38,715 nucleotides of DNA. It comes from Pseudomonadota bacterium. Its GTDB lineage: Bacteria; Pseudomonadota; Gammaproteobacteria; Arenicellales; UBA868. Location: the NCBI GenBank assembly GCA_018672825.1, contig JABHUE010000076.1, positions 1 to 38,715 on the forward strand, written 5' to 3'. A program made the translations under genes and the position numbers. How positions within the stretch are numbered: the first letter of the stretch is position 1; every line of letters starts with the position of its first letter. Positions 1 through 38,715 of the stretch are shown piece after piece. The notes under the pieces were generated by a model that made no database searches, was not told where the DNA came from, and saw only the letters and a list, made by a program, of their open reading frames with translations.

Positions 1-873
1 CCGACTTCAACGTCGTATAAGTTTGCTTGGGGAAGTAACACAGATGCGCCGCCACCAGAGACGTTGTCTGCCAAGCGAGATCTTCTTGTGATGCTGACAC
101 GGCGTACTTTTCATCACACGGAACCGGGAATTAATACACCCGGGCGTAAAGTTGAGTCTGCAAGATTGAGTTTCGTTTCTGAACAGGATCCGGCGAAAAA
201 AAGAGTAAATGCTGCCATGCTCGCAGGTGCTCTTTTTAATCGAGCAACTGATATCTTTACAAGCATTGTTGATCTTGAGAGTAAAGGGATTGCAGTCAAT
301 CAGGATAATAATCTGATGCTCGAATGCAGCGCCTGTTTTGAAGAAGCGCTTGAACTGGGGAAACAAGTGCGTCACCCCAGCGGCCATGAAGGTGTTGATG
401 AACTCTGGGGAGAACCGTTTAAGGTGTTTACGCACTCAATCGCGAATTACTATGACAGTCGCTATGTCAAAATTTCTCAAACAATGCGAGCAATTGACGA
501 TGTTGCCCAAAGAATAGTTGATACATTTGAGTCCGTACCCTGCTTCCACGCAACAGGGGTCACCGTTCGTGACTTTGCACGAGCAGCCCGGGTCGAAACT
601 GAGTTGATGAAGAGTGATCCCGATTTTTTTAAAAACTGGCCGGAATTTGTGACGTTGAAAGAAAAAATAAAAGCTTTTGAGCCTGATTCACAGCAAGGAC
701 TGAGCGCACTTGCTCGGCTACAACTCCAAAAAGGTGCTCGCTTGCTTGCTGAGGGCGCTGATCTTATTTCATATATGGCTGGCGTCCGAGTGCCGATGCC
801 GAAAAGTAAGCGTCATTTTTTACAGTCCCTCGAGCAATTTGATCTGGACTGCCAAGGCGTCGGACTGCGATAG
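1..873 (+). CDS. unrecognised protein, 5' end outside the window
   Basis: The frame is open from base 1 with no stop before the TAG at 871-873, so the gene begins upstream of the window; the TTG at 64 is not needed as a start. About 290 residues are visible. The translation is mostly charged, helix-forming sequence with no signal peptide, membrane segment or nucleotide-binding motif that I can see. Notable local sequences are a histidine pair in TRRTFHHTEPG near the visible N-terminus, a Cys pair in LECSACFEEAL, and a C-terminal helical stretch containing LSALARLQLQKGARLLAEGAD. I do not recognise the family and assign no function. It runs toward the convergent N-formylglutamate amidohydrolase gene, with a 42-bp gap. 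Coding status rests on the long open frame and normal-looking composition. Confidence 0.75.
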   Translation, partial: PTSTSYKFAWGSNTDAPPPETLSAKRDLLVMLTRRTFHHTEPGINTPGRKVESARLSFVSEQDPAKKRVNAAMLAGALFNRATDIFTSIVDLESKGIAVNQDNNLMLECSACFEEALELGKQVRHPSGHEGVDELWGEPFKVFTHSIANYYDSRYVKISQTMRAIDDVAQRIVDTFESVPCFHATGVTVRDFARAARVETELMKSDPDFFKNWPEFVTLKEKIKAFEPDSQQGLSALARLQLQKGARLLAEGADLISYMAGVRVPMPKSKRHFLQSLEQFDLDCQGVGLR

Positions 874-915
874 GGGATTACTTCGCTCTAGTCACATATT
901 CCGAAAAAAATAGCG

Positions 916-1695
916 TTATCTGGGTTGATCGAGCGATAGAGTAAGGTCGAGCAAGATTGGGCTGAGGTGCTGAAAAATTTTATCTGCCCATTTTTTAACA
1001 CCCAAATCTGAATCTATTTGATCTTGCCGGACTTCAATCAAAACACTGGGGACTTCTGCTTTTTCGCCATGAGATTCCACCGTATACCCATAGTTTTCGC
1101 GCGCGTCATAAGGTTCGTTATCGCCTACACAAAGGTCGGTCTCAGACCGAAGACTATTGATTAAGGGTCGACTAATACGCTCATCCTTGGCCCACAGAAT
1201 ACCTATTTCCCAAGGCCGACTTCGGCCACTCATTGACGGTGTAAAACTATGCATCGAAATAACACCAACTCGACTCCGGCGACTCTGCAATCGCTTGATC
1301 TCTCCGTCAATAGCTGCATGATAAGGATTAAAGATCTCCTCGAGTCGACTCTCCTGATCAATCTTTGACAGGTTTTGATTTCCGGGAATCTCGATATCAT
1401 CGCTAATTGGCGTAATCAGCGTTTCATCATACGGTGACCGATTCAAATCAATCGTGAGTCGTGAATAACTCGCTATTATTAGCGTAGACTTCATCAAATC
1501 AGAAAGCGCTATAGCGAGATCCCGACAACCTAGATCGATTGCGATGTGAGTCTCAAGCACCTCACGAGATAAACCAAGCCGTTTTAAATTCTCAGGAATT
1601 TCATTGCCAGCATGATCGCAGACCAATAATACCGGCGTATCGCACGTTTCGTTATAAACCTTAAAAGGCAGTGAGTCGTTTTTTGATAACAACAT
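916..1695 (-). CDS. N-formylglutamate amidohydrolase family protein
   Basis: 259 residues, the usual length for the FGase family (Pfam FGase). The family contains N-formylglutamate deformylases of histidine degradation, which release formate and glutamate, plus many members of unknown substrate. Family-type motifs are VCDHAGNEIP (residues 25-34), HIAIDLG (50-56), SRLTIDLNRSP (78-88) with the Asp/Asn/Arg cluster, ISMHSFTP in the middle, and IEVRQD near the C-terminus; the conserved His, Asp and Glu are candidate metal and catalytic residues. No other hut gene (hutU, hutI, hutF) is nearby, so a role in histidine breakdown is not supported by context. The gene is divergent from the DMT transporter at 1807, across a 111-bp region holding two palindromes. 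Family assignment is firm; the substrate is not. Confidence 0.85.
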   Translation of the reverse strand: MLLSKNDSLPFKVYNETCDTPVLLVCDHAGNEIPENLKRLGLSREVLETHIAIDLGCRDLAIALSDLMKSTLIIASYSRLTIDLNRSPYDETLITPISDDIEIPGNQNLSKIDQESRLEEIFNPYHAAIDGEIKRLQSRRSRVGVISMHSFTPSMSGRSRPWEIGILWAKDERISRPLINSLRSETDLCVGDNEPYDARENYGYTVESHGEKAEVPSVLIEVRQDQIDSDLGVKKWADKIFQHLSPILLDLTLSLDQPR

Positions 1696-1723
1696 TATGT
1701 ATTTTTTTTTAAAAAATTAATCT

Positions 1724-1756
1724 ATTAACTTGGTGGTTAATTGTAAATGATCATTT
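1724..1756. promoter_or_regulatory. two palindromes in the divergent intergenic region
   Basis: Between the divergent amidohydrolase and DMT transporter genes lie an inverted repeat ATTAAC-N6-GTTAAT (1724-1741) and a perfect 12-bp palindrome AAATGATCATTT (1745-1756). Both sit where promoters of the two genes should overlap, next to an A/T tract at about 1700-1718. They look like operator sites, but no regulator gene is adjacent and the protein that binds them is unknown. Confidence 0.35.
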
Positions 1757-1806
1757 GATCGACAGAACCGTCCATCATAGTCAACGCACTTCGGGAAATC
1801 ACTGAT

Positions 1807-2706
1807 TTGTCTTCTCATGTAAAAAACTATTCGCTTCTTCTTCTCCTAGCGGTTCTGTGGAGCGGATCATTTGCCTTCATTAAAATTGGGGTGGAATCTG
1901 TTGGCCCTCTGACACTGACTTGGGCGCGACTCAGCATTGCGGCACTTTTATTGATGATGTGGCTGAAACTTAACTCGATACGACTCCCTCGGAATCTCGG
2001 ATACTGGAAAATATGCGCCTTCATTGGTCTTATTGGGAATGCACTCCCTTTCAGCCTAATTAGTTGGGGTGAAACTCGGATTGACAGCGGTTTGACGGCT
2101 GTGCTGATGGGCGTCATGCCAATAACCACTGCCGTCCTGGCGCATATTTTTATCAAAGATGAGCCTTTCACCGCCCGAACGGGACTGGGCATTATTGTTG
2201 GATTTGGAAGTGTCGCGGTTCTTGTTGGGCCTGCCGCCTTTGAGGGTTTAAACGGACCCTTGGTTGCCCAACTCGCCGTGGTATTAAGCGCGATTTGTTA
2301 TGGGGCGTCTACCACGTTCACGCGCTTTTTCTCGGGTCATTGGACCGGAAAGCAAATTGCCGGCGGCACTATGATTTGCGCATGCTTATGGATGACGCCG
2401 GTCACATTCCTAATTGAAAACCCCTTGACTCAATCGATCACCGCTAGTGGTTGGCTGGCGATTGCATATCTTGGCGTCGGACCCACAGCGATCGCGATGC
2501 TCATTTTCTTTCACTTGATTTCACAACTCGGCGCAAACCGCTTTGCTCAAGTGAATTACATCGTTCCTGTGCTCGGCGCCCTTTGGGGAGTGCTTTTTTT
2601 AAACGAGATGTTCTCATGGAAGTTGATCACCGCGCTAACCTTGGTAGTGATCTCTATCAACATTGTCCGACCTCGAAAGAACCTAACACGGGCTTTAAAA
2701 ACTTAA
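1807..2706 (+). CDS. DMT-superfamily (EamA) inner-membrane transporter
   Basis: 299 residues, almost wholly hydrophobic with about ten predicted transmembrane helices in two EamA repeats, the usual architecture of drug/metabolite exporters of the RhaT/YdcZ/PecM kind. It opens with LLLLAVLWSGSFAFIKIGVE, a typical first EamA helix, and the second repeat starts near QLAVVLSAICYGASTTFTRF. The substrate cannot be read from sequence. No ATG lies upstream in frame after the stop at 1756-1758, so a TTG start at 1807 is chosen, with a GGGAAA purine tract eight bases upstream as a plausible ribosome binding site. The gene is divergent from the amidohydrolase and its stop codon overlaps the convergent acnA stop by four bases. 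Confidence 0.85.
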   Translation: MSSHVKNYSLLLLLAVLWSGSFAFIKIGVESVGPLTLTWARLSIAALLLMMWLKLNSIRLPRNLGYWKICAFIGLIGNALPFSLISWGETRIDSGLTAVLMGVMPITTAVLAHIFIKDEPFTARTGLGIIVGFGSVAVLVGPAAFEGLNGPLVAQLAVVLSAICYGASTTFTRFFSGHWTGKQIAGGTMICACLWMTPVTFLIENPLTQSITASGWLAIAYLGVGPTAIAMLIFFHLISQLGANRFAQVNYIVPVLGALWGVLFLNEMFSWKLITALTLVVISINIVRPRKNLTRALKT

Positions 2707-5384
2707 TCGGCTAACTGTCTTACCATGAACGGGAGTATCCCGCCATTAATGTAGTACTCCCACTCTTTGGGGGTATCAATCCTGACTCGAGCATTAAATG
2801 ACTCCGTGTCACCACTCGGACGTGTCAGGCAAACTTTAACGTGTTGATCACCGACACTCGGCTGATCGATATTGATTATTTCCTCACCGGTAATTGCAAG
2901 AGTCTTCGCATTCTGCCCGTCGAGAAATTGCAGCGGCAGCACGCCCATTCCGACAAGATTAGACCGATGAATCCGCTCAAAACTCTCAACCAGTACTGAC
3001 CTTACACCTAGCAAAGCAGCGCCTTTTGCCGCCCAATCCCTGGATGAACCCGTGCCGTATTCCTTACCCCCAACAACAACTAACGGCGTCTCCTGTTCGG
3101 CGTAACCCATCGCGGCATCATAAATTGTCATTTGCTCACGACCGGGATGCAATAACGTCCAGCCACCCTCAACACCCGGCACCATTAAATTTCGCAGGCG
3201 AATATTCGCGAATGTCCCACGCATCATGACCTCATGATTCCCGCGACGGGATCCATAAGAGTTGAAATCCTTAATCCCGACCTCTCGATCCGACAGATAC
3301 CGTCCTGCCGGACTATCTACCGCAATGGCGCCAGCGGGAGAGATGTGATCCGTTGTAATGCTATCTCCCAAGACCGCGAGTATTCTCGCCTCCGAAATTT
3401 CGGGTATTCCCGGTGGCGTTCGACTCATCTGATCAAAGTACGGCGGTCTGCGCACATAAGTGGAGTCGTTATCCCAGTGAAACTGCGCACCCTCAGTCAC
3501 GGGAACCTCTTTCCAGAGGCTGTCCCCTGCAAATACGTCGGCATATCGGGCTTTGAACATTTCTCGTGTGACGTGGCTATTGATAGTCCGATTGACCTCC
3601 CCGGTATCAGGCCAAATATCCTGCAACATCACCGGGAGGCCTTCACGATCTAATCCAATAGGCTCGGAGGAGAAGTCGATATCCGTAGTGCCCGCGAGCG
3701 CGTAAGCCACAACAAGCGGGGGAGATGCTAGGAAGTTCATTCGGACATCTGAATGGACTCGACCCTCAAAATTCCTGTTCCCCGATAGGACCGACGAAAC
3801 AACCAGGTCTTTATCTTTTATCGCGCCCGAGACCGCCTCGGGCAAAGGCCCAGAGTTTCCAATGCAGGTTGTGCAGCCGTAGCCCACAACTGCGAACCCG
3901 ATACTCTCAAGATCATCGAGCAAATCAGCATCCCGCAAATAGTCAGTCACGACCTGAGAACCAGGTGCGAGAGAGGTTTTAACCCATGGCTTGACCGTCA
4001 TACCTCGTTGTCGAGCATTCTGCGCAAGCAATCCCGCCGCCATGATGACTCCAGGATTAGACGTATTCGTGCAGCTGGTAATTGCGGCAATCACAACCGA
4101 TAGGTCTGACAATTCTTCGTCCCGATCATTTATTGAGATGATTGCAGACTCCTTCTCTTTGCCTTGACGGACCTCTGTCAGGGCTGAGCGGATTTCATGC
4201 TTGGCATCCGATAATGCAATCCGATCTTGGGGGCGCTTTGGTCCCGCAATACTTGCGACTACAGAGTCTAGGTTAAGCGTGATGACATTATTAAAGTCAG
4301 CCTTTGGGGTTTCGTCATCCCGAAACATGCCTTGCCGACGAGTGTATGCCTCCACCAGATCGATCTCGTCTTGAGAGCGGCCAGTCAATTTAAGATAATT
4401 TAGAGCCTCCTGATCGACTGGGAAGAATCCGCAGGTCGCGCCATACTCGGGTGCCATGTTCGCAATAGTGGCCTTATCAGCGAGAGAGAGATGATCAAGC
4501 CCATCACCAAAAAACTCTACAAATTTTCCGACAACGCCAGCCTCTCTGAGAATTTCTACCACGGTCAGAACCAGATCAGTGGCTGTAGTGCCCTCGGGTA
4601 GTTGACCCTTCAATTCAAAACCGACCACCTCAGGAATTAGCATGGTGACTGCTTGTCCGAGCATCGCAGCTTCTGCTTCAATCCCTCCAACACCCCAACC
4701 CAGAACGCCAAGGCCATTAATCATCGTGGTGTGGGAATCAGTTCCTACAACCGTATCAGGATAAGCAATCAATTTATCATCTTGCTCGCGACTGAACACG
4801 ACGCTCGCAAGAAACTCAACATTTACCTGATGCACAATACCTGTTGATGGTGGCACCACTTGAAAGTCGCTAAACGCAGATTGCCCCCATCGCAAAAACG
4901 CGTACCGTTCAGCGTTCCTGGAATACTCTAGCGCTGAATTTTTTTGTAATGCCGCGGGATCACCAAAATGGTCCACCATAACCGAGTGATCGATGACCAA
5001 ATCAGCCGGCGACAACGGATTAACCTTCGAAGAATCACCCCCAAGCTCGGCAACCGCCTCTCGCATCGCGGCAAGGTCAACTACCGCCGGCACGCCCGTA
5101 AAATCCTGCATGAGCACTCGAGCCGGGCTAAACGCTATCTCTGTTGACTGGAGGGATTCAGGAGTCCAGCTTGCAAGCACCTCGACGTCGTCCGAGGTCA
5201 CGCTTATACCATCCTCTGTCCGAAGTAAATTCTCAAGCAGGATCTTTAGGGTAATAGGCATCCGGTTAAGATCAAAGCGCTCGCTAAGCAGATCAAGCGC
5301 ATGAATCTCATAGTTTTTTTCATTGACCTCTAGGGTCGTCTTTGTGCCAAAAGTGTTTTTAACTGACAACGGCGAATTCTCCAT
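2703..5384 (-). CDS. acnA: aconitate hydratase A
   Basis: 893 residues, matching the length of the AcnA/IRP1 class. It interconverts citrate and isocitrate in the TCA and glyoxylate cycles using a [4Fe-4S] cluster. The three cluster cysteines are visible: Cys438 in ITSCTNTSNPGV and Cys504/Cys507 in GYGCTTCIGNSGP. Other AcnA signatures are GTDSHTTMINGLGVLGWGVGG (residues 214-234) and the swivelling domain with GDSITTDHISPAGAI, YGSRRGNHEVMMRGTFANIR and GKEYGTGSSRDWAAKG. The start at 5384 gives the standard short N-terminal extension. It lies 81 bp downstream of ligA on the same strand and may be transcribed separately. It is intact and very likely functional. Confidence 0.97.
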   Translation of the reverse strand: MENSPLSVKNTFGTKTTLEVNEKNYEIHALDLLSERFDLNRMPITLKILLENLLRTEDGISVTSDDVEVLASWTPESLQSTEIAFSPARVLMQDFTGVPAVVDLAAMREAVAELGGDSSKVNPLSPADLVIDHSVMVDHFGDPAALQKNSALEYSRNAERYAFLRWGQSAFSDFQVVPPSTGIVHQVNVEFLASVVFSREQDDKLIAYPDTVVGTDSHTTMINGLGVLGWGVGGIEAEAAMLGQAVTMLIPEVVGFELKGQLPEGTTATDLVLTVVEILREAGVVGKFVEFFGDGLDHLSLADKATIANMAPEYGATCGFFPVDQEALNYLKLTGRSQDEIDLVEAYTRRQGMFRDDETPKADFNNVITLNLDSVVASIAGPKRPQDRIALSDAKHEIRSALTEVRQGKEKESAIISINDRDEELSDLSVVIAAITSCTNTSNPGVIMAAGLLAQNARQRGMTVKPWVKTSLAPGSQVVTDYLRDADLLDDLESIGFAVVGYGCTTCIGNSGPLPEAVSGAIKDKDLVVSSVLSGNRNFEGRVHSDVRMNFLASPPLVVAYALAGTTDIDFSSEPIGLDREGLPVMLQDIWPDTGEVNRTINSHVTREMFKARYADVFAGDSLWKEVPVTEGAQFHWDNDSTYVRRPPYFDQMSRTPPGIPEISEARILAVLGDSITTDHISPAGAIAVDSPAGRYLSDREVGIKDFNSYGSRRGNHEVMMRGTFANIRLRNLMVPGVEGGWTLLHPGREQMTIYDAAMGYAEQETPLVVVGGKEYGTGSSRDWAAKGAALLGVRSVLVESFERIHRSNLVGMGVLPLQFLDGQNAKTLAITGEEIINIDQPSVGDQHVKVCLTRPSGDTESFNARVRIDTPKEWEYYINGGILPFMVRQLAD

Positions 5385-5465
5385 TTACGAAAGTGTTTTT
5401 TACTCTTAACGATTTTATCAAAATAACCTGTACGCTCTATGGAACAATTGGCGGTAGTTTAAAAA

Positions 5466-8692
<3,227 letters not shown>

Positions 8693-8694
8693 GA

Positions 8695-11600
8695 TTAGAT
8701 TGCCGCCAACTTCACCGCCTCATCGATGTCGACCGAGACAATAGACGAAACACCGGGTTCCCCCATCGTAACACCCAGTAAAACATCTGCGGATTCCATC
8801 GTAATCTTGTTGTGGGTAATAACGATTAACTGGGACACTTCGGCGAGAGATCTCAACGTTTTGCAATAACGCTCAACGTTACGATCATCAAGGGGAGCAT
8901 CAACTTCATCGAGGATACAGAACGGTGCGGGATTTAAACGAAAGAGTGAGAACAGCAAGGCAACCGCCGTCAATGCTTTCTCACCTCCCGACAACAGCTG
9001 AATCGTACTGTTGCGCTTGCCTGGCGGCCGTGCCATTACGGTCACTCCAGCGGTTAAAAGATCTTCCTCGGTCAGTTCCAATACGGCACTCCCGCCACCG
9101 AACAGGCTTGGGAAAAAATCGGTAAATCCGTTGTTGAGTTCGTCAAATGTCGCCTTGAAACGCTCTTTGGTCTCACGATCTATCTTCCGAATAACGCCCG
9201 ACAGCGTCTCCAGCGCTTCCACCAAATCAGCATGCTGCGCATCTAAATACTCTTTCCGTTCGGCTTGCTCTTCATATTCCTCGATAGCGACCAAATTGAC
9301 AGGGCCAATATTCGATATTTTCTGTGCAAGTTTCTCGGATTGCTCATACCAATCGGCTTCGTTTGCCGTATCCGGTAATCCAGAGATTAATTCGTCAAGA
9401 TTATATTTATCGACACTCGCCTGTTCAGAGAGTGTCTCGAGACGAACAGCAACTTCTTGTCCCTTGAGCTTCTCATCTTGAAGAAGATCTCGAGCGACAG
9501 CAACCTCCTGCTCACGCTCAGACAAAGACGAGTGAAGATCTCGAATTTGGGTCTCGATGGAAGAATGATCGTGCCTGCCGACAGCGAGCGCCGTTTCGGC
9601 CTCTGTTTTCTGCTTAAGCAACATCTGCAGGCGCTCTCCCAATGCGATATCTGGTTGATCGCCTGATTGGATAAGCCGCTCGAGTTCATCATAACGCCGC
9701 TTCATGCGCTCACTCTGAGCATTAAGACGTTGGAGGCTGGCCTGATGGGATTCAAGAGAGGCCTGGCTGTGCTGCAAAGCTAATTCAATTTGATGCCGAT
9801 CATCGCGAGCCTGCTGAACCGCGAGTCGAGCCTGTGAAAGATTTTGACTCAAATTATCTTTCTCACCCAGAAAGGCGTTTCGCTGCCGCTCGAGTTCGCC
9901 GCTCTCGTCTTCTGCAATCGCAAAATGACGTCGTGCATCACTAAGATCTGCCCCGGTCTTACTCAATTCAGAAAGTATTTCGTTGGTCTCTAGCTGCATT
10001 TGTTGACGACGCGCTTCGATCTGGTCAAATCGAGCCTGCTTGTCTGAAAGAGCTTGTCTTAGGGATTGAAAGGCTTCCCTAACTTTTAATGTATCCACCT
10101 GAAACAACTCCTGTTGTGCTTCAAGTGTCTTGAGATCATTTCTGAGCTGATCGACTTCACGTTCATGTTCAGCTACTTGTCGCACTTTTTGAGGCACTTC
10201 ATTCTGAAGTCGTGTCATCTCCTCCTCGCGCTGCAGCAAGCCCTCCGAAGCCCCTTTCTCGCCGGCCACTTGAGCCCAGTTTTTCCCGATCAAAACCCCT
10301 GAGCGGGTCACAATGCTTTCCGATGGGGCCAGTCCAGAACGACGCGCTAGCGCCTCTTCTAGAGTTTCCGCGGTATAAATGCCCTGCAGAAACGGTAAAA
10401 GATCATAACGATCACATTCAACGTGAGACAAAAGTTCTCCAACTTCGGCGACATGGCGATCAGAACTTGATTCGATCAGAAATAAACTTTGTGCTGGCAG
10501 ATCAGACTCGTCCACGAGCGAACCCTTGAGATCACTCACACCAAGCCCCGTTACGCGTTGACCCAGGACTGCATCCGCTGCCCTCTCCCATCCACTATTA
10601 ACCCGAACTTCGCTTGCCAAGACAGAAGCATGTGCTAAACCTCGACGCTTCAACCAGTGTTCATAATCCTGATTTCGATCTCGCGAATCGGTCTGAAGAT
10701 CTAATAATGACTGGAGACGGCTACGCGCCGCAACCATAACCTGTCGATCCTGATCGAGTATCTGAGCCTTGGATTCGAGATCTTCTCGTTCTGAGCTAAT
10801 GTTTCGAATTGCCTCGTCTAAACGCTCTTCGGACTCCTTCAGCTCAACACTTTTTGCCTCAGAATCCGCTCGGGCCTTCTCAATTTCCAGCGTTTCTTCT
10901 TCTTGCAATAATGAAGTGACTTCCTCGTCAAGTCGCGCAAGTCGCTCCTGAGCCTTAGCATCCACGGCCTCGAGCTGTTCGATTCGCGTTTTTTGAACTT
11001 CCTGATCCTTGAAAGGCGTGCTGACTCGTTGGGAAAAATCTCCCCAACGATGTTGCCAATTCTCAAATTTCTCTTCCCATTCGCTTTGATCCCTAATGGC
11101 GTGATCAAGAATCCCACTTTGCTGCATGCGCTCCGACGTCAAGCGGGAAACCTCGTTCTCTAGCTCGGATATCTTTTGCTCGTCATGGAGGTGCTCAGAC
11201 CCCAATTCACCAACTGTAATCTCGAGCCGTTCAAACTCCGCGCGCTGTTGTTCACCCGTCTCTTTCGCATGCTCAATCGCCTGCTCAACTGAAGCCACCT
11301 CTGCTCCGGCAGCATAGAAAGCGGCTTGAAGATCATTCACCCGCTGTTGCACACTCAACTCATCAGATCGAAGTGCTTCTATCCGACTTTCAAGAGTCCG
11401 TTGTTGAACGAGATACCCTTCCACCACCGTTTGTGCGCGCGATGTATCCCCAGACTGTTTTTCTACAAGTTTTTTTTGATTGAGATATCTCAGGGCCATT
11501 AACTGTCCATTAGTTTCTCTCTCTTCCTCTTTCAGCTTCGTATATCGACGGGCGGCCTGGGACTGTCTCTGCAATCTTCGAAGCTGTAAATCAAGCTCTT

Positions 11601-12195
11601 TTCGAATGTCATTTACCCGGTCCAGATTCTCATGAGTGTGGCGCATCCGGGTCTCCGTTTCGCGCCGACGATCCTTGTAGTGAGAAATACCCGCAGCCTC
11701 CTCGACAAAACTTCTAAGGTCTTCAGGTCTTGCTTCAACAATTCGACTAACCATGCCTTGCTCGATGATGGAGTAGGATCGATGCCCTAATCCCGTGCCA
11801 CGAAACAAGTCTGTAATGTCTCGGCGCCGACACGACGCCTTATTGAGCGAATATTCGGAAGTACCGTCTCGAGATAACGTGCGTCTTACTGAGATCTCGC
11901 TGAATCGGGCATAGGCCTGGGCGCTTTTCCCATCTGTATTATCAAATACGAGCTCAACCGAAGCCTTACCCACAGGTTTACGCGCTTCTGAACCATTAAA
12001 GATTACATCGGCCATACTATCGCCGCGAAGTTTACGGGCTGAACTCTCGCCCATAACCCATCGAACAGCATCGATTACATTAGATTTTCCGCAGCCATTT
12101 GGACCAATTATCCCTGTCAGATCAGCCGGAATCGTGATTGTCGTGGAATCAACAAAAGACTTAAATCCTGAAACGTTAATTTTTTTTAGGCGCAT
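8695..12195 (-). CDS. smc: chromosome segregation protein SMC
   Basis: 1166 residues, the normal SMC length. SMC dimers are ATP-driven chromosome condensers. The head halves are complete: Walker A GPNGCGKSN (31-39), the signature LSGGEKAL (about 1068) and Walker B FCILDEVDAPLDD (about 1092-1104). Two long coiled coils rich in Glu, Gln, Arg and Leu flank a hinge around residues 510-640 (ASVLASEVRVNSGWERAADA to VLIGKNWAQVAGE). It is the first gene of the smc-zipA-ligA cluster. Gammaproteobacteria carry either MukBEF or SMC-ScpAB, so this organism should use the latter; scpA and scpB are not in this window. Confidence 0.97.
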   Translation of the reverse strand: MRLKKINVSGFKSFVDSTTITIPADLTGIIGPNGCGKSNVIDAVRWVMGESSARKLRGDSMADVIFNGSEARKPVGKASVELVFDNTDGKSAQAYARFSEISVRRTLSRDGTSEYSLNKASCRRRDITDLFRGTGLGHRSYSIIEQGMVSRIVEARPEDLRSFVEEAAGISHYKDRRRETETRMRHTHENLDRVNDIRKELDLQLRRLQRQSQAARRYTKLKEEERETNGQLMALRYLNQKKLVEKQSGDTSRAQTVVEGYLVQQRTLESRIEALRSDELSVQQRVNDLQAAFYAAGAEVASVEQAIEHAKETGEQQRAEFERLEITVGELGSEHLHDEQKISELENEVSRLTSERMQQSGILDHAIRDQSEWEEKFENWQHRWGDFSQRVSTPFKDQEVQKTRIEQLEAVDAKAQERLARLDEEVTSLLQEEETLEIEKARADSEAKSVELKESEERLDEAIRNISSEREDLESKAQILDQDRQVMVAARSRLQSLLDLQTDSRDRNQDYEHWLKRRGLAHASVLASEVRVNSGWERAADAVLGQRVTGLGVSDLKGSLVDESDLPAQSLFLIESSSDRHVAEVGELLSHVECDRYDLLPFLQGIYTAETLEEALARRSGLAPSESIVTRSGVLIGKNWAQVAGEKGASEGLLQREEEMTRLQNEVPQKVRQVAEHEREVDQLRNDLKTLEAQQELFQVDTLKVREAFQSLRQALSDKQARFDQIEARRQQMQLETNEILSELSKTGADLSDARRHFAIAEDESGELERQRNAFLGEKDNLSQNLSQARLAVQQARDDRHQIELALQHSQASLESHQASLQRLNAQSERMKRRYDELERLIQSGDQPDIALGERLQMLLKQKTEAETALAVGRHDHSSIETQIRDLHSSLSEREQEVAVARDLLQDEKLKGQEVAVRLETLSEQASVDKYNLDELISGLPDTANEADWYEQSEKLAQKISNIGPVNLVAIEEYEEQAERKEYLDAQHADLVEALETLSGVIRKIDRETKERFKATFDELNNGFTDFFPSLFGGGSAVLELTEEDLLTAGVTVMARPPGKRNSTIQLLSGGEKALTAVALLFSLFRLNPAPFCILDEVDAPLDDRNVERYCKTLRSLAEVSQLIVITHNKITMESADVLLGVTMGEPGVSSIVSVDIDEAVKLAAI

Positions 12196-12363
12196 TAAGA
12201 AGAAATTAGCAACAAGTGAACGAGCTGATAGTCGGCGTTCCTTCCGCTCTTTTTCCCGATCCTGAAGATAGAAACGCGAAAAAAAACATGGATGAGAAAG
12301 CCGTTTAAACTGACGTGGATTATATCGGAACTGACGCGGTTGTAGGCCCCCGAATAACGCTAA

Positions 12364-12990
12364 CTACGATTCAACAGGAGTCGTCGCCCGAATCGATTCC
12401 CGCTGAGCGAACTGTTCGAACCACTCAGTTAAGTGCTCGTGATGACGACGCCAATCATGATCCGCAAAGCGAAAATCGAGGTAGTCGAGCGCACAGGCTA
12501 CGCTGATTGTTCCAATATCCGAAGTTTGATTCAAGGTTTGATATCGTTCTTCAAGCCAATTTAAGCTACGAGCAATTGCAGCGACCTGACGATCTGACCA
12601 TTCACCCCAACGACGATCTTCCGGTCGGCGAGAATTTTCGATAAACGCCAAAACAGCAGCATCCATCATTCCATCTGCGAGAGACTGCAATTGGGTAGCC
12701 GTTATCCGACTTTCCGCATCAATCGGGAACATTTTTGGCCCGGAATGCAGATTGTCCAGAAACTCACAAATTACCGAAGAGTCAAATATCTCAACCCCTT
12801 GTGAGGAAATCAAAGTGGGTACTTTTCCAATTGGGTTTCGAGCCGGAAGATCCGTTTTCGGATCCCACGGATTAGTCGGCACAGTCTCAACCCGATCAGA
12901 TAATCCTGTTTCGATTAGCACAATGCTCACCTTTCGAACAAAAGGTGAAGTTGCGGAATAAAGTAGTTTCATTTTCATTAATCGATGCAT
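12364..12990 (-). CDS. glutathione S-transferase family protein
   Basis: 208 residues, the usual GST size. The N-terminal thioredoxin-like domain has KLLYSATSPFVRKVSIVLIE at the start, the cis-proline region IGKVPTL and the glutathione-contacting IFDSSVICEFLD (Glu/Asp-Ser-x-x-I-x-x-Y/F type). The C-terminal part is all-helical. The S-P-F-V-R pattern resembles the bacterial YibF-like GST group, many of which lack well-defined substrates. The frame starts MHRLMKMKLLYS; the third Met (12972) would give the family-typical start, and neither has a strong ribosome binding site. It lies between smc (minus) and dksA (plus) and is divergent from dksA. The specific reaction is unknown. Confidence 0.85.
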   Translation of the reverse strand: MHRLMKMKLLYSATSPFVRKVSIVLIETGLSDRVETVPTNPWDPKTDLPARNPIGKVPTLISSQGVEIFDSSVICEFLDNLHSGPKMFPIDAESRITATQLQSLADGMMDAAVLAFIENSRRPEDRRWGEWSDRQVAAIARSLNWLEERYQTLNQTSDIGTISVACALDYLDFRFADHDWRRHHEHLTEWFEQFAQRESIRATTPVES

Positions 12991-13101
12991 GATTGGGGGT
13001 TTAGCTCACCCGTTGCACTGAGACCATTAAACTGGTAGATTGCGCCGCCTCAAAAAAGTATCCAGATTGTCACCAAAAATCACTTTATCGAGTTTAACCC
13101 A

Positions 13102-13542
13102 ATGCCAGCAGCAAAGAAAAAGGTCGTCGAAGAGCTAATCCATGGCGTTAAGCCCCATAAGCCCAGGCGGGGCGAGCCCTATATGGGCGATGTCCAATCA
13201 GCTCATTTTCGCGAGATTCTTAACGCCTGGAAAAAAGAGCTTCTCGACGATATTAATAAAATCATGTCGGTGATGCAGGATGAAAACATCAACCTTCCTG
13301 ATCCAAATGACAGAGCAACCCTGGAGACCGATCGGTCGCTTGAGCTTCGCACTCGTGATCGTGAAAGAAAACTTGTCAAAAAAATCAATGACTCGCTAGT
13401 CGATCTTGATAAAAGGGATTACGGTTATTGTGAAGATTGCGGAGTCGACATCGGAATCAAACGACTTGAGGCGCGGCCCACCGCTTCCCTTTGTATTGAC
13501 TGTAAATCCCTCAGCGAGATACGCGAAAAGCAAAATGCTTGA
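13102..13542 (+). CDS. dksA: RNA polymerase-binding transcription factor DksA
   Basis: 146 residues, close to the 151 of Escherichia coli DksA. DksA enters the RNA polymerase secondary channel and, with ppGpp, mediates the stringent response. The coiled-coil tip is conserved: DPNDRAT (67-73), with Asp67 and Asp70 matching the two catalytic tip aspartates and Ala72 the conserved alanine. The four-cysteine zinc finger is complete (Cys110, Cys113, Cys131, Cys134) in YCEDCGVDIG and ASLCIDCKSLSEIREKQ. The N-terminus YMGDVQSAHFREIL also matches the family. An inverted repeat follows at 13574-13590, then the dihydroorotase gene 111 bp downstream. Confidence 0.96.
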   Translation: MPAAKKKVVEELIHGVKPHKPRRGEPYMGDVQSAHFREILNAWKKELLDDINKIMSVMQDENINLPDPNDRATLETDRSLELRTRDRERKLVKKINDSLVDLDKRDYGYCEDCGVDIGIKRLEARPTASLCIDCKSLSEIREKQNA

Positions 13543-13573
13543 AATTTGAACTTTAGACGCCCGTCAATAGCGC

Positions 13574-13590
13574 ACCATGACTCTCATGGT
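13574..13590 (+). terminator. hairpin after dksA, no U tract
   Basis: ACCATGA-CTC-TCATGGT is a perfect 7-bp inverted repeat with a 3-base loop, 31 bp after the dksA stop. CGC/GCG at 13571-13573 and 13593-13595 can extend the stem past a 2-base bulge. There is no run of T after it, so it may be a weak terminator, an mRNA 3'-end stabiliser or an operator rather than a classical intrinsic terminator. Confidence 0.4.
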
Positions 13591-13653
13591 TTGCGGTCAG
13601 GAAACAGGTAAAATGTTTGGCGCCTTCCCGCCTTAAACATCGAGTAACACGCC

Positions 13654-14976
13654 ATGTATCAACTTATCATTCGAAATGCGCAGATTGCCAACCCTGATGG
13701 CAGTTCTTTTGAAAGCGACTTAGCGTGCAACCAAGGCCGCATTGAGAAGATTGCCCCGGAAATTTCAACCGACGCGGTTGAGCAGATCGATGCAGAGGGG
13801 CATCTACTTATGCCGGGCGTTATTGATCCGCAAGTGCATTTTCGAGAGCCAGGGGGCGATGAACGCGAAAATCTTGCGTCAGGATCCAGAGCCGCTGTGC
13901 GTGGGGGTGTCACTAGTTTTCTTGAGATGCCTAACTGCAAACCCCCAACAACCGATCAAGAGCAGCTCTCCTGGAAAATCGATCGTGCATCTAAGACGAG
14001 TGTTGCAAATTTTGGATTCTTTATCGGCGCGACCAGCGGTAACCTGCGTTCGCTTAACGACGCACAGCCAGCATGTGGCATAAAGATCTTTATGGGGTCA
14101 AGCACGGGCGATCTTTTGGTTGATGATGAAAAGCATCTGGATCAAATCTTTGGCAACGGAAGTCGCCTGATAGCCGTCCACGCAGAAGATGAGACTCGCA
14201 TTCAAGATCGAACAAAATCGCTCCTGGATGGTAATGAGAATCCTGACTATTCTATTCACTCCGTAATTCGAGATCCTCAGACTGCGCTGATCGCGACCGA
14301 GCGAGCCCTATCGCTCAGCAAGAAATATGAAAGGCGGCTCCATGTTCTTCATCTATCAACTGCTGAAGAAGTTAAAAGACTCCGACATGACAAGCCTGAT
14401 TGGGTCTCATGTGAAGCGATCCCTAATCACCTTTTCCTAAACACTGATGATTATAAAACCCTCGGCTCCCGGGTACAGATGAACCCCCCGATTCGCGATC
14501 CAGAGAACACTCCAGAACTTTGGGCCGGGTTACACGACGGCACTATCGACATCATTGCGACTGATCATGCTCCCCATCTATTGAGCGACAAGGGCAAGCC
14601 TTACCCATATTCTCCTTCGGGAATGCCAGGGGTGGAAACGTCTCTTCCTCTTATGCTAACCGCAATGCAGGAAGGTAAATGCGATCTTGCTCAAATCCAA
14701 AAATGGATGTGTTCCGGGCCAGCGACTCTTTACGGAATTCCAAACAAAGGTGCGATCCGTGAAGGTTTCGATGCTGATTTAACGCTTGTCAATTTAGACG
14801 CCAGTAAGGTGGTTACCGATGAAGAAGTGTTCAGCAAGGTTAAATGGAGTCCTTTTTCTGGAAGAGCGCTTACCGGGTGGCCCATTTACACTATCGTAGG
14901 CGGGAACATCGTTTTTGATAACGGCATTGTTCGCGACAACGTTTATGGAAAAGCGCTTACTTACTCTTCGCAATAA
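13654..14976 (+). CDS. pyrC: dihydroorotase, class I
   Basis: 440 residues, typical of class I (PyrC/PyrX) dihydroorotases, which cyclise carbamoyl aspartate to dihydroorotate in pyrimidine synthesis. Amidohydrolase features: MPGVIDPQVHFREPG (53-67), Lys144 in GIKIFMGSS as the bridging carboxylysine candidate, His176 (VHAEDE), His233 (LHLSTAEE), the QMNPPIR loop and Asp304 in IIATDHAPH. The usual first metal ligand of the DxHxH motif is glutamine here (Asp58-Pro-Gln60-Val-His62); a similar D-x-QVHFREPG form occurs, from memory, in other class I enzymes such as those of Bacteroidetes, so activity need not be lost. The gene follows dksA and is convergent with recR. Hydantoinase or allantoinase is less likely from the motifs. 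Confidence 0.88.
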   Translation: MYQLIIRNAQIANPDGSSFESDLACNQGRIEKIAPEISTDAVEQIDAEGHLLMPGVIDPQVHFREPGGDERENLASGSRAAVRGGVTSFLEMPNCKPPTTDQEQLSWKIDRASKTSVANFGFFIGATSGNLRSLNDAQPACGIKIFMGSSTGDLLVDDEKHLDQIFGNGSRLIAVHAEDETRIQDRTKSLLDGNENPDYSIHSVIRDPQTALIATERALSLSKKYERRLHVLHLSTAEEVKRLRHDKPDWVSCEAIPNHLFLNTDDYKTLGSRVQMNPPIRDPENTPELWAGLHDGTIDIIATDHAPHLLSDKGKPYPYSPSGMPGVETSLPLMLTAMQEGKCDLAQIQKWMCSGPATLYGIPNKGAIREGFDADLTLVNLDASKVVTDEEVFSKVKWSPFSGRALTGWPIYTIVGGNIVFDNGIVRDNVYGKALTYSSQ

Positions 14977-14995
14977 TCGCGAGCTAGAATAAAAT

Positions 14996-15604
14996 TTAGG
15001 ATTTTTCGCCGAGCATCCGTCGATCAGCAAATGCCTGATTCAGCGTATTGGCATCCATATATTCAAGTTCACCCCCTGCCGGCACACCACGGGCAAGTCG
15101 AGAGATCTTTACCGGTTTATCCTCAAGGAGGTCATACAAATAGTCCGCAGTCGCCTGACCTTCGACCGTTAAGTTTGTGCCCAAGATAACCTCGGCTACG
15201 TCATCTTTAGTCACCACACCGAGCAACCGGTCAAACCCTAACTGCTCAGGACCCACACCATCGAGTGGGGATAGATGGCCCATCAATACAAAATAGTAGC
15301 CGGTGTAAGCCCCTGCTTGCTCTATCGTATCTAGATCTGCAGGTGTTTCAACCACGCATAAAATTGAACTATCTCTCTTACCCGAACTGCAAATCCCGCA
15401 AAATTCCTCCTCGCTGAAATTATTGCAGCGGGCGCAATGGTTGACGCTGGAAATTGCCGCGTTTAAAGCTTCTGCGATTACCTTTCCACCCTCTCGGTCA
15501 CGCTCTAAAAGATGGAAAGCCATCCGTCCAGCTGTCCGAGGCCCGACGCCTGGAAGCCTCCTAAGCGCGTCCTTTAGGTTTTCAATCGCTTGATCACTAG
15601 CCAT
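14996..15604 (-). CDS. recR: recombination mediator RecR
   Basis: 202 residues, standard length. RecR acts with RecF/RecO in loading RecA at single-strand gaps. The N-terminus has the helix-hairpin-helix ([19 protein letters not shown], residues 15-33), then a four-cysteine zinc finger (Cys57, Cys60, Cys69, Cys72) and a Toprim domain ([33 protein letters not shown]). The C-terminal [23 protein letters not shown] is the conserved RecR end. The ATG lies inside the ybaB 3' end (8-bp overlap), so recR is translationally coupled to ybaB in the dnaX-ybaB-recR operon. Confidence 0.97.
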
Positions 15605-15926
15605 TGAGGCCTGACAGGTTTAGACCCGGGATATCAATGCCCGAGGTCAGCCCCCCCATTTTTTCCTGAGTTACTTTTTCGACTCTTCGAACAGCGTCAT
15701 TCATCGCCGCTGCAATTAAATCTTCCAAAACTGCTTTATCGTCTCCCAAGAGGCTATCATCAATCTGAACTCGGCGAACGTCATGGCGACCAGTCATTAC
15801 AACTTCAACCAATCCTCCCCCTGCTGATCCAACCACCTCCATGGCTGCAAGAGTCTCTTGTGCGGACTTGAGCTTCTCCTGCATTTCCTGCGCTTGCCGC
15901 ATTATGTTGCCTAACGGTCCTTTCAT
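15597..15926 (-). CDS. ybaB: YbaB/EbfC family nucleoid-associated protein
   Basis: 109 residues, normal for the YbaB/EbfC family of small dimeric DNA-binding proteins. Characteristic sequence is [19 protein letters not shown] (9-27) followed by [21 protein letters not shown] and [17 protein letters not shown]. The start ATG shares one base with the dnaX TAA stop (TAATG) and is preceded by the purine-rich GAGAGGAAAAG, so translation is coupled. Position between dnaX and recR is the conserved bacterial order. Confidence 0.96.
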
Positions 15927-17614
15927 TAACTTTTCCTCTCTAGATTTCCAGACTTTACAGATTCAGGAATAACAGTGGCATTAAAAACTGACACTAAGTC
16001 TTGTACAGTAGGGTCTTCGATCAATTTTTTGTAAGCTCGATCTTTGTCTTCCTGCTCCTGCCGTGCGTGTACAACCGCTGGTGTCTCTGCTGTCACCTCT
16101 TCCTTCTCAACAATATTAATTTTGACGGAATCCGTGCAGTATTTGCTCAGCAATTGTGTCAACGCTTCCTGACGCGAATCGGTTAATAAACCCGATAACC
16201 TTTGTTCGATGACCAGGAACAGGGTGCTGTTTGCGGAATCATATCTTTCAGGCGCGATATTCATCGCTAACTCTTTAGTCACGCCTGTCACTCCTGATTG
16301 ATCTACAAAATCAGTCCAAGCAGCGGCGCTGCATAGATTTGAGATCACATTCCCCCCGTCTTTGAGCATCATTGATGCCTTCGGATCAGCCTTTTCGTGA
16401 CGCGCATCATCACTAGCGTGCGGTGTCGGTTCGGGCTCCGGCGTCTCGCTCGTTCGCTTGATAATTTTCGGATTCGCCGCCTTTTTTCTAATTGAGCCCG
16501 TGTCGCCTGTCACTAGCGTTGATGAGTCATTATTCACCTGAAACGCAAGCATTCTTAATAGCACCATCTCAAAACCAGAAGCCGCATCCGGTGCAAAGCG
16601 CAAATCTTTTTTACCCACTAAACCAATTTGATAAAAGAGCTGCACATCCTGTTTTGAAAAAATTTCTGCGAGAAATTGGACGAGTTCGGTATCCGCCTGC
16701 TTAACCTTGACTGCTTCGGGCACTACCTGATAAAGAGATACGTTATGGAACGTCATTAGAATCTCATCGAGGGCATTATTGTAATCAATCGCTCGCTCAT
16801 TCATCTGTGAAACGGTCTCCATCAAAACGACGCCATCACCCCGCGCGAGCGATCGCAGAATTGTATCCACATGATGGACTTCAATCATCCCGAGCATGTC
16901 CCGGACATCCTGACCCCTAACCGTTCCTTTACCGAAAGCAATGCCCTGGTCCATTAAGCTAAGGGCATCCCGCATACTCCCATTTGCTGCTCGGGAAAGA
17001 ATTTGCAGCCCGCCATCATCAGTCGGTAGACCTTCCGCATCAGCGATTTTTTTGAGTTGGCTTGAAATCTCAACAGCCGACAGCGCGCGCAGATTAAACT
17101 GCAGGCATCTCGAAAGAATGGTCGCTGGTAATTTCTGAGGATCCGTTGTTGCCAGCAAAAACTTCACATGAGGTGGCGGCTCCTCAAGCGTCTTCAGTAA
17201 TGCATTAAAACTGTGACCGGACAACATATGCACTTCGTCGATCAGGTAAATCTTGTAACGACCCATGGTCGGTGCATACTGGACATTGTCAAGAATCTCT
17301 CGTGTATCATCAACACGCGTGCGCGATGCCGCGTCAATCTCGATAAGATCAATAAAACGCCCTTCATCAACGCTTTGGCATGTCGAGCAAACACCACAAG
17401 GTGAAGCAGAGGGGCCGGTTTCGCAATTGAGAGATTTCGCCAGAATCCGTGCAAGCGTTGTCTTGCCCACACCGCGGGTTCCACTAAACAAAAATGCATG
17501 ATGAACGCGATCTTGCTCAAGCGCGTTGCTCAATGCTGAAACAACGTGGCTCTGTCCGACAACATCCTCAAAAATTTGGGGGCGCCATTTTCGGGCGAGT
17601 GCTTGGTAACTCAT
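15926..17614 (-). CDS. dnaX: DNA polymerase III subunits tau (and probably gamma)
   Basis: 562 residues. DnaX is the clamp-loader ATPase; full-length tau also tethers polymerase cores and the helicase. Domains I-II: Walker [10 protein letters not shown] (45-53), zinc-binding Cys64/Cys73/Cys76/Cys79, DEVH Walker B (126-129), sensor SRC (168-170). Domain III ends near [10 protein letters not shown] (about 360). A linker and tau-specific C-terminal domains IV-V follow, somewhat shorter than in Escherichia coli (643 residues in total). At codons 377-378 there is an A AAA AAG heptamer in the same register as the E. coli dnaX slippery site; a -1 shift would add 22 residues and stop, giving about 400 residues as a gamma form. 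First protein-coding gene after the SRP RNA. Confidence 0.96.
16481..16487 (-). promoter_or_regulatory. candidate -1 frameshift (slippery) site in dnaX
   Basis: On the minus strand the codons AGA AAA AAG GCG contain A AAA AAG with the zero frame reading AAA AAG, the same register as the Escherichia coli dnaX site. The -1 frame then reads 22 codons (starting GGC GGC GAA) to a TAG. The site falls just after clamp-loader domain III, as in known gamma forms. Downstream CGGCG could pair with CGCCG about 30 bases later, but the stem is weak, and I see no clear upstream internal Shine-Dalgarno. Transcriptional slippage on the six-A run is an alternative mechanism. Confidence 0.6.
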
Positions 17615-17679
17615 TTGCTATCTCAACCCGTTACGAGCGGTGATAAAAATCCTACTTTATAAAACATGAAATGGAGACG

Positions 17680-17789
17680 GCGCCAGCCCGCCTTACCCCG
17701 ACACCCAAGTTGGATGCTGCGGCTGCTTCCTTCCGGACCTGACCGGGTTCACACCCTTTCGCCATCGGGGAGACCGACTGTCACCGCCA
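17680..17789 (-). ncRNA. ffs: signal recognition particle 4.5S RNA (small bacterial type)
   Basis: On the minus strand the conserved SRP RNA apical loop and symmetric/asymmetric bulge sequence GTCAGGTCCGGAAGGAAGCA is present, containing the GGAA tetraloop and the AGCA of the Ffh-binding region. The flanks, ending near GGCGGTGACAGTCGG on the 5' side and GGCGGGCTGGCGCC on the 3' side, can close the long hairpin. The size, about 110 bases, fits the small bacterial class lacking the Alu domain. It lies just upstream of dnaX in the same direction, as in Pseudomonas and relatives. Exact ends are estimated from pairing. Confidence 0.93.
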
Positions 17790-17826
17790 TAAACTTTTCA
17801 CTTAAACCTATTTACGCAATAACTAG

Positions 17827-17835
17827 ATTGTAGCA
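17827..17835 (-). promoter_or_regulatory. extended -10 promoter element for the SRP RNA
   Basis: The minus strand reads TGCTACAAT, a TGn extended -10 hexamer matching TATAAT at 4 of 6 positions with the two essential ends, about 38 bases before the SRP RNA 5' end. The predicted start site near 17820 would leave a short 5' leader to be trimmed. No good -35 hexamer is seen at standard spacing, which the extended -10 would compensate for. Confidence 0.45.
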
Positions 17836-17876
17836 CTCGGACCGCGCCCAATTAGTCGCCGGTTTTATATGGTGCC

Positions 17877-18533
17877 TCATATTTTTCGAAAAATACAAAA
17901 CTTCCCGTCTGCAGATTCGCCCTCAAAATACGACTCATCACTTATGGTTTCTATTGACATCACCCGTTCATTTTCCAATATCGCAAGCGCTTGGTCGAAC
18001 CCAGCCGATGTCCAAAGTTGGCTATGGATCGTACAGGCAAAGGGGGCGCCTTGCTCTAACACCCGAAATATCTCGCGAAACGCAGACGGCCCCACATGGC
18101 CGTGGGTAAAAGTGCCGCACGAAATTGCGCCTGCGTAAGTAGCATCCTCGATGAGCAGTTTCTCCTCAAGGTCTGCCTCGATCAAAAAACGATAAATATC
18201 CTTTTGATCGGCTTCGGCAAGCATCTCCGGTGAGAAATCTAAACCAACAACATTGGCAAAAGACTCTCCGACCAAGTGATCGGCAACCAATCCTGTTCCA
18301 CAACCTATATCAAGAACTGGACTCGATCGATCAGTCATTGCGTTGGCAAACAGCGTCGCTATTTTTTTAGGACCCTGATACTTCAGACCTGTTTCGAGAT
18401 GATGATCATAAGTTTGCGCCCAATCGCGATAAAGCTTTTTGGCGTCATCTGATGTGCTTAGGCTATAGGCCCGCTTTAACAGTTTTTTTGATGATTCATC
18501 GGCGAATTTTTTATTTGGATCGGACTGTGGCAT
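17877..18533 (-). CDS. class I SAM-dependent methyltransferase
   Basis: 218 residues with a Rossmann-like methyltransferase fold: motif I LDIGCGTGLVADHL (about residues 75-88), the acidic motif II region VVGLDFSPEMLAEAD, and post-I GAISCGTFTHGHVGP. The N-terminus DDAKKLYRDWAQTYDHHLE is a common opening of the ubiquinone/WBSCR27-like methyltransferase group. The methylated substrate cannot be inferred. It ends 87 bp before the SRP RNA and starts 19 bp after the M50 protease gene on the same strand, so the two may share a transcript. Confidence 0.85.
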   Translation of the reverse strand: MPQSDPNKKFADESSKKLLKRAYSLSTSDDAKKLYRDWAQTYDHHLETGLKYQGPKKIATLFANAMTDRSSPVLDIGCGTGLVADHLVGESFANVVGLDFSPEMLAEADQKDIYRFLIEADLEEKLLIEDATYAGAISCGTFTHGHVGPSAFREIFRVLEQGAPFACTIHSQLWTSAGFDQALAILENERVMSIETISDESYFEGESADGKFCIFRKI

Positions 18534-18552
18534 AGCTAATTACTTAAGTTGG

Positions 18553-19197
18553 TTAAATAACCGCAATCAACGGAAGAATAGCGGAACTCCAGTTAATCAC
18601 AGTTGAAAAAATCGGTACGCCTAATATTGCGAGCCCCACTATCGCCAGCAACGCGTAGTTGCCATAGCGGGCATTGTAGTATCGATAAAAAGCAGCCAAC
18701 CGACGAGGAAGAAGATATGGCAGGATGTAATGACCATCCAATGCGCCAACCGGCAATAAATTAAAAATCATTAGCAGCAAGTTTATTTGAGCTAAATAGA
18801 TAAAAAATAACTGAGCCCCCGAATCATCAAGGTCAATATACCCCCATTTCAATCCCAGTAGATACGTATTGATGGTAATCACAGCGAGCAACAAATTCAT
18901 CAATGGTCCAGCTGCTGCCACAACAAGCTCAGCATAACGAGAGCGGAACAGTCGAGGATCAGTTGGCACAGGTCGTGCGTACCCGAACCCGACAAAAATC
19001 ACCATCATTAGACCAACAGGATCAATATGCGCCAACGGGTTAATCGTTAAGCGGCCTGCCCGCTTAGCGGTATCGTCACCGAAGCGCATTGCGGCGAAAG
19101 CATGTCCGAATTCATGGAAAGAAAGTGAGATCACCAACGCTACAAGAATTATCAAAAATAGCGTCCATTGGCCTTGCGAAATTAGACTAATCATCAA
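18553..19197 (-). CDS. site-2 protease family (M50) membrane metalloprotease
   Basis: 214 residues with about five membrane helices. The zinc-binding HExxH motif is HEFGH (residues 28-32) inside the first helix region, and the third ligand is in NLLPVGALDGHYILPYLLP (about 140-158), the NPDG-like motif of M50 enzymes. No PDZ domain is present, so it belongs to the small, PDZ-less YwhC/Rv-like subgroup rather than RseP. Such proteins cut substrates within the membrane; targets are generally unknown. Either of two adjacent Met codons could be the start. It is divergent from the metY-like gene across a 170-bp AT-rich region. Confidence 0.87.
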   Translation of the reverse strand: MMISLISQGQWTLFLIILVALVISLSFHEFGHAFAAMRFGDDTAKRAGRLTINPLAHIDPVGLMMVIFVGFGYARPVPTDPRLFRSRYAELVVAAAGPLMNLLLAVITINTYLLGLKWGYIDLDDSGAQLFFIYLAQINLLLMIFNLLPVGALDGHYILPYLLPRRLAAFYRYYNARYGNYALLAIVGLAILGVPIFSTVINWSSAILPLIAVI

Positions 19198-19367
19198 AAA
19201 TACCTTTCGTAGACCTAGATATTGCTCAAAATAATAAAACCTTTAATCTTAATTTAAAAACTGTAACATAGAAAAAAATCGGCACGCTAATTATATTTAC
19301 AAACACAGACGATCCATAAGTTAAAAAATTTTTTCGTTAGAAAAATGATCTATCCAAAGGAGAAAAA

Positions 19368-20639
19368 ATGAAAATCGAAACAAAGATGATCCACTCGGGC
19401 TACAAGCCCGACCCTACCACTAACTCGGTTGCGGTTCCTATTTATCAAACAGCCTCCTACTCGTTTAGGGACACCCAACACGGGGCAGATCTTTTTAACT
19501 TGGCTGAGCTTGGAAATATCTACACACGAATTATGAATCCCACGAGTGACGTGCTGGAACAGCGGGTAGCTGATATGGAGGGTGGTGTGGCGGCTCTAGC
19601 ACTTGCATCTGGGCAGGCTGCGACGACTTATTCGCTCCTAACGATTACAGAAGCCGGGGATAACTTTATTTGCATGTCGACCCTTTATGGCGGCACTTAC
19701 AACCTATTTGCTCATACATTTCCGCAGTTAGGGATAACACCTCGATTTGTTAATCCAGAAAATCTGGATGAAATGGAGAAACTCTTCGATAACAAAACTA
19801 AAGCCGTTTACTGCGAATCAATTGGCAACCCGGCGGGGAATGTAGTTGACCTCGCGCGAGTTGCCGAAATTGCGCATGCACACGGTGTTCCGGTAATCGT
19901 CGATAACACCGTTCCCACGCCCTACCTGTGCCGACCTTTCGAGCATGGCTGCGACATTGTCGTCCACTCCCTCACTAAATACATGTCGGGTCATGGCACA
20001 ATCATCGGTGGAATCATCGTCGACTCAAACCAGTTTGACTGGGTTGCAAACAAAGAGCGTTTCGATCGGCTAAACGAACCTGATGTTTCCTACCATGGGG
20101 TCGTCTACACTGAAACAGGGCTACCACCCTACATTCTTCGCGCAAGAGTTGTTCCCCTTCGCAATATGGGCGCTTCACAAACACCCATGAATTCGTTCCT
20201 GATCATGCAAGGAATTGAAACGCTCGCCCTTCGGATGGATCGAATCTGTGACAACACCCTTGCGGTTGCAAAATACCTAGAAGACCATTCTCAAGTCGAA
20301 TGGGTACGTTATGCCGGCCTCGATAGTAGCCCGCATAAGGCGCTTCTTGACAAATATATGGGCGGTCGCGGTTCTGGAGTCATGAGCTTCGGCGTCAAAG
20401 GAGGAAAGGAGGCTGCGCCGAAATTTATTGACGCCGTTAACCTCATCACCAGACTCGTTAATATCGGGGATGCCAAGTCGTTAGCCTGTCATCCAGCGAG
20501 CACGACTCATCGACAATTATCGCCTGAGGAGCTTGCGACTTCTGGCGTGTCAGAAGACCTGATCCGACTGTCCATCGGGATTGAGCACATCGACGATATT
20601 ATTGAGGACATCGATCAGGCGTTAGAAGCTACAAAATAG
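19368..20639 (+). CDS. metY: O-acetylhomoserine sulfhydrylase / Cys-Met metabolism PLP enzyme
   Basis: 423 residues, the MetY length (cystathionine gamma-synthase is nearer 385). The family transfers sulfide or methanethiol onto O-acetylhomoserine, making homocysteine or methionine. The N-terminal TASYSFRDTQHGADLFNLAE and NIYTRIMNPTSDVLEQRVA are typical of MetY; the PLP lysine is Lys204 in VHSLTKYMSGHGT, with VIVDNTVPTPYL (Asp179) before it. The C-terminal SLACHPASTTHRQLSPEE is also MetY-like. A strong AAAGGAG ribosome binding site precedes the ATG by six bases. Upstream is a 170-bp AT-rich leader/promoter region. A long hairpin follows the stop. Methionine gamma-lyase is possible but less likely. 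Confidence 0.85.
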   Translation: MKIETKMIHSGYKPDPTTNSVAVPIYQTASYSFRDTQHGADLFNLAELGNIYTRIMNPTSDVLEQRVADMEGGVAALALASGQAATTYSLLTITEAGDNFICMSTLYGGTYNLFAHTFPQLGITPRFVNPENLDEMEKLFDNKTKAVYCESIGNPAGNVVDLARVAEIAHAHGVPVIVDNTVPTPYLCRPFEHGCDIVVHSLTKYMSGHGTIIGGIIVDSNQFDWVANKERFDRLNEPDVSYHGVVYTETGLPPYILRARVVPLRNMGASQTPMNSFLIMQGIETLALRMDRICDNTLAVAKYLEDHSQVEWVRYAGLDSSPHKALLDKYMGGRGSGVMSFGVKGGKEAAPKFIDAVNLITRLVNIGDAKSLACHPASTTHRQLSPEELATSGVSEDLIRLSIGIEHIDDIIEDIDQALEATK

Positions 20640-20653
20640 TTTGGCCGCATAGT

Positions 20654-20689
20654 AGAGTGAGAATAGGATTAAATTTCTATTCTCACTCT
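20654..20689. terminator. 13-bp bidirectional hairpin between convergent genes
   Basis: AGAGTGAGAATAG (20654-20666) and CTATTCTCACTCT (20677-20689) form a perfect 13-bp stem with a 10-base A/T-rich loop, 14 bp after the metY-like stop. The right arm overlaps the last codons and TGA stop of the convergent nuclease gene. There is no U tract on either strand, so it may act as a bidirectional transcription end or 3' mRNA protector rather than a textbook intrinsic terminator. Confidence 0.65.
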
Positions 20690-21435
20690 TGGCCTAAAAT
20701 TAACTCAGCGACCAGTGGTAAATGATCGGACGCCTGTCGTGCAACGGCGAGCCGGGACGGCAAAAGATTTTCGACCCTGATTCCGCCGCGCACGTAAAGA
20801 CTATCTAGTGGACGCACTGGTGCATACGCCGGGAAGGTCTTTGGCTTTCGTCGAACCCCATGAAATCCCGCAGGCCCCATGACCTGACGACCTAAACTGC
20901 CCCAGACATCGTTAAGATCGCCCGCGACAATAATGGGTGTATTTTTTGCAACCCGCTGCACACTCGCATGCAACAGCAGTTTCTTCAATTGCATACGACG
21001 CTCTATTCCTGACAACCCCAAATGAAGATTAAACAGATGAAGACTTCGGGTCTGAGACTGTCCAGCCCGCTGACTGAAAATTGGCGCGCGAACCCGGGCA
21101 TACAGAGCGCTGCGTTTCTTTTTGGGTCCAATTGTCAGATCAATATTGACAGATTCGATGAGGGGCCAACGACTAAAAATTGCATTGCCATAACCTCTTG
21201 CCTCCGACACTCGCACATTTGGCACCCAAACCCGATGGGAAAGGCCAATCGCCTCTCCTATGACATCTACCTGGAGGGTATCACTCAACGACTTACTATG
21301 GCGGACCACTTCCTGCAATAAAGCAATGTCAGGCTGATGATGATTAATAATCTCAACAATTCGACCTAAATCATAACGTCGATCGACACCACCAACACAT
21401 TTGTGTATGTTGTACGTTAATACTTTAATTTTCAT
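20683..21435 (-). CDS. endonuclease/exonuclease/phosphatase family protein
   Basis: 250 residues with the EEP fold signatures in order: LTYNIHKCVGG (residues 6-16), ALLQEVV (metal-binding Glu about 42), FNLHLGLSGIERRMQ, VAGDLNDVWGS (Asp/Asn pair) and the terminal ASDHLPLVAEL with the catalytic Asp-His. The family covers DNA repair nucleases, sphingomyelinases and phosphoinositide phosphatases; this short form resembles the bacterial YbhP-like group next to cardiolipin synthases, but no such gene is adjacent. No signal peptide. An AAGG-containing purine tract precedes the start. The substrate is unknown. Confidence 0.87.
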   Translation of the reverse strand: MKIKVLTYNIHKCVGGVDRRYDLGRIVEIINHHQPDIALLQEVVRHSKSLSDTLQVDVIGEAIGLSHRVWVPNVRVSEARGYGNAIFSRWPLIESVNIDLTIGPKKKRSALYARVRAPIFSQRAGQSQTRSLHLFNLHLGLSGIERRMQLKKLLLHASVQRVAKNTPIIVAGDLNDVWGSLGRQVMGPAGFHGVRRKPKTFPAYAPVRPLDSLYVRGGIRVENLLPSRLAVARQASDHLPLVAELILGQE

Positions 21436-21503
21436 CTGTTTAACTTTACCTTAAAATTAGGGCGTCACTGACAGCCCAGACTAAGGCAATATCTCGCATC
21501 TCA

Positions 21504-22247
21504 ATGTCATACATCACAAAAAAACTGCTTCGACCTTTTCAAGGTAGCGCTCTCGTTTTGGCCTTAATTCTTTTTCCGCAACTGGGCGAATCCAGTACCG
21601 AGACCGAATTATTCTTACCTTACCGCGCTGAGTATGCTGTTGATTACTCAGGATTTAGTGCAAAAAGAGTGATCACCCTCGAGACTGTTGGTGACGAATA
21701 TGTGCTGAATGCAATCACTACGTTAAAAGGCATCGCACGACTCTCTGGATATGGCCCGGTATACGAAGTCTCACGTTTTTCGATTGTCGGCGGCGTTGTC
21801 CGACCATCTCGTTACACCATTAGTGAAAAAAAACCTAACCCCAAGCGCGATATTCAAATTGAGTTTAACTGGGAAACTGGCATGAGTTCGGGTTATGCAA
21901 AAGGGGAAGCACAAAGCTTTCCAATTTCTCTTGGGATCCAAGATCCCCTCAGCTTTGAGTTGATGGCTCGACTCAATCTAATTAAAGGCATTAAAGATTT
22001 TTCAATGGAAGTGAACGAAGGTCATCGCGTTCGGGAGTATCGCTTCATCGAGAAAGAGAACCATACTTTATATCCTGGAGACTACGCTGTGAGCACAAGC
22101 CGTTTTTTTATTGACCGAAATAGTTCACGAGAACTGTATTACTGGTTTGCAGATGAAAACCTGTACCTGCCAATACAGGTCCAACAAGTGCATGGACAGA
22201 AAATAAAAGGCACTATCAATCTAGAGAAAAGTTCCTTACTTCAATAA
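21504..22247 (+). CDS. DUF3108 domain-containing secreted protein
   Basis: 247 residues. The N-terminus is a signal peptide (basic start, hydrophobic GSALVLALILFPQLG, cleavage plausible near ESSTE, about residue 30). The mature part begins LPYRAEYAVDYSGFSAKRV and continues as a beta-rich domain with KKPNPKRDIQIEFNW and YAVSTSRFFIDRNSSRELYYWF, matching DUF3108, a family of periplasmic or envelope proteins of unknown function. In other gammaproteobacteria such genes often sit beside purine-nucleotide formyltransferase purN, which is not present here. Convergent with frc across 40 bp. Confidence 0.8.
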   Translation: MSYITKKLLRPFQGSALVLALILFPQLGESSTETELFLPYRAEYAVDYSGFSAKRVITLETVGDEYVLNAITTLKGIARLSGYGPVYEVSRFSIVGGVVRPSRYTISEKKPNPKRDIQIEFNWETGMSSGYAKGEAQSFPISLGIQDPLSFELMARLNLIKGIKDFSMEVNEGHRVREYRFIEKENHTLYPGDYAVSTSRFFIDRNSSRELYYWFADENLYLPIQVQQVHGQKIKGTINLEKSSLLQ

Positions 22248-22287
22248 AAAGACAGTGCTTTTTAAACTGATCCAAAACGGCCTGCAA

Positions 22288-23556
22288 TCAGACGCTGTAC
22301 TCCTCCTTCCCGACAACGCCGTTACCCCGAAGCTGTGACACCTCTTCCGCGTTATACCCAAGTACTTCCTGAAGAATTTCCGCAGTATGCTCCCCAAGCA
22401 AAGGCGAGCGCGCCACTTCCACAGGAGAATCTGAAAGTTTGACGGGGTTCCCCACCGTCAAATATTTTCCTCTCGTTGGATGATCTACCTCAACGATCGT
22501 GCCCGTCTCTCGCAACGACGGTTCTTCGCTCAACTCCTTCATGGAAAGAATCGGGCCCACCGGGATATCGAGAGGATTACAGACCTCCATTACCTCAAAC
22601 TTGGTCTTTGTCATCGTCCATTGCTCGATGGCCTCAAACACTTCATTAAGTCGTGGCAACCGTGCAGGAGGCGTTGAGAAATCTGGATTTTCTTTCCACT
22701 CCGGTCGTCCGATGACATCGCAGATCCTACCCCAAGCAGCTGCCTGGGTAATAAAATACGTATACGCATTTGCGTCAGTTTCCCATCCTTTACACTTCAA
22801 AATTCGACCAGGCTGTCCGCCTCCCGAATCATTACCCGCTCGTGGCGTTGCATCACTGAAGGGGATATCCTCGCCAAACTGGGAGTACTCCTTCAAAGGA
22901 CCATGGTCAAGTCGCTGCTGATCCCGAAGTTTTACGCGGCAAAGGTTGAGAACGCCGTCCTGCATAGACGCAAGCACCCGCTGCCCTCGGCCCGAGTGCT
23001 CACGGTGATATAACGCAGTCACGATGCCTAAGGCCAGATGAAGGCCTGTACCGGAATCCCCAATCTGGGCACCTGTTACCGTGGGCGGGCCGTCTAGAAA
23101 ACCGGTCGTTGACGCGGAACCGCCAGCGCACTGCGCAACATTCTCATAGACTTTGCACTCTGAATAAGGGCCTTGGCCAAAGCCTTTGACCGATGCGTAA
23201 ATCATCCGAGGGTTGATTTCCTGAATTCGCTCCCACGTGAATCCCATGCGATCAAGCGCGCCTGGAGCGAAGTTTTCAACCATAACGTCGCATGTTTCGA
23301 TTAATCGGGTAAAAACTTCCTTACCCTTCTCATCCTTCGTATTCAATGTAATGCTTCTCTTGTTGTGATTAAGCATCGTAAAGTAAAGGCTATCGACATC
23401 TGGAATATCTCGGAGTTGGCCACGGGTCGCATCTCCAACCCCTGGACGCTCAACTTTTATGACGTCAGCCCCAAACCATCCCAGTAACTGTGTACAGGTC
23501 GGTCCCGATTGGACGTGCGTCATATCAAGAATTCGGACACCCTCAAGTGCTTTCAT
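22288..23556 (-). CDS. frc: formyl-CoA:oxalate CoA-transferase (Frc) homologue
   Basis: 422 residues, within a few residues of Escherichia coli Frc, and very similar along its length: [89 protein letters not shown]. The catalytic aspartate is Asp167 (IGDSGTGLH). Frc moves CoA from formyl-CoA to oxalate; CaiB/BaiF relatives use other acids, so oxalate is a likely but unproven substrate. Missing here is the usual partner oxalyl-CoA decarboxylase (oxc). A good GGAGAAA ribosome binding site precedes the start. It is the last gene of an operon with GntR, SucD-like, SucC-like and quinone oxidoreductase genes. Confidence 0.87.
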
Positions 23557-23614
23557 AAGAATTTCTCCGTTGCAATGGTATTAAGAAAAAGATATTTTTT
23601 TGGCTCGCTCAGAA

Positions 23615-24295
23615 CTAATCGAGGTAATTGACGTTTTTCTGTACGTGCTCCGCGAGATTCAATGCATGATCTCGCACAAGCGCTTCAGCGGTTAATGTGT
23701 CTCGCTCTTCAATTGCCTGAATAATGCGTGCATGATCAATAACGGAACGCTGAGCCCGATCACCATCATGAATGGCGCGGGATCGAATTGCACGCATATG
23801 TATAAACAAGCTGTCGGCCAAATCAGTGAGTAGGTCGCTGTGCGCCAAGGCAACAATTGCCTGATGAAAGTTGATATTGGTCCGCGAATACTCGTCAATC
23901 GGTGCGCGTCCATCTGATTCTGACCGAGGACCAAATTTTTCCCTCAGGCCTAAAATTTCCTGATCGTCAGCTCGGAAGGTGGCGAGACGCGCCGCCATAC
24001 TTTCTAAAGAAGCCCATGCATAAATAATCTCCAACACTTCTTTTTTTGTTTTTCGCACGACAAACGTGCCACGCCGAGGCACATGCCGAACCAGGCCTGC
24101 TTGCTCGAGTCGCGATATGGCTTCCCGAACGGGGGTTCGACTCACCCCAAGACTTTCCGCCAACTTTCGCTCATCAAGGCGTGGGGGTTCCGCTCCGGAA
24201 TAGATGTCCATCCCTGCAACAGCCTCACGCAGGCTCTTGAATACTTGCTCTTTTAGACTACTGTTCGCCTCAATTGGTGTCACGGAGATTGACAT
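23615..24295 (-). CDS. GntR family regulator, FCD (FadR-type) subgroup
   Basis: 226 residues. The N-terminal winged helix has the standard GntR sequence LDERKLAESLGVSRTPVREA (residues 40-59) and LVRHVPRRGTFVV. The C-terminal FCD domain is all-helical with the putative metal/ligand histidines in NINFHQAIVALAHSDLL, VIDHARIIQAI and LVRDHALNLAEH. Such regulators usually repress or activate adjacent catabolic genes in response to an organic acid. It is encoded inside the operon, 11 bp after the SucD-like gene and 58 bp before frc. A perfect TGGTAT-N5-ATACCA palindrome upstream of the operon, and a TGGTAT half-site just before frc, are candidate binding sites. Confidence 0.93.
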   Translation of the reverse strand: MSISVTPIEANSSLKEQVFKSLREAVAGMDIYSGAEPPRLDERKLAESLGVSRTPVREAISRLEQAGLVRHVPRRGTFVVRKTKKEVLEIIYAWASLESMAARLATFRADDQEILGLREKFGPRSESDGRAPIDEYSRTNINFHQAIVALAHSDLLTDLADSLFIHMRAIRSRAIHDGDRAQRSVIDHARIIQAIEERDTLTAEALVRDHALNLAEHVQKNVNYLD

Positions 24296-24306
24296 TAGAT
24301 GTCCAA

Positions 24307-25203
24307 TTATTGGGCGTGAGTGTTTTGTCGAGACGGGAGTCGATCCGCCATTGCTCGACCGATATCAATAGGGGATGAAACGACTGTTACGCCGGCCTCC
24401 TGAAGCGCGTCAATTTTCGATTCTGCAGTTCCGGTACCATAATGAATAATAGTGCCCGCATGGCCCATTCGTCGCCCCTGAGGCACCGTTTGCCCAGCAA
24501 TGTAGGCCACCACAGGTTTTCGATGCGTTAAAGAAGATAGATACTCAGCCGCTCGCTCTTCTGATGTACCTCCCACTTCCCCAATGAGAATAATCCCCTC
24601 TGTCTGCTCATCTCGCATAAATTTTTCCAGGCATTGGACCACAGACGCGCCAACAACTGGATCCGCGCCAACCCCCACACAAGTAGACTGTCCAAGTCCA
24701 TTTCGGGTTGTTTGATCTACAGCCTCATAAGTGAGCGTACTCGCGCGAGAAACAATGCCAACCCTGCCGGGCAAGAAAATCCCCTGTGGCATTATTCCAA
24801 GTGTGCTGACTCCAGGAACTGCGATCCCGGGGGAGTTTGGGCCAACTAATAGGGTTGAACCGGTGTTGAGGCGATGCCTCACTCGAACCATGTCAAGCAC
24901 CGGTATTCTTTCTGTCACACATACAACCAGATCTAATCCCGCATCAACTGCTTCAATAATCGCATCCGCTGCATTCGCTGGCGGCACGAAAATTACACTC
25001 GCATTAGCTTGGGTAACCTCGACCGCCTCGTCAACCGAGTCAAATACGGGGACCCCAAGGTGCCGGGAGCCCCCTTTTCCCTTTCGAACGCCTCCAACGA
25101 TGTTCGTGCCACTCGCGATTGCTCGCTCACAGTGAAATGAACCCTGCCGACCCGTAATTCCCTGACAGATAATCCTTGTTGAAGTGTTGACTAGAATGGC
25201 CAT
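24307..25203 (-). CDS. SucD-like acyl-CoA ligase alpha subunit
   Basis: 298 residues, the size of succinyl-CoA synthetase alpha. CoA-binding domain: GITGRQGSFHCERAIASGT (15-33) and GGVRKGKGGSRHLGVPVFD. Ligase domain: LLVGPNSPGIAVPG, VSRASTLTYEAVDQTTRNGLG, GVGADPVVGA, IGEVGGTSEE. The phosphorylated histidine is His248 in GRRMGHAGTII, so the catalytic mechanism through a phosphohistidine is likely retained. Small changes from the succinate enzyme are seen (SRSGT to SRAST, GGDP to GADP). It is paired with the SucC-like gene 10 bp upstream and lies in an operon with frc and GntR rather than with 2-oxoglutarate dehydrogenase genes, arguing for a specialised carboxylate-CoA ligase. Malate-CoA ligase (MtkB-like) is another possibility. 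Confidence 0.88.
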   Translation of the reverse strand: MAILVNTSTRIICQGITGRQGSFHCERAIASGTNIVGGVRKGKGGSRHLGVPVFDSVDEAVEVTQANASVIFVPPANAADAIIEAVDAGLDLVVCVTERIPVLDMVRVRHRLNTGSTLLVGPNSPGIAVPGVSTLGIMPQGIFLPGRVGIVSRASTLTYEAVDQTTRNGLGQSTCVGVGADPVVGASVVQCLEKFMRDEQTEGIILIGEVGGTSEERAAEYLSSLTHRKPVVAYIAGQTVPQGRRMGHAGTIIHYGTGTAESKIDALQEAGVTVVSSPIDIGRAMADRLPSRQNTHAQ

Positions 25204-25213
25204 TATTGTTCTT

Positions 25214-26470
25214 TCAAATCAAATTTCGAATTCGTAACCAAGCAGTCTTTGCCCAACTCGAATGAGTTGAGGTGTTTCCATTCTGCTCCTCGATATAAAC
25301 GATTTTTTCTGCTCCAGCTTCAAGATTCTCGACAAATTGAATAGGAAGGCCGGATTTTTCAAGACGAGAAATAGCGAGTTCCGAATTCGTCCCTGCAAGA
25401 CGCATCACGATAGGAATGCCAACAGGCGCCTCTAGATGTGCAAGCAATAATCCATCTGCGATCGTGTCGCACCGCATAATTCCCGCCCCAAAAACATTAA
25501 CAATCAGGCAATTAATCTTTTGATTGGAAAAAAGAAGTAAAAAAGCCTGCTTTACCCGACTCACCTCAAGCACGGGTGGTACGTCAAGAAAATTTGCAGG
25601 TCTTGCACCACAATTTGCAACCGCGTCTACGGTTGCCATTGCGAGTCCAGCGCCGCTGGAAAAGGTGCCGACGTTGCCATCGAGCGGTACATAATTAAAT
25701 CCCTCCCGAAGGGCGATTTGCTCAGCAGAACTTGAGACTGACCTTGAACCTAATGCGGCCATTTTTGATTGACGAAAAAGCGCATTATCATCAACTGTTA
25801 GCCGCGCGTCTAAAGCAATCAACGCGTCATTTTGTCGAATTCCGAGCGGATTAATTTCGATTAGAGAAAGGTCTTTTTCGATAAACAATCGGTGAAGTTT
25901 TTTCAAAACGACACTGAGGCCTTCAGTGACAGAGGACGATAATTCAAGCTTCTTAGCGGTCTCAAGACTTGCTTCGGTTGTGAGCATCTCTCCAGAACCC
26001 AGATTGCAGCGAATAAGCGAGTCTGGATCAACTCCAACCGCCTGCTCGACATGCTGCCCGCCTTTTTTACTTAACAAACAAACTATCTGGCCACTGTCTC
26101 CGTCAACCAGCATTGCTAAAAAAACTTCTTGGGGCACCGCTATAGCGGGTTCAATGTAAACCGCGTTAACCATTTCACCCTCACTGGTGGTTTGAGGGGT
26201 GATCAGTACCGATCCCAACATCGACTGAGCAACGCTGCCGACCTCGAGGGAGGTTTCAGCGAATACGACGCCCGGTAAATGTCGATCATTATTAAAAAAT
26301 CCTTGGGCCCGGCCGCCAGCCAGCACCTGAGCTTTAACCGCCCACGGGCCAGCACCCAATTCACCAGCAGCCGCGACTGCCCGAGATTCCGTGGTGGCGA
26401 CTGCGCCAGGCAGAACCGAAATCCCAACCTGACGCATCAGCTCTTTTGCCTGATACTCAAATAGATACAT
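25214..26470 (-). CDS. SucC-like acyl-CoA ligase beta subunit
   Basis: 418 residues, about 30 longer than Escherichia coli SucC because of a C-terminal extension. ATP-grasp domain: LFEYQAKELMRQVGISVLPG, WAVKAQVLAGGR (43-54), metal-binding EINPLGI (205-211) and Asp221. CoA-ligase domain: SGAGLAM (272-278), PANFLDV (291-297), FGAGIMRCDTIADG (327-340). Compared with SucC, the Asn of NGAGLAM is Ser272, GGGA after NFLDV is PPVL, and the FGGIVRCD loop has one extra residue. From memory these parts border the succinate site, so a different acid substrate is inferred; nucleotide residues look intact. It partners the SucD-like subunit encoded 10 bp downstream. Confidence 0.87.
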   Translation of the reverse strand: MYLFEYQAKELMRQVGISVLPGAVATTESRAVAAAGELGAGPWAVKAQVLAGGRAQGFFNNDRHLPGVVFAETSLEVGSVAQSMLGSVLITPQTTSEGEMVNAVYIEPAIAVPQEVFLAMLVDGDSGQIVCLLSKKGGQHVEQAVGVDPDSLIRCNLGSGEMLTTEASLETAKKLELSSSVTEGLSVVLKKLHRLFIEKDLSLIEINPLGIRQNDALIALDARLTVDDNALFRQSKMAALGSRSVSSSAEQIALREGFNYVPLDGNVGTFSSGAGLAMATVDAVANCGARPANFLDVPPVLEVSRVKQAFLLLFSNQKINCLIVNVFGAGIMRCDTIADGLLLAHLEAPVGIPIVMRLAGTNSELAISRLEKSGLPIQFVENLEAGAEKIVYIEEQNGNTSTHSSWAKTAWLRIRNLI

Positions 26471-26508
26471 GCTGAATTCTGAGGCTTACCATTTGTCGCG
26501 AGAGCAGA

Positions 26509-27510
26509 TCACACAATCGGGATTGAGGCGTCAACTTGCAACACAATCTTCCCAAAATGGCCGGACGCATCCATCAACTCGTGCGCGCTCCTAACGTCTT
26601 CCAGCAGGAATACCTGATCAACAACTGGACTAAGTTTTTCATTCAAAAAGTGTGGCAGCGCTTGTTGGTAAAAATTCTGGATGATGTGCGCTTTTTCTTC
26701 AACTGATCTCGGCCTTAAAACAGAGCCACAGATTTTCTGGCGACGAACCATTAATTGCGCAAGATTGATCTCACTCTTAACACCGCCCATCACTCCAATC
26801 AACACAAGACTCCCGCCAATTGAGAGTGATTTTAAGTTCCGCTCTAGGTAAGCCGCCCCGATGTGATCAAGGATTAGATCAACCCCTTGGCCTTTCGTCA
26901 CTTCCTTTAATATCTTCGCGAAATCCTCATTTTTATAATCAATGACGTGTACGTCTCCCACAGCCTTTACCCGATCAACCTTTGTCGGAGAGCAGGTTAC
27001 AAACAAAGCGCTTCCGGGCACCAGTGCTTGGCAAAGTTGAATGGCTGCGATATTTACCCCTCCTCCACCGCCATGAAGAAGAACGCTCTGTCCATCTGAC
27101 AGACCCGGGTACTGAAATAAATTAAGATGGGCAGTGATATATGTTTCACTCACACTTGCCGCCTGCGCCCAGGTTAGGGTTTCGGGCACCGCCATGAGAT
27201 GATGCTCCCAAGCGGTTGCGAACTCTGCGTACCCCCCGCCACCGACTAAGCCCATCACCTTATCGCCAACCTTCCAACGCGAAATCCCCGCGCCTACCTC
27301 AGCGACCTCTCCGGCAATCTCGAGGCCAAGGACCTCAGAATCACCCGGAGGGGGCGGGTAATTGCCCTGCCGTTGAATGACATCTGGACGATTAACGCTC
27401 GTCGCGATCACCTTCACCAGGACCTGTCCGGCTGCCGCGATCGGTTTGTCGATCAGATCTATCTTTAGCTCTTCAGGGCCGCCAAAACTCGCTTGGGTTA
27501 CAGCTCGCAT
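26509..27510 (-). CDS. NAD(P)H quinone oxidoreductase, PIG3-like MDR family
   Basis: 333 residues, matching the zinc-free medium-chain quinone oxidoreductase group (PIG3/TIGR02824 type). N-terminal GroES-like part: VKVIATSVNRPDVIQRQGNYPPPPG (about 33-57) and LGLEIAGEVAEVGAGIS. Nucleotide-binding domain: SVLLHGGGGGVNIAAIQL in place of the more usual GGASGVG pattern, and GVDLILDHIGAAYLERNL. The C-terminal GKIVLQV is family-typical. No zinc-ligand cysteines. It is the first gene of the co-directional operon, 38 bp ahead of the SucC-like gene. AGGA lies about ten bases before the ATG. Its physiological substrate, and why it sits with acyl-CoA genes, are unclear. Confidence 0.87.
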   Translation of the reverse strand: MRAVTQASFGGPEELKIDLIDKPIAAAGQVLVKVIATSVNRPDVIQRQGNYPPPPGDSEVLGLEIAGEVAEVGAGISRWKVGDKVMGLVGGGGYAEFATAWEHHLMAVPETLTWAQAASVSETYITAHLNLFQYPGLSDGQSVLLHGGGGGVNIAAIQLCQALVPGSALFVTCSPTKVDRVKAVGDVHVIDYKNEDFAKILKEVTKGQGVDLILDHIGAAYLERNLKSLSIGGSLVLIGVMGGVKSEINLAQLMVRRQKICGSVLRPRSVEEKAHIIQNFYQQALPHFLNEKLSPVVDQVFLLEDVRSAHELMDASGHFGKIVLQVDASIPIV

Positions 27511-27571
27511 TACACTTAATTCCTGTCCGAAAGTAATCTAGAAAACACATTTTGTAATAACACGCTTCTTC

Positions 27572-27588
27572 TGGTATACAAAATACCA
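27572..27588. promoter_or_regulatory. GntR-type operator upstream of the quinone oxidoreductase-frc operon
   Basis: TGGTATACAAAATACCA is a perfect inverted repeat (TGGTAT-N5-ATACCA) 62 bp before the first gene of the operon. The embedded TGGTATACAA fits the TnGTnnACnA-type pattern common for FCD-class GntR regulators, one of which is encoded in the operon. It is surrounded by A/T-rich, promoter-like sequence. Autoregulation of the whole operon through this site is inferred. Confidence 0.6.
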
Positions 27589-27887
27589 TATATTTTTAAA
27601 TCAAACCACCAAAAGAGTGTTTTTTTATCAACTATTTCCCGCGAGAGAAGAAGCAGCTGGCCCGATCCCGAGGACCCTGATTCAATTCTGTCCCGAATCA
27701 GAAGGCGGTATTACGACGGAAACCAGAAAGAGCCTTGCCCTTCCACACGCGCACCCCGGCACAAAGCCGTTGTTTGGGACACCCAAGGACCAAAAGCCCG
27801 TTGAACTCTGCTTGCCAGACCACTCCTGAGCGCAGCGCCCGTCACTCCCCGGGTTCGCGTAAAAGCCTATTGGAAATTTCAGTGTAA
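27589..27887. other. non-coding, hairpin-rich stretch
   Basis: With the promoter region, 27511-27887 is a 377-bp gap between two minus-strand genes. The part from about 27640 to 27850 is more GC-rich than its surroundings and dense in small inverted repeats: CTGATTC/GAATCAG (27677-27701), CGGC-ACAAA-GCCG, TTGGG-ACA-CCCAA and GCGC-A-GCGC. On the minus strand AAGCAG/CTGCTT, GGTCC/GGATC and TGTCCC/GGGACA nest into one long imperfect hairpin. A 70-codon frame on the plus strand (27617-27829) has no protein-like features. A structured RNA or a long 5' leader is possible; I could not match it to 6S RNA, tmRNA or RNase P RNA. Confidence 0.4.
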
Positions 27888-28970
27888 TTACAGAGATTGG
27901 TTGCGCGAGAGCCAGTCCTCGACCACGGTGACGGTTTCATCAACGGTTTGGAGACTTTGTCCCCGTTGCTTGGCAATAAGCGAAACGAGCTTATCAACTC
28001 GTTCAATATTATGTGAGCCACCTGCGAGTGCTCTTGCGACCGACGACGGATTGAGTAGGGACTCGGCTGCCTTTGCATATTTGGAAAACGGCACAAAATC
28101 AGAGGCTTCACCTCCAAGTTCACAACAGAGTTCGACGACCCAATTATAAACAGCCTCAGTCTCGACAAGGTTCGAATGAACCGCATCCTTGATCGGGCGC
28201 ATCTCATCCATTTGCACACATCGATAATTGCCCGCCATTAACATTGCCCATTTTGCGAACGGCACAAATAACGATTCATAGACTCGCAACTTTACCGGAA
28301 CCTCAACCTCTTCTCCGGCCGGCAACTCCATCCGAACGGAATCAATATCAGCTTCAATCTGACGCAACATGTCGGTATGTTGATCTGAGGAGAAACGTGC
28401 CGCTTTAAAATTAGTGGGTAACCGGACCTGAAGGACATTCGGTTGCTCTTCAGGTGGACGAAATGCCTGAGGATCCGGACTGCAAAGCGTCACTAGATTT
28501 GGATCAAATGCATCCCATATCGACGGGTCATGGAAGCAGTCTCGTAACGTTTCGGTATCAAGACCGGGGATCCGACGAAGAAATGGCAGCAATGGCATGT
28601 TGGTAATTGCGACACAAGGCACGCCGGCCTTTGCAATTCGATCCATTAACTCCCGCACCCCGACTGCACTATATTGAGGCTCTTGCATAGCGAGCACCAC
28701 AAAATCGTACTCCGAAGGATCCACACCCTCTGGCGACGCGGCATCCAAATCGCCTGGGAGTGGTCCAGACTCAATATCAAAGAGTCCTTCTCGCCCTTTG
28801 ATAGGCATTCGCACTACAGAGCCTTCTTTGTTAAAAATATTCGCAGTCGACGCTCGACAAATTAACGTTGCGGAGTGTCCAGCCATGATGAACTTTGTCG
28901 AAAGGAGCGACCCGTAAGAAGCACCTAAAATCAACGCGCGATATTTGATTTTTGTCGGGCTCTCGCTCAT
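27888..28970 (-). CDS. PanE/ApbA-like (ketopantoate reductase family) oxidoreductase
   Basis: 360 residues from the chosen start. The N-terminal Rossmann motif is ALILGASYGSLLSTKFIMAGH, with LICRAS after the second strand and YDFVVLAMQEPQYSAVGV as the conserved loop, all like ketopantoate reductases. The C-terminal part is helical (VYESLFVPFAKWAMLMAGNYRC). It is longer than PanE (about 300) and lacks the clear PanE active-site context, so it is probably a reductase for another 2-oxo or hydroxy acid. The open frame extends 13 codons upstream to 29009, but AGGAGAAAAT directly before the ATG at 28970 decides the start. It is divergent from the 2-oxoglutarate oxygenase gene, sharing a repeat-bearing promoter region. 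Confidence 0.7.
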   Translation of the reverse strand: MSESPTKIKYRALILGASYGSLLSTKFIMAGHSATLICRASTANIFNKEGSVVRMPIKGREGLFDIESGPLPGDLDAASPEGVDPSEYDFVVLAMQEPQYSAVGVRELMDRIAKAGVPCVAITNMPLLPFLRRIPGLDTETLRDCFHDPSIWDAFDPNLVTLCSPDPQAFRPPEEQPNVLQVRLPTNFKAARFSSDQHTDMLRQIEADIDSVRMELPAGEEVEVPVKLRVYESLFVPFAKWAMLMAGNYRCVQMDEMRPIKDAVHSNLVETEAVYNWVVELCCELGGEASDFVPFSKYAKAAESLLNPSSVARALAGGSHNIERVDKLVSLIAKQRGQSLQTVDETVTVVEDWLSRNQSL

Positions 28971-29047
28971 ATTTTCTCCTGGCACTGATCTTTCCTGCCC
29001 GTTTCGCATGCTTAATCCTAAAAGAGGTAGAATTTTTAGTCGGGCGA

Positions 29048-29121
29048 GTTTAGCCTAAACGCTTGTTATTTTTTATTTTTTTTTAATTTTTGAATGAATT
29101 CACCGGCGCTATTAGCCTAAA
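29048..29121. promoter_or_regulatory. two TTAGCCTAA repeats in the divergent promoter region
   Basis: GTTTAGCCTAAAC (29048-29060) is a perfect 13-bp inverted repeat; a second copy of its core, ATTAGCCTAAA, occurs at 29111-29121. The centres are 62 bp apart, about six helical turns, on either side of a T-rich tract. The sites lie between the divergent PanE-like and isopenicillin-N-synthase-like genes, so they look like paired operator half-boxes for a dimeric regulator. No regulator gene is adjacent. Confidence 0.4.
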
Positions 29122-29192
29122 AATTACTGATACACCCATAATCAAAATCTGTACCCTCCCCGATCTCGCAGAACCTCCTATTTCAATTTTCT

Positions 29193-30143
29193 ATGCTCGA
29201 TGCCATCCCGATCGTTGACATCCGTTCATCGACCTCAGCCGTTGATGATCGCGCTGTCGCTACATTACTCAATGCCGCGCTGAGTCAATTCGGATTCTGT
29301 TACATCAGTGGGCACACCATTGCTACTGAAGTTACCCAAAATCTCCAAAATAGCGCTCACGAATTTCACCTTTTGCCCATCGCCAAAAAGAAACGCCTTA
29401 AGATAAATCCCTACCACCGAGGCTATATCGAATCCGAAACGAGCCAAACCATCACATCATCGATTGAGTCCGCAACACAGCCCAATCGCTCGGAGTCATT
29501 CATGATGATGCGAGAAATACCGCCGAGCGATCCTCGATTTGGAACTCAACTATTTGGACCCAATCAATGGCCCGACACCCTGATTCCAGAACTCAAAAAG
29601 CACTGTATAGCGTACGCCGAAGCAATGGAAAAACTGTCGTTAGAACTTGTGCAACGACTGGGTGTTGCTTTGGGCTTGAGCCCGAATACACTATTAGACT
29701 TATTCAATGACCCCACATATTTTCTTCGCCTGATACAGTATCCTCTCTTGGATCCAAATGATTCTCCCGCACCGTTTGGGTCTGCACCTCACACCGATCA
29801 TGGATTTATGACGCTCGTGCTGCAGGACGATACAGGTGGCCTTGAAGTACTGAATTCAAACGGCCGATGGATACCGGTAAGTCCTATTCCGAATACGCTC
29901 GTCCTGAATGTAGCGGATATGCTTTCTATAATCTCGAATGGCCGATGGAAATCTACTCCACATCGCGTTATCTTGGGTCCGGAGCCTCGGCAATCAACGG
30001 CATTTTTTTTCGATCCTGATTTTGACGCGCAAATAAATCCGTTAGTGGAGGTCAGAGATTCTGATAACCGCTGGAATCCAATACGTTATGGTGATTACAT
30101 CCTTGAGCGTTTTGGCCAAAACTATCAGTATCGACGCAAGTGA
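29193..30143 (+). CDS. 2-oxoglutarate/Fe(II) oxygenase, isopenicillin N synthase family
   Basis: 316 residues, normal for the IPNS-like family of bacterial 2-oxoglutarate-dependent dioxygenases. The N-terminal DIOX_N part has IPIVDIRSS and FGFCYISGHTI. Iron ligands are His200 and Asp202 (APHTDHGFMTLVLQDDTGGLE is the region) and His257 (STPHRVI); the 2-oxoglutarate-binding Arg266-x-Ser268 is in PRQSTAFFFDPD. All key residues are present. Substrates of this group range from gibberellin precursors to ethylene-forming chemistry and small metabolites and cannot be inferred here. The TauD-like oxygenase follows 59 bp downstream on the same strand, so the two probably form an operon. Confidence 0.9.
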   Translation: MLDAIPIVDIRSSTSAVDDRAVATLLNAALSQFGFCYISGHTIATEVTQNLQNSAHEFHLLPIAKKKRLKINPYHRGYIESETSQTITSSIESATQPNRSESFMMMREIPPSDPRFGTQLFGPNQWPDTLIPELKKHCIAYAEAMEKLSLELVQRLGVALGLSPNTLLDLFNDPTYFLRLIQYPLLDPNDSPAPFGSAPHTDHGFMTLVLQDDTGGLEVLNSNGRWIPVSPIPNTLVLNVADMLSIISNGRWKSTPHRVILGPEPRQSTAFFFDPDFDAQINPLVEVRDSDNRWNPIRYGDYILERFGQNYQYRRK

Positions 30144-30202
30144 GCCTCTGGTTGATGCTTGCCAATTAAACTAACGCCAGAAGAAAAAATAGATCAAGTG
30201 TC

Positions 30203-31204
30203 ATGCAGAAATTCATTGACTTATCCAGCGAATCAATTGAAGACGTTGCGCGCATACCTTCCTGCGCCAACCGCGGGTGGGTAGCGACTGAGATCAGGAA
30301 GCAAGACTGGAGCGTCGATTTAAATGATGACGCTCTCGGCGAAATTCGCGCAATGGCAGCACAGATGACAGAAACGCGATTGCCGACACTATTAAGACAC
30401 CCAGATCAATTCGAGATTCCGAGTCTAGCTGCTGCCTACCGAAAAATTAAGGCGATCTGTGACCACGGTGTTGGATTTGCAGTTCTGGATGGCCTGCCAA
30501 TGGCTGAGTTCGAAACTCAACCGATGATTGATATTTATTGGACACTCGGCCAACTCATCGGGCGTAACGTTGCCCAAAAATGGGACGGCACCATGATTTA
30601 TGACGTCACAGACACCGGACAGGAGTTTGGTTATGGGGTTAGAGGTTCAGCGACCTCAGTTGAGCTTAATTTCCACACCGACAACGCATTTGGGATGAGA
30701 GTACCCGACTATGTCGGACTTTTTTGCGAGCATGCCGCTGAATCTGGCGGACTGAGCCGGTTTTGTAGTCTTTACACCGTTCATAACCGTTTGGAAGCCA
30801 ACTTTCCTAACCAGTTACAGCGACTCTTTAAGCCCATGCTGTTTGACAGACAGGCTGAACACCATAAAAACGCCCCCAAAACCTCTTGGGCACCTTTTTT
30901 CTCATGGAAAAATGGCAGGCTCCGCTGTCGGGCAAACACATCACTGGTTCGCAAAGGATACAAGGTTGCGGACACGGAAATGGATCAAATACTGATCGAA
31001 GCCCTCGATGCCGTCGAGCGCGTGACAACTTCTCCCGACCTATGGGTCGAAGCACCCTTAGAGCGTGGACAAATCCAGTATCTCAATAATCACGAACTCG
31101 GACACTATCGCTCGAGCTTCGAAGACAGCACTGATCCTGCCAAGAGACGTCATCTTTATCGACTATGGCACAGGCAGAATGGAAGCATCAATTACGACGG
31201 CTGA
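30203..31204 (+). CDS. TauD/TfdA-family 2-oxoglutarate/Fe(II) dioxygenase
   Basis: 333 residues. The first iron-binding motif is FHTDNAF with His158 and Asp160; the distal histidine is His301 in NNHELGHYRSSFEDSTDP, and Arg316/Arg320 in RRHLYRLWH can bind 2-oxoglutarate. The NNH...GHYRSSFED...RRHLYRLW arrangement is typical of the family that includes taurine, gamma-butyrobetaine and clavaminate-type oxygenases. The substrate is unknown. It lies 59 bp after another 2-oxoglutarate oxygenase and is convergent with an FAD oxidoreductase gene 32 bp away. Weak purine-rich AAGAAAAAATAG sequence precedes the ATG. Confidence 0.88.
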   Translation: MQKFIDLSSESIEDVARIPSCANRGWVATEIRKQDWSVDLNDDALGEIRAMAAQMTETRLPTLLRHPDQFEIPSLAAAYRKIKAICDHGVGFAVLDGLPMAEFETQPMIDIYWTLGQLIGRNVAQKWDGTMIYDVTDTGQEFGYGVRGSATSVELNFHTDNAFGMRVPDYVGLFCEHAAESGGLSRFCSLYTVHNRLEANFPNQLQRLFKPMLFDRQAEHHKNAPKTSWAPFFSWKNGRLRCRANTSLVRKGYKVADTEMDQILIEALDAVERVTTSPDLWVEAPLERGQIQYLNNHELGHYRSSFEDSTDPAKRRHLYRLWHRQNGSINYDG

Positions 31205-31236
31205 TATTATCTAACCGATTACAGAATCATCAACAG

Positions 31237-32604
31237 CTATAAAATACCCTTGTTCGATGCGCGAAGCTTATCTATCTGGGTCAAATCCTCATACCGGGCC
31301 AGCGAGAACGCTTCTGCATAACTCGGCAAACGAGCTTCGCAAATCGTAGCGGCACAAAGTTCACCGCTCGCGCACGCTGTCATCGTCCCAAAACCTGACA
31401 TTGCACAATTCATGAAAGCGCCTTCTGGCCCCATACCGCCGATCAATGGCCAATTTTCCTCGGTCATTGAGTACCAGCCACCATAGTGATGACATTTTTG
31501 AGGCAACCGTCCGTAATACGAACGCAAACCAGGGTTAAGTCTGGCTGCGCCTCGGAGCACAATTTCCGGAAAATGGGCATCTAGAGGTTGATCATCAATA
31601 TCCAGCGCGGCTTCTTCGTTATACGCCCAGCCTAACTTAATCCACTTCCCACCATCACCACCCTCCGGTCGACAGTGAGTTCCACCGGGCATATCACCCG
31701 CAAACCTGGCAAATTGAGGATCATCCCTCAGAGCTGATCGTTCACTATCTGACCAATCAATTTGTTGACGATCGAGATCGATTGAGAAAGGCTGATTTCG
31801 GGGAACCGCCATGAGATGATCCTCGAAAGCAATTTTCTGCTGAAAAACGTTAATAATCGGAAGTTCAACGTCAATCCACTTCGCAATCTCGCCTGCAAAA
31901 GGACCTGCGGCATTCACAATCTGGCCTGCAACTACTTCTACCGAGCCAGAACCAGTATCAATTTCAATTTGATAGTTATTTCCTGGATTGATCTCCCGAA
32001 CCTGCCCCATCAGCCTTTTCGCGCCCACTGACTTAAGATATTCGAGCATATATGTCGCCAACTGCTGACTGTTGATCTCACCACCTCGACGAATATGAAC
32101 AACAGTCTGTACTTCCGGATCGTAATGAGGAAAATGTTTCCGAATCAAATCGTAGTGACACAATATATCAACGCCATTTACGTCGAGACTGCAATCGGAG
32201 CCGCTAGGTCCGAAGTATCTCGGTGCTTCGGCTTGATCATGATAACGGACTAGAGTGTCCGATTCATCTCCGAGACCGCTACGCAGTTGTGACACGAGTG
32301 TGTCAATATTTTGTTCCCGGGTCGCAACCACATAACCACGACGTGTCATGCCGATACGATTATCGGTATCACGAGAGATCTGCTCCATTAAATCAATGGA
32401 GCGGTTCGTCAGGGACACCATCGCGGAATGCGGCCACCAGTTTCTAAAGTTATTCCCCGATTGAGCTGAGGTGAACGACATTGGCTGAAACTGATCTACG
32501 AGCGTAATATTCGTTCGACTATGATTCCGAGCCAAATAATATGCAGTGGCAATTCCAACGATTCCGGCGCCAATAACAGCGATGGGTCGATTTTCTGAAG
32601 TCAA
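31237..32604 (-). CDS. FAD-dependent oxidoreductase, DAO family
   Basis: 455 residues. The N-terminal FAD-binding motif is IAVIGAGIVGIATAYYLARN (residues 8-27), with the acidic strand end TLVDQFQ. The DAO-type C-terminal motif GWYSMTEENWPLIGGMGPEGAFMNCAMSGFG-like region (shown here in part) carries the second FAD contact, and VNAAGPFAGEIAKW is the middle GG-type motif. The family includes sarcosine and glycine oxidases, D-amino acid dehydrogenases and glycerol-3-phosphate dehydrogenases; which applies is unclear. The protein is convergent with the TauD-like oxygenase. Its neighbourhood (oxygenases, aminotransferase) suggests catabolism of an amine or amino-acid-like compound. Confidence 0.87.
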   Translation of the reverse strand: MTSENRPIAVIGAGIVGIATAYYLARNHSRTNITLVDQFQPMSFTSAQSGNNFRNWWPHSAMVSLTNRSIDLMEQISRDTDNRIGMTRRGYVVATREQNIDTLVSQLRSGLGDESDTLVRYHDQAEAPRYFGPSGSDCSLDVNGVDILCHYDLIRKHFPHYDPEVQTVVHIRRGGEINSQQLATYMLEYLKSVGAKRLMGQVREINPGNNYQIEIDTGSGSVEVVAGQIVNAAGPFAGEIAKWIDVELPIINVFQQKIAFEDHLMAVPRNQPFSIDLDRQQIDWSDSERSALRDDPQFARFAGDMPGGTHCRPEGGDGGKWIKLGWAYNEEAALDIDDQPLDAHFPEIVLRGAARLNPGLRSYYGRLPQKCHHYGGWYSMTEENWPLIGGMGPEGAFMNCAMSGFGTMTACASGELCAATICEARLPSYAEAFSLARYEDLTQIDKLRASNKGIL

Positions 32605-32794
32605 AGAAAAGGCCTGCCCGAGGACGTGAACTCAAGCGTTGATTTTAGTCTGCTCAAGACAAAGAAGTCATGACAGATCGCAAAACACGGACGGTTGCGA
32701 CTTTAAATCAATTAACACTCCGCTCGCCCCACGACCAAATATCTTTTGCCTTCCGGTATCTCAATCAATAGTGGTTATCGAGAAAAGAAGATAA

Positions 32795-32885
32795 TGGCGG
32801 AGAGAGAGGGATTCGAACCCTCGATACGCTATTAACGTATACACACTTTCCAGGCGTGCGCTTTCAACCGCTCAGCCACCTCTCC
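32795..32885 (-). tRNA. tRNA-Ser (anticodon GGA)
   Basis: The minus strand folds into a class II tRNA with a long variable arm. Acceptor GGAGAGG pairs with TCTCTCC; the anticodon stem is CACGC/GTGTG around the loop CTGGAAA, giving anticodon GGA; the T arm has GGTTCGAATCC. Discriminator G and an encoded CCA end the gene (91 bases with CCA). It reads UCC and UCU codons. It lies in the same direction as the FAD oxidoreductase gene, 190 bp ahead of it. Confidence 0.97.
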
Positions 32886-32936
32886 GCAGCGCGGCAAAGG
32901 GTATCCGAGTTAACCGCTCAACGCAAACTGAATAAA

Positions 32937-34097
32937 CTAGGTGAGCTGACTGAGGCCTGAAATCAGGCGCTCCAACCCCTCTATTGCTGAGTCAGTTTTT
33001 AGCGCGCCATAAGACGCGCGGAAGCCACAATGCTCGCCCGCTCCGAAAGCACTGCTCGGGATTACAGCGACGCCAAACTTTTCAATAAGCTGTCGGGCAA
33101 GTGTCAAATCATCGCCCGAATAATCTGGTATCTCAACAAAGAAATAAAAAGCGCCCGTACTGAGAAGCGGTCGTACCCGATTATTTAGCGTATCAAATGC
33201 CTCGAGACCTTGCTGGCGAACATTTGCCATTTCAGCCACGAATGGTTCGCAGTAGGCTGGTCCGGCTTCAAGGGCACCCAGCGCTGCGTACTGGGAAATT
33301 GCTGTCGCGCAAATCACGTTGGTGTCCTGAACCTTTCGCAACGATCCAAAGAGTTCTTCCGGGATCACAGCATAACCAATTCGCCAACTGGCAAACCCGT
33401 AGGCCTTACTCAAGGAGTAAAGTGAAATAGTATGCCCTTCGCTCCCTTCGATTGAGGCGGGAGAGAAATGCTTGTCCCCATCGTAAAGAAAGTATTCATA
33501 AGCTTCGTCACTGATGTGATAAATCTCGTTAGCCTTGCACAAGGCATTTACCGCTCGTAGTGATCGCTCCGAATAAACAACGCCTGTCGGATTGTTGGGA
33601 GACACGGTCACGATTGCTCGTGTCCTCGTGGAAATCGAATGGCTGAGGGCCTCAACATCCAGCGCGCCGTTGACATCTGTTGGGACCGTCACGGGAACAC
33701 AGTCCGCGATCCTTATTGCCATTTCCTGATTAAAGTAAAACGGCTTCGGTAAAATAATCTCATCGCCCGGATCAGTAATCGCCAGCAACATGTTCAAAAA
33801 CCCCATGTTACTGCCGGCAGTGACCGCAATGGCGCGATGACCCAACGACATCCTATTTTCCGCCTCGAGCTTTTCGGCGATTGCATCGCGAAGAGGGTCA
33901 AGACCCTCCACCGGGCCATATTGATGGGCAGAAGGATCATCCCAAAATCGTGCAATCGTGCCACTAATCGAGGGTGGGGGCGAATAATGAACAATCCCCT
34001 GTCCAAGAGAAATTGTATCGGGATTTGCACGAATCCAGTCGCCAATCACAGGAATGATGGGTTGCTGAACACGCGCCATTCTTTGACTCAGATGCAT
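32937..34097 (-). CDS. class I/II PLP-dependent aminotransferase
   Basis: 386 residues, the usual size for aspartate aminotransferase fold type I enzymes. PLP contacts: TAGSNMGFLNML (93-104), SPNNPTG (166-172), ISDEAYEYFLY with Asp197, and the Schiff-base lysine Lys231 in YSLSKAYGFASWRIGY (227-242), followed by Arg239. A C-terminal substrate-carboxylate arginine is in GFRASYGAL. It is most like bacterial aspartate/aromatic/alanine-type or kynurenine-type aminotransferases; the substrate is not clear. A second Met (34079) is an alternative start. It is encoded just upstream of tRNA-Ser(GGA) on the same strand and faces away from the pseudokinase gene. Confidence 0.9.
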   Translation of the reverse strand: MHLSQRMARVQQPIIPVIGDWIRANPDTISLGQGIVHYSPPPSISGTIARFWDDPSAHQYGPVEGLDPLRDAIAEKLEAENRMSLGHRAIAVTAGSNMGFLNMLLAITDPGDEIILPKPFYFNQEMAIRIADCVPVTVPTDVNGALDVEALSHSISTRTRAIVTVSPNNPTGVVYSERSLRAVNALCKANEIYHISDEAYEYFLYDGDKHFSPASIEGSEGHTISLYSLSKAYGFASWRIGYAVIPEELFGSLRKVQDTNVICATAISQYAALGALEAGPAYCEPFVAEMANVRQQGLEAFDTLNNRVRPLLSTGAFYFFVEIPDYSGDDLTLARQLIEKFGVAVIPSSAFGAGEHCGFRASYGALKTDSAIEGLERLISGLSQLT

Positions 34098-34418
34098 TGA
34101 CTCAATCTCGCCTGTGGCAACTGCCTGTCATCGATTTGTGGAGGTGTTGTTACTCGCTTCATGAGTATCGACTTCGCCGTTTCTGAAGAAAAATATGCGT
34201 CAGGTTATTTTCTCGTTCAAATAATCAAGGTATTATAGAGTGCATCAATTACCTCAATTCTTGCATCGTTGCTGAAGCCTGATAAATAAGACCAAACCAA
34301 GCGCGATGATCAACATCAGAAAACCCAAAAACATCCCTTTTTCAGTTAAAAAAATGTTTGGATTTAGAGGCGAGACACTCGTCGCATTACATCCATCTGC
34401 ATCGCTAGTGGCGGCTTA
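34098..34418. other. 321-bp divergent intergenic region
   Basis: This separates the aminotransferase (minus) from the pseudokinase gene (plus) and should hold both promoters. It is AT-rich around 34190-34260. The only coding-like feature is a short minus-strand frame (34254-34334) for a hydrophobic peptide. I see no RNA gene, repeat or strong operator. Confidence 0.6.
34254..34334 (-). CDS. possible 26-residue membrane peptide
   Basis: Minus-strand frame of 26 codons plus TGA. It starts MFLGF, continues with a leucine/isoleucine-rich segment long enough to cross the membrane (LMLIIALGLVLFI), and ends with a basic tail RLQQRCKN, the classic layout of a small membrane protein. The frame stays open about 27 codons further upstream but has no start there. 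The purine tract GAAAAAGGG touches the ATG, too close for an ideal ribosome binding site. It may be a real small protein, the remnant of a longer one, or chance. It overlaps nothing else. Confidence 0.25.
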   Translation of the reverse strand: MFLGFLMLIIALGLVLFIRLQQRCKN

Positions 34419-37400
34419 ATGACCTCCGAAATCGAAATCAACATCGGATCTCAGTCTTCAACAACTGAAAAATCGGATACCGATCATGAGTACGCACCTG
34501 CTCCAATCGTTGATGGCGCGCGGCTCGGCCCTAATGTCATTAGCAGGCTTCTTGTCACATCTGACAGCGGTTATACCTATCTTGCCAATGATGGGCGCAC
34601 GGTTGTTCAGGAATTTTTCCCACAACAATTCGCAGTACGAGACGTTGACGGTATCTCTTTGCTGTTATGCGATTCAAAATTTAACCACGACTATGAACAA
34701 GGCTTAACTGAATTTTTATTATTAGCGCGCGTGCTAAGTCAGCTAGACCATCCCGGTCGAGTTGCGCGCTACGAAGAAAACGATGGCGCGGCGTGGTACT
34801 CAGTCGAGCTACCCGTCAAGGCAAGCCTTGCCGATCTTTTAGCTACCGGACAACGCTTACCCGAAGAAAACTTAAAAACGATTTTCCAATCAGCCGTGAC
34901 CTATCTCGAGGCGGCACACCATGTCGGCTTATTACATCTTGAATTAACACCCGAGCGCATCTTACTTGCGGAAGAAGACAAATTACTTATCTGTGGCTTC
35001 TCAACAGATAAGCTTCACTATCCTCCTGAAGATTTAACCGCATCTCATGACTATCGAGCGCCCGAACTTGCCAGTTTTCGCGGCCATTTAGGGAAATCGA
35101 CCGACTACTATTCGCTAGGCGCCATTTTGTATCAGGGGGCGTGCAGGGTTAATCCCCCTGACGCGCTTACTCGACTCGATGCAGTGGATAAACAAACTCC
35201 CGATCCCTTAACGTCAGCCAAAATTCTCGGAAAAGGTTTTTTTTCCGGTCCAACACTGTCGTTAATCGAAAGCCTTCTAATGCTTAAACCTGGCGATCGA
35301 CCCCAGAATGCTGACACACTGACTGATAATTTAGTCGACACGGGCGGTCTAAGTGACGCCATCAACACAAAAGTTGAGCAGATGGGCGCTGTTGGCGATT
35401 TACCTGTAATACCGCCTCCTGCTTCGCCACCATCCGCTGGCATCCCAACTCCGGTCTCAAAGAGTGATTCAACACCAAAAGATGAGACCGTTGCAAAGCG
35501 TTTTCGTGGCGCCTCTGCAATTGCTGTATCGGCGCTAGATAAAACCAGGTCCGTGCTCCTATCGCCAAATTCAGAAAAAAAGAAGGTCAATAAACCGTCG
35601 CCGCAGTCCAAGTCACGATCAGCCAAAACCAAGGACACTCGAAAAGAGCCTATTTTCAACTCGTCTCAAACTGTTATTAAAGAGGAACTCGACCTTCCAG
35701 ACCTCGGAAGTAAATCGCCGCGTTCATCCGAAATTGTTAACGACCTTGAAGTTGCTCGACGCACTCTCGCAGGCAATGCGTCCAGTCAGAAATCCTCAAA
35801 GGCTCCATTCAGTCTTGATCAGTTTTTGTCTGCAGCATTCTTTTTCCTGAACACCCAGGTCAGTCGATTGGAAAATAGCTTTTCCAAAGCAAAAGATCAA
35901 TTTCACTCCAAGTTTAAAAACCCGATCAAAGGGTCAAGCCTCCGACTCGCACTGACGATCACCATCATTCTTATTGTTCTGACCGGTGTCTATATTGTCG
36001 TTACGCCGCCGAGACCGGCAGGCACTAACACTGCGCCAACGACTATTGAAATCATCGGCGGCAACACAATTACCCCAGACAAGCCACAAGGGCTTGAGAT
36101 CGCCGCTGTGGACTTCGGGTCGTTTAATACTTCAGTTACTGATTCTGAGTTTGCACGTAACGACGATCTTACTCGAGTGAATGCTTATCGGGATGCAGAA
36201 CGGCTATCGCGCTTGAGCGAGCCTCATTTAGCGCGCGCAAGAGAGTTTCTTGCGAATGGCGCGCTCATATCTCCACCCAACGCAAACGCTTATAGCGAGT
36301 ATTCAGCCGTCGTTCGAATGGACCCAAGCAATAAAGAAGCCCGCCTGGGGCTAGATAGCGTGCTCACGCAGATAGTCTCTGAGGTCGATGGCCTGATTGT
36401 TCAATTCGATTTTGCCAGCGCGAGCGAGATGCTGTCGATCGCTCAGAAACTCGCTCCTGATAATCAGAAGCTCAAGCTAAAGAATGAATCAATAAGAATC
36501 GCCGAAGAGACGCGAAACCAGCAAGCAATCGCTGAACAGGCGAGAATTGATGCTGACGCAAAAAAAGCAACTGCCGAGCGGCAACGCAAGCAACAGATTG
36601 AAAAACTCCTCTCGAAGGCGCTTACCGCGTTTAACGACAACCGATTAGTCTCTCCTCCTGGTGAAAATGCACTAACACTTTATCGCGCTACGCTTGACCT
36701 CGATCCCAGCAACCAGAGAGCCCGCAATGGCCTAGGAAACATATCGTCAATATACATACGCCAAGCTCGTGATTCTCTTTCTATAAACAATCTTGAAGGC
36801 ACTGCCGATCATCTTGAAATAGCGTTATCCATTAATCCTGAAAACAAGGCAGCACTCAGCCTTAACCAACAGTTACAGCGACGAAAATACCTCGTAACCG
36901 AACAGCAACGTCTTCAAGCAGAAGCAAGGGTAAACATAAATCTTGCGCAGCAAATGTCAGACGAGCAAGATCAGCTTAATCTGTATAGTGGCATTCAAGC
37001 GTACTACGATGGCGATTATGCTCAAGCGCTTCAATTCCTAAAACCGCTCGCTGATAAAAACGATCCTCGTGCACAGGTTCGCGTTGCGAGAATGCTCCTT
37101 GAGGCTCGAGCAACAGGTCGCGATAAACCAGAGGCGATACGCATGTTTAGTGCAGCACTGGCACCGATACAACTCACCGCGAGTCAAGGGCATGCATGGG
37201 CTCAATCTGACCTTGCCGATTACTATTTTGATGGTTTAGTTATCGATCAAGACCGGCGAACGGCAGCAGTCTGGTACCAACGCGCAGCCGAGCAAGGATA
37301 TGCCCCCGCGCAGACCAATTTAGGATGGCTTTATTTTAATGGCTATGACGGCGTGGCCCCTAACCGGGCAGTTGCAATTCACTGGTTTAACGAGGCGGCA

Positions 37401-37475
37401 GCGCAGGGTAATCAAGCCGCTGCTAACAACCTTCGTGCACTCGGAGAGTCGGTTCCTCAATCTGCGGGTGGCTAG
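34419..37475 (+). CDS. membrane pseudokinase with TPR and Sel1 repeats
   Basis: 1018 residues. The N-terminal part (about 35-310) follows a Ser/Thr kinase fold: TVVQEFFPQQFAVRD matches the K-E-[FY]-[FLY]-P strand of bacterial kinases, HLELTPERILL the catalytic loop, CGF the DFG site, YRAPELASF the APE motif and STDYYSLGAILYQ helix F. All three catalytic signature residues are replaced (Lys to Gln64; HRD Asp to Glu175; DFG Asp to Cys192) and no glycine-rich loop is seen, so it is a pseudokinase. A Pro/Ser/Lys-rich linker, one transmembrane helix (about 509-530), TPR-like helical repeats (about 590-860) and Sel1 repeats (about 870-1005) follow. Topology suggests a cytoplasmic pseudokinase joined to periplasmic protein-interaction repeats. 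No kinase partner is nearby; role unknown. Confidence 0.85.
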   Translation: MTSEIEINIGSQSSTTEKSDTDHEYAPAPIVDGARLGPNVISRLLVTSDSGYTYLANDGRTVVQEFFPQQFAVRDVDGISLLLCDSKFNHDYEQGLTEFLLLARVLSQLDHPGRVARYEENDGAAWYSVELPVKASLADLLATGQRLPEENLKTIFQSAVTYLEAAHHVGLLHLELTPERILLAEEDKLLICGFSTDKLHYPPEDLTASHDYRAPELASFRGHLGKSTDYYSLGAILYQGACRVNPPDALTRLDAVDKQTPDPLTSAKILGKGFFSGPTLSLIESLLMLKPGDRPQNADTLTDNLVDTGGLSDAINTKVEQMGAVGDLPVIPPPASPPSAGIPTPVSKSDSTPKDETVAKRFRGASAIAVSALDKTRSVLLSPNSEKKKVNKPSPQSKSRSAKTKDTRKEPIFNSSQTVIKEELDLPDLGSKSPRSSEIVNDLEVARRTLAGNASSQKSSKAPFSLDQFLSAAFFFLNTQVSRLENSFSKAKDQFHSKFKNPIKGSSLRLALTITIILIVLTGVYIVVTPPRPAGTNTAPTTIEIIGGNTITPDKPQGLEIAAVDFGSFNTSVTDSEFARNDDLTRVNAYRDAERLSRLSEPHLARAREFLANGALISPPNANAYSEYSAVVRMDPSNKEARLGLDSVLTQIVSEVDGLIVQFDFASASEMLSIAQKLAPDNQKLKLKNESIRIAEETRNQQAIAEQARIDADAKKATAERQRKQQIEKLLSKALTAFNDNRLVSPPGENALTLYRATLDLDPSNQRARNGLGNISSIYIRQARDSLSINNLEGTADHLEIALSINPENKAALSLNQQLQRRKYLVTEQQRLQAEARVNINLAQQMSDEQDQLNLYSGIQAYYDGDYAQALQFLKPLADKNDPRAQVRVARMLLEARATGRDKPEAIRMFSAALAPIQLTASQGHAWAQSDLADYYFDGLVIDQDRRTAAVWYQRAAEQGYAPAQTNLGWLYFNGYDGVAPNRAVAIHWFNEAAAQGNQAAANNLRALGESVPQSAGG

Positions 37476-37522
37476 TCAACGGTAAACGCGTCAGTCTTTG
37501 CAGCCCATTGGCTAACAGGATT

Positions 37523-37915
37523 TTATTCTTTTGAGCGTTTTATGTAAGTTCTTTTCGAGGGGATAACGCCGCGCACACCGCCCTGCGGATTGTCGATGTC
37601 TCCTTGTCGTCTCGGTATGAGATGCATATGTACGTGAAAAATTGACTGTCCTGCATCTCGACCGATGTTAACGCCTACATTAAACGCGCTAACAGTCGGA
37701 TCCATCTCCTGAATCCTTTCTCGCATCAGTCTCAGCATTTGATATATCTCGATTAACTCCGATTCCTCGAGATCAAAATAAGATTCCACATGTCGCTTCG
37801 GAATGACAAGGGTATGATGGTCTGAGACCGGATACCCGTCTCTTCTGGCATAACAAAGCGAACCCTCTTCAATCAGTTCACTATTACTGAACTCACAGAA
37901 TATGCACTTATCCAT
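37523..37915 (-). CDS. HIT family hydrolase
   Basis: 130 residues. The histidine triad is HVHMHLIP (His94, His96, His98), preceded by FNVGVNIGRDAGQSIFH, and the N-terminal CIFCEFS and HTLVIPKRHVESYFDL are also typical. HIT enzymes of the Hint/HinT branch hydrolyse purine nucleotide phosphoramidates or related AMP derivatives; the N-terminal CxxC suggests zinc binding. Convergent with the pseudokinase gene (47-bp gap). It lies 46 bp downstream of tRNA-Ser(CGA) on the same strand and may be read through from it. Confidence 0.93.
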   Translation of the reverse strand: MDKCIFCEFSNSELIEEGSLCYARRDGYPVSDHHTLVIPKRHVESYFDLEESELIEIYQMLRLMRERIQEMDPTVSAFNVGVNIGRDAGQSIFHVHMHLIPRRQGDIDNPQGGVRGVIPSKRTYIKRSKE

Positions 37916-37961
37916 AATGGTGTTTTTGGTGAAAAATTTAAAAACGGCAGCAGACTGAAAA

Positions 37962-38052
<91 letters not shown>

Positions 38053-38108
38053 TGAACATCCGACTGACGAAACGAGCAATCAGTTAATTTGACCTTTTGA
38101 CTCATCGA

Positions 38109-38137
38109 ATGATAAAAATGCCCTATTATTTTATCAT
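38109..38137. promoter_or_regulatory. 9-bp inverted repeat before the Rieske-like gene
   Basis: ATGATAAAA (38109-38117) and TTTTATCAT (38129-38137) are perfect inverted arms around an 11-base spacer, 57 bp from the divergent tRNA-Ser(CGA) and 82 bp before the Rieske-like start. It is A/T-rich with no U tract after it, so an operator is more likely than a terminator. The binding protein is unknown. Confidence 0.35.
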
Positions 38138-38218
38138 GAGCTTTTCAAGGATTCTGGAAAGGATCGAATCCTGAAGATAATACAGGACTTAAACCGATTT
38201 ATCAGCGACCCAAATATT

Positions 38219-38715
38219 ATGAGCGACAAGGAATCTAGCGACCGACGGAGCTTTATAAAACTATGTGCCGGCGCCGCTGCTACTGCCGCATCCTATCCCG
38301 AGACACTCATCGGTAGCGTTGGGTCCGGAGAATTCTTTAATCGCACTCTCCTTTTGGATAATACTGGACACCCCCTCCGGGCCAGTCGCCTAATCCAAGA
38401 TCAAAGTTACGTATTTTTTTACCCATTTATATCGACTCCATGCTTTTTGATTCGCCTGGATCGTCAAGTCAAAGCAGTCATTCGGTTACAAACAGCTTTG
38501 GGGGAGGAATACGAATGGACCGGCGGAGCAGGACAGAATCAACAGATCGTCGCATTCTCTGCTATCTGTGCTCATAAGATGAGCCATCCTACTTCCCAAG
38601 TCAGTTTTATTAATTATCGGCGCGAAGAAGTTCAATTTGCAGGAGCAGACCGAAAGTTTCACAAAAGATCAGGGGTAATTTTCTGCTGCTCCGAGGGAAG
38701 CGTCTATGATCCCGC
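38219..38715 (+). CDS. Rieske-like iron-sulfur protein with Tat signal, 3' end outside the window
   Basis: 165 codons are visible and the gene continues past the window. The start ATG gives MSDKESSDRRSFIKLCAGAA, a Tat signal (Arg9-Arg10, then a hydrophobic A-rich stretch). Downstream, AFSAICAHKMSHP carries the first Rieske motif Cys117-x-His119, and IFCCSEGSVYDP aligns with the second motif CPCHGSxFD. There the canonical ligand His is Glu159 and the pattern reads Cys-Cys-Ser-Glu, so a standard [2Fe-2S] Rieske cluster is in doubt. The protein may be an altered-cluster member of the family or a degenerate one. No complex partner (cytochrome b/c1) is visible before the window ends. An upstream inverted repeat could regulate it. 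Confidence 0.75.
   Translation, partial: MSDKESSDRRSFIKLCAGAAATAASYPETLIGSVGSGEFFNRTLLLDNTGHPLRASRLIQDQSYVFFYPFISTPCFLIRLDRQVKAVIRLQTALGEEYEWTGGAGQNQQIVAFSAICAHKMSHPTSQVSFINYRREEVQFAGADRKFHKRSGVIFCCSEGSVYDP

Follow-up and report, generated by a model that had tools for sequence, protein, structure and literature searches.

What does a protein kinase domain do once the residues that handle ATP are gone and the domain stays attached to a membrane protein? The question is raised by a gene on the forward strand of the window (the whole stretch of DNA analyzed, 38,715 nucleotides). The ORF listing gives this gene, at positions 34419 to 37475, an ATG start and a product of 1018 amino acids (aa), and its parts are as follows.

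34419..37475, + strand: whole gene, 1018 aa, encoding a pseudokinase domain, linker, transmembrane (TM) helix, TPR-like modules and Sel1 repeats (ORF, Pfam)
34512..35327, + strand: pseudokinase domain, aa 32-303 (Pfam Pkinase at aa 106-301, profile match to PpkA, dN/dS)
34608..34610, + strand: Gln64 replacing the VAIK lysine (alignment; Lys in 0 of 44 readable rows)
34722..34724, + strand: Leu102 replacing the alphaC glutamate (alignment)
34935..34943, + strand: His173-Leu174-Glu175 at the HRD position (alignment)
34995..35003, + strand: Gly193-Phe194-Ser195 at the DFG position (alignment)
35064..35066, + strand: Glu216 of the APE motif (alignment; retained in 46 of 46)
35103..35105, + strand: Asp229 of helix F (alignment; retained in 46 of 46)
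35328..35945, + strand: variable linker on the cytoplasmic side, about aa 304-509 (dN/dS of 0.40 over aa 304-510)
35505..35543, + strand: conserved linker motif RGASAIAxSALxK, aa 363-375 (alignment)
35724..35768, + strand: conserved linker motif around xIxxDLExA, aa 436-450 (alignment)
35946..36002, + strand: single TM helix, aa 510-528 (hydropathy, charge bias)
36147..37007, + strand: pair of TPR-like helical modules with a long helix after each, about aa 577-863, predicted to be periplasmic (AlphaFold, pLDDT 83.6)
37017..37439, + strand: Sel1 solenoid, about aa 867-1007 (Pfam, AlphaFold model, Foldseek; dN/dS 0.044 for aa 846-1018)

Domain homology and membrane topology

Pfam Pkinase matches aa 106-301 (E = 1.5e-14; 54.4 bits against a cut-off of 31.7), and Sel1 scores above its cut-off over two stretches (E = 2.7e-15; 56.6 bits). 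The TPR matches are weak and fall below the cut-off, and no model reached its cut-off in an NCBIfam search of the protein. The best solved relative of the N-terminal domain is the kinase domain of PpkA (PDB 5hnv), which aligns over nearly the whole domain with an E value of 1.6e-16 for the single sequence and 3.6e-37 for a profile of 14 family members. The AlphaFold model of this domain, made from an alignment of only 5 sequences (the window protein and four other loci), has a pLDDT of 36.2, so the kinase fold proposed in a first-pass annotation of the locus is supported as homology by Pfam and profile searches, and the structure model adds no confirmation.

The model of the C-terminal part, with a pLDDT of 83.6, is all-helical and comprises two TPR-like modules, a pair of long helices and a Sel1 solenoid (helices read by eye), and Foldseek matches this model to Sel1 and TPR structures. 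Only one strong hydrophobic segment occurs, at aa 510-528. The 30 residues before it contain 7 K/R and 2 D/E and the 30 after it contain 1 K/R, and by the positive-inside rule this excess of basic residues predicts an N-in/C-out topology in which the repeats would be periplasmic. Hydropathy and charge bias therefore agree, as predictions, with the single membrane helix and extracytoplasmic repeats of the first-pass annotation.

Catalytic residues in the window and across the order

Aligned with active relatives, the window domain has Gln64 for the VAIK lysine, Leu102 for the alphaC glutamate, Glu175 for the HRD aspartate, Arg180 for the catalytic-loop asparagine and Gly193 for the DFG aspartate. 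The losses at Gln64 and Glu175 had been read correctly from the sequence at the outset; that of the DFG aspartate is also real, but the VDFG of active relatives aligns with C192-G193-F194-S195, placing the substitution at Gly193, one residue on from the Cys192 first named. The changes at Leu102 and Arg180 were absent from that annotation. Its statement that the kinase frame is kept holds, since Glu216 (APE) and Asp229 (helix F) are both present, as is the structural Arg294 (helix I). All three residues whose absence generally defines a pseudokinase, namely the beta3 lysine, the HRD aspartate and the DFG aspartate, are missing, and the domain probably does not bind ATP; loss of motifs is not in itself proof against nucleotide binding or an atypical reaction.

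In the window's own family (f1), 25 of 33 genomes contain a match at E <= 1e-20, and because most f1 genomes are incomplete drafts, some of the other 8 may reflect assembly gaps. Order-wide, matches at E <= 1e-12 occur in 90 of 109 genomes, Sel1-only and kinase-only matches included. In G032, near-identical gene copies lie by the ends of two contigs (L021 and L031), perhaps an assembly duplicate, and in G021 the orthologue is broken over several frames (L024 and L033), reflecting either gene disruption or an error in the draft assembly.

We aligned 46 kinase domains, taken from loci in a chosen part of the order (retrieved as two sets of 20 stretches) with near-duplicates within one genome included. 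The beta3 lysine is present in none of the 44 readable rows (Q in 40; E, H, R and Y in one each), and the DFG aspartate is missing from 45 of 46 (G in 43), the sole retention being in family f4. The HRD aspartate is missing from 32 of 46 rows, among them nearly all f1 rows, those of f3 and the one row each from f7 and f9, and the 14 rows that have it comprise all 11 from f6 and one each from f1, f4 and f5. The alphaC glutamate is missing from 33 of 44 readable rows, including every readable f1 and f3 row and the lone representatives of f4, f5 and f9; 10 of the 11 retentions are in f6 and one is in f7. By comparison, the APE glutamate, helix-F aspartate and helix-I arginine are each retained in 46 of 46. 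The window also has an activation segment with GFS and APE, 4 residues shorter than that of f6, and the pocket-lining positions Q64-E65, H173-L174-E175 and C192-G193-F194 are conserved in f1.

Erosion of the catalytic residues is graded across the families of the order, and losses common to the whole protein family indicate more than chance. Retention of the catalytic residues in homologues, which would have refuted the first-pass annotation, is not what is seen: a single HRD aspartate among 27 rows is the exception in f1, and the beta3 lysine and DFG aspartate are lost nearly order-wide.

As an out-of-order control, 370 genomes of the class were scanned with a profile built from 22 of these domains, and the best 29 out-of-order matches fetched retain the lysine, HRD aspartate and DFG aspartate in 29 of 29 cases. 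A branch supported at 100/99 separates the 37 pseudokinases in a 47-domain tree from the 10 active kinases, which were hand-picked and include one from the window's genome and two from the same order. Because these last three do not group with the pseudokinases, the pseudokinases constitute a separate family and not a local type of kinase. At another locus (L081), two near-identical intact kinases in opposite orientation flank an 834-aa gene.

Bacterial pseudokinases are little studied, and the review that says so lists seven families (PMC12599244). In its passages on these families, the proteobacterial GLW pseudokinases resemble the window protein in the loss of all three motifs and in a TM helix after the domain, but they have GLW for HRD and Leu or Trp for the beta3 lysine, whereas the window has HLE and Gln. 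The DLHK family is described there as lacking a TM region and keeping HRD, unlike the window, with its TM helix at aa 510-528 and HLE, and ActPs3 (MviN) as having the activation loop and DFG deleted, where the window has GFS and the APE segment. The window family fits none of GLW, DLHK and ActPs3, and as these families are described in that source it is set apart from DYD, CP1, ActPs1 and ActPs2 by their taxa and linked domains only; it may already have been named in the 42-family study behind the review. A retained HRD aspartate like that of DLHK is seen in the f6 relatives. In a narrow literature search by title and abstract, we found no published protein in which a kinase or pseudokinase is joined to Sel1.

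Selection on the domain and relatives that lack it

Ratios of dN/dS were calculated by the Nei-Gojobori method between the window gene and its 90%-identical orthologue L036, a single genome pair. They are lowest in the kinase domain (aa 32-303; 0.041) and in Sel1 (0.044), and reach 0.24 in the TPR region and 0.40 in the linker. In this one close pair, purifying selection on the dead domain is strong and matches the constraint on the best-kept part of the protein. Identity to three more distant members of the genus is 62-66% in the kinase domain and 56-60% in the periplasmic half. Within the linker, RGASAIAxSALxK and the DLExA motif are kept in f1 and R(K/R/Q)EPxF is kept in the genus, and these short motifs appear to resemble docking motifs.

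Orthologues in f2 and f10, of about 560-700 aa, gave no kinase match; after a short N-terminus and a TM helix they share the TPR and Sel1 parts of the window protein. A tree of the C-terminal part (56 rows, leaving out rows shorter than 250 aa and the duplicates L033, L034, L036-L039, L042-L046 and L048) contains 38 rows with the kinase domain and 18 without it, with three changes of state; L023 and L065 were scored as kinase-bearing because their domain is on another contig. The tree alone cannot separate gain from loss of the kinase domain. Loss is preferred, and gain disfavored, because the kinase and C-terminal trees both unite f1 with f3, because the kinase-less f6 genome G068 groups with kinase-bearing f6 (96/95, on a long branch) and retains the f6 neighbor genes, and because proteins of the form kinase-TM-TPR are present outside the order.

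Of eight such out-of-order proteins fetched (TM judged by eye), 7 have intact motifs and the eighth is cut by a contig end. Those at L118, L120, L121 and L124 share the order of parts and the TPR repeat type of the window protein but differ from it in their intact VAIK, HRD and DFG. Full-length matches to a C-terminal profile in the scan of the class came, among the matches listed, from the order alone (4 of 370 genomes). Since some lineages lack the kinase domain, the core function evidently does not require the cytoplasmic module.

A proposed scaffold across the inner membrane and its alternatives

With a probability of roughly 0.6, we favor the view that the protein is an inner-membrane scaffold, a former receptor kinase that has lost its ATP-handling residues and combines a dead cytoplasmic docking domain with a periplasmic TPR-Sel1 rod. 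The ancestor would have been a receptor-type Ser/Thr kinase (kinase, TM helix, periplasmic TPR repeats) of a type that persists in intact form elsewhere in the class; its ATP-handling residues would have been lost inside the order, and the kinase fold kept as a cytoplasmic docking surface. The Sel1/TPR part would bind a cell envelope partner, plausibly a peptidoglycan enzyme or a regulator of one, the dead domain and the linker motifs would hold a cytoplasmic partner, and the state or place of one partner would be relayed to the other without phosphotransfer. We infer this order of events, the scaffold role and the envelope partner for the window protein; the HRD aspartate kept in 14 of 46 rows means that distant members could retain some chemistry.

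Among known systems, PpkA is a regulator of the type VI secretion system (T6SS) with a C-terminus different from that of the window protein, and in our alignment it, unlike the window, keeps the IKE lysine. EssB/YukC is not known to have a TPR/Sel1 rod. A dead kinase domain in a transmembrane protein is real here, but not as unusual a device as the first-pass annotation held, since EssB/YukC and MviN are transmembrane pseudokinases (PMC12599244). As these sources describe it, EssB/YukC (T7SSb) shares with the window protein a cytoplasmic pseudokinase, a TM helix, an outside domain and a scaffold role (PMC12599244, PMC9600267), and is said not to bind ATP and to contact all parts of its secretion system (PMC9600267); unlike the window protein, it is a secretion component of Firmicutes with a degraded G-loop and a short activation loop. 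The MviN pseudokinase domain of Mycobacterium tuberculosis is described as dead, membrane-borne, cell-wall-linked and partner-recruiting, as proposed here, and it recruits FhaA, restraining peptidoglycan synthesis; it differs in being actinobacterial, in its deleted DFG and in its FHA partner (PMC12599244). No FHA domain was found in the window's genome. For the periplasmic side, the cited passages describe IltA and ExoR, Sel1 proteins without a kinase domain, as using their repeats to bind an enzyme or sensor of the envelope (PMC10746161, PMC7327166); IltA binds and inhibits the lytic transglycosylase MltF (PMC10746161). They also place RgsF, which has TPR/Sel1 repeats, in the polar growth set (PMC7327166).

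The window gene is flanked by a divergent aminotransferase gene and a convergent HIT gene. The aminotransferase neighbor is kept in 4 of 4 f1 loci examined (the window, L036, L038 and L039) and in 3 of 4 f3 loci, the fourth of which ends nearby. In the f2 genus g7, 9 of 10 loci have a PG_binding_1 lipoprotein gene upstream in the same orientation, and in 6 of them the distance is 13-146 bases (Pfam was run on one of these genes, and lipoprotein nature was judged by eye), and this hint of peptidoglycan comes from the kinase-less f2 relatives alone. In f2 loci L067-L070, L074-L076, L084 and L085, ccm-like genes occur on the side opposite the lipoprotein gene. As for the phosphatase or FHA genes whose co-occurrence had been raised, the window's genome has no FHA domain and one PP2C gene, which adjoins a kinase-like gene, and both it and the canonical kinase lie away from the pseudokinase gene. 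The kinase-like gene beside PP2C (L003 and L125, contig C97) has HGD, and LDMF replacing DFG.

Eukaryotic pseudokinases often activate true kinases, and the window protein could likewise be an allosteric partner of the one canonical kinase in its genome (contig C64). That kinase is intact, belongs to the same superfamily and is also present in 23 of 33 f1 genomes. Such a partnership we consider unlikely: six f1 genomes (G001-G006, genera g2/g3) gave no C64-type kinase, and five of these six encode the pseudokinase protein; the kinase is also not a neighbor, making any interaction purely putative. A PpkA-like regulator of T6SS is highly implausible. No solved relative scores better than PpkA, and one VipA match is present in the window's genome (contig C141, L156, with one internal stop codon), but only 9 of the order's 109 genomes contain VipA, a number well below that of genomes with the pseudokinase family, the window's genome has no FHA domain and the catalytic residues are lost; identity with PpkA itself was rejected on the lost residues and this lack of T6SS linkage.

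It is also unlikely, though less so than the T6SS role, that the altered pocket binds nucleotide and performs another transfer, for which the relevant part of PMC12599244 offers SelO (AMPylation) and SidJ (glutamylation) as precedents. The 14 rows with an HRD aspartate and the conserved pocket-lining positions of f1 are consistent with such chemistry, but the window is changed at the lysine, alphaC glutamate, HRD aspartate, catalytic asparagine and DFG aspartate, strands 1-3 have no invariant Lys or Arg in a 14-row alignment, and the active site of SidJ, in the same account, reuses ATP- and metal-binding residues. The absence of the kinase domain from f2, f10 and G068, together with the stepwise erosion of catalytic residues, could instead mark a decaying relic on its way to loss, with function carried by the periplasmic part alone. 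A relic is hard to reconcile with a dN/dS of 0.041, as low as that of Sel1 and set against 0.40 in the linker, or with higher identity in the domain than in the periplasmic half among the more distant genus members, and we judge it quite unlikely.

A bolder and doubtful reading is that one order displays the full course of a receptor, from an active kinase, through a form without the lysine and DFG aspartate, to a dead but selected domain and finally to bare periplasmic repeats, with the dead state of an undescribed pseudokinase family signaling across the membrane by conformation or docking and without phosphotransfer. On one recognizable membrane protein, the family provides a natural gradient that runs from intact relatives through half-dead and dead forms to absence of the domain, making it possible to ask which functions of a kinase domain survive the loss of catalysis. 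It likewise allows one to ask what benefit a Gram-negative cell draws from maintaining a dead kinase across the membrane from a rod of periplasmic repeats.
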